64,000 nt of DNA from Ligustrum vulgare. Its lineage: Eukaryota > Streptophyta > Magnoliopsida > Lamiales > Oleaceae. Each line of letters starts with the position of its first letter. Position 1 is the first letter of the stretch. Shown piece by piece: positions 1 to 64,000 of the stretch. Location of the stretch: positions 26,722,862 through 26,786,861 of the forward strand of contig OY743170.1 in assembly GCA_963555705.1 (NCBI GenBank), read 5' to 3'. The notes beneath the pieces are model-generated. The model saw only the letters and a program-made list of their open reading frames with translations, was not told where the DNA came from and ran no database searches. Made by a program: the position numbers and the translations under genes.

Positions 1-765
1 AATTTAATTTTGTTTTAGCTAGACGAAGCATTCGGTGAATTGAGAAGTTGACGTGTTATTCCCGCACCACTTTTTGAACTTGAAAAGTTTGAGGTAGACT
101 AGCCCCCATTAATTGATTTAAATTATGATTGCATGTAAATGTGTGGTTTATGTGGCTTATATGCATTTATTGCATGAGACAAGACAAGACTATATTACTT
201 ATGAAATATTTATGATGTTATGCATGTCATAACTTATATGCATTTTATTGCATGAGACGAGACGTGAATATTTCATTTGTGTTCACTATGTGGCACTTTT
301 GATGAAAGATTTATATGATGATGTCACAATATGACTTCCATGTTTATGTTTTTAATTATAATGTAGAAATGTAGATTAATTAATTTGCAATTAGTCTACT
401 AGTATTTTCTTGAAATGCTCATTCTGTTTTTAACAATATTTGCAGATTTCGGAGACGATGACGAGTGATGGACGGTGGTGGCATTAATAATTAATTAATA
501 GATTTTTTTTTTTTTTAGTTTTGAATATTTACACATTTATTAATGTTGAATAATTTAGGAGTTTTAAGAACGCTTGAGAATTTATAACATTACCAAATAA
601 TTTTTTTATTAGTGAATAATGAATGGTTTAAATTATTATCTTATTAAATCTTATTCACCGTTTGACATTTTATCAAATGTTGCCAAGTGGAAAATTAAGT
701 TATTCTTCCGCTAAAACGTTATTTCAAAAGTTAGATGAAGATGATAACGTGGGTTCCGTTTTTTG
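1..765 (+). mobile_element. LTR fragment, family A (3' part)
   Basis: This stretch aligns by eye with 38812-39558, the right end of another family A LTR. Both share the segment beginning tagacgaa, the phrase gaggtagact, a run of 'atgcat...gcatgaga' modules and a GC-richer patch near 'cggagacgatgacg' (compare 'cggagatggtggcg' in the other copy). The expected end (GTGTTACA) has decayed to a run ending ttttttgtaca near 765. The left end lies outside the window. No coding sequence was seen. Confidence 0.6.
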
Positions 766-1073
766 TACACAATAAAATAATAATAAATGGAAATGAATTG
801 TCCACCAAGTTAAGTAAATAACAACATTTATACCCTTATTTTGAATTTTGAAGTACAAAAAGCAAAAGGCAAAGTTACAATTCCTCCCCTACCTCAATGC
901 CACTGTGGGATTAGGAAAAAAAAAACAAACCAACCTCTCACACTAATCTCAAACCATTTGTTTATCTTAGAAATCTCAATCTCAATAATCATTTGCAAGA
1001 TCAAGGAGATTTTTATTTATTGGTATCAATGTCTATTACTTTATTAATTGGTATATTTTATTATTTTGAAGTC

Positions 1074-3270
1074 ATGAGTACTAATAACATGAATGAAGAT
1101 TTAACAAAGCCTATTTGGAAATATGTTACAAAATTTGATAAACTAAATAAAGGAGGTGGAAATATTTCTTGGCAATGCAACTTTTGCAATACAACCAAAA
1201 GAGATTCATATACTAGGGTTAGAGCACATTTGATGAAATTTCCGGGTAGTGGTATTGGAGCTTGTCCAAAAGTAACCTAAAGAAACATATATGAAATGCA
1301 AAAATTGGAAGAAGTGAAAATGAGGAGTTAAGAGGTAAAACGGGTCTCATTGTCGATGGAAAACATGAGTTTGGTTGGTAGTTACACATTAGAGGTAAAG
1401 AAAAGGAGAGTTCAATTCAAAAGGCCTTTAACAATATATCACGTGATCAATTGGATTCGAAAATTGCTAGAATATATTATTCAAGTGGTTTACCCTTTCA
1501 CCTTGAAAGGAATCCTTATTACATTTCTTCTTATACCCTAGTCGCAAATAGTCCATTGCTTAGATATAAGCCTCCCGGTTATAATAAGTTGAGAACTACG
1601 CCACTTCAAAAAGAGAAGAAATGTGGATGCTTACTACAACCAATTAAAAACACATGGGCGGAGAAAGGAGTCACTATTGTGAGTGATGATTGGAGTGATC
1701 CACAAATAAGGCCATTAATTAATTTTATGGCTGTGACCAAAATTGGACCAACGTTTTTACGGGCGGTTGATTGCTCCGGTGAGATTAAAAATAAATATTT
1801 TATTGCTAAATTGATAAAGGATGTTATAGAAGAAGTTAGCCCCGAAAAGGTTGTTCAAGTTATTATCGACAATGCGGCTAATTGTAAGGGTGCGGGGCAA
1901 ATAATTGAAGTGTAATATCCTCATATTTTTTGGACACCGTGTGTTGTACACACACTTAATCTTGCTTTGAAAAATATTTGTGTGGCAAAGAGTGTTGAGG
2001 ATAATTTGATTACATATGAGGAATGTAATTGGATAACTTGTCTTCATAAAGATATAATGAGCATTAAACATTTTATCATAAACCATTCTATAAGAAGAGC
2101 AATGTTTAATGAATTTGTGACCTTGAAGTTGTTAGAAGTAGCTGAAACACGATTTGCTTATATTATAGTCATGATGAAAAGGTTTATGCTTATCAAACGT
2201 GGACTTCAAAATATGGTGACTGATGAGGAATGGTCAACTTATCGAGAAGATGATGTGCAAAAGGCAAGTTTTGTTAAGATGAAATTACTTGATGATATTT
2301 AGTGGGACTCGATAGACTGTTATTTCTTTCACTAATCCTATATATGACACGCTTCGATTTTGTGATATAGATAAACCTTGTCTTCACTTGGTTTATGATA
2401 TGTGGGATACAAGGATAGGGAAAGTCAAAGCAGCGTTTATAGGCATGAAGGAAAGCGTCACGATGATGTTTCATCATTTTACGATGTCATTCACAAAATA
2501 CTTGTTGATCGTTGGAACAAGAATAACACTCCTCTTCATTGCTTTGTTCACTCATTGAATCCAAGGTAAATATTCTAATTTATATATTTATTATTTATTC
2601 AAATTGTTCATTGTTTAAATCTCGATTCATTATTAGTTACTAACTATAATTTGTTTTTCCTTTTTTTAGGTACTATAGTGAGGAATTACTTAATGAATAT
2701 TCAAATCGTAAACCTCCACATAGAGATGCCGAGGTTTCTCGAGAAAGGTTAAAGTGTCAAAAGATGCATGTTGTCAAATGAGGAGCGAAAATTCTCAACA
2801 ATGGAAGAAGATTTTGGTGATATTGATTCCATCCATGACCGTTACCACTTGGATTGGTGGGTCATTCATGGTTCTAGTGCACCTAACCTTCAATCTTTTG
2901 CCTTAAAACTATTGGCACAATTATCTTCTTCATCGTGTTGTGAACGAAATTAGAGTATTTATTTCTTTGTGCACTCTCTTAAAAGGAATAAGTTAACTCC
3001 AACCCGATGCTTCTTTTCTTCACTTTGGCATCATAAAAACGTGCCGAAAATCTAGTATTTGTTCATAACAATCTTCGTCTCTTGTCAAGGAGGAGTACAC
3101 AGTACTTACAAGGAGAGTCTAAATGTGGGATCTCGGTGGTGATGAATTTCACTTTTTGAAGATGCTAGTACATTTGAAGTTGCTACTTTGTCTCTTGATG
3201 AACCGAAGTTGGAGGCTATGATAATCGCTCATGATGAAAATGAAGATGTTGAAGATTTAACTAGAGATGA
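1074..3270 (+). pseudogene. hAT superfamily transposase relic (BED zinc finger, DUF659, hAT C-terminal)
   Basis: Consecutive broken reading frames on the plus strand spell a plant hAT transposase. An N-terminal BED-type zinc finger (1074-1280) shows W-Y spacing, the CNFC pair and an RAHLM histidine. A DUF659 block (1451-1915) has KPPGYNKLRTTPLQKE, VSDDWSDPQ, PLINFMAV and DNAANCKGAG. The middle region (1967-2302) follows in the same order as in intact family members. The C-terminal hAT dimerisation block has WWVIHGSSAPNLQSFALKLL at about 2850-2915. An intron-like gap (about 2567-2670, GT...AG) sits before the YYSEELL segment. Stops and frameshifts between blocks show that it is dead. Terminal inverted repeats were not found. 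The gene cuts and pastes DNA in the nucleus when intact; this copy cannot. Confidence 0.88.
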
Positions 3271-3495
3271 ATGATAATATTTACGTTATCTTTTGTTTTT
3301 TGTTGAACTCAAATTCTAAGAAAATATGTATGAAATGTTAAGTTTGATATGTATGCCTATAAATTTTCTATACAAAAAGTATTCAAAAATTTTCTCAAAA
3401 AATAAATAAATAATTAATTAACATGTCGTGTCCCAACTTTTTTCGAAAATCACGTGTCGGTATGTCCGATACTAGTGTCCGTGCCAGCGCTTCAT

Positions 3496-3738
3496 AAGAT
3501 CGACTTCATGGAGTATCAACTGCCATTGTTTCAGATAGAAATATGAGGTTTACTTTGAAATTTTGGAAGAGTTTGCAAACAACTACGAGTACTAAGTTGA
3601 ATTTTAGTACTATCTACCATCCCCAGACTGACAAGCAGTCTGAACACATTATTCAGACATTTGAAGATATGCTTAGAGCTTGTGTTCTAGACCTGAGTGG
3701 TAGTTGGATGACTCACTTGCCATTGTTACTTTATTAAC
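3496..3738 (+). pseudogene. Ty3/gypsy integrase core fragment
   Basis: Reading frame +3543, extended upstream to about 3496, gives RLHGVSTAIVSDRN, FWKSLQ, KLNFSTIYHPQTDKQSE and a LPLLLY tail. This is the gypsy integrase catalytic core, with the usual 'FSTAFHPQTDGQSER' region. Only about 80 residues remain. No LTR, RT or Gag adjoins it, so it is an isolated scrap. A MITE abuts its 3' end. Confidence 0.85.
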
Positions 3739-3908
3739 TAGCCCCTGTTTGATACAAGTAAATGGTTAGATTTTAATTCAAGTCAAAGTCAATATTTAAT
3801 CTTAACCACGCCTTTTAAAGGACCTATAACTTTTCAATCACACATCTCATCAACTTTTATCAAAATTTACTAAAAATCTGATTTTTATCTATATCAAATA
3901 GGGGCCTA
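3739..3908. mobile_element. MITE with about 16-bp terminal inverted repeats
   Basis: The left end TAGCCCCTGTTTGATA matches the reverse complement of the right end (TAGGCCCCTATTTGATA), and there is no coding capacity between them (about 170 bp). The target duplication is not clear (ATTAA-like on both sides), so the superfamily is uncertain. Confidence 0.55.
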
Positions 3909-4084
3909 ATTAAAGATACCGCTTAGTAGAATGGAAATTTTACAAGTATGAAGTGCTTATAAGTTGAGTCCTACAGAACATAAGCATGTGGTTAATAAGT
4001 GGATCCTACAAAATGACGGGATAAAATATGTTTAACTAGCTTAAAATATAATTTGAGCTTTTGCCAAACATGCACAAAGATTAC

Positions 4085-4267
4085 CTTGGGAAATAGAGCT
4101 CGGCAAGAAGCACACCATGTTCCATAGAACTCGGAAATAACTAGTCTATCCCCAGCCTCACTCAAAGCATTTAAGAATTCTTGTGTTGAGTGAATGTCAA
4201 TCATATTGGAGGCTGCATTCCTTTCCCACCATTTGGGCTGCTCGGTTCCAGTAACAGTTGCATGTAC
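4085..4267 (-). CDS. ACHT: Atypical Cys/His-rich thioredoxin (ACHT1/2-like), exon 2
   Basis: On the minus strand this 183-nt exon (61 codons) is flanked by an AG acceptor (4268-4269) and a GTAATC donor (starting at 4084). It encodes the thioredoxin-fold core of plant ACHT proteins: [24 protein letters not shown], then the redox site [18 protein letters not shown] replaces the canonical WCGPC and is typical of ACHT1/2. Family knowledge: these chloroplast thioredoxins relay oxidation to partners such as 2-Cys peroxiredoxin. Exon 1 at 15023-15205 ends in phase 0 and its last residues (ASFK) lead straight into the VHATV start here. One residue (LVIS rather than the usual LVIV before EFYG) looks non-consensus. 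No later exon (the region with 'LPFFHFYRG') was found between 1 and 4084. Confidence 0.85.
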
Positions 4268-4721
4268 CTTAATAAAGCACCGGAAAAGAGTCATAATGAA
4301 CTTTTAAAAGATGAAATTGGTATGTGAAATACAAAAATTTACATGCAAACAGAAAAACAGTTTTGGACAAAATAATTAACCTTATCGGTGAAAGAAAATC
4401 ACAAAACAGATAGCTTCCTAACCGTAGTTGCAAAAAAAATAGGATGGACATTTCCCAGGGCCAGAGCAAATTGGGCTGGGTAGAGAGCCATAAGCACGGT
4501 GGGGGGTGACAGAGGACGTGCTTGTACTGTTCATAGAAGGAAGTGAAAGCTCACTGCCCAACTAAAATTCCAATTGGTACTCATCGTAACCCTAACCCGA
4601 GGCCCTGAAAATAGGGATAGGGATCACCCAATTAGATGGACCTACTTCCCCCCCACCCTCCGGGGAAGTGACTAGATTAGGGGGAAGCTCAGACCTAGCT
4701 TCCGGTTCCCTTACCGACAAG

Positions 4722-5632
4722 TAGGTCTGGGCGTAGGGTGGGTCGGTCCGGGTATTTCAATACCCGGAACCACCCATTATACTTAAGAGTATTTCAAAAT
4801 TAGAACCATTTGGGTCCTTGTAATCATTGGAACCAAACTCAAACCCGAACCTTCGGTTCTGATTCGGGTTCGATTACACCTATAATATTTTCTTTATATA
4901 CATATTAAATAAATATTTTCATATAAGCCTTTTCGATATGTATACCAAACACATTACTATTTGACAATATTTGTGCAAGGGAGAAAATTCAGCTAAGAAA
5001 CTCAATTACTTGACTCAATAGTGAAGACTAATTATATTATAAACAGAGAACAATGAACTCGAGATAACAAAAAAGGTAAACTACAATCCAAATTATGAAT
5101 ATATCAAATTAAATTGTAACGCATTATAAAACAAATTAAAAAATCACTTAAGTTTGTAAACAATGCATAAAAATAAAAGTCTAAATTGTAATAAAATGAA
5201 AACTTTAATCATCAACTTAAATTACAACCCAATCTTGAACTTTTGTTTAATAGAAAACTCAAATTGCAAATATTATTTAACTAACCCATAAAATACAACA
5301 AGAGACTAGAGGTAAAAGAGTATGAGCAACTTTTGGTTTTTTAGTGTTATAGTCTAGAATTTTAGAAAAATTACTACTTCAATTATATTTTTAAGTTATG
5401 TATTTTTTTGTTTAGTGTATAAATTGTAAAAAATAAAAAAACTATATAAAGATCAGTTCCATTCGGGTATCCATGGTTCTATTTCAAAAACCAAGAACCT
5501 ACCCTAACTCAGTTGATTTTCGATTTTCGATTCCGGTTCCTAATATATATTTTTTGGAACCGGACCAGAACCACTGGTTTCGGATCGGTTTCGGTTCAGG
5601 AAATTCATTTCCGGTTAAAATGCTCAGGCCTA
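4722..5632. mobile_element. hAT-type MITE, 911 bp, with degenerate 8-bp target duplication
   Basis: The termini TAGGTCTGGGC and the reverse complement of the right end (TAGGCCTGAGC) form imperfect inverted repeats. The flanks CCGACAAG (4714-4721) and CCAGCAAG (5633-5640) are an 8-bp duplication with two changes. The subterminal parts are rich in GGTTC, CCGGA and CGGTTCGG motifs in opposite orientation at the two ends. The centre is AT-rich and noncoding. Confidence 0.75.
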
Positions 5633-5890
5633 CCAGCAAGTTCTCTGTTTCAAAAGATTCTAGGAGAAGCGGCAATCACATAACACTAACAAAGTTGATT
5701 CGAAGCTAGATTCGAATCTAGGCTCACGAAAGATTTAAATTTTGATAACAGTCATAGCCAATCTTTAAAATGATTATCAACAACTTTTTCTTTTTAGTGT
5801 AGAAAGATTCCATTCTCCCATTTAGGTAACCTTAATGAATTATATAAGTCTGCCCATAATAAGTATTGCCTCATATTTTTTTAGCCTAAG

Positions 5891-6040
5891 CCTTTGTTTG
5901 GTAAACGTGTTAAAAAACACGTTTTTAAAATTCCAATTTCCCAAATCATTTTTTTACTACACATATTTTCTCTCTCCACTTTTCAACCACATATTTTACC
6001 CAAAAAACATGTTTTTAAATACAAAAATTTTAACAAACAG
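5891..6040. mobile_element. Short hAT-type MITE, 150 bp
   Basis: The flanks AGCCTAAG (5883-5890) and AGCCTAAT (6041-6048) are an 8-bp duplication with one change. The ends, CCTTTGTTTGGTAAA and the reverse complement CTGTTTGTTAAA, pair as imperfect inverted repeats. ACACG/CGTGT words add a small internal palindrome. Confidence 0.65.
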
Positions 6041-6048
6041 AGCCTAAT

Positions 6049-8220
6049 TAATAAACCCTGGAGGACCTACAGGTTTAGATAAATATCCAATATGTTCCCT
6101 CGACTCTAGAGAAGTTATTTTTGGAGGAGAAACTATGCACTTCAATGTGCTAAGCTGTATAAAATTAAGAAAATGATATTTAAAAATCTTCAAAATGATT
6201 TACAGACAATAATTACAATCTCCGATACTGCAATATTATCAAATCTTGCACCATCGAAAAGACAGCCCTTCATGGGGATGCGTTCCTAGGATTTCGTGTC
6301 TGCCTTAAGGCCTGGATGTCCTACTTGTTGGATAGACCACCTAGCAGCCTACCTTGTTCATATTGAGCGGGACAAGAGAGACACTCTTTAAAGTTAATAA
6401 ATTCATTTTGTAAGCTTGAAAATAGGTGTTATAAATCTCATTGTGGTTGCCCTGATGGAGAATATTACTGAATCACTCTGTGCAGGTTCACTTTGGTTGG
6501 CATCTACGTCCGCATAGTGAATCTAAGTAATCTATTCTAATTGGAATTGCTATTTTCTTTCCTATTGGCATTTAAAGTAGTTCTTGTACTAGGTACACTG
6601 AAGAATAAAACAATCTTTAGAGAAATGCTATAAATAATTGAATTGTGTCAATTCGAGCTAGCTATGCCACTTTGTTCGCAATAAAAGACCCCTTGTTCCG
6701 TGGCCGATATTCTTTCTTATATGAAGACCGGGGCGACTTATTCATTGCTCCGCCCGGTGCATAACTGAAGTGGTCTCGTGCGATATCTTGTCAATGAATA
6801 CAACAGCAACAAATATCAAGTTCTAAAGATGTGAGCAGCACAATATTGAGAAGTGGAAGCCCTTGCTCAGTTTGGGAGAGACTACTAGCAACAGGCCCTT
6901 TAATTTTTTCAATTTCAAAAAATCCTGAGGATATTATCCTTCTCTAGAAGTCCTGAAGAAGACCATCCACCACCACCACGTAATTTGTTACATTTTGACT
7001 AAAACATACTGACCATTATTGCCTGTTTCTTCATAACAATTGCAGATTAAAGCAGACAGGAATGTTAAGAATAACTGCAAAGTCATTTAACATTACTAAA
7101 CATAAAACAGAAGTCCTGCGAATCTCATAATGGATGCTGATTGCATCATTTTCTATAATTGAGGGCTTACGAGGATCAGAAAAAGCAACACTCAGTTTAT
7201 CAAGTCTAAAAGAGCAAATAGCCCTTTCTTTTGCTACTTTAGCGGCAACATGAAGCTTTGAAGCAAAGAACAATGAAACAAATATTCTAAATACTCGAGT
7301 TACTCATTTTCTTATATGTTGCTTGATGCAGATCATGAGGACAGGCTAGATCATTAAGCCATTTTCCATCAAATTGTTAATACGTCTTTGATGTTTGGGG
7401 AATCATAGCTGCAAAGGGAATGATATAGAAAAAGAAACAAGATGACTAGGGGGCTACTGTAGGCCAGTCACAAAATTTCAGACCGTTGTAGTGGAAGTAC
7501 TAGATTGTTAGATCATTACGAGTCAAAATTCTCCAGCTGGATTATAAGACAGAAAAATGTGTTAGCTCTCAAGGATGAATATTTTTTGAAGGTTATCCAT
7601 TATATTTTTCTAAATTTATAATCAAGTAAAAAGTATAACTGAATATAAATTTTTTATGACATCATCTACATTCCAGAAAATGGGGATGTATTTTTCTCTT
7701 CAATGTACGGAAAAAATTAGCAGTAACAAACTGGGTCAAGTCACATAAGGTCCCAATAGACCACGCTCAATAAAACATGGAAGAAATTATTTGCAAGATA
7801 TACAATCTCTTGGACTCCAATGGAGTACAGATGGAAGATGACTGCACATCAAGCTTGTCAAACCTTTTTCCGTAGACTTTAACCAAGTTTTGGCCACTAT
7901 GGACAAAATCCAATTTCGGATATTTCGAAAGCAAAGACTGTTAGAGATGGACTGCAGGATTCGATAATTAAGTTTTTACTCATGAAATAAAAAAATTAGA
8001 GATATTAAGTAGGGCTTTAATCATCCAATTCTTTAAAAAATTCTATGGTAGGAACTGCTAAAACAACACTAGAGCACAAAAGATGCTCACAATAAATGTA
8101 TAAAAAGATTAGATTATGTTAACTCGTCTAATCCACTTATTTTAAACAAGCAATTTGAAATACATTACAACTGTGAATATCTTTTGGGCTTTCCTTGATA
8201 CTCTTTTGGTATAATTTCAT
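6049..8220. other. Intron DNA with no recognised feature
   Basis: There is no transposon terminus, RNA gene or recognisable protein here. The only open frame of note (7031-7273, minus, 80 codons) contains a protein-like run (LHVAAKVAKERAICSFRLDK) that I do not recognise. It could be a relic exon or chance. Confidence 0.5.
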
Positions 8221-8358
8221 TTTTTTTTTTTTTTATAGGAAACGAAAATTTTATTCATGATGAAAAATGAACAATTACAAGAGCCTATGAATAAGATATC
8301 CACACCATAAAACCTAAAAAGCCAAATCAGGGCTATAAACAAAAAAAGTTCACAATTA

Positions 8359-11300
8359 TTAGAGACGTGTGATTTCTAGATAGCTAGTCGGATTTAACCA
8401 CAATAAGAAACTATCCAGACCACTGAAGTTCCCTGCTGACCTTGCCCATAATCCTGTAAAAAACATGATGTTATCCCATAAATCTTCTATTGATCGTTCA
8501 ATGTTATCAAAAATTCTCCGATTCCTCTCTATCCATATGGCCCATGCTGTTCCCATGACAATCAAATTCCATAACTCCTTTCTCTGCTTTTCTTTCTCCC
8601 CAAAGTGCCATTTAATAAGGATCAGATCAGCCCATTTTCGTAGGAGAACTCCTGCTTCGCCAAACATATACAGGATTTTATCCCAAATCTTTCTAACAAA
8701 CTCACAATGAATTAAGATGTGATCAATACTTTCATTCGTCTTTCTGCACATAATACAAAAAGACGGTGATAAGCACCAGTCAGGCCTTTTCAATTGTAAC
8801 AAGTCACAGGTGTTTACCTTCCCTAAAGAAACCAACCAAGCAAAAACTTTGATTTTTGATGGCACCGCGCTCTTCCAAATGAAATTCATTTGCGGGAAGC
8901 AATATTCGTACGGGGGTTTGAGGATTATATTAAGAAAGGATTTGCAGGAGAAATTACCCGATTGGTGGCCTATCCAAATTCGTTTGTCCAAACTGGCCTG
9001 GTCTAGGTTTGCGGTCTCGAGAAGGTTTAGGAGAGAGATAAAGTCATCAAAGTCTCTATCATTAAAATTCCTGTAAAATTGTAAAGACCAAGTCGGGTTG
9101 GAAAGAGGCTGAAACGAGACAACATCAGAAATGAGGGATTCTTTATTTTTGGATAATCGGAATAGGCGGGGGAAGGAATCTTTGAGTGTTTCGTGGCACA
9201 GCCACTTATCGATCCAAAACCTTATCTTATCTCCCTTACCTACTACCAATTTGGTATTTTGCACAAATATATTCCAAGCTCTTGTGATAGATCTCCACGG
9301 TGCTCGAAAAGTGGAATTAACTTCAATATTTGCATCCCAGCCGTTTGAATGGAGACCATACCGACTACGTATAATGTTATGCCAAAGTGAATCCGATTCA
9401 ATGGAAAATCGCCATAGCCACTTCCCTAACAGGGCCAAATTCTTGTGGTGAAGGTTACCAATTCCCAAACCCCCATACATTTTTGGTTTCACAACTACCT
9501 CCCAGCTGACTAAGTGATCCTTAGAACCCTCACCTCTTCCTTCCCACAAAAAGTCCCTCATCATTTTTTCAATCACCTTCACAACTTTTAAAGGCATGTG
9601 GAATATTGACATAAAATATGTGGGAATACTACCTAGTACCGCTTGCAGTAGCACCAGCCTTCCACCTCTTGATAAACAACTCTTGTGCCATCCTCCTAAT
9701 CTTCTTGCCACCTTCTCCATCACCGGGTTCCAAAACGAGAAAGCCCTTGGATTGCCTCCCATTGGTAGGCCTAGGTAACATAATGGCCAAACCCCTTTAA
9801 CACAACCCAACTTGTTGGCAATGTCTTCAATTCGTTCCTCCTTTATGTTAATACCTACCACCGTACTTTTTGCCATGTTTATCTTTAGCCCTGTTGATTT
9901 TGAGAATATCTCCAGAATGCCCATGAGGATATCGAGATCATCTTCCTTATTTTCCAAGAAAAATATACTATCATCTGCAAACTGTAGATGAGATACCCTT
10001 GCATTGTCTCTCCCAATCTTGAAACCTTCCAGTTTCTCCATTTCGCACGCCTTGTTTACTAGTCTGCTCAACACATCACCTACCAGGATGAATAGAAACG
10101 GCGATAATGGATCTCCCTGTCTTAATCCTCTAGATGCACCAAATTTTCCCCTTGGCTTACCATTAATCATCACCGAGAAATTTGCCGACGACAAACAGCC
10201 CCAAATCCACTTTCTCCATCTTTCTCCGAATCCCTTCTTTTGAAGCACGAAATCTAAAAATTCCCAACTAACATGATCATACGCCTTTTCAAAATCAATC
10301 TTGAACACCACTCCTTCTCTCTTTTTCATCCTATATTCCTCTACAATTTCATTTGCAATTAACACCAAATCTAAAATTCGCCGTCCTTTAACAAAGGCGC
10401 ATTGGGCTCCATCAATAGTTTGTGGCATAATTTCCTTAAGTCTCAGTGATAGCACTTTTGCCACTATTTTATATAGAGAAGTCACCAAACTTATCGGCCT
10501 AAAATCCTTGATGGCAACCGAACTCAATTTTTTGGGAATTAGGCATATGATAGTCTCATTCACCCTTGCATTCACAATTCCATCGTCATAAAATTCTGAG
10601 AACACTTTCATCAAATCCTCTTTGATAACATCCCAATTCTCTTGTAGCGCCGCCATAGAAAAACCATCTGAACCCGGCGCTTTATCTCCATCGCAATCAA
10701 ATAGAGCTTTTCTCACCTCTTGTTCTGTGAACTGTTCCTCTAACTTTGACTTGTAATAATCAATACTTGCCCATTCAATTCCTTCAAAGCCAAAGTTAGC
10801 CACTCCATTTCTTTTAAAGAGATTTTGAAAGAAATCAATAATCTCTTTCTCAATTTCCTCCTCAGTATGCAACATCACTCCATTCCTATTTTCCAGTTTG
10901 TTGATCAAATTATTTGTCTTCCTACCACTCGCAATCCTGTGAAACATCTTAGTGTTATGGTCCCATTCCTTTACTCCTTTGATCTTTGTTTTTTGATTCC
11001 ATGATGTTTCTTCTCTAATGATTAGTTCCTGAAGATTTCTTTTTAGATTCCTTCTTTCATTTCTTTCCTCTATACTTATGCCTTGCTCCCCTTCCATTTT
11101 GTCAATATCCTCTATTCTGTTCATTGTTGCTATCTTCTCCATCCTCACATCACCAAACTCTTCTTTATTCCACCTTTTCAAATGATCCTTAATAGTTTCC
11201 ATTTTTCCCATAAACTTATAGCCCGCCCATCCTTCATGATCACACTCTTCCCACCATTCCTTCCACTTCTTTTTGAAATCCTTATGCCTAAGCCACATAT

Positions 11301-12036
11301 TTTCAAAACGAAAAGGAGTAGGACCCCATTTGAATCTACTTGTGTCAAGCACAATTGGGCAATGATCTGAGGTGACTCGAACAAGGGCTTCCTGTCTAGT
11401 TATCTCAAACATACCTTCCCATCCTTCTGTAAAGAGGAATCTATCCAATCTTGAACATGCCAATCTTTCTCTCATATTTGTCCATGTAAATTCCGAATTT
11501 GAGAGCGTTAAATCCTTCAACCCTGCCTCTCTTATAAAACAGTCAAATTTTCTCATGCTTCTAGTGTAATTTGAACCATTCAATTTTTATGACGGGTAAC
11601 GTACAACATTGAAATCACCACCCATGCACCATCTAGTTCCACACAAACCATATAATCCCGCCAGCTCTTCCCAAAACCCAGATCTTTCTTTTGGATTACA
11701 AGGTCCATATATCCCAGAGAACCACCAACATTCTCCTCCCATAATTGATTCTAGCTGTACTGACACCGAAAAATTTCCCAAAACTACTTCTTTCCCCCTC
11801 AAGACTCTTGAGTCCCACATTGTTAAAATACCCCCAGATTTACCTACAGACAGTAGAAAAACCCACTCCTTAAACCTAGAGCCCCAAATACTTCCAATAA
11901 ACTTGTTATCAAAGACTGACCTCTTTGTTTCCTGTATTGTTACAACATCCGGTCTTTCCTTACATAACATCTCCTTTATCAATTTTCTTTTTTTCTTACC
12001 ACCCAATCCTCTAACATTCCAACTAATGATCCTCAT
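8359..12036 (-). pseudogene. L1 ORF2: endonuclease, reverse transcriptase, zf-RVT; one in-frame stop
   Basis: A single frame of 1,226 codons is interrupted only by a TAA at 11589-11587. The APE-type endonuclease has ISWNVRGLG at the start, QETKR, GGDFNVV and SDHCPIVL. The reverse transcriptase has KIDFEKAYDHVSWEFL, GLRQGDPLSPFLFIL, the catalytic LQFADDSIFF and LGLPMGG. The C-terminal zf-RVT domain has WKSAVPSKIKVFAWLV and CIMCRK...HILIHC. There is no RNase H domain. The stop lies between GGDFNVVRYPS and KLNGSNYTRS, inside the endonuclease. The start codon ATG overlaps the ORF1 stop (ATGA), as in bicistronic LINEs. Confidence 0.9.
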
Positions 12037-13866
12037 TGAAGACTTTCATTCTCCCTGTCTGTTTCACCTGTCAATAGTCTCCTATCGTAGTTGATACTGC
12101 TATGGAGATTTTTTAATTCTCTAACCCCCTTTTTGGTCTTTTTCCTTGTGTTGACAACGTTCCTACCTTTTCTGTGATATTCTTGAGGCCTTAAAGGGAC
12201 TAGGGATAACTGCAATGTTTTAAGGATATGTGACAACCTCTCCAAATCATCCTCCTTTCGGATTCCTGTATCCCCGCTTACTATCCCTTTTTGGCTATGG
12301 TTAGGATGAACAAAATTTGACATTTCCAAAGAATCGGATGCACTTGTGCAATTATTTTGTGTAGTATCAGGTATAGTACCAGTTCCAACGACTGGTGCTA
12401 GATATTTCTGTTTTTCCTCTTCAATAGCACCTGTGTTTATATCACCAGAAACTGGAATATCTTTAGAAATTACCAAATGAGAGTGAGATAGGTCAATAAT
12501 ACCTGACTTTGTTGGCCGTTGAGTTGTGGTAGAAAAAGTAGAGAATTCAGGTCTGTTAACTAGTTTGGTATATGAAACAGAGGTTTGATCATCTTTGTAT
12601 GTTGGAGCGTGTGCCAGTTGCATGGGATTTGTCGGTTGATTCTTCAGGTCCAGCTTACCCTATGCCTTGTTCTCTTGAAAAGGTCTCTGCCACTCTAGGA
12701 ATAGGTCCCCAATTCCCTCTATCACATTATGATCCTGTTCAGTGTCTTTGTCTGTCTCATATTCTTCAGCATTGGAAGCACTCTGCTCGGATTCCTCTAT
12801 ATTCTCGATTATGCATATATCATCTTCCGCTGTTTCTTCATTTTCCCATATATTTTCCAATCCTGAATGTGTATCAATTCCCGAAATAATGTCCGTTTCT
12901 GCTTTAGAGGATATTGTTATGTTTCTATTGTTCTTCAAGGTTCCTGCAAATACATCTTGTATCTCCTTATCATTTTCAGCTTCGTCTTCCTCCTCATAAC
13001 TCAGTACAGGTTTCCCTTTACAACTCTCCTCAACTTCAAAATGGCCATTTCTGCAGCTGTATATAATCCCTTGGATGAAACATTTATGTTTTTCATTTCC
13101 AACGCCTGCTCTGAAAATTGTTGTCGTCTTCTTCCGCATAGACGATCTGGGCTGAGTAATCCAACATTGTGTTGTGTTATTGTTGGAATTGGGAATTGGG
13201 TTTGGGTTTTTGAGATTGTTAATGATCGGTCCAAAATCAAAGTCCTTCAGCGCCGCAAGTAGTCTGTCCGAAATGGGATCTGTTCTATCCCTTGTTCCTC
13301 TATGTTGCAGTGGAAGCCCGATACTTCCTGTCATCATTGGAGATGCGCTGACTTGCGCAGCATTTGGGTTTTCCAATGTCAGGTAATGATTCAGTTTTTC
13401 AAAAATTTCTCTGAGGCTTACTGTGTTCCTCTCATAAGCTGTAGCCTTCTTGAGTTCTGTCTTCATGAAGTTGTAATTTGTCTTTACAGTACTGACCTCG
13501 CCGTCTTTGGGACTCTTCATGCAGAAATCCAATTTTCCTCTCTTTCCATCTGTATCAGTATTTTGAACTTCTGTTGCCCCGTCACACATCAATCTTATGT
13601 TTGAATCTGTCACATCATCCTCTTCTACATCTGTTACCGTCGTTACATCTCCAGCACCTGAGGAAGTTACCTGCTCTCCTTGTTTCCATAAGGTGTTAAA
13701 AGTTCCATGAAATCTGTATCTTCTATCATTCAATTTGAAGAACCTAATTGTGATTTCAGAACCTTCATATGGTAAGCAGATTGTTTCAGGGACAAAGCCC
13801 TTCTCATTGCCTTTTAGCCTCAGTCGAGCGTGAGTCAACAACTCTTTTGTCTCCTTAAAATGTTTT
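12033..13866 (-). pseudogene. L1 ORF1, 5'-truncated, one in-frame TAG
   Basis: One frame runs from about 13866 to the TGA at 12033 and is broken only by a TAG at 12662-12660. The N-terminal end (ARLRLKGNEKGFVPETICLP) resembles the portion that follows DUF4283 in plant LINE ORF1 proteins. The rest is acidic and Ser/Thr/Asn-rich, including a NPNPIPNSNNN stretch, as in nucleic-acid-binding ORF1 tails. No zinc knuckle was seen. It ends in the overlapping ATGA with ORF2. Confidence 0.75.
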
Positions 13867-14110
13867 GTTCATAAATTACAATGCTTCTTATATATTTTTC
13901 ACTTATTGCGACTTACTTGAAGACTGTATCATTTTCCTTAAGATACGTGATCCATTTCGATCTACGAATAGAGCCTCCATATGGCTTGAAATTAAAAATA
14001 AAAAATAAAAGTCAGAATAAGAACAGAATCCTCCCTCATTCAGTTTTTTTTCCTCCATTTTCCTTAAAGATATTACAAATATTGTTCACGTACTCAGTAA
14101 CTCTATCTAC

Positions 14111-14138
14111 GTTTAGGTTTAGGTTTAGGTTTAGGTTC
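14111..14138. repeat. Short TTTAGG array
   Basis: Four to five uninterrupted hexamers of GTTTAG (TTTAGG) occur inside the ACHT intron. They resemble, but do not equal, the plant telomere heptamer TTTAGGG. Confidence 0.8.
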
Positions 14139-15022
14139 TAAACAATTCCTGGACGGGGTTTCGATTTAACCAACTTAGGTTAACACAAAATGGATTGTAT
14201 TGCAAGGTGAGGTTGCACCGACACTCTATCGGGAGCCAGCGTGTCATGTCTGACACCGACACTCTCTAAACACTCTTCAACACGTGTTGGAACAACACCA
14301 TATACATCAAAATGAAAAAGGGGAATGGGCTAAATGCATCCAATTAAAAAAAAATGATAAATCTAGCTTACTAGTTTGTTTTTATTTGATATCCTCATTT
14401 TGATTTAATAAATATACAATGTGTTGTTTGTAAATAAGACTAAAATAAGAATAAATTAAAAAAAAAATTTGCGTGTCCTCAACGTATCGTGTTCTAATCA
14501 CTACAGCGAAAACTTCAATTATTCAGCAGTAAAACCTTGCCTGGATATTATAAATATTTAAGCATCTAACTTCTGCTGGCCATATGAATAACATACCGTA
14601 AAGGTATCAGATATTTCTAAGAATCTGAAAAATTAAAAACATGTAGAAAATACAAGAGGTAGTTTCAATTAGTAACCCTGTGATGCACAAAGAATCAAGC
14701 AATATATTTTCACATACTCTTAACTAACATATGAAAAATTCAGTAACTTTAACAAATAATTCCTGTAAAGTTTCATCTATAACCTAAAACCATCAGCAAA
14801 TAAAGTCACATATTTACTAATTTTACCACAACTCAGACAATTTAAATACAATTATGTGAACGGAACCTAAATATTATTTTTCTTGTCATCCAAACTCAAC
14901 ACAGGAAAAACACCACATGAAATTTTCTTGATAGATTTCTTTGATTCCTTAGTGATAAAAGCAGCAAAGAAAATTAGGATGCCCATGTCAAAAGATTCAT
15001 TCAATGAAGTTTAAGTACTTAC

Positions 15023-15205
15023 CTTAAAAGATGCCAATTGCTTTCGGGCTCTGAATCCAATTGAAAAGGAATCACTAACAGAGGAAACGTCTGAAAAAGA
15101 AACCAATCCTTTATGTAGCCTTTGATTGGGTGGAAAAATCGGTTGAAAAGAAATCAATGACGAAGAAAATGAAGTCACAATCGAAGAACAAAAAACATCA
15201 CCCAT
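15023..15205 (-). CDS. ACHT: Atypical Cys/His-rich thioredoxin (ACHT1/2-like), exon 1 with chloroplast transit peptide
   Basis: The minus-strand frame opens at ATG 15205 (MGDVFCSSIV) and runs 61 codons to ...RARKQLASFK, followed by a GTAAGT donor at 15022. Only a GTG lies further upstream in frame (15217), so 15205 is the likely start. The peptide is Ser-rich, poor in acidic residues and basic near its end (KGL, RARK), as expected of a stromal targeting sequence. The next coding exon in phase is 4267-4085. Together they give about 122 residues of a protein whose relatives are usually about 220-240 long, so the C-terminal half is missing from the window. The gene may be active or already broken; exon sequence alone shows no stop. 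Confidence 0.8.
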
Positions 15206-15326
15206 TTCACAAAACACGCCCAGAGTAAAAAAACCCTCTTTAAACCCTGTGAATGTATATCTTAAAAAAAAAAAACAAAAAACAAAAAATTTCCCCGTTT
15301 TTTAACAGTTCTCTATATATATACGG
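15206..15326 (-). promoter_or_regulatory. Probable 5' UTR and TATA box of the ACHT-like gene
   Basis: About 105-120 bp upstream of the start codon the minus strand reads CGTATATATATAGAG (15311-15325), a good TATA box. It is followed by an A/T-rich leader with a long T/G run. It would place transcription start near 15280. Confidence 0.5.
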
Positions 15327-15549
15327 TAGACCCAGCCTGGTGGTGGGAACTATATTTGTGTGAACCAGAATAATGTAGGAATGCAAGGGGAAATGCATAA
15401 ACAAAATTGGGTAAGTACATGTTTGGTTCATTCCTTCAAAATTCATTTTTATTCTCAAATTAATTTTCAATCAGTTATTTTTAGTTCCCATAATTTTTGT
15501 CAACTTTTTAATTATTCAATTCACCAAATTATCAATATTTACTACAAAC

Positions 15550-15746
15550 CTGCTCCCTCCGTCATATAAAAATAGATCTATTTCTATTTTGACATAGAGT
15601 AAAACACTACGATTAATATAATTCAAAATATAATTTTTTCTTACATTTTTCTTAATATATACCCATACAATATTATACTCTCAATAAGTAAAGTGACATA
15701 TAATTTAGGACAAAAAAAAAAGTATATCTTTATGGGATGACGGAAT
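15550..15746. mobile_element. Stowaway-like (Tc1/mariner) MITE
   Basis: The left end CTCCCTCCGTCATATAAAAAT and the right end ATGGGATGACGG are the familiar 'CTCCCTCCGTCCCA' inverted repeats of plant Stowaway MITEs, with some decay. The inside is AT-rich and noncoding, about 200 bp. It lies about 230 bp upstream of the ACHT TATA box. Confidence 0.75.
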
Positions 15747-15810
15747 AATTATATCCAAATCAAAGTAGAACTAAATTTCATCAATAGTCATCAGCTTTAG
15801 TTATTTTCTT

Positions 15811-16948
15811 TTTTTTTTTTTTTATAAAAAGGAATAATTCAATTTGCAAAAACTAAAATATGCCCTCCTCCACTAGCCAAGTCGATAGGAAAAAAGGCAA
15901 ATCATCGGTCCAAAAATAATTAAAACTAGAGCAAATAGCAAAACCGACAAGCTTGTAGGCAATCACATTCCTATCTCTAGACACGTGAAAATATGAACCA
16001 CTATTTCCAACTGAAAGAAGCTTTCGAATCCCTCGATTATATGGGATAATGGATGCTGAAGGTTCCTCTCTAATTAGACCTAGCACCTCCTTCAATGCAT
16101 CGCTTATGAACTGAAAGAAGTTTTTGAATACCTCGATTATATGGGCTAATGGATGCTAACAGTTCCTCTCTAATTAGACCCGGCAACACCTTCAATGCAT
16201 CGCTTTCGACTCATTTGATGACAAGGGAGTTTTCAACTACAAATTGAAGTCCCACTTGCATAGCTAAAGCTTCGGCAATATCCGAAGACACTCTACCTCT
16301 CCTGCACACCGCGAAGGCACCATGCACACCCCCTTCATCATCACGTAAGATCAACCCAACCCAACCCATCAGCCCGGTATCTTCTCTGATAGCATCCACG
16401 TTAAGAGTGAGGCCTACCGTGACACCAGCGGGGTTCCTCCATACTTTCAGCTGTGGGTTATACATCAGATCTGATTTCTTTCTAAGCAGATTTGCCAACT
16501 GATAAGACTCCACAAGAATCAAAATACGGTCCCTACCAAATACCACCTCCAAACCCTTTCCACCATGCATAAGTTGATTCCTTATTTTCCAAACAAAATC
16601 AATCTCCATACAAATCAGTTCAGCGATCTCTTTAGGAACAACAAACATCACATGCCATAGAAACTTGCCAAACTCCAGCCCCCCCCCCCCTTCCATAATT
16701 CACATCCTTCTTCAGAAATTGCCAACAGTTGAATTTTTTCCAAAGTTCCTCAACCCAAATATACTGCAAAAATAAATGAACGTCAAATTCCCAGCACTTC
16801 CAACGCGGACAGGATAGTTGGCCATCTAAACTCCTTCAAGCCAAATTATTGTTTATAGGAATGGAATTCCTAAGAACTCTCCATGGAAAATGGCGGATCG
16901 TATGTGGAATGTTGAGCTGGGAGATCTTCTTCCACAAAGAACATTCCG
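15811..16948 (-). pseudogene. L1 LINE no. 2, 3' block: zf-RVT, RNase H, poly(A)
   Basis: Minus-strand reading from 16948 gives a zf-RVT domain (WKKISQLNIPHTIRHFPWRV), then an RNase H domain split over 16696-16211 (LTLNVDA, GWVGLILRDDEGG, IAEALAMQVGLQFV) and 16095-15853 (FHVSRDRNVIAYKLVGFA). The 3' end is a poly-T tract at about 15811-15824 on the plus strand. It continues across the solo LTR into 19497-20163. A 93-bp tandem duplication (16013-16205) disrupts the RNase H part. Confidence 0.85.
16013..16205. repeat. Direct duplication of about 93 bp in the LINE RNase H region
   Basis: Two adjacent copies begin GAAAGAAG and contain CTCGATTATATGGG, TAATGGATGCT, GTTCCTCTCTAATTAGACC and CTTCAATGCATCGCT. 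They differ at several positions, so the duplication is old. Confidence 0.85.
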
Positions 16949-17788
16949 TGTAACGCCCCGAGTTCCGAGGAGCGCGGGAACGTCACTTTTCTAAATTCTT
17001 GAATAAACTTTGTTGCGGAAAAATGATTAAATATTAAATCTCGCATTTATCGAATAAAAGTTTAGCGATAATTCAAATGTAATAAGTATTTTCGTACAAA
17101 TTTGTAAATTTGACAATTCTTGATAAAATGAAATTATCATTTCAAAGTTCACGACTTTAAAAAAAATATCAATTTGTAATTTGCCGTCATTGCCCATCAC
17201 TCGCCACCGTCTCCGAAATCTGCAAAAGTTGTTAAAATAACGGGTTGAGCATTTCAAAAATGAAACACTCAGTAGACTCATCGCCAATAATTAATCTACA
17301 AGATAATTGAACAAGAAATTATGCAAATAATGTAGTGACATTCTGTTCTTATTCATAGGCATCACATAGTGAACGCAAATGAACACATTCTTTTCTTTTC
17401 TTGGCTAGCAGATAAGTTATGCCCAGCATAACCTAAATTATTTATCTCAAAAGAGATATTCTTTTCTCATGCAATTAAGCATAAAATCACACAAATCCAC
17501 ATAACACATGCAATTATAATATAAATCAATTAGTGGGGGCGAGTCTACCTTAAATCGACGAGTGCAAAGTTGAGCGGGATATGACTTCAATCTTTCAAAT
17601 CTCCGTACGCTTCGTCTAGCCCATAAGTTACATTAGTCCTTTGAAGTTTATAGTTTAAATATGATAATTTATAGTTTGAGGACTGAAATTGATGTTTTGA
17701 AAGTTGAGGAACTAAAATGAATACTCTGAAAGTTGAGGGACTAAAATGAATATTTTTGGAAGTTGAGATTTATAAACACACACACACT

Positions 17789-17855
<67 letters not shown>

Positions 17856-19491
17856 TCAATATGGACCAAATCGAAAGACTTTAAAATATGGAGGCTTAAA
17901 GGATTGCTTTTAAACATTTGTGACTAAAATGTAAATCTTTAAAAAACTTGGGCTTAAAATCAAATAAAGTAAATCAGCAGTGACCGAACTAAAATGGGTT
18001 TGATACTTAACGGTTAAAATAATAACTTTTGAAATTTAGGGCTGAGATTGATGATTTGAAACCAAAAGGGACTGAATTGAATAACTTTTAAAACTTCGGG
18101 ACCAAAGTTGCAATTTCTGGAAGTTAAATTATTAAAATCAAAATATTTACTCTCTCATTCACGATCTGAAAAAATCAGACCGAGAGAGAGAAAGGCGAGA
18201 TAGCGAGGGCGATCGGGGGAGAAAATCCGGTCTTCCAGCCGGCGTAATGCCGGCGCAACGTCGCCGGCAGGTAGCGGTAGACGGCGGAAAGGGATGGGGG
18301 TACAAAAAGGCTGGGTTTTGGGGCTGATTTCGTGCGAGACCGAAGCTTAAATCAGGATTTGGAGTTCGGTATTAGCTGCGAGATCCGGTGATGGTTGAGG
18401 TATGTGACTGGGCTGCGAGGTGTTGATTAAACCGAGGTAGACGAGGCTGGGTTTGTGGGTTTCCCGGCGGTTGCTCGGCCAAAAACACGGCGGTCACTGG
18501 AGGTGATGCCGCCAACGAGGAGTTGCGATGACGGTGGGTGTAGGGCGGCAAAGAAGGAGAGCAGGGTGGGTATTTGGGTGCGAAAATTGAAAGTGGGCTG
18601 TGACTTGGGTACTCGTGATTTGGATGCTTTCCAGTGAAGATTCCGGCTGTGAGGTAAGGTGGTTCAAGGTAAGTGTTGGGTCAATTTATTTCTTGGTTGC
18701 TTTGGGTTTTGATTGGGTATTGAAGTTTGGGCTTTTCTTGAGTTTGGTTGGAGGTGGCGATTTCGACGCGGTTGGGGCAATGGCGGTCTTTGAGGTGATT
18801 GGCGGTGGTGAGGGCAGTGGTGCTGGAGGCCGATCTCGGTTGTGGAGTTTTGAGGTTGTGGTCGGTAGGTGGGCATTCGACAGATATGGAGGTTGATGTG
18901 GTTGGGGTTCGCCGGTTGTAGGGGTGCTACAGGTGGTGGCGGCTGTTTGGCTGTAGTTGGGTGGGTGGTGCTGAGTACGTCAACTTGCTTGAAGATTGTG
19001 GAAGGATTGGTGATGAAGGTGGAATTTCAACAGAGTAGCAGCCATGGTGGAAGAGGAGAGGTTCTTACCCCAGAATTTCTTTGGCTGCGTGAGCTAAGCT
19101 GTGAGGGAGAGAATGGAGTGATCTGAACAGTAATGTGTTAGGGCACAAATTTCTAGGTTGGTAAGTGGGCCAGCTTGGGCTAAAGAATTTATAATTGGAC
19201 TGAAAATATTTAAAATTGGATTACATAATTTTTGACCCAAAATAACCAAATATTGGACTTAATAAATTGGACTCAAAAATTATTATATATTTGGATTTAA
19301 AACTGATAAGGAATTTGATACTTTAAAATATTCGAGATTGGACTCGATTTGAGTATATTTTTAAATTTATTTTACAATGGCTAGACGAACACGCTTCACA
19401 GTTAAAAGTAAAAATTCGGGGTTAAATCTTAGCGACACGTTTTTTCGAGAAACACGATTTTTACATTATTTAAAATTTCTCGGTCGCTACA
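16949..19491 (-). mobile_element. Solo LTR, family A, with perfect 5-bp target duplication
   Basis: The insertion starts TGTAACGCCCCGAG and ends CGGTCGCTACA, giving TG...CA termini. It is flanked by TTCCG at 16944-16948 and TTCCG at 19492-19496. Related complete elements (e.g. 48052-56253) have their polypurine tract beyond the GTCGCTACA end, so the LTR is oriented on the minus strand. It interrupts the zf-RVT coding region of LINE no. 2. At 2,543 bp it is a long LTR. It contains a CA/TA microsatellite, GC-rich DNA at 18180-19120 with no true gene, and the conserved words CTAGACGAACACG and GAGTCTACCTT shared with 46305-47804 and 26189-39558. Confidence 0.9.
17776..17853. repeat. (CA)n-(TA)n microsatellite
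   Basis: A CA run with one CT interruption passes directly into more than 20 TA dinucleotides inside the solo LTR. Confidence 0.95.
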
Positions 19492-19496
19492 TTCCG

Positions 19497-20163
19497 GCTC
19501 ACTACCACCCTCTTTTCCATCACCACTGTCGACATCTTGATTCATCAGATGATACCTACCACGTACTGTGTAATCCCCATGGGATGAAAATTCCAAATTA
19601 AACAGTCCGCTTGATCCCTAACGTTGAGAGGAATGGATAATGTACGAGTTGCATCCACTTGCCAAAAGGACCCCATGACCACATCTTCGTTCCAACCTCC
19701 ATTATGCTCGATCGGGCCACTAACCCATTTCACCCACCATGTCTTGGTGTTATCAATTTAAAAGAGGAGCTATCCACTAACCAGTTATCTTCCCAAATGT
19801 TAGTGGTCTTCCCATTGCCAATCCACCAAAGAGATCCCTTAACAATAGTTACTTCATGTCCCCACAGAATATTCTTCCATACATGGGAACTCCATCGTTT
19901 ATCTCTAGCTTGTAGGAAATGAGAATTAGGAAAATACTTATCCTTCAATAAACGAGTCATCAAATATTCTAAATTATGGATAAGACGCCACCCTTGTTTT
20001 GCAAGCAAACTTTGATTAAAAGTAGTCAACTTTCGTAACCCCACGCCACTATCAATTTTTGCTCTACACATCGACTCCCAACTCATCCATGATAACTTCC
20101 TCTTTCCTTTAATCGACCCCCTACCAGAACTGACAAATAAGGCTTTGAATCTCATTACATAAT
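19497..20163 (-). pseudogene. L1 LINE no. 2, block between RT and zf-RVT
   Basis: The minus-strand frames 20155-19730 and 19733-19545 give KRKLSWMSWESMCRAKIDSG, GLRKLTTFNQSLLAKQGWRL, KDKYFPNSHFL and IWEDNWL. These are hallmarks of the region just downstream of the RT domain in plant L1 ORF2. One frameshift is visible near 19730. It is bounded on the left by the solo LTR duplication and on the right by the 20164-24601 insertion. Confidence 0.85.
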
Positions 20164-23100
20164 TGTAACAACCCGAAATTTCTGGACATGAGTTGAATTA
20201 TTTAGAAAGTTAAATCAAGTATTTTCTTAGAAAAGAGCCAATTCCACGACTTGTATGACGAGATGATACATAATTTATAAGAAAAGGGAAGAAATTGGCA
20301 TTATTTGTAATTTTGGAGACTAAATTAGCATAAAAAAGGTTATATATGATGTTTAAACTCAATTGGATTGAATTTCATAGTTGAGGACTAAGCTGGAAAT
20401 TTTAGAAACTCCTATTAATTACAGTTTTGTCATTATGATGAACATGACTTTAGGATAATTTTGTGTAATATGTAGCGATCTTTAACCATTGCAAATTATA
20501 ACATTTTATAGTTAATGATGAGATCTAAGTATTGGTATCAAGTTTGATTACAATTAGCTTGAGAAGTGTTTCAAAAATGGAGCTAAAGTCGCATTAGAGA
20601 AATAGTTGGAATTCTGAAAATTTTGGAAAATAATTCTAAGTATAAAGTTGTGGTCGAGTAGCCATGTTTGAGAAGACGATACGAACAACATGGTAATCCA
20701 ATGTCTTTCAATGCTATTTTACCTTGTAGTTCACATTGAGATCTACATATTGACATTGAATTTGAGCACAATTGCGGCCAGTAAGTGCTTCAAATATCGA
20801 GTTGATGTTGTATACATGAAATGGTAAGAATGTTGAGAGTGCTGAAAATTTGGCTGTTGAAACTATTCAAGCAGCTATTTTTGGATGAACGGTACTAGCG
20901 ATATAATGGCCTATTTTCTTTGCATGTGTAACAGTTGCAAAGTTTAAAGTGCGAACATTACAACGGTATAAAGATTGGCCAAAACGGAGCTCGTCTTGAC
21001 CTTCAAATATTGTCCCGAAGGTGGCACCTTGAAAAGGAAAAATCTGTAAATTTTGTATTAAAATAATACAAGAGAGGGACACTTGTTGTCCTATCTTAAG
21101 GGTGTGTTTGGTACATGAACTTATTTTGGTTAAAAGTAATTATTTACCAAAAGTTATAAGGCTTGGATGGTAGAAAGAAAGCTTTAAGGACTTAGTTTGC
21201 AATTACATAAGGACCAACTTGTGCAAACTTGAAAGCTTGGGGCTTGATTACAATTATACCATATATGCACCTATTAAAAACGACATTAGCTCCTTCCCTT
21301 CTTCAAAGTCGCTGGAAACCAATAGAGGCAAAGAAGAGAGACCACGGGAAGAAGAAGGAGAGAAATTAAAAGTGAAAATGGAAGAAATGAAATTCTACTG
21401 TACTGAGGATACTAGTAGCATCGACATAGGCAAAATGAAGATTACTGGTAGCATTTTTCGGTTCTGGAGAGATTCTTCAAAGTCGTGAAATTCTCAAATT
21501 TGAGCTGATTTTCTTGGTAATTCTTAGATTAAGAAGTAAGATTTTTAGTATATTGAAGTTATCCTAAAACATGGTTAATTAATTGTAGGGGTCAAGACTC
21601 AAAATCATCATTTATAAGTTAGAAGGTAAGTGAAGCTTGATTTGTGTAATATTGTGATAAGTTTTTCATATGGCGTTGAGGTATTATTCTTAAATATCAG
21701 ATTCTAATATATTTCTTATTGATTATGGTTGATTTGATAAACTATGTTCAAAATTGAAAGTTAAGAACACATATGATTCCTAAGTGTTTGATAAAATGTG
21801 TGAGTGAAGTACAAGTGTTGATGAGCTTTGTATTTACCTTCACTTGCTGAATTTTTATATTCATATTGAAGTTAAACACTTTTTATAGTTAATTATATGT
21901 TAGGACAGATTTTAATGATGCTCATAAGATGCAAGTCTTTACGAAAATAAGAACCATGATACAAAACTGGAATCTGCTGAATTTGAAGTGCTGTCCTTGA
22001 TATTTAAATTGCTATTTTTGATGTTTAACAATCTCAAATCATCATTTATTGATGGATTCATTCATGTTTGAAGTCTGATTTCTAAGTGTAGTTATAGATT
22101 AAGAAGTTAAATGAGATTTGAACATTCTAATGACTTTTTTTTCTATGAAGTTGCAAGTATTACAAATTCAGTTTTGAGGTTGATTTTGTTTTGCTAAATG
22201 ACTCTAAAACTTTTGAAGGAGTAAAGAAAGTTTTTGAAAGGGGTTTTGAGGCTAAAGGGTTGTTAATTTTATGATTAAAGATTGTTATTAGTTTAAATTA
22301 TATTCTATATTCAAAACTCATGTTTAAAGGTATGCTAAGATGTCTTAAATATGTCTTCAAAATCTGTTGAAACTACTTATTTATAAAGGTCATTTTTCAA
22401 GTGTTTTAAACTAGTTTTTGAAGTTAAATGTTGTTGGACTTAATGTTTAAAACATGTTATTAGTTCAAGTTATCTCCCAAGTTCAATACACATGATTAGA
22501 TGGTTATTATTAAGCATCAAAGTAGTTTAAAAATCTGCTGGAGTTATACACTTGAAACACCACTTGAAATGTGTTAAAACTTAGAGTTTTAATGCTAATT
22601 GACGTTGAACTTTATGCCTAAGACTTCTCGTTAGATTAAGTGTTTTTTATGTTCAAAACACAAGATTAAGAGTGTGTTAAGATGTCATAAATAGGCTTTG
22701 AAATGCTGCTGGGAATTCTCATTCAGAGTTATCATTTTCAAGTGTTTAAAAGTAGATTTTGATGTGAAATGTTATTGGACTTCATGATTAAAACTTGTTA
22801 AAGACTTAAGTTATGTTTTATGTTCAATACACTTGGTTAGAAGTGTGATAAGAGGTATTTAATGTGCTTTTAAAATCTGTTGAAAATCCTCATAAAAAGT
22901 AACCATTTTACAAGTGTTTAAAACTAGATTTTGAGATTTAAGGATGTGAGATGTTATGTCTAAAACTTGTTATTAGCTTAAGTGATGTTCCATGTTTAAT
23001 ATGCATAATTAGAAATGTATTAATAAGTACCAAATGTAATGTACAAGACAGCTGGAGTTACTTAGCTAAAATGCTCCTTTTTATATGTTGGTAACTAAAT

Positions 23101-24601
23101 GTGTTATAAGTTTGAAATATGTCCTATATTTAACATATATGAGGAAGAAGTATGTTAAGATGAGATTAACATGATTTGCTGAAATTGTGTACTTAGACAT
23201 ATTACTTTGGTGCTATGCTTATGTTTTGGTGCTATGCTATGCTTGAATAAATAATTATATGCAAATTTTTATGCCATATATGAAGGAATGAATATGTGAA
23301 TGACCTTTCAAATAAGATTCGCATGATTATTGACGATTATGTGCAAATTATTAAGTCATATATGAAGAGATAATTATGTGCACGACCTTTCAAGAAATAT
23401 TTGCATGATTATTAATGTTTCATGTGCATCAGGACATCATAAGTATTTATGATCATTTAAGCATTAAAGAGAAAAATGATGTTTTCAAGAAATAATCAAC
23501 TGAGAAGTCCCTATTTAGGTTGTACACCAAGGGAGTAAGTCCATATTTGAGGTCACGGGCTATTAGATGCCCTTGGGAGTAAGTCCCATTCGAGCTAGTA
23601 TGCTCATGAGAAAAATGCTCTAAAGAAGAATCGAGTCAGCGTACTCGTAAGTGTAAAAGAACACTCTAGGGACCTTGTTGTGCTATTAAGAAAGCACTTT
23701 TGCGAGCGGTGTACGAACCTAATATGGGAAGGGCCCCTAAAGTAAAAGACAAAGAAAGTATGAGAAAAGTGAAGCATCTTTATCTTTCATACATACCACT
23801 TTTCAAAGAAAAGAAAAGAAAAGAAGAAAGAAAAAGTGAAAGAAAGAAAAAATTGAAAAGAGATGAAACTCATATCATTTATGCATATCACTTCATGCAT
23901 TACATTCACGCCATAAATATGATATTATGTATTTGAATGTAGTTGTATGGAATTAAAAGTTGTGAATGTGATATGAGTTGATTATCAAATGATATGTCAG
24001 TGTGATTATGATTTCATTCACTTATATGAGAGATAATATCAAAGTTAAAAGGTAAAGTGTATGATTTATATTCATTCATGAAAATGTGAAAGTTTGACAA
24101 GAAAATAATGAGAATGATAGATACTTATATGATTTCATACACTTTATGTTAAAATTAACCACTTATTACATGTATCAAGTTTTATTCACTGAACTATGTG
24201 GTTCATAATTGTTTCATATATCTTATTATAGGCAATGGAGCATTAATTTTTGTAGTATCCCCCTATGGAAATTACCCACCGATAATGAATAGTACTTATT
24301 GGTAATCAAAAGAGAGGAAATATTAAGCCCTCTGTACTTAAAACCATTCTGAAATGAAATTTTTATTCGTCTAGTATTTAAAAGTTAAATACTATTTGGG
24401 GCTCAGCTATGAAATGTATAGATAGATTTTTATATAAATAAATGGGCCTTATATTTTGAAGTTTCACTTGATTCTTAAATATTATTATTATGAAATGTTG
24501 AAATTATTTTTGATTCGGTTGTTATTAAAATGTTAAAGTCAAAGTAAAGATGATGACCCCCAAAAATAAAAAAAAAGGCTTAAATTTTTGGGGTCGTGAC
24601 G
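20164..24601. mobile_element. LTR-like insertion, family C (probably solo), 4.4 kb
   Basis: The block begins TGTAACAACCCG and ends GGGGTCGTGACG, resembling the GTAAC...CCC / GGGTCGTGACA ends of the other gypsy LTRs here with one terminal change. It separates two parts of LINE no. 2. The motif CTCAT occurs at 20151-20155 and at 24602-24606, but the left copy is eight bases away from the TG end, so the target duplication is unproven. About 14 LINE codons seem lost at the junction. Inside are five diverged repeats of about 185 bp, a 'gggagtaagtcc' block near 23540 typical of gypsy LTRs, and no gag or pol. Confidence 0.6.
22240..23110. repeat. Diverged tandem repeats of about 185 bp, about 5 copies
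   Basis: Successive units share the order 'aaaacttgttattag', 'aagttatgtt', 'ttcaatacac', 'gtgttaagatgt', 'aaaatctgttgaaa' and 'tttcaagtgttt'. Divergence among units is high, so the array is old. Confidence 0.75.
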
Positions 24602-26188
24602 CTCATATTGTACATGGGCATGGCTTGCAGTACTGCTTTAATCATAATCTCTCGTCCCGCATAAGAGAGAAACCTTCGATTCCGGCCTTGAATCTTCTTC
24701 CAGACATGTTCTTTCAACTCCCCAAAAGTTTTCATCTTACTCCTCCCCACCACTGATGGCAAACCTAAATACTTATCTTGACTTTTGTTCGCTTCAATGT
24801 TCAAAATAGTTCCCAATTCCCTTCTCCACTCTCTCCCAACGTTCGGTATAAAGGTGACAGTAGTTTTATCCAAATTGAAGAGTTGTTTGGAAGCTCTACC
24901 AAACGCCTCAAGAATCTATAAAACAGAATTTGCATCCCTAATGTTCGTCCTCAGAAAATAATTAAATCATCTGCAACTAGAAGATGACTCACCCGAGGAT
25001 CACTTCTAGAACATCTCATCCCCATAAGATTTCCACGCACCTCCTCGTTTTTACTAAGACATGAAAAAACCTCAGCACATAAATAAAGAGGCACGATAAA
25101 GGGGACATCCCTGTCTAATCCCCATTAGACAATTTAACATATTCCTTATAGCAGCCATTAATTGTGAAACAGAATTTCAAGGTTGATATAAAGTCCACGA
25201 TGCATCGAATCCAATGCAAAAGAAAAGTCAATATGCTCCAGAATAGCACTAATGAAATGCCACTCCACTCTGTCATATGCCTTACTCATGTTCAATTTAA
25301 GTGCCATAGAACCTTTGGAACCATTGTTCTTTTTCCACATCGAATGAAGCACTTCGAAGGTAGCAATCGCATTATCTGTGATAAGTCTGCTTGGCACAAA
25401 GCTACTTTAATTGCTTTAGATCAAAGGAGATAGAAACTGCTTCAACATGTTTTCTAAACATTTTGACAATATCTTATACAAAATGTTACATAAGAAAATA
25501 GGTCTATAATCAGCAATAGACTCAAGTTTCGCTTTTTTAGGAATCAAAACAATGGTAGTACGATTAATAGGTTTTACGGACTTGGCATTATTGAGAACAC
25601 TAAGACACGATAATGAAACATAACCTTTAATAATCTCCCAAAGTGTCTGATAAAAAAGAGCATAGAATATGTCCACTTCTAAAGCTTTATATGGCCCCAT
25701 ACTAAAGAGTGTCGCAATCACCTCCTCTAACGAAAAAGGACTCAATAGAACCTGAATATCATCATCAAATAAAGTGTGCTCAATATTCTAAACTCAATAA
25801 ATAATTTTTGACTTCGACAGATACCTACCAGTAAATAGAGACGAATTATAAGCCTCAATGTGTGCTATTATTTCACCCACCTCCACTAGAACCCGATCAT
25901 CTTCACTCTTCAAGCTGTAGATAGTATTCTTCACCTTTCGCATAGACGCTTGCTTGTGGAAAAAAAAATTATTCATGTCACCGTCCTTTAACCAATCTGC
26001 TCGAGAATGTTGCCGCCAAAAACTTTTGTTCCAATTTTGTAATAACTCAATTTCTTTCTCTAACTCTTTTATTTCCTTCTTAAAATCACCGGACATTCTT
26101 CACTCAAAAGTTCCTCTCTCCTTTTCTCCATGTAATTAAGTTTCTTCCTGCTAATATCAAACTTCTTACTACCTCATGCGGTAAATTC
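24602..26188 (-). pseudogene. L1 LINE no. 2, reverse transcriptase block
   Basis: Broken minus-strand frames follow the order of a plant L1 RT. They are ELEKEIELLQNWNKSFW and DGDMNNFFFHKQAS (26096-25794), TTIVLIPKKAK with YRPIFLCNILYKI (25745-25416), [14 protein letters not shown] (25397-25158), a VADD catalytic motif near 24980-24990, and KYLGLPSVVGRSK with REIMIKAVLQAMP (24873-24602). Several stops and frameshifts make it non-functional. It is cut at 26188 by the family A LTR and resumes at 39559. Confidence 0.9.
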
Positions 26189-27479
26189 AATAGCGACTGA
26201 GAATTTTTGTGACTTATTTAAGTAAATATTATTTATTTATTTTTAAAATGTGTCGTAATGACTTTGCCCATTTATTTTTAAAACACGTGTTCGTCTAGCC
26301 ATTTAAGTGAAATTAAATTTATTTAGAAATCTTAGTCCAATTTCAATTTTATTTACAAGTGTCTCATTTTCATTATTTTATTTTCAAGTCAAACGTCAAC
26401 TAATTTGAGTTCAGACTATTTTAATCTAATCCAAACCAATCAATCCTTCCATGGTCCAATTTAGAAACCCAACCAAGTGACCAAATCCTCACTTCACGTT
26501 TCATTTCAATTTGAATCCGCAAAATTTCTTTCACAACTTCCCTTGCATATACAACACATATCTTTCTTCCGCATCATCACTCCTCAATCCCGTGAATCAG
26601 CCAAATTCTCTTCCAAAGAATCCTCACTCACTAATCACCAACAATCAAGCATTTACTAATAAGATTCGAAGCGCGGAGGAAACACTGGAAAGTTCCGAAC
26701 TCAGGTTGTGGTTGGACAGATGAATCATGACCCGATATTCACGACGTGATGACTCGACGATGCGGAATAAAGAACCACGACTTTCGAAAGGCCACAAGGA
26801 TTTGCCCAATCTCCCTGATGAGTTTCTGGTTTTGAACGCCACAAAGATAGTTAATCTTTGATAAGTTCGGGTTTTGAACGCCACAAGAATTGAAATCTTG
26901 ATAAGTTCTTGGAGAATAAAAGGAATCCACCTTTTAACGAGTAAAACACTCAAAATGTTTATTCAATAATCAAAGTCTGTTTTTAATATTACAATGAAGA
27001 TGCCTTTATACAGGCTACCAGAATAAAAATCCCAATCTACTTAGAAAACTAAATAAAATCTAATCTAATTAGGGAATAGATAAAATCTCTCATAATGGAG
27101 TCCAAATTTAATTGGAAACAATAATAAAGACAAAGTAAATATAATCTATATATTATATAAAAACAAGAAAGTTTGTCAATTTTTCCCCCCAAGTTTTCCC
27201 GCCTAAAATTTTCAGCACTAATATTAATTAAAAACAAAAAAAATAATAAAAATAAATAAATTACTTTTTGATTCAAATTTCAAACAAAAGCTTCCAGATT
27301 CCTGCTCAGATCAACATCTTTCCCAACAATGTAGGTCATAGCCAAAAAAATCTGATTTGACCAAATTTGAAATTTGAACTTTACAAAAACCCTAGCCCGT
27401 CTACCGGCCGCTCCCTCCCTCTCTTTTTCTGACTTTAACCTCTCTCTCTCTCGCTCTCTAGAATCTCCTTCCAACTCCT

Positions 27480-27760
27480 TCGAGCATCAAAACTCTGTGG
27501 GATCATCCGTCCAGCGAATTGAGCAATGAAGGGGTTGGAACCGAAGAATTGATCTAAGATGTTGACTGTTCGAATTTCTTCAGCAGTCCCAGTGCGCTTC
27601 TTACTGCCGTCCAGAAAAAAAATCAGAAGATGGGTTTTTTCATGTCTTCGGCTGTTTCCCTTGATTTTCCGGTAGTAACTCCGGCTGCTTTCCGGCGTGG
27701 GTGCAGCGGGCCTTCTTGACAGTAAGTTCTACAGCTGATTTCTCTACCATCTCAAGGAAT
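27480..27760 (+). repeat. Helitron internal duplication, copy 1
   Basis: It shares GTGGGATCATCCGTC, GAAGGGGTT, TTTCCCTTGATTTTCCG, GTAACTCCGGCTGCTT and GACAGTAAGTTCTACA in the same order with 30380-30700. Spacing differs between copies. Confidence 0.8.
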
Positions 27761-29454
27761 CAAGCCATCAAGGTGAGGTTCAATATGCTGTATATACTTC
27801 TGTAAGTTAAGATGAAAATGGAATTGGTTATTTGTCGGTGCATGTGGTTTTAGATTGGGTTAATATTTGGCGTTTTTCGGTAAGATCTGGTTCTTCAGCG
27901 CCCAGTTTCTTCTGTTCTTCTAGGCGAGTGATCTCCACCCGACGGTTCAGAGCGTGAAGCAGCTGCCACCATCGAAACCGACTAGGTACCATTTTTCTAA
28001 CACTCTTTATAGATTTCGTGTCATTATCTATGTGTTATTTATGGAAATTGGTCTGATTTTCTCTTATTGTACCTTGATCTACATTAAAAATTTTAGTTTT
28101 TGCTCGATCCAAGTCTTTGTTGAGCCTTTCAGCTTTCACTGTATAAAATTTGTGTTTTTATGTTCTTGTGGTTTTGAGGAATATTTTCACGAATTTTGGA
28201 TTGAAAGAGAAGTGAGAACCGAGGGAAATTTATAGGTATTATTAGATGTTTAGTTCCTGATGAGTTGTGGATGAATTAATTGGAGGATACTTTGTACCAT
28301 ATCAATTATTTTGTTCGATTTGAGCTTTATCAAATAATTTTTAATTAATTTATTTGGAGACAATGGATGAATCTCATTAACAAATGGGTAATTTGTGTCT
28401 GACATTTCATTGATACTACATCACTTTAGAGAACTGATGTCCCTTTCATTTTTCAGTGATAATTTTTCATTTTCTAATAGTGTGTTAAACATTTTGATTT
28501 AGAATTTACTAGATAAGTAAACCTGTTTAATATCTGTTTTTAAAATTTATCACTTGGCCAAAACTACTTGAAGAGATTAGCTGAACACCATAAACTGAGT
28601 TGGATCAAGTTTTGTCCAACAGATGACTGACATCTTCTTGATCTTAGGTGTGTGCGATTGCTTTAGACCCATCACTATTTTTCTTATATAAGAACTTTCA
28701 TTTTAATATTATTGTATAACTGTGCATATATAAATGTGTATAAATTTGTATCGGTATATCATGCTGTCTTTATAGCCCATGGATAGCATCTATGGCTGTT
28801 ATAGTTGATGATCAGAGATATAAGATCATATGACCTAAAGCAATGGGAGCAGGTTAACCATGCTTAGTTTGTGTTTTTTAGCCAACACATTTCTGTATTT
28901 TTCCTTTTGTGATATGGCTGTCATGATTGATTTCACATGTAACTGGCAAGAATGTTCTCTCTATCTTTTGTGCTTGCTTGTGTATTTTAATCCTTTGATC
29001 ACTTCATATATTTGTAATTATTTCAACATGCAAGATCAAGTGGTAGAGTTAATTGTTTACCCTTTACGCAATGAAAGAGTACGTTTATGTACAATTTTCT
29101 TTTGGTGCGAGTGGATATGGGAATATGTGAAAGATAAAACCATATGCTAGCTTGAGGAATATTGCTTTATGGAATGCAAAATGAAGGTTTAATGCCACAC
29201 AAAAGGTGCAACTAAAGGAGAAAAAAAATCCCCATACACTGTCCACAATTCGTAGTGTGGTGCAAAATGCAACTAAGATGAATAACTATCTGTAGAAATT
29301 GGATACAAGTAATAATGCAAAAGAAAATTTAGCATTCAATTCTTTAAAATGATCTGGGCTTTTTGTGATTTGTGTTATAATGTCGATAGGTTCAAACAAA
29401 GAAAGATCAACGTGGTAAAAAAATATGCTTTTTGTACCAGGAGCCATCACTTTT

Positions 29455-29535
29455 GGTATAATTGTAATTCCAGCAACTAACCATGCATATTTTCTTGACT
29501 CTGCATTATTTAGATTAGGAAGGTTTGATAGACAG
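29455..29535 (+). pseudogene. FtsH-type AAA+ metalloprotease fragment captured in the Helitron
   Basis: The frame from 29425 reads GIIVIPATNHAYFLDSALFR then LGRFDRQ. It corresponds to the 'VIAATNR-D-LD-ALLRPGRFDRQ' motif of the FtsH AAA+ domain (sensor-1 and second region of homology). The match ends at a GTAAAG donor (29536), consistent with a captured exon end. Substitutions of otherwise invariant residues (RPGRFD to RLGRFD, ATNR to ATNH) mark it as a non-functional copy. Confidence 0.8.
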
Positions 29536-29719
29536 GTAAAGATGCATATTATGTTTGTCTCTAATGGGGTTGGGGGGCGGGGCATTAATGATTTTTTTCC
29601 CAGTTTTAATGGGAATTTACTACCATTTTTTATATCCATGAAATTCGCATTGCACAATTTTTATATTAGGTGCTCTCGGATCCGGAAACTGTGTAGTGGT
29701 TGAACCATGTCGAATCAAG

Positions 29720-29845
29720 TTAATGGTTTCTGGTAGCATTGCCAGTTCCATACTTGGTCACTGCATCATCAGCCATTTGTTTTGCTTGCACAACAGCTTT
29801 TGAAGCAATCTGAGCAGCTGCCTTTGCAACAGAAGCAACGGGCAG
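29720..29845 (-). pseudogene. Exon-like Ala-rich fragment, identity unknown
   Basis: The minus strand, after an AG at 29847-29846, reads 41 codons to a TAA. The peptide begins LPVASVAKAAAQIASKAVV and ends GTGNATRNH. Codon structure and an acceptor-like start suggest the last exon of a host gene, but I do not recognise the family. It lies opposite in strand to the FtsH fragment 185 bp away. Confidence 0.5.
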
Positions 29846-30379
29846 CTATGGCAAGAGAGTTGCTGATACTTTTGGGGGCTTTTTTAATCAACACAACTCT
29901 AAGCTCATTTGGAAATAACTTATCTGTAGGCTATCATTGTTCTAAATAATAATAGAAGTCAAATTTACCTTTGCTTACTCATTCGCGAGATGCTCTTAAC
30001 TCATGGCTTTTTATTGCAGAATTTCCCTCATCATCTGGTATAAGCAAGGGAGCACTGAACACATTATCAATTGTTAATAGTTCACAAGAATACATAAGAC
30101 AATAACTATATCAAAGGTACGTTTATGCATATTTCTAATTATGTCCCTATCTGATAAAGAAAAATAAGAGTTTCTTTGAACTATCTATTAGCCTATTAGG
30201 AACGCTAATTGATTTGTGATTATGATTTGTTATTGATTTGTGATTATGATTTTTCAGATGACTATGGATTTGATCAAGAGTTTGTGTAATTGAATTATCT
30301 CCAAAAATGAGAAATTCATGGACTATTCTGTAGAAAAATTTTAAAACTTCGACTATGGAAGAGGAACTCCGAATGAAAG

Positions 30380-30700
30380 TGCATAAAAACCTGGTGGGAT
30401 CATCCGTCAACGAAGGGGTTCGAACTGAAGAAATTGATCAAAGTTGTTAACTGTTCGTATCAGTTATCAAGAGTGAAAGGTCGTTATTCTGAACTCTAAA
30501 TGTTATTTTCTCTCTTTGCTTGGTGTTATAATTTTATTTTGGCATTTTGAATTTTACGTATGAATTTGAGGAAATTTTCATTATTTGAGAGTTCTCTTGG
30601 ATTTGATGAAATTTTGTTTCCCTTGATTTTCCGACAGTAACTTCGGCTGCTTCCCGACGTCGGTACGGCGGGCCATTTAGACAGTAAGTTCTACAACTAA
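30380..30700 (+). repeat. Helitron internal duplication, copy 2
   Basis: Second copy of the 27480-27760 block. It is more spaced out, with an AT-rich insert between the GGGGTTCGAACTGAAG part and the TTTCCCTTGATTTTCCG part. Confidence 0.8.
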
Positions 30701-31552
30701 TTTCTTTACCATATAAAAAATCTTTTCTTCAGATAAATGCCGTCTATTAAATTTTTAGCTGCAATGTGAAAATCTAAAGGAAGAAATTGTGAAACTTCTC
30801 CTGATTCTCATCGTCTTCAGCCGAACTTCTCCTAATCCTGCTGCAAAACACAGCTTGCCTGAACCTCGGCTTTCTTCTTCCATCTTTCCAGTAGCCACAG
30901 CGGAACTCCTTTTTGAGGTAATTAATTCTTTGCTTAAATATGAATTGAGTTCATTGGGTAAAGCTCAGACGGTGCCCTGGCAGTGCATAAAAGCTTTAAT
31001 AGAGCTCTAACAGGTGCCTATAAGTACGTGATTTTATAGGAAATTTTTTCAATCCCATAGACCCAATAAAACAGAATTATATGTTATTAATAACAAAAGC
31101 CACTGCCTCCATTTTCTCATTTGGTCTGTATGAATTTTTCATGTCTTTAATTTTCTGAAATAATAATTAATAACCACATCCACATACCTATAGAAAACAA
31201 ATATTGTCATCATGGTCTACAATAAACCAGGATAAAACCTTTGGTCATTTAACTGGATTATTATTTGTGAAATGTCAAATGGGTAGAAGCTTTGAATTCT
31301 CCACAATTGCATAAACAATTTTCAACCTCTTACACTCACAGATATTTCCTTTCATATTAAATGAAGTATAAACTTCAATTTTTCAATTGATTTTGGAGAT
31401 TAACTAATGTTTTTCAGAATTGGTTCATTCATTTCACATTTTTTACTCAAAAATCTGGACTTATTTTTTTCCAACATTGGAATGCATTATTTTCTGTCAT
31501 GTGCAAAGCATTTTTGGCTCTAACCTCTTTGTTGTTATTTTTTTTACATTAG

Positions 31553-32734
31553 GTGCCGTTGGTGTTGGCCGCCAACGCCTTAGATACAAGAGATTTATTA
31601 ACAACAGGTTTTGGCATTGGTTTTGACCTTTAATTTTTTTTTTCGAAAACTCAATAAAGAATATATGATATAATATTTGCAAACCAAGGAATACTCTTTT
31701 TTTTTTTTTTTTAACTAATCTACTAGCACGGGTTGACAGTTGCCTGTAGATGTTATAACACCTACTGACTATTAAGAGCCTCTTTGGTGTAGGAGTTTTT
31801 GGATATTTTGTAGTTTTTGGGAGAATATGTGGTTGAATAGTGATTGAAAAGTGTGGGTCTCATAGAAATGTGATTGAAAATGAATTTGAGGAAAACTTTG
31901 AAAATTTAACATTTACCAAACATGCTCTAAGTATCACTATACATATGCTGCCAAATTATTTGATTAATCTTGCAACTTGATTTCATTCTATTAAACATCA
32001 GGAAGCTCCGGTAGAGAATATATATTTATTTCCGTAAGAGTTGAAATACATATATTATATATTAATGTTTTATGTTAGAAATGAAAAAAATGAATTAACA
32101 TATTATGAAAAAAATGAATTAACTAATTTTGATCATGAACTATTTTTTCCCTAAATAGCCAGCCAAATTCCAAAAAAAAACTCATGGGTTTAGAAGCATT
32201 CATTTTGTATTTTGTCCTTACTCAGATAAGCATGGTAGTAGTGCAGAAGTGTACTCATCGTGCTTTGTTTTAATAATGCATATTTGCAATTGATTGCAGG
32301 AAACTTGACAAAATATTAAATTCTTCTGTTGATTACTTGATTCCCCAAGACTCCAGTGATAAGTCAAGCCAAGGATTCGCTCATGCCTACAAGGTTAGTG
32401 AATCATTTATTTGAAGGTTAGTGAATCATTTATTTGAAGGGTTCGCTCCTGGCTGCAAGTCGAGCCAAAATATTAATTTCTTCTTCCCTTTTAAAGGTTT
32501 AGGAATTTATTTTATTAAATTTGATATTCCAGTTGTTGAATCATTTATTTGAGTGTCTATTTTTTAATTTCATGTCTGTATGGGTGTATGCATTTAAGGA
32601 CTATTTTATATTAATTTTTTTTGTTATGTTTCTAAATTGGAATATATTTATGATGGTGGGGATGGTTGGTTGTCCTTAACTTTGTTTGGCAGGTCATGGA
32701 GAGAAGTTGCAAAGGTTGTTGTAAAGACGACTAA
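31553..32734 (+). pseudogene. Three phased exon-like pieces, identity unknown, in the Helitron
   Basis: Piece 1 (31553-31607) starts after an AG acceptor and ends at GT (peptide AVGVGRQRLRYKRFINN). Piece 2 (32300-32393) also lies between AG and GTTAGT, and its first base completes an Arg codon with piece 1. Its peptide begins KLDKILNSSVDYLIPQDSS and ends GFAHAYK. Piece 3 starts at 32693 after GGCAG in phase 0 and stops at 32732-32734. The preserved splice signals and phase indicate capture of genomic DNA with introns. The protein is not recognised. A one-base shift in piece 3 gives WREVAKVVVKTTK and a stop, which looks more protein-like, so a frameshift is possible. Confidence 0.5.
31776..31927. 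mobile_element. Tourist-like (PIF/Harbinger) MITE in the Helitron
   Basis: The ends GAGCCTCTTTGGTGTA and the reverse complement GAGCATGTTTGGTAAA are inverted repeats flanked by TAA (31773-31775 and 31928-31930). The element is 152 bp and noncoding. It entered the Helitron after or before its own transposition. Confidence 0.75.
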
Positions 32735-34179
32735 ATAATGTTGGAATTATGTTACTTTTTCCATGTCACTGAAGCTGGAATTTGGTTTTATACCTTTAAT
32801 TAGGTTTCTTGAGATTACTTAGATAAATTGTGATTTTATTTTTGAATCTTGAAAATATGTTTTAGCTGGGCCCAAGAAATTCTCCCATTCAATGCTTTAT
32901 CAAAAGGGAAAGGGCTATGTCAATGTACCAATTGTCTTGGATTGAGCCTTGGTAAATGAATTTGTGCTCTCTTAATTTTCATTGACTTCAACTGTTTGGA
33001 ATTCACGTTTAACTTTTTATTAGGTGTTATATTGATTGTTTGAACTCATCAACTCCAGTACTTGCAGGGGACTCAAACAAATTGTTGCTTGCTGCAAAAA
33101 GGATTAGGACGGCTACAAAAACAGATTTTTTTTATATCATTATCTTCAAATGATTATTCTCAATCTAGATTGGGTGCTATTGATTTTTGTTAGATATTAT
33201 TTAAATGTCCTATTATCAACCAGATTTTTGCAAACTGCTTGTGCAATAATAATATGCTGGCATTGAACATTTTTCCATATCCATGGTTTCTTGCATCATT
33301 TCAATGCGGATCTATTTAGATGTATATTCTTTGGTCATTTTTGCAATCTGCAAGTTTATTTTATTTTCATTTGCACATCTTGCAAGCATATTTATGGTGT
33401 GTTGGCATGGCTTTTGATGAGCTAAAAGTTACGATTAGCTTATTTGGATAATTTTTTGAGGTTTTTTTGTCAAAATAGAAGATTTTTGGAGGAGGCCGAG
33501 CCGAGTTGGCTTCTTCATGAAATTCTTCTAATTTGAGTTAAGGTCCTTATATGGTTTTACCACTTAAATGATTAGATTTCTTATTATATCCTACAATTTG
33601 AAAATAGGCAATGAATAAAAATAAAGTTAATTGAAAAATTCAAATTCTTCATTTTTATGTTGCTTTTTGGTAGAAGAGAGTACCTTCTTTGCATGGTGCT
33701 AACATGCATCAAGTTTTCGTAATTAAACATTTTTCCAAAACTTATCTTATAATTGCTGGTCAGAATTATTCAGATGTTACCATCAATAAATTTTCTTTTT
33801 TTAGATTACTTTCATGAATTACTATTCCCGTGCATCGCATGATGTTTTCTTTTGGAATCATTCATAGAAATAATAGTTGCCGTGCATCGCACGGGTAAGA
33901 ACTAGTCCTATAATTAAGGAAATATAGTAAATTTCCATCTACATCATTGATTTGCCAATTTGAAGCCCCAAACGATGGAATTTGGCCCTAAAATCAATGG
34001 GCTCAAGGGCTTTAGCCCATGAGTCTTGCTCGGTGACCTGTTTCTACTCGAAAAACATATATTATCCATCTAATTCCAACATGGTTTATTTGGCTTGAAT
34101 ATTTAACTTTCTGTCAAGCCTGCTATGACTCCGATTGTCGAGGGTCCGGAACACATCATTTACCAAATTGAAACACAAC

Positions 34180-35189
34180 CTACACATTAATAACTTCCCT
34201 TCCTAGCTTCATTCACACATAGCGAACTTTAGCAAGGTATTCCCTTCCCCATCGTCATTCTCGCATAGCACACACTCAGATCACAATTGGCTACCACTTG
34301 CAAATTTCCATATGCTCACTGCCTCTAATCCAAACCAATGGAACTAGAGGATGTTGAGAATTGTCGCCTCAAATTGAGTAATTGAAGGGGATGAACAAAA
34401 GACTACACATTCATGCGATAGTTTTCAATTTTCATCACAAGCATAGAGACAAACCTCCATCATATGCAAAACCACACCCAACACCAAAATCGAGCCACAC
34501 TCCTACAGTATGCAAGCATTTCACTCAACAACTTCACCCTCATTCGTTCTAATCCAATTAATGGAGTTGGGACAATTGAAGGTAGTTTTCTTCAGTCCAA
34601 ACAAAGGATTCGAACAAGATGAGAAATTCATACTTCACACATACACAAGCACATTGAAAACCACCCGCAAGAATCGAACTTCCCAACGACACCATAAACT
34701 AAACCGCAGCCAACACCAACCGTTCCATCATCGCACAATACACACCCGACACCGACTGCCCTTCACCACAACAACTACCACCACCAAAATCGCCAACAAC
34801 CCTCCTCTGAAATCTCCCCCAAATCAAACCCAAAACCAAGAATAAACTTCACCCAATAACTTACCTTGACTGCCGCCTGTTTTGGTCAGAAAACCACAGC
34901 CCCAAGTTCGAAAAACCAACCTCGAGTTGCACAAAATCGGGCCCCAAATTAGCTTCCCTTTTCACACACCTCCACCCACGCCATCACCACCATGAGACAG
35001 CAGCACCACTGCCGACGAATAACGATCAACAGTCCTAGAGAGAGATGGGTTGATCGCCATCTCTCAGTCTCTCTTCTCAGTTAACAAATGAGAGAGAGAG
35101 AGAGAGAGAGATGGATTTGTTTACATTTTGATTTTTTTTTTAAATTTACCTTCTAAACCCCAAGTTTTGATAAGTACTTATTTCAATCT
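34180..35189 (+). other. Middle part of family A LTR with low-complexity Thr/His/Pro-rich open frame
   Basis: The region is rich in CAC and ACC triplets and creates an open frame at 34510-34845 without any domain. A GA microsatellite (35090-35111) lies in it. By position it is the part of the family A LTR corresponding to the GC-rich centre of 16949-19491. No gene is supported. Confidence 0.5.
35090..35111. repeat. (GA)n microsatellite
   Basis: Eleven uninterrupted GA dinucleotides. Confidence 0.95.
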
Positions 35190-38100
35190 TGATGTGATCA
35201 AAGATAGGAGATCAAAGGAGAAATCAAGCTACAGGTGATTCCATGACAATCTGCATGGAAAAACGAGCAAGTTTCATGTTTGGCCCGAACCAAGAATCAA
35301 AACGGATCAAGTTGTTTCAACAGGACAAAAAAAGGTGCATCCAGGGCTACCACGCGATCGCGCGATGATACAAAAATTTCAACTAAGAGTTTCAGGCGAT
35401 TCCACACGATCGCGACAGGTTTGCCTGAGCGACGGGCAGTTGACAGTAGAGTAGATTTTTGCGATTTTTAATTTAGTTTCCATTTTATTAATTATTAATT
35501 TTATTTTTGAACCCCAATGTGGCTAGGGTTAGTGTTAGATCATTTTTTCATTATCTTATGCATATTTTCATTATTGTAAAACAACTTTGATATTGAATTG
35601 ATTATTGAGAGTTTTCTCTTGAAATGGGAATTTTCTTTTCTTTTGTTCTTCAAGAACAACCAATTGAACTTATCAAATATTTTTGAATATTTGTGGTGTT
35701 CCAACCAGAACTTATCAAGGAAGTGACATCCCTTGTGGCGTTCACCAGTCTTGGTTCTTTATTCTGCATCGTTTCTTGCGTCGTGAATATTGGGTCAATG
35801 TTTTTTCGTCAAATCTATCTTTTATTATTGTTCTTATTTTCGTTTCCATTGTTTGTATTTCTTGAATTCTTGATTCTTGTGTTTTGGATGAATTTAGATA
35901 TTTTCTATCGTTTGTGTCGTTTATTCAGTGTTCTTCGTCGCGTTTCGTGAGCAGGATCGCATCAGGTGGTATCAGAGCTTGGATCTAATTTAAATTCTTG
36001 CATTTTCTTGTTTTTCTTGATTCTTTGTGCAAGTCAAGTTTTTCTTATTTTAATCTATTATAAATCCTTCAAAAAATCTCAAACTTGTTTATTTTAGTCA
36101 ATTCTTATCCAGATTCAGTTCCGTTTGTTTTGCTGTGTTCGTAGTGAAATTTTGGAATTTAAAAAATATGTATCTGAAAGAAAAAAAATCGCATATTCCG
36201 AGAATTTCTCAATTCCTGTTTTCTTTGTATCTTCCATAAATTCCTTATTTGTGATCCTTAATAGGTTCTTGAGTGATATTGGAAAGGGGATTTTGATTGA
36301 TACACGAGTGATAAATTTTGTGAGGAATTTTATTTATTTTTTCTTGTTATTAAACATGTCTCATAGGGGAAAGTCTTCGTCAATGAGTGCCAAACAACAA
36401 ATTAAATTTATTAAATCCATGGAGGCACAATGAGATAAAATCTTGGCTAGGATGGATGAAAGAGAAGCACGATGGCGAAAGGACTAATCTCAAGGAGATT
36501 CTAGAGCTAGGAGGGATAAGAGGCATGAATCCAATACTAGGGGTGGAGATGGGGTTGACGAAATGCCATTGAAGAGAAAAGAGACATCAAAGCAGAAGAG
36601 TAGTGATCATGTTCCAAAGAGGAGGGAGGAACCAACAACCAAATTTAACTATACTTCCGAGTCCAAACCTCCTAAGAATAGAAATACTAAATGCTTTAAA
36701 TGTTTGTATTTGGGTCACATTGCACTTCAATGTCCACATAAAAAGGTTAGATGTGAAGTGAAAGTTGTTTCTGGAGATAAAGTTGAGAAAATGAATAAGT
36801 TAAAGAATGCTCGTGACAGTGATAAATTGAAGAATGTTGTAGTGGATGAGTCACTTGTTAATAGACGTGCTCTTAGCATTAGGCGTAGGGTGGATATTGT
36901 GGATAATGTGGAGGAGTAGAGAGATAATATTTTTTCGCACTAGATGCTTAGTGAATGATAAGGTTTGTAGTATGGTTATTGATGGGGGGAGTTGTACTAA
37001 TGTAATTAGTACAATGTTGGTGGAAAAATTGGGATTACCTTTAATGAAACATCCAGAGCCATATAAATTGCAGTGGTTGACTAAATCGGGGGAGATTAAG
37101 GTAAACAAATAGATTTTGGTGACTTTTTCTCTTGGTAGCTATTCTGATGAGGTAGTTTGTGACGTGGTGCCCATGCATGTTGGTCATATATTGTTGAGGA
37201 GACTGTGACAACATGAAAGGGAAGTGCTACATGATGGGTATACAAATCGATACAATTTTGTGAAAGGTGGGAAGAAGTTTACCCTAGTTCCACTGTCCCA
37301 AACGAAGGCCCTGGAAGACCAATTGAAATTGAAAAGTGAGTTTGAGGGGAAAAATAAGAGAGTTGATACCACGACCTTAGAAAAAGGAGAGGGAGTGAAA
37401 ATTAAAGAAAAGAGAGTTGAGGACACGACCTCAGAAAAAGGAGAAAGAATGAAAATTCAAGAAAGGAGGTTGAGGTCCAAACCTCAAAAGAAGGAGAAAG
37501 TGAGTGCATAAAGCAAAATAAAAGAGAGTATACCACAAAAATGAGTTTATTTGCACTTACTGAAGCTAATAAACCCTTCCGCAGTTTGGCTAATTCTGTT
37601 TTGCAGGTATCCAAGTCAAATTCCAAAACTAAAGTTGGGATTAAATGTAATATAAAGAAGAAGCCGCTAAAGAGGTCCAATGGATGGACAAAGTCCCCAC
37701 ATAAATGTCAACCCAGCAAAAGCAAGTATAAGGATGGTCCCAAAGTCAACAAACCGAGGAGTTTCAAGAGGATTGGATAAATTTGAGACTCGAGATCGAA
37801 TCCTTTTTAAGAGAGGGGGAATGATGTGATCCAAGGTAGAATATCGAAGAAGTAATTAGGCTACGGGCGATTCCATGACAATCTACATGGAAAAACGAGC
37901 AAGTTTCGTGTTGGGTTCGAACCAAGAATCAAAACAGATCAAGTTGTTTCAAAAGGACAAAAAAAGGTGCATACGAGGCTACCAACGATCACGTGGTGAA
38001 GAGGAGCACGCATCGCGCAATGATACAAAAATTTCACCCGAGAGTTTTAGGCGACTCCACGTGATCGCGACAGGTTTTCCTGAGCGATCTTGCTGTTGAC

Positions 38101-38620
38101 AGTGGAGCAAATTTTTGCGATTTTTAATTTAATTTCCGTTTTATTAATTATTAATTCTATTTTTGAACCCTAATGCAGCTAGGGTTAGTGATAGATCGTT
38201 TTTTCATTATATTATGCATATTTTCATTATTGTAAAACAACTTTGATATTGAATTGATTATTGAGAGTTTTCTCTTGAAATGAGAATTTTCCTTTCTTTT
38301 GTTCTTCAAGAACAACCAATTGAACTTACCAAATATTCTTGAATATTTGTGGTATTCCAACCAGAACTTATCAAGGAAGTGACATCCCATGTGGCGTTCA
38401 CCAATCTTGGTTCTTTATTATGCATCGTTTCTTGCGTCGTGAATATTAGGTCAAGGTTTTATTGTCAAAACTATCTTTTATTATTGTTCTTATTTTCGTT
38501 TCCATTGTTTTTATTTCTTGAATTCTTGATTCTTGTGCTTTGGCTGAATTTAGATTTTTTCCTATCTTTTTGTCGTTTATTCCGCGTTCTTTATTGCATT
38601 TCCCGAGCGGGATCGCATCA
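35190..38620 (+). mobile_element. Gypsy element B, complete ends but no pol (non-autonomous relic)
   Basis: The 5' LTR is 35190-35964 and the 3' LTR is 37822-38620. Both start TGATGTGATC and end GATCGCATCA. The primer binding site TGGTATCAGAGC (initiator tRNA-Met) is at 35967-35978 and the polypurine tract AAGAGAGGGGGA at 37809-37820. Flanks AATCT (35185-35189) and AATCC (38621-38625) are a 5-bp duplication with one change. The 1.86-kb internal region holds only a damaged gag and protease. RT, RNase H and integrase are absent. The LTRs differ at many sites and by indels (775 against 799 bp), so the insertion is not recent. It lies within the family A LTR. Confidence 0.85.
36358..37500 (+). 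pseudogene. Gypsy gag C-terminus and aspartic protease, with stops
   Basis: Reading frame pieces give a Lys-rich Gag tail with one CCHC knuckle (CFKCLYLGHIALQC, about 36694-36735), then a retropepsin (VCSMVIDGGSCTNVI, catalytic D-G-G/S near 36978; KHPEPYKLQWL; a pattern VVPMHVGHILL). It is followed by a Lys/Glu-rich linker (37300-37500). Stops at 36429, 36486, 36917 and 37110 and an early frame change inactivate it. In intact relatives RT would follow the linker. Here the LTR follows within about 320 bp. Confidence 0.85.
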
Positions 38621-39558
38621 AATCCTTTCAGTTTTTAAAAGTGTTAGACTTCAGTCTCTGATTTCTAAAATGTTTTATTCAGCCCTATTGATTTCTTGAA
38701 ATTATGGGCCAGTCCTCTTCTTTCTGTAAAAGTATATTTCAACCCCTAGACTTTTAAATTCCAATTTCTTTAAAATTTCAACCTTAGAATTTTCTAAGTA
38801 ATAAATTAATTTAATTTTCTTTTGGTTAGACGAAACATTTGGTGATTTAGAAGATTGATGTGATAGTCCCGCTCTATTTTCAAACTTGAAAATTTGAGGT
38901 AGACTCGCCCCGGCTAATTAATTTAAATTATAATTGCATGTATTATGTGAATTTTACGTGATATAAATGTTTTGATGCATTAGAAAAGACAAGAATATCT
39001 CTTATGAGATAAAATTAGAATGATGTGGTTATGCATGACTTAAATGCTTTAATGCATGAGATAATGATGTGGTTATGCATAACTTAAATGCTAGAATGCA
39101 TGAGACGAGACTACCCACACCCTGTGATTTTTACAAAGCATATGATTATGATGATGTGGTCACTATATTAGTTGCATAAGTATGTGTTCAATTATTCGGT
39201 AAATTAATTATAGGCGATGAGTATAATGAATATTTACTCATCCCGTTATTTTAACAGTTTTTGCAAATTTCGGAGATGGTGGCGAATGAAGGGCAGCGGT
39301 GGTAAATTAATAATGAAGCTATATGTTTCGAAAGTCACGATTTATGAGTTTGATAATTTATTTTGTCGTCACAAAACTTAAGAATTTAAAATTTTATGAA
39401 TTGTTTTAAATAAATATGTTTGATTAAAGTTCTCGTTATTGATTTTTCAAATAAATATAATGTTTAGAATTCAGTTTATTTCTGCAATAATATTTGTTCA
39501 AAAGTTAGATTTAAAGGACAACGTAGTGTCCCGGGTTTACGAAACTCAGGGTGTTACA

Positions 39559-40190
39559 AACACCAACCTAATGCTAGCCAAATTATGATTAATACATGCA
39601 AAAGGTCTGCTACTTCCTCTTGTCTGCACCAAGATCCCAAAATTGTATCAGCAAAAGTGGTATACTCCTCTTCCCAAACCTAAGAAGGTTCAAACCGAAA
39701 AGTTAATTTCTTTCTTCTATCTCCACTCAAATTTACTTCCCTCCCTTGGGATTGTATAAGAAGCAGTCTATGGTCGGACTTCGAGAATGCGAGATTCTCT
39801 ACAACCCCCAAGGGAAAGAGACCCCGCCACCTCTCATTTGAAACTGTTCAATCTAGTCTCGCTTGAATGTGCCCTGCCCCCTCTCTTCCATTAGACCATG
39901 TCATCAACAGCCCCTTTGCCCCCAAGTCCACTAGATAGCATTCACTTAATGCCGCTCGAAAATTCTCTATGAATCGAATTGGACGAGAACCATTGTGATC
40001 GGTGGCTTTTCTCAACAGGACTCACCACTTCATTAGAACTCTCCTGTAATACATACTCCGTAACACTGAATTCTAGTCTTCCTCGCATAGCCCCTCTTAG
40101 ATTCTCAAAAAAAGATGTCGACAAAATTTGTTTTTCCGACGATCTTCCTTTCTCAATTTTCCCTCCTCTACTTACACTCCTAATCAATGA
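39559..40190 (-). pseudogene. L1 LINE no. 2, endonuclease block (partial)
   Basis: Minus-strand reading in shifting frames gives WSNGREGAGHIQARLD, NERWRGLFPLGVVENLAFSK and SDHRLLLIQS. This matches the C-terminal half of the LINE APE endonuclease (TWTNGR, RLDR, SDH signature). The N-terminal half (a 'SWNVRGLG'-type start) is not seen between this block and ORF1, so part of it is deleted. It is joined to the RT block at 26188 across the LTR nest. Confidence 0.75.
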
Positions 40191-41464
40191 ACTCTTGCTA
40201 TGAGATATTATATTCCTACCCCGAGCCTGCTAGTTCACTCTCTTCCACCCTCGACCCCTCTTCCTCGATGCCCCCTATCCCCTGTTTTGTTTGCCTTTCA
40301 GATTCTCACTTTTCTCCACCTCGACTTCCTCAATTTCAATCTCACCTACTTAAAACCATCCCCAGTCCCAATATGTCTCCCTCCATCATTATTATTATTA
40401 GCAACCACCAGCACCACGTTTTCTCCCTCGACCACTTCCACATGACTTGGAACACTACCCGAGCTTCCCTCTCTTTCCTTATCACCTACGGTCCCAATCC
40501 CATCGTCACCCCCATGGATACAATTCTCTAGTGAGCCCAGCAAGGTGTTGAGGGAGCCTGTCAACCTGTCCCACAACTAACACCTCATCCCTGACCTCCT
40601 CTTCCTACCAAAACCACTGCCCACTCGAACTTGCATGTAGTCATCTCCTAAGAATCAAAGGAGCATTAAGCCACACACCGTATTTGAAATCCTCCTTTCA
40701 TCTTGGAGCCATGTCTCCTGATGGACATTCCTGATGCCAATGTCCAATCAAGCCACAATGATAACAAAAATCTGGCAATCGTTCATACTGGACTAAGAGG
40801 AAAAGATCTTCGTTAAAAGATTATAGACAAATCCTAACACCTTGTTTAAGGGGCTTCAATGTATCCAACTCCACCCTAATCCATGGTACACTACTCTCCA
40901 AATCAACCTCATCCACCACACCCAACAACTCTCTTTTTTGAAGGATATTTCCTATCATGTAAATTAGTGGCGATGATGTAAATGAATCCAGAGATAGACC
41001 TGATGGAATTCCTTGTCATGTAGGTCACCAATTACTGAAAGAACTCATAAATAGAGGATTTGATTATTGAACAACCACGGACCTTCCGAAGCACATTTTT
41101 TCCTCTATAGACCCAAACTGGAAGAGAAAAACACTGGCATCCCCTCTCGTGCTCACCTTGAATTACCATGAAAGTTGCCATATGTTTGCCAAAACGCTTT
41201 CAAGAACATCTTGATTTACTGGTTTCGAACTGAATACCTTCTCCACCAATCAATATTGCATCGAATTCTTACCTTCATCGCAATTTGTTGAATCAATTTT
41301 CTGGGTAGGATTTGCTTCTTCATCAAGCCTTCACTTTTTCCGTAACATCCTGGCCTCTTTAGGGTCCATAGAAGATGAATGACAAGGCGAAAAAAAAAAC
41401 TAAGAGAAAGAGTTGAAAATCCAGAAAGAACAAAGAGAAAATGGATCTCGGAATAGAGCCACAT
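40191..41464 (-). pseudogene. L1 LINE no. 2, ORF1 (DUF4283 and zinc knuckle)
   Basis: On the minus strand a DUF4283-like segment (NQDVLESVLANIWQL, ASVFLFQFGSIEEK, about 41220-41060) is followed by a CCHC zinc knuckle (CYHCGLIGHWHQEC, about 40725-40770) and an acidic, Ser/Asn-rich tail (about 40570-40350). This is the standard plant L1 ORF1 layout, broken by stops. The likely start is in the 41464-41216 frame. The LINE's 5' end lies near 41465-41530 but was not pinned down. Confidence 0.8.
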
Positions 41465-41607
41465 GGAGGTGGCAAGAAAATCCCAATCTCACGTATCAAA
41501 GAGAGATGTGAGAAATATTATCAATTTTAATTCTTAAGATCTTGCTATTACGACTTGATTTGAGCAAGCTTTAGTTCTTCTGAATTGAGTGATTGAACAT
41601 CAATTTA

Positions 41608-41792
41608 GCCCCAGTTGGCCTCTTTTAAAAATTTAACACATTTTCTCTATCTTCTTTTCAACCTGACATTTATCAATAAAATAATATTATACATAAACTC
41701 AAAAAAGATTCCCTACTTTTTAACCATACATTCTCCTAGAAAATCACTATTAATTTCAAATAAGCTGTTTTTAAACCACATCAAACAAGAGC
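41608..41792. mobile_element. Tourist-like MITE
   Basis: The ends GCCCCAGTTGGCCTCTTTTA and the reverse complement GCTCTTGTTTGATGTGG are imperfect inverted repeats. Both sides carry TTA (41605-41607 and 41793-41795). It is 185 bp, AT-rich and noncoding. Confidence 0.6.
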
Positions 41793-41936
41793 TTAATTTC
41801 AAGTTGGACCACTCTTACATATTCCGTCACTCTCTCTCTCAAACTAACTGAATTCGATAGTCATACCATAATTGATATTACTTATAGTATAGCATAAAAA
41901 TTTAAAAACGAAAATGATGAAGATTTTATTACAATA

Positions 41937-43084
41937 TCTAACTAATATAATAAGAGGGAGTTAGGATTTACTATTCATTTTCTTGGAATAAGAGGGAGTT
42001 AGGGTTTACTGTTTATTTTTGGTAGTATGTAAGAACATGTTTGCCTGAGCATTTATAGTTCTAACTAATCTCACTTATAAGAGTGAGCCCTTTAATTTGC
42101 CTTTTAATTGTTATTTTTTCTTTGTTTGATTAGTTTTGTGAGCTCAAATAAAGTAGTAATAGTAAGATCTTTATATCAATATGAAGTTCTCACACAATAC
42201 TTCACTGCATTATTTTTGAATTAGAAAATCATCAACGTTAGTAAAAGTTGTAGTCGTTTAAAATTGTCCATTAACAATGTATTTTTCATTTTCTTCCACA
42301 AGTCAACTCTAGTCTCATTTTTGACATAAATATATAAACTCTAGACAAAAATAAGTCTTTAATGTATCACTTCGAAAAGCTCATAAAAAATTACAAATTT
42401 AAATTTTCAAAATCAAGTTTCATTTTTGGTTGCCCCTTATTTTATCTTTTAGTATGTTTTCCTTGTTTGGTTTACTTTGTGGGCTCAAATAAAGCCGTAA
42501 TAGAAAAAACTTGACATCAATGTGAAGTTCTCACACAATACTTTACAACATTTTTTTTTTGAAATTACAAAACTGTCAATCCTTGCAAAAGTTATAACCA
42601 TTTAAAATGGTTAATTAACAATGTATTTTTCATTTTTTTTTCACGAGTCAACTTGCGTCTAATTTTTGACATATTCAGTCTAGACAAAACAAAATTTTTA
42701 GTGTATCACTTCGAAAAGCTCATAAAAAATAACAAATTTTCCTTTTCAAAATCATATAATTACTATCATAAATAAAGTGAACGCACATCCAAAATGACAA
42801 CTCATTTTATTTCAATCCTTGTGGTTACCGATTTTAAAAATATATTTTTCAACTTTCCTTTTACGGTTTACTTTCGTTCTATTTTCAAATCATATATATT
42901 TTAGACAAAATTGAATTTTTAATATACTACTCAAAAAGCTCGCAAAACCTTCAATTCGTCTTCAAATTATATAACAACTGAGGAATCATAATTTGAAAAT
43001 ATGTTACTTTTGATTATTCATGTACAATAACATTATTATATACATAATTACGGACATTATTCGTGCACCACACGAGCTGATTAG
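41937..43084 (+). mobile_element. Probable short non-autonomous Helitron
   Basis: It starts A|TCTAACTAATATAATAAGAG and ends CGTGCACCACACGAGCTGATTAG|T. The TCGTG...CACGA stem near the 3' end and the A/T flanks fit a Helitron, although the last four bases are TTAG rather than CTAG. The body is 2.5-3 diverged copies of a 370-bp unit and codes for nothing. Confidence 0.45.
42080..43000. repeat. About 370-bp tandem repeat, 2.5 diverged copies
   Basis: Units share GTGAGCTCAAATAAAG, GAAGTTCTCACACAATACTT, TTAACAATGTATTTTTCATT and GTATCACTTCGAAAAGCTCA at about 42130, 42480 and (partly) 42840-42950. Confidence 0.8.
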
Positions 43085-43682
43085 TCTTCAAAGTAAAAGA
43101 TTATAGGGTGTAATTTTTTTATTTGAGTACTTTAACATAGCATATTGACAAGTTGGAAAACCAAGATCTTTCATGTTATGATAATAATGAAGCATTTTTT
43201 TTTTTTATAAATATATATAATAAAGATACATAGTGGTGAAATTTGACACAATATTTGAAGTAGAATGGCCCAGTTGAAATAGATTAGGGACTCAAATAGT
43301 AACTCACTTGTGATTTCATTGAAAGATCAGTGGTCATAGCAAAACTTACCCAAACAGGATTTTTAGCCCCCATTTGATGTATATTATTTGATAAAAACTT
43401 ATTTTAAATAGTTATTGATGTGATATTGTGTGGATGAAAATGAAAGAAAAATCTTAATTTATGTGCATAATATTTTACTGGTAAAATTCGTGATTAAAAT
43501 TTAGTACAATAAAAAAAATGAGTTACTTTTAAAAAAATCGTTTAGTTAGATGTGTTTACTACTGGCCCATCGTTGTACGACTGTATTTAGACGCACTTAA
43601 TATATATAGTCTAAAATTACATTATAACATGATCACCTCATGCAACTGAAAAAAGGGAATTTTACTTGAACTAATAGGACGT
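43085..43682. other. AT-rich spacer; possible half MITE
   Basis: There is no coding or RNA feature. The phrase AGCCCCCATTTGATGTATAT at 43372 resembles the MITE terminus at 3739, but no convincing partner end was found. Confidence 0.4.
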
Positions 43683-43904
43683 TGTAAAACTATCAAAATC
43701 TAGAACAAGAAAGAGAGAGATAGAGATAGAGAGATGAATATATATAGGAAATTGGGAGAATTTCTTATTCCAATTGTATATCTCAATGAATGAAATAAGT
43801 CTCCTATTTATAGGGGTGGACAACGACACAATCGTAATAATGTAAAGTTTACAAGGGTGTAATGGTCATTCACATTATATAAACATTTTATATTATTTAT
43901 AACA
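43683..43904 (-). mobile_element. Copia-type 3' LTR, 222 bp, with TATA box
   Basis: On the minus strand the LTR begins TGTTATAAATAATAT at 43904 and ends GATAGTTTTACA at 43683. Just before its start lies the polypurine tract CAAGGGGGAG (plus-strand 43905-43914). Inside is a strong TATA box, CCCCTATAAATAGGAG (43801-43816), the usual promoter of short copia LTRs. A GA/TA-rich stretch follows near 43710-43740. The internal region would lie to the right, but only decayed sequence follows. A 5' LTR was not found. Confidence 0.75.
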
Positions 43905-44236
43905 CTCCCCCTTGAATGACGGATTACGCAATTGTCTGCCTTGTTAAAATCTTGCTAAAAAAACCAGTGGTATAAAACTTGAGCGAAGGAAAACGAGTAT
44001 AGCTGCTCCCCTTGATAGTGGTCATCGTGAATCATTGAGTTTACTATTTGAAATGACATCAAATGATAAGTAGAACAAATCATGCGTTGAAGCTTGAAAT
44101 TCTGAAGTGCTATCTCGTTAAAACCTTGTCAGTAAAACCTGAACGACGAAAAAAAAGTACTGCATGATTCTCCTCCTGGAGTGTGCAACCGAGTATTCAT
44201 GAACCTTTGGAACATTGGTATCATCTTTCTTTTGGA

Positions 44237-44268
<32 letters not shown>

Positions 44269-45190
44269 TGTGTGTAGCCGATGACATTACATTCTTCATA
44301 AGGTGGCTATGACTTTCTTCATTTGTTGATATCATTCCAGCACAAAAATGTGTTGTTGAATTATAGCTCATAAATAGATGTGATAATGCCTCAAAAACCT
44401 TGCTAGGAAAACTAATAAGTATATTGATGCAATCTCGAATCTTTTCATCAAACATATCATTTATGATGAGCTTTATATAAATCGATTATAGCTTATTTAT
44501 GATGTCATAACATGCTATATCAAGCAATGTTTAACTAATATACCGATTACGTTTTTCAAATCTAGAATTAATTTACTTGTGCTGAATAATCAAATCTAGA
44601 ACTTACTTTTGGTGAATAATTAAACATATTCATTTCCATATTCACTTTTTGGTGAAAAATCAAATATTCAATTTCGAATTCACTTTTGGTGAATAACTAA
44701 AAATTCATTTTCAAATTCACTTCTGGTGAATAATCAATTGCCTAGATATCAAATATAATTTACAATAATAGTATACTTCAATTTCAACATATTATATCAT
44801 GAGTCATTTGTATCATTCTGTAGTGATAGTACTCTAGGTATATTGAATCTTTTAATGATTAAAAATGTATGTTTTTGCATCTTATAAATCACAATTTCTA
44901 ATTTGCATAAATATAATCAATAATTGAAATTGATATCAATTTCGACATATAATCTATAATCATTTTACTTTAAATCTTAATGTACCGCTATCAACTGGTA
45001 AATCAAAGAATACTCACAAAGTATCGAGATGAGAATCATACATTTCGATCTCACTCATTAGTATATCAAAGACTCAAGCTAGTGATTTAGATTATAGTCT
45101 CATCCACCATATATTATGCTAGTTTTTCGAAAAAATTGTGTTCAACTAGTCGTTTTTTACGACTATGTAATATTTTTCATTTACACAAAG
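43905..45190 (-). other. Decayed noncoding tail of the copia-type element
   Basis: It contains the words GTTAAAATCTTGCTAAAAAA and GTTAAAACCTTGTC, common in the region before plant copia 3' LTRs. It also has a TA microsatellite (44237-44261) and a short array (44580-44750) of about 45-bp units built on 'cttttggtgaataatcaaat', about five copies. No Gag-Pol reading frame remains. Confidence 0.5.
44580..44750. repeat. About 45-bp imperfect tandem repeat
   Basis: The core TTTGGTGAATAATCAAAT and variants recur about five times, separated by 'cattttcaaattcac'-like spacers. Confidence 0.75.
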
Positions 45191-45199
45191 AACTGCTGG

Positions 45200-45500
45200 C
45201 TTTACACATTTAAGTAGGGTTTCAAGTTGGATTGGAAAATCCTATTTCGTCCGATTCCATTCAAATTTTTCAAAAAAAAAAAAATTCCGATTCCTATTGG
45301 TCCAAAATCCGAAACTTCCGAATTTCGAAAATATTCGAAAAAATTGGATTGAAATTGGAACAAGTTTCAAAATTTCAACAATTTCGATTCAAAAAAGTCC
45401 GAAGCATCCGAACATATTCCAATCCGAAAATTCTTCTTTTTTCCGATCAAGTTCCAAAAATTTTGTATTTCCATTACAACTAATAATCTATATCTATTAT
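45200..45500. other. Low-complexity TTCGAAA-rich block
   Basis: Repeated TTCCGATT, TTCCGAA, TTCGAAAA and TTGGATTGAAA words create chance open frames on the plus strand. The composition resembles hAT MITE subterminal DNA, but termini are missing. Confidence 0.4.
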
Positions 45501-45511
45501 TACCACTTTTA

Positions 45512-46140
45512 AAAGTCCCTTAAATGGAGAAACATTTAGGTACTATTTACCCTCACAACTTTTTAATAATATCATATCCACCATTAGTTTTAATTAATGT
45601 AGATTTTCAATATTTTATTTATTTTATTTTTGTATTGTCAATAAAAATATTTTCATACATTTACAATTTAAACTCTTCACCTTCTCGCTATAAATCTTTT
45701 AAATAAAACCAATAACTCTCATATAATTTATAGTTTCTAATATGTCCTTCAATTAATATGAGAAAAAGAAGAAAAAATGTGTACTTCTTTACTTAATTTT
45801 TTACATGCATATAATAATTTTTTTTTAAAGAAAAACTACTTCTAAACGACCTTAAATGGAGAAACTTCTTTTATTATTTTACCCTCAAACCTTTAATAAT
45901 ATCATATTTACTGTTGATTTTAATTAATGTACAATTTTTTAACATTTTATTTTATTTTTATATTTTCAATAAAAAATATTTTTAATATATTTACAATCTA
46001 AACTCGTCACTTTCCTACTAAAAATATTTTAAATAAAACTTATAACTCTCAGATAATTTAAATTTTATAAACATCCTTCAATTAATATGAGAAAAAAATA
46101 TGTACTCCTTGAATTAATTTTTTTTACTTGTATACAAAAA
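45512..46140. repeat. Direct duplication of about 330 bp, diverged
   Basis: The block starting CCTTAAATGGAGAAAC occurs at about 45518 and 45850. Both copies share TTTAATAATATCATAT, TTTTAATTAATGTA, CATTTACAAT or ATTTACAAT, and CCTTCAATTAATATGAGAAA in order. A Helitron-like start (A|TCTATATCTATTATTA) sits just before copy 1, but no matching 3' end was found. Confidence 0.8.
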
Positions 46141-46304
46141 AAATTAGAAAATCATTTTCACCTTCTAATTAAACATTTTAATCTCTATTAGTCGTATTCC
46201 AATTTTAAGTTTCTTTGTAAAATATTAATTTGACGCCGGTTATATTAGGGGTGGACAAAAAAATCGGAACCGAAAGAACCGAACAAAAAAAGAGAACCGA
46301 AATA

Positions 46305-47804
46305 ATGCATGTAAGTTATAGCGCATATAACATCATAACTTCGTCTCATCTCAATTCATATTAACATATGAATAAATCACACAATTGCATTCCACATGCA
46401 CATCATAACTAAAATCAATTATTAAGAATGAGTCTACCTCAAATTCTAATGAGTTCAAGTCGAGCAGTGAAACTTCAAATCTCTAACTTTCCATTCGTGT
46501 CATCTAGCCAAAGAAAATAAATCTTAAATTAGAAATTCGGAACAAAATTGAGCATTTTCAAAAAATAGAATAAAAGATTTGGAACTAATTTGACAATTTG
46601 ACATAATTAAATTTGAAAGGTTTGGGACTTAATTAAAATTTTCGGAAATAGAAGGGGTTGACTCAAAATGTTTTAAAACTGCTCGTGTTAAAAATAAAAA
46701 CTTTAAAAACTTAGGGCTGAAGATTATTAAATTGAAGGGCTTAATTTTATAATTTGAAAGTTGGGGGCTAAGTAGCAAACTTTAAAAAAAAAAAAAAAAC
46801 AAACAAAAAAAAATAGTCTCTCTCTGCTATTCGAACAGTAGAGAGGCAGTCAGGAGGGGCAAAGCCCCCTCCTCCTTCGTCCCATCGCCGACAGTGCAAT
46901 CGGCAATATTTTCGTTGCTGCATGGCAGCAACCTGGCTGCTGGTGGTTGGTGGAGAGGATGAACTATTTTGGTACGATTTGGTGTAAGGATTGAGGTAAA
47001 CTGAGGCATGGATTCGATATTGGGGATTATGATTTTCGGCCAGAATTTCCGGTGACGAAGGTGAGTATTGTGTTCCTTGGTTTGGGTTTTTTTATTTTTG
47101 GATGGGAAATGAAGTTTTGGGTTTCTTGAATTTGGTTGGTGGCTTGCGGTGATGTTGGTGATGGTGAGGTCTCAGCGATGGGGATTTGGTTTTTGCAGTA
47201 GCTCGTGTTTGGAGTGGCCAGTGGTTTGGGTGAAGGACAACCAATGACTGAGGGTATAATGTCTATGAATGGTGGCTTGGGTTTGGCTTATGCAGTCGTT
47301 GAAGAAACTGGGGAGCTAATAGTTGAGACAAAGGAAATGCTTACCCAAATTTTGCAGGTGCTCGTGAGGGAAGAAAATGTGGGATTAGAGCTGAGTTATG
47401 TCAAATTCTTGTAGGTGAAGGATTTTGAAGAGATTGTAACTGTTGATCAAATTAATCTTTGACAATGAATGGAGCAATAATATTTTGAACGGTTTGGAAT
47501 CTGAAAGAAATGCAATCGGATGGGGGTTACTTTCTGTATATTGAATGAAATGGAAAAGCAATAATAGTAGAATCAGGAATTTTAAATTTTGGATTAAAAT
47601 AATTATTTGGGTTCAAAATGAAATAATAATTTTTGGACAAATTTAAAATCACAAATCGGACATAAAGATTTAAACGAATTTAAATTTCTTGCTTAAAATT
47701 TTAAAACAATTTATATGGTTAGACGAACACGTTTTCATTAAAAATTGGGTGAAGTCGTAGCGACAAGTTTTAATAAATTTAATAATAAATTCTCGGTCGC
47801 TACA
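46305..47804 (-). mobile_element. Gypsy 3' LTR fragment (element G, family A relative)
   Basis: It ends CTCGGTCGCTACA at 47804 and contains GTTAGACGAACACG near 47717, GAGTCTACCTCAAATT and GTCATCTAGCC, as in family A. The left part is truncated near 46305, where it meets an unrelated 'ggggtggacaaaaa' stretch. Beyond the right end the plus-strand sequence continues into element G's pol end (minus), so this is its 3' LTR. The GC-richer centre (46830-47420) contains the chance frame 47205-47414; no gene is supported. Confidence 0.75.
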
Positions 47805-48051
47805 ACCTTACTCTCTGAAAATAATTTCATCCTCGAAATTAAACTTACTTGGTCTACTATGTCTGGGTACTTGGCTAGAATTTCTTCTTCCTTTTCCCAG
47901 GTAGCCTCATCACTACCATGTTTACACTACTAGACTTTGACTAAGGGAATCTCTTTGTATCGTAAGACGTGAGCCTTTCTGTCAATTATTGCCACAGGTG
48001 CTTCCTCATATGATAGATTCTTTTGAATCGAGATAGACTGAAAGTTCACCA
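47805..48051 (-). pseudogene. Element G pol C-terminus (right of the young insertion in reading order)
   Basis: Minus-strand codons continue from 56254 across the insertion: NFQSISIQKNLSYEEAPVAI, RKAHVLRYKEIPLVKV, two stops, then DEATWEKEEEILAKYPDI. This is the conserved chromovirus (Tekay/Del-like) Pol tail 'YEE-P--I-D---VLR---V-LVKV-W------ATWE-E'. The two TAGs replace residues normally Q and W. The segment ends at the CGAGGATGAAAT motif and a degenerate polypurine tract before the LTR at 47804. Confidence 0.85.
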
Positions 48052-48567
48052 TGTGACGACCCGAATTCTCGACCATTCGAGTGCCACTAAAAGTGACTCA
48101 TATCATATTATCGAGACTTAAATAGTAATGTAAAATTATTCAAAAGAATAATTAGAATCCCATAATTTTATTTGTGAATAAAAATAGAACATAATTTTCT
48201 TACATAAAGTTCAACATAATTATCTCATCAATCTTAACCACTTTTGCCACTTCCATGTTGACCGCCTCGAACCTTCAATTATCTGAAAATGGTAAATATC
48301 GTGGAGTGAGATTTATAAAATCCCAGTAAGTATACCAAGCATAAATTTTCTTTTGAAATCATATGGATCATTTTCATCATAACATAGGATATGATCGAAA
48401 TACTCATAAACATAGGGAGACACAAGAATTTTACCGAACTTAAATGGCAAGAATTCTTATGTATAGCGCTACTAAACTCCGGTCCCCTTAGCATAATCAT
48501 AAACATATCATATGGAACCCATAACAATCTTGTGAGATTGATTTCATAGCAATGATCCAAACATTTT

Positions 48568-49570
48568 CATAAAAACATAAGATATACTTACTTGTCATAA
48601 AAACATACTTACTTTTCATAAAAACATAAGGTGTATTTACCTTTCATAAAAACATACTTACTTTTCATAAAAACATAAGATATACTTACTTGTCATAAAA
48701 ATATACTTACTTTTCATAAAAACATAAGGTGTATTTACCTTTCATAAAAACATACTTACTTTTCATAAAAACATAAGATATACTTACTTGTCATAAAAAC
48801 ATACTTACTTTTCATAAAAACATAAGGTGTATTTACCTTTCATAAAAACATACTTACTTTTCATAAAAATATAAGGTATACTTACTTGTCATAAAAACAT
48901 ACTTACTTTTCATAAAAACATAAGGTGTATTTACCTTTCATAAAAACATACTTACTTTTCATAAAAACATAAGATATACTTACTTGTCATAAAAACATAC
49001 TTACTTTTCATAAAAACATAAGGTGTATTTACCTTTCATAAAAACATACTTACTTTTCATAAAAACATAAGATATACTTACATTTCATAACAACATACTT
49101 AATTTTCATAAAAACATAAGATATACTTACATTTCATAACAACATACTTAATTTTCATAAAAACATAAGATATACTTACATTTCATAACAACATACTTAA
49201 TTTTCATAAAAACATAAGATATACTTACATTTCATAACAACATACTTAATTTTCATAAAAACATAAGATATACTTACATTTCATAACAACATACTTAATT
49301 TTCATAAAAACATAAGATATACTTACATTTCATAACAACATACTTAATTTTCATAAAAACATAAGATATACTTACATTTCATAACAACATACTTAATTTT
49401 CATAAAAACATAAGATATACTTACATTTCATAACAACATACTTAATTTTCATAAAAACATAAGATATACTTACATTTCATAACAACATACTTAATTTTCA
49501 TAAAAACATAAGATATACTTACATTTCATAACAACATACTTAATTTTCATAAAAACATAAGATATACTTA
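48568..49570. repeat. 49-bp tandem array in the 3' LTR, about 20 units
   Basis: The left half alternates two 49-bp variants (ATAAGATATACTTACTTGT and ATAAGGTGTATTTACCTTT), giving a 98-bp higher-order repeat. The right half is ten copies of a third variant (ATAAGATATACTTACATTT then CATAACAACATACTTAATTT). The units are AT-rich with no spacer DNA. Confidence 0.95.
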
Positions 49571-49799
49571 CCTTTTAAAAGATTAAAATGAAGTGTAGTA
49601 GTAAATGGACCAAAACTTTCTTGACCACCTTGAATTTCTCTTACTTGTGGATTTTGTCAAGAGATTGGAAATAAGTGTATATGTGTAGAGTTGTGTGTAA
49701 AAGAGATGGGTTTAAATAGATGTATAAAGTTGGCATATTGTAAACATAATCATTCAATTCTATTAATTTTAACACATCCTTTTCTTAAAGTAAAGCACC

Positions 49800-50145
49800 A
49801 TTCATATACTTTTCCATATTTATACAAATAATATGCTCTTCATGATTATATATAATGGAGTCTATCAATCATTCATATATTTTTTCCATATTTATACAAA
49901 TATTATGCTCTTCATGATTATATATAATGGAGTATATAAATCATTCATATACTTTTCCATTTTTTATACAAATATTATGCTCTTCATGATTATATATAAT
50001 GGAGTATATAAATCATTCATATACTTTTCCATATTTATACAAATATTATGCTCTTCATGATTATATATAATGGAGTATATAAATCATTCATATACTTTTC
50101 CATTTTTATACAAATATTATGCTCTTCATGATTACATATAATGGA
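49800..50145. repeat. 70-75-bp tandem repeat, five units, in the 3' LTR
   Basis: The core ATGCTCTTCATGATTATATA recurs at 49832, 49907, 49977, 50048 and 50119, followed by TAATGGAGTATATAAATCAT. The same set occurs in the 5' LTR at about 55615-55960. It creates short repetitive open frames that are not genes. Confidence 0.95.
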
Positions 50146-50439
50146 ACCTCTCATGCTTGCATATATTTTCTTAATTTAAATAATAAAAGTAATTTTTGTA
50201 TAAATAAATATTGGGATAACATTGAATTAAGTATTTGGACTTAATATACTTTAAATCAAGAAAATGGAGATATTTTTAGAAATTCGGAATTTAATTTAAA
50301 ATCGAACGATCTCGATTATTTCTTGACTTGGCTATACGAATACGTCGTGGCGTTAACTTAATAAAAATGGGTGAAATAGTAGCGACACGATTTTCTATTA
50401 AAATAATTATTAATCGCGTAAAAACTCTTGGTCGCTACA

Positions 50440-50452
50440 AACTTACCCCCTT
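50440..50452 (-). promoter_or_regulatory. Polypurine tract of the young element
   Basis: The minus strand reads AAGGGGGTAAGT directly before the LTR start TGTAGCGACC, preceded by the AATTTCGAGGACGAAAT box that ends gypsy internal regions. Confidence 0.85.
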
Positions 50453-51219
50453 AAAATAATTTCGTCCTCGAAATTAATCTTACTTGATCTTATGATTTCT
50501 GAACACTTAATCAGAATCTCTTCTTCTTCTTCTTATGTAGCATCATCGCTACTATATTTAACCCAACCATATTTAACCCACTGGACTTTGACTAAATGCA
50601 TCAATTTGTTTTCTTAAGACATGGACTTTTCTATCAATAATAAACATATGTCTACTCATAAATTCTTCTGAATCAAAATGAAAATTCCCAATCGTATGTG
50701 ATATTTCATCATATCTTGTAGTATTCATGTAACTTGTCATTTATCATCGTATCATGTGACCTCAAATATTCGTATTAATATCTCTAAAATTTCAATAAAT
50801 CTTTACTAACATATCATACCATAATAATTTGTCATTTCATCTTATCACCAAATATCCCAAAATAATTAAAACGATTACCTGAATATTCTCTATGTAATAT
50901 ACCCAAACATGTTATTCACATATCAACATAATCATCAGTTTATCTTTCCAATATTTGTAACCCAAAATTTCTGCAAAATTCAATAAACAAATATCTCCCA
51001 AATAATTAAAATTCTTAACTCAAATATCATAACATTTCCCGTAAGGTATTCCTTTCACTTGCACAAACTTATTAATCCTGATTCAATACAGTCCTTATTT
51101 CACTTTCACGTATCCCCGTATTATTTCTATACCTTGATTATTATATCAAAATATCAGTACCCAAAATCCAAGAAAATATTCCATATCTCAAATCCCGTCA
51201 TCATCAAATCTTCCTTTTA
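50453..51219. other. Interior of the young element, left part: noncoding, AT-rich
   Basis: There is a short remnant of a gypsy pol end next to the polypurine tract (50455-50600, with CTTCTTCTTCTT and 'gactttgact' as in other gypsy tails). It is followed by AT-rich DNA with no reading frame or recognisable domain. Confidence 0.5.
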
Positions 51220-51342
51220 TCAAGAAAGTAAACGGCGCATAAACTCTTGTTCCCTCTTTTCCATTATTCTATTCCGCGCTTTCTTGCTGGAATCAATATC
51301 ACGCGGATTCCCTCCGATCCTTAATGCTTTTAAATAGTTCAT
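51220..51342 (-). CDS. Small open reading frame, 40 codons, in element sense orientation
   Basis: It runs from ATG (51342) to TGA (51220). The peptide starts MNYLKALRIGGNPRDIDSSK and ends REQEFMRRLLS. It is strongly charged and more protein-like than its surroundings, but matches nothing I know. It could be the end of a captured gene, a scrap of gag, or chance. It lies 86 bp from the LOG fragment on the opposite strand. Confidence 0.3.
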   Translation of the reverse strand: MNYLKALRIGGNPRDIDSSKKARNRIMEKREQEFMRRLLS

Positions 51343-51427
51343 GCTGGGAAGAGGTTAGATCCATCAAAAACATGGATATCATTCTTACAAACATTCGCAA
51401 GTATTATTCCAGTCTTCCAATGAATGA

Positions 51428-51814
51428 TCTGAGGAAAATTTATCGAATAAGACTCGAAAGATTGAGGTTGCTGATGGCTTTATAGCCCTGCCCGGAGGTT
51501 TTGGTACCTTAGAAGAAATCTTTAACATTACCTCGTGGGCTCAACTAGGTCTCCATACTAAGCCTATTGGGCTTCTGAATGTTAACAATTTCTTTGATGG
51601 CTTGTTAACCTTTCTTGATTATGCTGTGGAACAGGGATTCATCTCTCCATTTTCCAGAAGGCTTCTTATTTCTGCTCCTACTATTGATGAACTACTGGAT
51701 AAGCTGCAGTCATATATCTCAATACAAGATCCAGCAGGGGTTAAGATAGATTGGTCGCAAGGAAGGGGAATCAAGCGAAAATGGAGTCCGGTTAATGTAA
51801 ACTTAACTTTATGA
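51428..51814 (+). pseudogene. LOG-family (cytokinin riboside 5'-monophosphate phosphoribohydrolase-like) C-terminal fragment
   Basis: An uninterrupted 128-codon plus-strand frame reads KIEVADGFIALPGGFGTLEE, then WAQLGLHTKPIGLLNVNNFF, FLDYAVEQGFISPFSRRLL, ISAPTIDELLDKLQ and a stop. The PGGxGTxxE box is the diagnostic LOG/'lysine decarboxylase' motif binding the ribose-phosphate. The order W-Q-G-H-KP-GLLN-FLD-AVE-FI follows the family through its end. The N-terminal half, with the other nucleotide-binding residues, is missing. A stop (51425) lies just upstream in frame and there is no start near the motif, so it cannot make a full enzyme. No intron interrupts the piece, although plant LOG genes usually have several in this half (family knowledge), which suggests capture from spliced RNA. 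It lies antisense to the host retrotransposon. Confidence 0.85.
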
Positions 51815-51825
51815 ATCTTAGAATA

Positions 51826-52036
51826 GGTGGGGGTAGAGTACGGAGTATTCTTACTCTCGAGACACCCCTCTAATTTCCTAGGATTTTCCTTAATGTTTAA
51901 ATCTTGTGTGTACCTCAAATGTTCCAGGTGGTAGATTACGGAGTATTCTTACTCTCGAAACACACCTTTTTGAAGGTTTCTTTATTTCCTCAAAAGGTCA
52001 GAGGTGGTAGGATACGGCTACTCCGGAAACACATCT
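51826..52036 (+). repeat. Three copies of a hairpin-forming motif after the LOG stop codon
   Basis: Copies at 51826-51869, 51927-51966 and 52003-52036 share GGTGGTAG, ATTACGG or GTACGG, AGTATTCTTACTCTCG and GAAACACACC. The GAGTA-TTCT-TACTC core can fold, and GGTG...CACC flanks it. The third copy is shortened. They may be part of the captured 3' UTR or of the element. Confidence 0.7.
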
Positions 52037-52039
52037 CTC

Positions 52040-53753
52040 AATTTGAGGAATTTCCCATGTTGCTTTCTTTTGCTTTTGCGTGTTTTCATGTATTTCCTTT
52101 CTAGGGTGACTCTTGTGTGTTCTCCTTATGAGAAAATAATAATATCTCTGTTATCATCTACTAAATCTCGTTTGTGATGTAAATGAACTTGTATGTCTAA
52201 CTTCAATTCTCTTAGTGATTGCATACCATACTATGCTCTTAACTCCAAACGATAAAATTCTAGGCAGAGTTTTCCTTTGAAATTTGGACTTATCCAAATC
52301 GTAAGCATACTTCATAACTCACAATAATAACTAATTGTACATTTGATCACAATTTCATCAAACTTCAATATCATCATAAATATTCCAGAAAATCAATTCA
52401 TAATTCCTCAACATAGAAATTTCAAATCATAATTTCTAATATCACCATATCAAGTCCTTATTTCTCAATAATTAAGAGCCTAAACTTTAAATCTCCAACT
52501 TCATAATTCTTCTCATAAAAATCTCAATAAAATCATATCACTTATAATCTCAACATCTCATCATAACTTCATAAAACTGACTTTCTATTTCTCATTAAAT
52601 CTAAATGATAGATAATCTGAACATATTTCTAATCATTTCTGTTGACTTCTTATACTTAGTGCCATGTCTAAAATCAATTATGCAAAGTCCATTTAAGGTT
52701 CATCATTTCTAAACTCGAGGACAACAATTATTTTGAAAATCATTCGTAAATCATGTTTTTTTTTTTTTCAAAATTGAAACTTGAATAGTGGTACCAATAA
52801 TCATCCACAGTTTTTCCTTGCTTTTAAGCAAAGGTAGTGATAAAGGGATAAATTATTGAACCGAAAATTGAAACTTGAAGAGGAAGTACTAATAACCATC
52901 CACAGTTTTTCCCTTGTTTTTACACAAAGGTAGTGATAAAGGGATAAACTATTGTACAATTCATTATCAATTTTGTTTGTTTAATATATTATTCCATATA
53001 TTTTGGGCCAAAGTTACAACCCAACTTAATTTCTAATTGAGTCAATCTTACTAAGCTCAATATGAACCAAAATTCATATCAATATCCTCTATGTCTCATG
53101 ATTCTACATTAAAATGAATAAATTAAAATTTAGGCTTCTATCAATTCATATCATACTCAACATGTATATTTCACTTAAAGATTCATAACATATGAATATT
53201 TCATACTTAACATGTCTTAATAAAATCGTAAATGACTTGCAAAGCATATAACATACCTGGTTCGAGGAGTCAATACGTGGAGAGTGACATAGTAGAGTGA
53301 TGAGTTAAAATATTTTAAAAAAAAATTATTATTAATCATTTCGCATCTTTACATAAGATTGGGCCTAATTAACCCAAATAAAAATTTATCGTCAAATCTT
53401 ATTTTCCTTTAGTCCCCGAACTTCTAGAAATTTATCAAAGACATCAATATAAACATCATATCACTAACTAATTATATTCCATAAAATTTTCAGGACATTA
53501 CAAACTCCCTTGCTTAAAATGAATTTTGTCCTTGAAATTCGCACATCAAATTTCATCATACTTTTCAAAATCATAACCATACTTGACATGTGAAAATTCA
53601 AATTTTTTTTTTTTAAATGAATAGTGATTTCGTTCACTGTTCATCATGAATAGCACGTCGTTTTACTGTTCACGTGAATAGTTTTTTTTTTTTTTTTTTT
53701 TTTTTAAGAAATAAAATTTCAAAAATCTACAGAATCGTTTTTAAAACTCTTTT
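52040..53753. other. Interior of the young element, right part: noncoding
   Basis: AT-rich sequence with a near-duplicate pair at 52775-52960 (AATTGAAACTTGAA, CATCCACAGTTTTTCC, AAAGGTAGTGATAAAGGGATAAA twice) and T-runs near 53680. No protein-coding signal was seen. Confidence 0.6.
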
Positions 53754-53764
53754 CTCTGATACCA
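53754..53764 (-). promoter_or_regulatory. Primer binding site (initiator tRNA-Met) of the young element
   Basis: The minus strand reads TGGTATCAGAG two bases after the 5' LTR end, complementary to the 3' end of plant initiator tRNA-Met. Confidence 0.9.
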
Positions 53765-54282
53765 ACTGTGACGACCCGAATTCTCGACCATTCGAGTGCC
53801 ACTAAAAGTGACTCATATCATATTATCGAGACTTAAATAGTAATGTAAAATTATTCAAAAGAATAATTAGAATCCCATAATTTTATTTGTGAATAAAAAT
53901 AGAACATAATTTTCTTACATAAAGTTCAACATAATTATCTCATCAATCTTAACCACTTTTGCCACTTCCATGTTGACCGCCTCGAACCTTCAATTATCTG
54001 AAAATGGTAAATATCGTGGAGTGAGATTTATAAAATCCCAGTAAGTATACCAAGCATAAATTTTCTTTTGAAATCATATGGATCATTTTCATCATAACAT
54101 AGGATATGATCGAAATACTCATAAACATAGGGAGACACAAGAATTTTACCGAACTTAAATGGCAAGAATTCTTATGTATAGCGCTACTAAACTCCGGTCC
54201 CCTTAGCATAATCATAAACATATCATATGGAACCCATAACAATCTTGTGAGATTGATTTCATAGCAATGATCCAAACATTTT

Positions 54283-55384
54283 CATAAAAACATAAGATAT
54301 ACTTACTTGTCATAAAAACATACTTACTTTTCATAAAAACATAAGGTGTATTTACCTTTCATAAAAACATACTTACTTTTCATAAAAACATAAGATATAC
54401 TTACTTGTCATAAAAATATACTTACTTTTCATAAAAACATAAGGTGTATTTACCTTTCATAAAAACATACTTACTTTTCATAAAAACATAAGATATACTT
54501 ACTTGTCATAAAAACATACTTACTTTTCATAAAAACATAAGGTGTATTTACCTTTCATAAAAACATACTTACTTTTCATAAAAATATAAGGTATACTTAC
54601 TTGTCATAAAAACATACTTACTTTTCATAAAAACATAAGGTGTATTTACCTTTCATAAAAACATACTTACTTTTCATAAAAACATAAGATATACTTACTT
54701 GTCATAAAAACATACTTACTTTTCATAAAAACATAAGGTGTATTTACCTTTCATAAAAACATACTTACTTTTCATAAAAACATAAGATATACTTACATTT
54801 CATAACAACATACTTAATTTTCATAAAAACATAAGATATACTTACATTTCATAACAACATACTTAATTTTCATAAAAACATAAGATATACTTACATTTCA
54901 TAACAACATACTTAATTTTCATAAAAACATAAGATATACTTACATTTCATAACAACATACTTAATTTTCATAAAAACATAAGATATACTTACATTTCATA
55001 ACAACATACTTAATTTTCATAAAAACATAAGATATACTTACATTTCATAACAACATACTTAATTTTCATAAAAACATAAGATATACTTACATTTCATAAC
55101 AACATACTTAATTTTCATAAAAACATAAGATATACTTACATTTCATAACAACATACTTAATTTTCATAAAAACATAAGATATACTTACATTTCATAACAA
55201 CATACTTAATTTTCATAAAAACATAAGATATACTTACATTTCATAACAACATACTTAATTTTCATAAAAACATAAGATATACTTACATTTCATAACAACA
55301 TACTTAATTTTCATAAAAACATAAGATATACTTACATTTCATAACAACATACTTAATTTTCATAAAAACATAAGATATACTTAC
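54283..55384. repeat. 49-bp tandem array in the 5' LTR, about 22 units
   Basis: Same array as at 48568-49570, but with twelve rather than ten copies of the third variant. This accounts for 98 of the 99 bp by which this LTR is longer. Confidence 0.95.
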
Positions 55385-56253
55385 CTTTTAAAAGATTAAA
55401 ATGAAGTGTAGTAGTAAATGGACCAAAACTTTCTTGACCACCTTGAATTTCTCTTACTTGTGGATTTTGTCAAGAGATTGGAAATAAGTGTATATGTGTA
55501 GAGTTGTGTGTAAAAGAGATGGGTTTAAATAGATGTATAAAGTTGGCATATTGTAAACATAATCATTCAATTCTATTAATTTTAACACATCCTTTTCTTA
55601 AAGTAAAGCACCATTCATATACTTTTCCATATTTATACAAATAATATGCTCTTCATGATTATATATAATGGAGTCTATCAATCATTCATATATTTTTTCC
55701 ATATTTATACAAATATTATGCTCTTCATGATTATATATAATGGAGTATATAAATCATTCATATACTTTTTCATTTTTTATACAAATATTATGCTCTTCAT
55801 GATTATATATAATGGAGTATATAAATCATTCATATACTTTTCCATATTTATACAAATATTATGCTCTTCATGATTATATATAATGGAGTATATAAATCAT
55901 TCATATACTTTTCCATTTTTTATACAAATATTATGCTCTTCATGATTACATATAATGGAACCTCTCATGCTTGCATATATTTTCTTAATTTAAATAATAA
56001 AAGTAATTTTTGTATAAATAAATATTGGGATAACATTGAATTAAGTATTTGGACTTAATATACTTTAAATCAAGAAAATGGAGATATTTTTAGAAATTCG
56101 GAATTTAATTTAAAATCGAACGATCTCGATTATTTCTTGACTTGGCTATACGAATACGTCGTGGCGTTAACTTAATAAAAATGGGTGAAATAGTAGCGAC
56201 ACGATTTTCTATTAAAATAATTATTAATCGCGTAAAAACTCTTGGTCGCTACA

Positions 56254-56618
56254 CACCGTGTGGCTAGGGTCATGATCATACTTCCTTAATAGGAAAACGT
56301 GAAAAACATTATGTACCGTCGAAAGTTCAGGTGGTAGAGCCAAACGAGAAGCCACGTTTCCTACTTGTTCCAATATCTCAAACGGTCCAATATATCGGGA
56401 CCTTAATTTTCCTCTCTTACCAAAACAAAAAGTCCCCTTCATCGGAGCCACTTTCAAAAATACTTTCTCTCCAACTTGAAATTCCAAATCTTTCCTCCTC
56501 TTATCGGCATAACTCTTTTGTCTATCTTGAGCAGCTTTAATCCTTAGTCTGATCTTTTGAATAGCCACTACAGTCCTTTCAATTAATTCCGGACCTAATA
56601 TCTTCCTCTTCCTCTCAC
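56254..56618 (-). pseudogene. Element G pol: integrase C-terminal region upstream of the insertion
   Basis: The minus strand gives KILGPELIERTVVAIQKIRL, AAQDRQKSYADKRRKDLEF, VGEKVFLKVAPMKG, RYIGPFEILEQVG and VHNVFHVFLLRKYDHDPSH. These are the integrase C-terminal (GPY/F) domain of Tekay/Del-type gypsy. The reading continues at 48051 after the young element. At about 56618 it meets the LTR scrap of another element, so the upstream pol is lost. Confidence 0.9.
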
Positions 56619-56722
56619 CTAGACGAACACGTTTTTAAATAAATTGGTAAAGTCATAGCGACACATTTTTAAAAATAAATAATATTTATTTAAATAAGTT
56701 ACTAAAATTCACAGTCGCTACA
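56619..56722 (-). mobile_element. Gypsy LTR end fragment (element F)
   Basis: It contains CTAGACGAACACGTTTTTA and ends CAGTCGCTACA, then a polypurine tract (reverse complement AAGGGGGTAGGGT). Only the terminal 104 bp of the LTR survive. Confidence 0.8.
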
Positions 56723-57060
56723 ACCCTACCCCCTTAAAATAATTTCGTCCTCGAAATTTCAAACTTTCTTGATCTAAAATATCTGGGTACTTGGCCAGAA
56801 TTTTCTTCTTCCTTTTCTCAGGTAGCTTCATTACTATCGTGTATGCCCCATTTGACTTTGACTAAAGGAACTTTTTAGTTTCTAAGGACATAGACTTCTC
56901 TCTCTAGGGTCCACACATGTGCCACATCATAGGTCAAGTCTGGTCAGGTACTAAATGATTGAAAAATTTTCACATAGTTCGGGCTAAAAATAAGTCTTGT
57001 TCTAGATTCTTTCTAGTATCTCAAATAGACCAATAAATATGTTTCCAAAACTAAATAATC
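56723..57060 (-). pseudogene. Element F pol C-terminus
   Basis: The minus strand gives IFIGLFEILERI near 57035, then EREVYVLRN, a stop, VPLVKVKWG and SNEAT, and ends at CGAGGACGAAAT. It is the same Pol tail as element G, with stops and a frameshift. RT, RNase H and integrase core are absent between this and gag, a large internal deletion. Confidence 0.8.
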
Positions 57061-57114
57061 AAGGCCAATCCACTAACAATCACTAGTTCCAGTCTATCTA
57101 GGCATCGAAGTCAA

Positions 57115-57840
57115 TTAAAACACATACAATAATGCTAGAGATAACATACCTGCGTTCCCATCAGAATCTAGATCGACGTCCTCGTGTGTCATGGCAAACA
57201 CTTTGGAATTCCCTTTTCTATTCTGATCTTCTTTCCTCTTCTGGTCGGAACCTTGAGCAGGTGTAGCACGATAATCCAGTGCAAAGTGGCCCGACTGGCC
57301 ACACTTGTAACAAACGCCTTTTCCCAAAAGGCATTCACCTTTATGCATCTTCTGGCACTTGGGACATGGTGGCATGTATTTCGTTACTTGACCTTTGGCT
57401 GGTCCTGTGTTTGGCCTCTTGTTGGCTGTCTGATTTTTGTTCTGGTTATGATTTGAACCATGCCATTTCCTTTTTCCCTGCTCATTTTCAAAACATTGTC
57501 CACCATGTTGCATGACGGCATACGCTATGGCTTGAGCTTTCTTCACTACCTCCCGATAAGTAGAGAGCTCATGGGAGCTAACAATCTGATGAATATCCAA
57601 GCGTAACCCCCACTAGAAGCGATGAGCTTTCTTCTCCTTAGTTTTGACTAGATGAGGAGCATAGCGGGACAACTCCTCGAACCTCCTCTCATTCTCTGTG
57701 ATCTCCAGCTCTCCCTGACAAAGGCGAAGGAATTCTATCTCCATAGCATCCCAAAGAGCTTGAGGAGAGAACCTGTCTCTGATCTCTTCTTGAAACTCAA
57801 CCCATGTTAAGGCCTCCTGTTGAGTTAGAGTCCTGGTTCA
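57115..57840 (-). pseudogene. Element F gag (retrotransposon gag domain plus zinc knuckle), broken
   Basis: Minus-strand reading from about 57830 gives ALTWVEFQEEIRDRFSPQAL, MEIEFLRLCQGELEITENER, FEELSRYAPHLVKTKEKKAH, a TAG, then GLRLDIHQIV and STYREVVKKAQAI. A basic linker and a zinc knuckle (CYKCGQSGHFALDY) follow. In the knuckle the last cysteine of CCHC is replaced by Tyr. The N-terminal end is cut near 57840. Confidence 0.9.
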
Positions 57841-60327
57841 CGACGCTGACTCCCACTAGTAATTGGAATAATTTATACACATTGGTGTATATTTAATTTC
57901 TTAAGTTTAACATGTACTGGCATTTCAACTTAGGAAATCTAGATCCTACAAGATAAAATATGGCACAGATATTTATAAAATGATGAGAAAAGCGTGAAAT
58001 CGTGGAGCTAAGTTCATTGATAGAACAAGCTCAACAGATAAAGAATGTGCGTCATTCATAAAAAATTGGAATGGAGTTTATCTAGAGAAATTTATTAAGA
58101 GTGATGACGTCTAATATGTTCCATCATCTTATATATCAATTTTTTCTATTATAATGAACAATAAGAAATCAAACTTATAGCTTATTATCAAAAATTAAAC
58201 ATTTGAAATGGAAGAGTTATATCGGAAAAAATTACATTGAATTCAAAAGTTATGAAAATGTGCATTCTAATTAGATATCGACACTCGACAACTTGATGTT
58301 GACATTTGAAGGAAAGAAAACTATTGGCTTGAGAATAAAGGATACAGGTGTCGAGACCTATGTAATTTGATGTCCATAGAATTTGGAATTCTTTACGATA
58401 TTAACCTCATATTTAGAAAACATAAATATCTCTTGAAGCGTGAATCTTAATAATGACTTGCAGCTAATCTTATGATGCACAATGTAAGATATGTATCAGT
58501 TGATACTACGTAGTAACTAAGAATAATAAAAGTAAGCTATTTCCCTTTGTAAAATAGGCACTACAATATTCTTATCAAATTTTATTTTTCTCCACTTCAT
58601 TAACATAATGTATTCAACATGTTTTGGTAACATTAACTTATCTTCTTCCATTACTACCATCTTATCTAAAAGTACTCTCATTATTCTCCTTAATACAAGG
58701 AAAATTCAAATTTTATCTTGCTGAGAAAATTGTAACAATATGATCTCCTTTGCTTTGATTTTTTACTTCATTGAATTGATTCTATCCCAACGAGCCCAAA
58801 TCTTAAGTTGTAATTATTTGTTACAACGGTCTTGTTTTGTATCTCTATTAATCTCAATTATGTTTCTTGATCATCCAATTGTTGCCATCTCATTTCATAG
58901 TCCAATCATTGTCAATTTTTAGAATTATATAATAACCACTTGTCGGTATATTGAAATTTTAAAATTTTGATTTCCCTTCACATTCAGTACAACGATTATA
59001 TTCGAGATTCATATCTTATCTTTCATGAGTGGAAATTATGCAATTACTACATGGTCCTGCAATATAACCAATTAGTATCATTTGTGATCCCACTCAATCA
59101 TATCCTTACGTTTAGTCATAGTAAAATTCAAGATGCCATGACTTACCTCAATTTCTTGGAATCTATTTGTGTTTATTGTCGTTTTGGGAAATCTAAATAA
59201 CATGAAAATTGAGTCTTTGTTTATAAAGACGTTGCTCTCACTTGCATGTGAAGGAAAACCAAAATGATTGAGGTCACTTTCTTAGTGAACCTCGTCTTCG
59301 GTATTTGCAAGTCTTTCATTTGTCTTTCCTCTCAATAAAAATCCTTCTATGATTAAGCTCGTGTGAATTACCCAATATGTTGGATAACTATGTACACAAT
59401 TCATTTATTTATGAATCACATCTTCCTGTTTGTCAATTTAATTCAGGAAAATGTGATAATTATAACACTCAATTTTGATATTTTATTGTTTGGGTGTTAC
59501 TCATTCATTTATGCATATTCAACAATTGATTGTTTCTGGAAATTCCCAATGTGATATTTCCCTACTTGTAAGTCACATATTCTTCTTTGTTATTTTATTT
59601 CATGAAAAAATATGCAAATATTAATCTCGAACCGTGACATCGTGATTTTATTTTAACTCGAGTACTACTCATTAATATTCATCTACCCATGACATGATAA
59701 ACTTGGTAGCTTGTGGATCAAGATTTTTCTGTTCATAATTCCTAATCTCTAGAAGAGCACAACTCCCTAATTTTTTTTAATATCTTGATATGATTATGAT
59801 TTATTTTGACTCGAGTGAAATATACTCTTGTCAATTCACTTTCTTTTATTTGAATATGATTTGAATACCTTTTTCCTATAAAGCTAAATAATCCTCTTCT
59901 CCTTGAACTTTCCTCACACTCCACTAATTTTGTTATACCTCTTGCGTTCAAAAATTATTGCATCATAAAAGTAAAGTTTAGTGAAATGGCATCACTAATT
60001 TCCTGAAACAAGATTATTTTTGGCTCCTACATCAAAATTTTTTCTTCGTTTGTGACAATGGGCCTCAATTTTCACTACTAATTAATTTATACATATATAT
60101 GTCTTTATTTGATAGAATCATGCTTGTTCATACTGAGCTTAAATTAGTGTTGTGATCATCAATTACAACGGACTCTTATTTTGATCTAATATGATAACAA
60201 CTTTTGGTGGCTTGGTCGTTACCTTATTTTTAAAACGACTTGATCAATCATGATTTTATTGAAACTTGAATCATATTTATTTCTCATTTGAAATACTAAG
60301 ATCTTGAAACTTGTTTTCACGTCTACT
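57841..60327. other. AT-rich DNA without recognisable genes
   Basis: No domain, RNA gene or transposon terminus was recognised. Phrases such as 'gttgtaattatttgttacaacgg' and 'tcatcaattacaacgg' recur (58808, 60155) and several 'gactcgagt' words occur (59657, 59808). It may be the decayed interior or LTR of an old element. Confidence 0.5.
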
Positions 60328-61483
60328 GATAAGTGTATTTTGTACACTAATTTCTATCCTAAAATAGGATTTATTGTTATTGTTTTAGAATATATGCTAT
60401 TGAATTTTTTATTTTTCGATTATATTGTAGAAATATCCTAAAGTCGAGAAAATAGAGGAATTGAAGCAAAATGAAGTCAATTGGATGACTAAAGAGCTAA
60501 ATTTTGTGAAGGAAGAGTTGATGAAGTCAATTAAGGTGTAAATTGAAAGAAATCATAAGTTCAGAGACCAAATTTTTCTAATCAGAAGACAGAGGACTTG
60601 CTGTGCAATTAAAATGTGAGGACGAACTTAAATGAATTCAAAAGGTGAAAATTGCACTTAGCCGGATAACCATGCAATCGCACGACATAGACGCGTTTTA
60701 TCGCATAAGTTGTTAAAAATGGTCAAAACTCGAATTCACTAAAGCATATGACCGTATAAAATTATACCGCGCGGTCGCGCTGTTGGGTTTTTTTGCGAGT
60801 TTCGGTCATTTTTCTCCCCTTTTCACCCAGGTTTCGAGAAAACCTATATATACCTAATGTAAGGCACGAATTTGGGGATTCACAACTTGTCAAATTCACA
60901 CTAAAGGGCTGCTAATTCATTGAGTAACTAATCCATGCCAAATTCAAAATTGTGGACTAAAGATCAAAAATATGATTCGGGTAATAAATTACAATTATAT
61001 TTCTTTTGATTTATATTCAATCATGTTTCTAGGATAGATTTTATTGTTAGGTTTGTGATGATACTTTGTTTTTCGGATTCCATGTTTTGAATTATTCTTT
61101 AACTTAAGCAATTTATGGGTTTGAGTAATTAATTGTGTATTTATTTACATCTATAAGTTTGGACGCGTGATTATATGATGTATGTGATGTTTTCTTAAGT
61201 TCGAAAGATTAGGATTCATTAGATTTTCAGACTTGAATTGATGCGAATCATAGTGGGCTTGATGGGAAATCCAAGTATTCAAACCAGACCAGACTTCAAC
61301 TTGCATAATCGAAGGTATACGAGTCAAGCATGGCATGAAGAAGAGGATTCAACACTAAATAAAGTGAAGAAACCAAGAAATAAGACAAGAATAAAGTTGA
61401 AGTAAAAAATCAACACGGGTAGCAAAAGAAACACGCATCCGCCCAGTGCAATTCTTAGGCGTCCGCACGAGTGACACTGTTTT
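60328..61483 (+). mobile_element. Probable LTR fragment, family E
   Basis: It starts TGATAAGTGTATTTTGTACAC, a common start of plant gypsy LTRs. It contains a GC-rich CGCGCGGTCGCGC stretch as in element B, and a TATA-like CCTATATATACC at about 60843. It is interrupted at 61484 by another LTR start. No second LTR, primer site or coding region was seen. Confidence 0.45.
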
Positions 61484-62475
61484 TGTCACGACCCGTCTCA
61501 AATCACCCTACTAGACCCAGAACGTGACTTGTGCCGATAACGGGTGCCAGCTAGTGATTGAACCCACCATCAAGGCAGCCTTAACTTTTTTTATCTTTCA
61601 AAATTTCTCTTTTTAATAATATAGATCATGTATGAGTTTCTAAAAAATTTGACCGAGTCTCCTCTACAATATTGACATAACTAGCCTGTAAAACGACAAC
61701 CAATCCTCAAACAACTACTCCTGTATATTTATAATACTACCTAAATCTTCTAAGCATAACCACTGATATAATAAGATAACTAGAAACTCTTAATTTACTC
61801 CTTTATATATACATATCCTAAATGAATATACATCTACGAAAATGTAATGAACCCATAAGCTTAGGTACTTGAATAACTTAATCACATAAATCACACTCTC
61901 TCACTAGGTCTGTGGCAGGACTTGGCATATCAACAGGCTCCAACTTCTTCTTAACACAAATTTACCTGCATTCTATAAAAAAAATATGGGGGAAAATGTG
62001 AGTTTATAACTCAGTGAGTGGATAATTTGAAAATAAGGATAATTTTCTTGTAAATATATATTTACAAATCAATCCTATTTATTCTATTTCAACTTTAGGA
62101 AATTCTATATTTTGATAATTGCTTTTAAGAATAAAACATGCTGGAATCATAACATCTTTTATTCTTTATTTTAAATGAGCATATGTAAAGCATAAGGAGT
62201 ATATGTAACATGATATCATGGAGAATAAGGACAAACTGTTATTACACTATAAGTTGAAATCTCTATCCAGTAAAATGAATAAACTGAAACTGTATTCTAT
62301 TATCTGAAATCAGATAAACTGAAGTATGATGTCTAAACACTAATAAAATGCAATAATACTAAGAAGATGTCATCATGTAATAATAATGCAAAATTCATCA
62401 AAGTGCTCATATCATAATCTCATTGATCGTATTGCATCATGTCAATCCACATGCGCGCAATGTTTCAGCTTGGGC

Positions 62476-62946
62476 TAGTGATGGCAATGGGCCGAGCCGA
62501 GCCGGCTCGGCCCATTAAGCTCGTTGCTCGGCTCGTCTTAGCAACGAGCCGAGCTTGTGGCTCATATTAGACGAGCCGAGCTTCGGCTCGGCTCGTTACT
62601 CGAGGGTCAAGCTCGGCTTGCCCCTTGAGCTCGTGGCTCGCGAGCCGAGCCGGCTCGGCTCCCGGCTCGTACATAAATTTTTTTTTTTTCATTTTTTTTC
62701 ACTAAATTTAATATTTTATTTAAAAAAAAACGAGCCCACGAGCCGAGCTCGTGGGCTCGGCTCGTGGCTCGTGTTTCACGAGCCGGCCATGCAAAACGAG
62801 CCGAGCACGGCTCGGCTCGTTTTAGAATCTACTTGTTTGGCTCGTGGAAGAGCCCATAAATTGGACGAGCCGAGCCGCTCGTGGCTCGTGATTTGACGAG
62901 CCGAGCCAACGAGCCGACGAGCGGCTCGGCCCGTTTGCCATCTCTA
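62476..62946. mobile_element. GC-rich hAT MITE, 471 bp, perfect 8-bp target duplication
   Basis: The ends TAGTGATGGCAATGGGCCGA and the reverse complement TAGAGATGGCAAACGGGCCGA are inverted repeats. GCTTGGGC flanks both sides (62468-62475 and 62947-62954). The inside is made of interleaved GAGCCGAGC / GGCTCGGCTC words in both orientations around a short AT-rich middle, so each arm and the whole element can fold. There are no genes; open frames here are artefacts of the repeats. Confidence 0.92.
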
Positions 62947-62954
62947 GCTTGGGC

Positions 62955-63085
62955 CACCGGTACCTTGTGGCCCCTTCGCCTAGGCGGCATATTTAAATAG
63001 CTTGAGCCATAGGCCCCTTCCCCCATAGGAGGCATATTTAAACAGCTTGAGCTATAGGCCTCTTCTCCCGTAGGAGGCATATACA
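62955..63085. repeat. About 56-bp tandem repeat, three units
   Basis: Units contain TAGGCCCCTTC or GTGGCCCCTTC, TAGGAGGCATATTTAAA and AGCTTGAGC. The unit begins where the MITE duplication ends. A fourth partial copy is likely to the left of the MITE (CAGCTTGGGC). Confidence 0.8.
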
Positions 63086-63819
63086 TATCAACATCGAATA
63101 CCACTTGGTGAAATTTTGCATTGAAATCATAATTAATAATACACATTTCACATCATTTTTCATAACTTTCACATTATCTCAAAATCATGAAATATCATTC
63201 AAAACATATAAGACTTTTCAAAGATAAGCCATAGCTTTTATGAAAATCATAGAAAACATCATTTTCATTAATACCAATAATTTCATAGAAAACAACATAA
63301 ATAATTTCTTTTCAAAAGAGTAATAAAGAAAGATTTCCACTCACAGAATTAATTACTGAAATCTAACTGTGCTGATAGACCTGGTCAAATCTCTATATCG
63401 TCTCCTGAATAACAATATACATCTTTAGTATTAAAATAATTCATATCAACCATCTTTAACTAAATAAATAAATCTTATCAAAAACCCCTTTCTTATAAAC
63501 TCAATCTATTCAAACTATAAGAACTCAAGCATTAGGTAGGTAAATACTTGGTATTTTGAACCAATCCAACTTAATATCATGTAATAACTACAAGGAAACA
63601 ATAAGATTAAAAAAAAAAAAAATTAATTTTTCAGATTAAGCCTCACATATATCAAAACCCTAATATCCAAATACCATTTTCTTCAATCCACTAGATTAAA
63701 TAGCTTAAAGTACACAAGTAAACAATTTTTATTTCATATAGTTCACACATAAACCAATAATCAAAAAGCCGAGAAATTAACCCATTCTAAAGTAAATAAT
63801 TTTTTGCTTACCTTTAAAG

Positions 63820-64000
63820 GTGGATTCCTTTATTTTCCTAGAACTTATCAAGATTGATTATTGTGGCATTCATCCGAAATTATCCAATATTTGTAGCGTT
63901 CAAAATCAAAAACTTATCAAGATAATTAGACAGCTCCTTGTGGCGTTTCGTAGATCTTGATTCTTTCTTCCACATCGTCAGTTCTTGCGTCGTGAAGTTC
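63820..64000 (+). mobile_element. LTR fragment, family B-like, running off the window
   Basis: It shares AGGTGGATTCCTTTATT, AACTTATCAAGAT, TGTGGCGTTTCG and GCGTCGTGAA with the reverse complement of 26720-26940, and the same module with 35690-35800. The end is not in the window. Confidence 0.7.

Follow-up and report, generated by a model that had tools for sequence, protein, structure and literature searches.

Introduction

LOG genes are hormone-activating genes, with cytokinins as the hormones concerned. LOG-family sequences have already been found within plant mobile DNA. A YgdH (LOG) domain is reported in Gypsy consensus sequences of Citrus sinensis and C. clementina and, with one filter off, in a Gypsy element of Populus trichocarpa (PMC9289625, citing Steinbauerova et al. 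2011). Note that these consensus sequences were found by their reverse transcriptase domain and, hence, represent elements with pol. Capture of host genes by LTR elements is common, with 672 genes involved in rice and 1343 in sorghum; 85 and 812 captured genes, respectively, have unique small RNAs (PMC3726574). In maize elements, captured sequences are described as a store of siRNAs with the capacity to silence the genes that donated them (PMC13317346). Antisense extra ORFs in plant LTR retrotransposons are also well described (PMC7264820, PMC11963269). Together, these reports mean that an event of the type presented below is already published (PMC9289625, PMC7264820, PMC3726574, PMC13317346).

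Here, we describe an LTR retrotransposon, within a 64-kb window (the whole stretch of DNA analysed), that carries a LOG-family fragment in antisense. Our preferred reading, to which we assign a probability of roughly three in four, is that this is a non-autonomous element of Ty3/gypsy descent that lost gag and almost all of pol and acquired the C-terminal half of LOG in reverse.

Results

A structurally complete LTR retrotransposon

The features of the element are collected in Table 1. Both direct LTRs have TG...CA ends. The two copies of the 5-bp target duplication have a single G/A difference, at a CpG of the right copy, and this fits CpG loss. The primer binding site, which we take to be of the initiator tRNA-Met type, and the polypurine tract are on the minus strand. 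Hence, the minus strand is the sense strand of the element, which makes the plus-strand LOG frame antisense. Chance or artefact, as the source of the element, was rejected, since the structural marks agree. The initial annotation had claimed two near-identical LTRs of ~2.4 kb, a tRNA-Met primer site, a polypurine tract, and a target duplication with one CpG-type change. We recovered all four.

Table 1. Coordinates of the element and its parts within the window.
Feature	Position	Strand	Details
Target site duplication, left copy	48047-48051	unstranded	CACCA
Whole LTR retrotransposon	48052-56253	minus	complete
3' LTR	48052-50439	minus	2388 bp
49-bp tandem array, 3' LTR	48563-49575		20.7 copies
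72-bp tandem array, 3' LTR	49799-50145		4.9 copies; near upstream LTR end
Polypurine tract	50440-50452	minus	AAGGGGGTAAGTT; flush with 3' LTR
Degraded pol 3' end (chromovirus), remnant of the chromodomain region	50440-50640	minus	
Compositional island, probable acquired segment	51276-52132	plus	~0.86 kb
LOG-domain open frame	51428-51811	plus	128 codons; stop 51812-51814
Island remainder downstream of LOG stop	51815-52132	plus	
Primer binding site	53754-53764	minus	TGGTATCAGAG; two bases beyond minus-strand 5' LTR end
5' LTR	53767-56253	minus	2487 bp
49-bp tandem array, 5' LTR	54278-55388		22.7 copies
Matching 72-bp tandem array, 5' LTR	55612-55959		near upstream LTR end
Target site duplication, right copy	56254-56258	unstranded	CACCG

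Each LTR contains two types of tandem array. In the 3' LTR, which was the one scanned, TATAAA[AT] and TATATAT motifs occur every ~71-72 bases on the sense strand of the element. These recurring TATA-like motifs give the impression of an LTR promoter present in tandem copies.

Insertion into an older chromovirus

Pfam identifies the SH3_Tf2-1 region of pol in the right flank, encoded on the minus strand. When the flanks are joined, with one target copy, the same reading frame runs into a chromodomain-like stretch, itself interrupted by two stop codons side by side. Hence, insertion was precise, in the same orientation, and inside an older, stop-bearing element. What the element struck is the pol gene of an older chromovirus, with the empty site in frame.

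Other traces of older elements are nearby. The region 56620-56904 is 77% identical to 47720-47949 over the first ~250 bases and resembles an LTR/polypurine/pol-end junction of the same lineage. It lies between a zinc-knuckle frame (57115-57600) and the pol end struck by the insertion. This neighbourhood probably consists of older nested or rearranged elements. Elsewhere in the window, a 1074-codon open frame on the minus strand (8359-11583) reads, by eye, as a LINE reverse transcriptase.

No gag or pol match in the interior

All six frames of the interior, with X at stops, were compared with Pfam at E up to 0.1. Five frames matched no family, gag and pol included, and the sixth, a plus frame, matched PF03641 only. 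By this six-frame search the element has no gag or pol coding capacity and is non-autonomous, as initially claimed. Beside the 3' LTR is a relic of a pol end. Its identity is 70.5% to one older element, at 47807-47989, and 71.8% to another, at 56727-56904. The relic had no Pfam match for a chromodomain; both here and at the empty site, we take this name from the motif. Ty3/gypsy chromovirus membership, as judged by pol order and chromodomain, is a tentative assignment, from this broken relic and its ~70% identity to the flanking 3' ends. From the relic and the missing gag and pol, we infer a deletion derivative of a chromovirus lineage.

There was no second copy of the element within the window by blastn (E 1e-3), so that something confined to this locus, instead of capture by the element, would also fit; ~110 bp at one LTR end weakly match 19378-19491 (70.9%). 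Among viral contigs, the 28-base LTR/PPT junction found no relative, and a pattern from the LOG frame matched four stretches, none of which was confirmed.

The antisense frame encodes half of a LOG domain

Judged by its sequence, the open frame corresponds to the C-terminal portion of a LOG domain of the plant type. It matches positions 50-131 of the 131 in profile PF03641 (96.5 bits, E 1.8e-27). Using phmmer, 15 solved sequences were matched, the best being Arabidopsis At2g37210 (query 9-113 aligned to residues 104-208 of 215). Chance was rejected as the source of this homology, on the strength of the PF03641 and phmmer matches. Note that the homology begins after the start of the frame at 51428, namely at 51452 (phmmer), 51461 (Pfam), or 51470 (tblastn). 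The PGGxGTxxE box is kept, in line with the original description of an open 128-codon antisense frame with a PGGFGTLEE box. Scores were 94.3 bits for TIGR00730 (positions 94-178 of 178), against a cut-off of 96.35, and 58.1 bits for the LOG equivalog NF058542, against a cut-off of 300. Both shortfalls, the first slight and the second large, weigh against our preferred reading; these cut-offs are set for whole proteins and the lower scores are as would be expected of a fragment.

A full-length LOG domain was not found by Pfam, TIGR00730, or phmmer, since the N-terminal half is absent. Hence, the frame cannot make a complete LOG enzyme. The proposal that the element mobilises a cytokinin-gene fragment can fairly apply to no more than a C-terminal half-domain. 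No second LOG segment was detected within the window by tblastn, where the next matches had E above 0.3.

Rather than a one-off capture, the frame could be an antisense extra ORF of long standing, inherited by successive copies within an element lineage and perhaps selected. The YgdH domains of the Citrus and Populus Gypsy consensus sequences (PMC9289625) speak for this. So does the open frame. When pieces of three solved LOG-family proteins are compared, 38 columns are invariant, and the frame retains 28 of them, which also favours our preferred reading. The remaining 10 are changed, three of them at residues 9-12, ahead of the tblastn match; these changes count against our preferred reading. 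Conversely, several observations make a long-standing ORF unlikely. Only half of the domain is present. The PF03641 score is below the 117.8 and 110.9 bits reached by pieces of two LOG-family proteins from Arabidopsis; these pieces cover 2 and 4 more profile positions. Furthermore, a frame as long arose in 21 of 1000 first-order random sequences of island composition. We thus rejected frame openness as a sign of selection; it is the homology, unlike the length of the frame, that exceeds chance.

The LOG fragment lies in a compositional island

Within the island G and C are balanced, whereas the flanks are strongly G-poor on the plus strand. A three-segment model gave a refined log-likelihood gain of 50.5 for the island. 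On the coarse grid the gain was 47.6, compared with a mean of 13.4 and a maximum of 25.6 in 100 shuffles of 30-base blocks. Island edges are good to tens of bases, with near-best left edges at 51210-51280. The compositional break suggests that the island is an acquired piece, which probably consists of the LOG tail, the ~320 bases following it, and ~180 bases upstream. This ~0.86-kb segment is of foreign composition, and the earlier claim of a LOG-derived antisense segment is supported. The ~180 bases upstream of the LOG homology match nothing. The part downstream of the stop is perhaps the 3' UTR of the parent LOG gene.

Repeats and a further frame were also seen in this region. A 41-bp motif at 51829-51869 is repeated, with 90% identity, 98 bases away at 51927-51967, and a weaker third version is visible by eye near 52000. 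On the minus strand, in the sense direction of the element, 51223-51354 is a stop-ended frame of 44 codons, rich in charged residues. It could be another acquired gene end. A second captured gene was, as a candidate, rejected: this frame and five other interior frames had no Pfam match at E up to 10, in a search where HMMER filters drop most weak matches.

No intron interrupts the aligned LOG codons, which number 95 by tblastn and 105 by phmmer. In peanut, LOG genes contain between 3 and 7 exons, and most contain 7 (PMC13257298). Hence, with peanut genes as the comparison, a spliced RNA source is probable.

The fragment, or a retrocopy of LOG, might instead have been inserted independently by another transposon, by retrocopying machinery, or during break repair, either before or after the element's last jump. 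Its reverse orientation suits any event at the DNA level. Moreover, the two copies of a direct repeat of 8 bp, ACTCTTGT (51243 and 52109), fall within the uncertainty of both island edges. This repeat near both edges was one of ten offsets (one of 10 bp, two of 9 bp, and seven of 8 bp) listed when 51100-51469 and 51815-52399 were compared for direct repeats of 8-14 bp. However, chance alone would produce a repeat of this kind in roughly a third of cases. An 8-mer was shared by chance in 601 of 2000 random pairs of interior zones and in 175 of 500 simulated interiors. Being at chance level, ACTCTTGT neither supports nor excludes a target duplication of the island, and island duplications shorter than 8 bp are indistinguishable from chance. 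Filler DNA at breaks requires no duplication, which keeps break repair in play. A straight genomic copy is opposed by the lack of introns noted above. Taken together, we consider an independent insertion improbable.

The insertion is recent

Over the 2388 aligned bases, the LTRs differ by one C/T transition (49957/55770), a 1-bp indel in a T-run, and a 98-bp gap that corresponds to two units of the 49-bp array. The single substitution among these 2388 sites translates to an age of ~16-30 thousand years, with upper 95% bounds of ~90-167 thousand, when rates of 1.3e-8 and 7e-9 substitutions per site per year are applied. This LTR dating agrees with the initial description of a very young insertion. 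It is very unlikely that the near identity results from gene conversion or assembly error in an older element since, while long LTRs rich in tandem arrays are difficult to assemble and the target duplication copies are one base apart, the LTRs show a length difference of exactly two array units, along with two further small changes, and so have not simply been collapsed into one.

Discussion

The sequence of events that we favour is as follows. A chromovirus-descended element would have lost gag and nearly all of pol. It would then carry ~0.86 kb, including the C-terminal half of LOG, acquired in reverse orientation and most likely before its last jump. The LOG segment would derive from a host mRNA that had been spliced, with joining either in the course of reverse transcription or later, and the element would have moved using the proteins of a relative. 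Two observations fit less well. A template switch onto a packaged mRNA, during first-strand synthesis, should leave the insert in the same sense as the element, and the reverse orientation counts against this. Hence, the simplest template-switch model does not readily explain the orientation, and joining at the DNA level is possible. In addition, no poly(A) tract was visible at the island end, which counts against our preferred reading.

RNA driven by the LTR would carry the LOG segment as antisense and could give rise to small RNAs against the source gene. We hypothesise that the element may, in this way, silence the LOG gene from which its insert came. The locus is a clean and datable case, so that one could test directly which accessions carry the insertion and whether it affects the parent LOG gene. 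Alongside the Citrus and Populus cases, it also prompts one to ask whether capture of LOG is more frequent than that of other genes. A bolder proposal is that plant Gypsy-type elements capture LOG repeatedly, and each time independently, with antisense LOG here lowering or tuning its parent by small RNA. If true, the benefit to an element would be easier access to the germline, gained by disturbing or by providing cytokinin activation in meristem cells that are dividing. We regard this as a very long shot.

An element without gag and pol, bearing an antisense LOG fragment, was not among the matches listed in our literature search, a search covering few subscription papers. LARD-type non-autonomous elements also combine long LTRs with a non-coding interior; the LARDs first described have LTRs longer than the 2.4 kb seen here.

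Placement of the extra frame has its own precedents. Grande, RIRE2, Retand, and PvRetro13 also have an antisense extra frame, situated between the side of the pol end and the half of the interior next to the 3' LTR (PMC7264820). Those frames recur across copies, and no clear protein similarity is described for them. Unlike these, the present frame is plainly from a host gene family. Bs1, and other transducing LTR elements, also contain part of a host gene (PMC13317346, PMC3726574). Their donor genes are different and the present insert is antisense. Finally, in the Citrus and Populus YgdH elements, as in ours, a LOG-family domain is lodged within a plant LTR retrotransposon of Gypsy type. However, those consensus sequences have pol, whereas the present element has neither gag nor pol and carries the C-terminal half-domain only.
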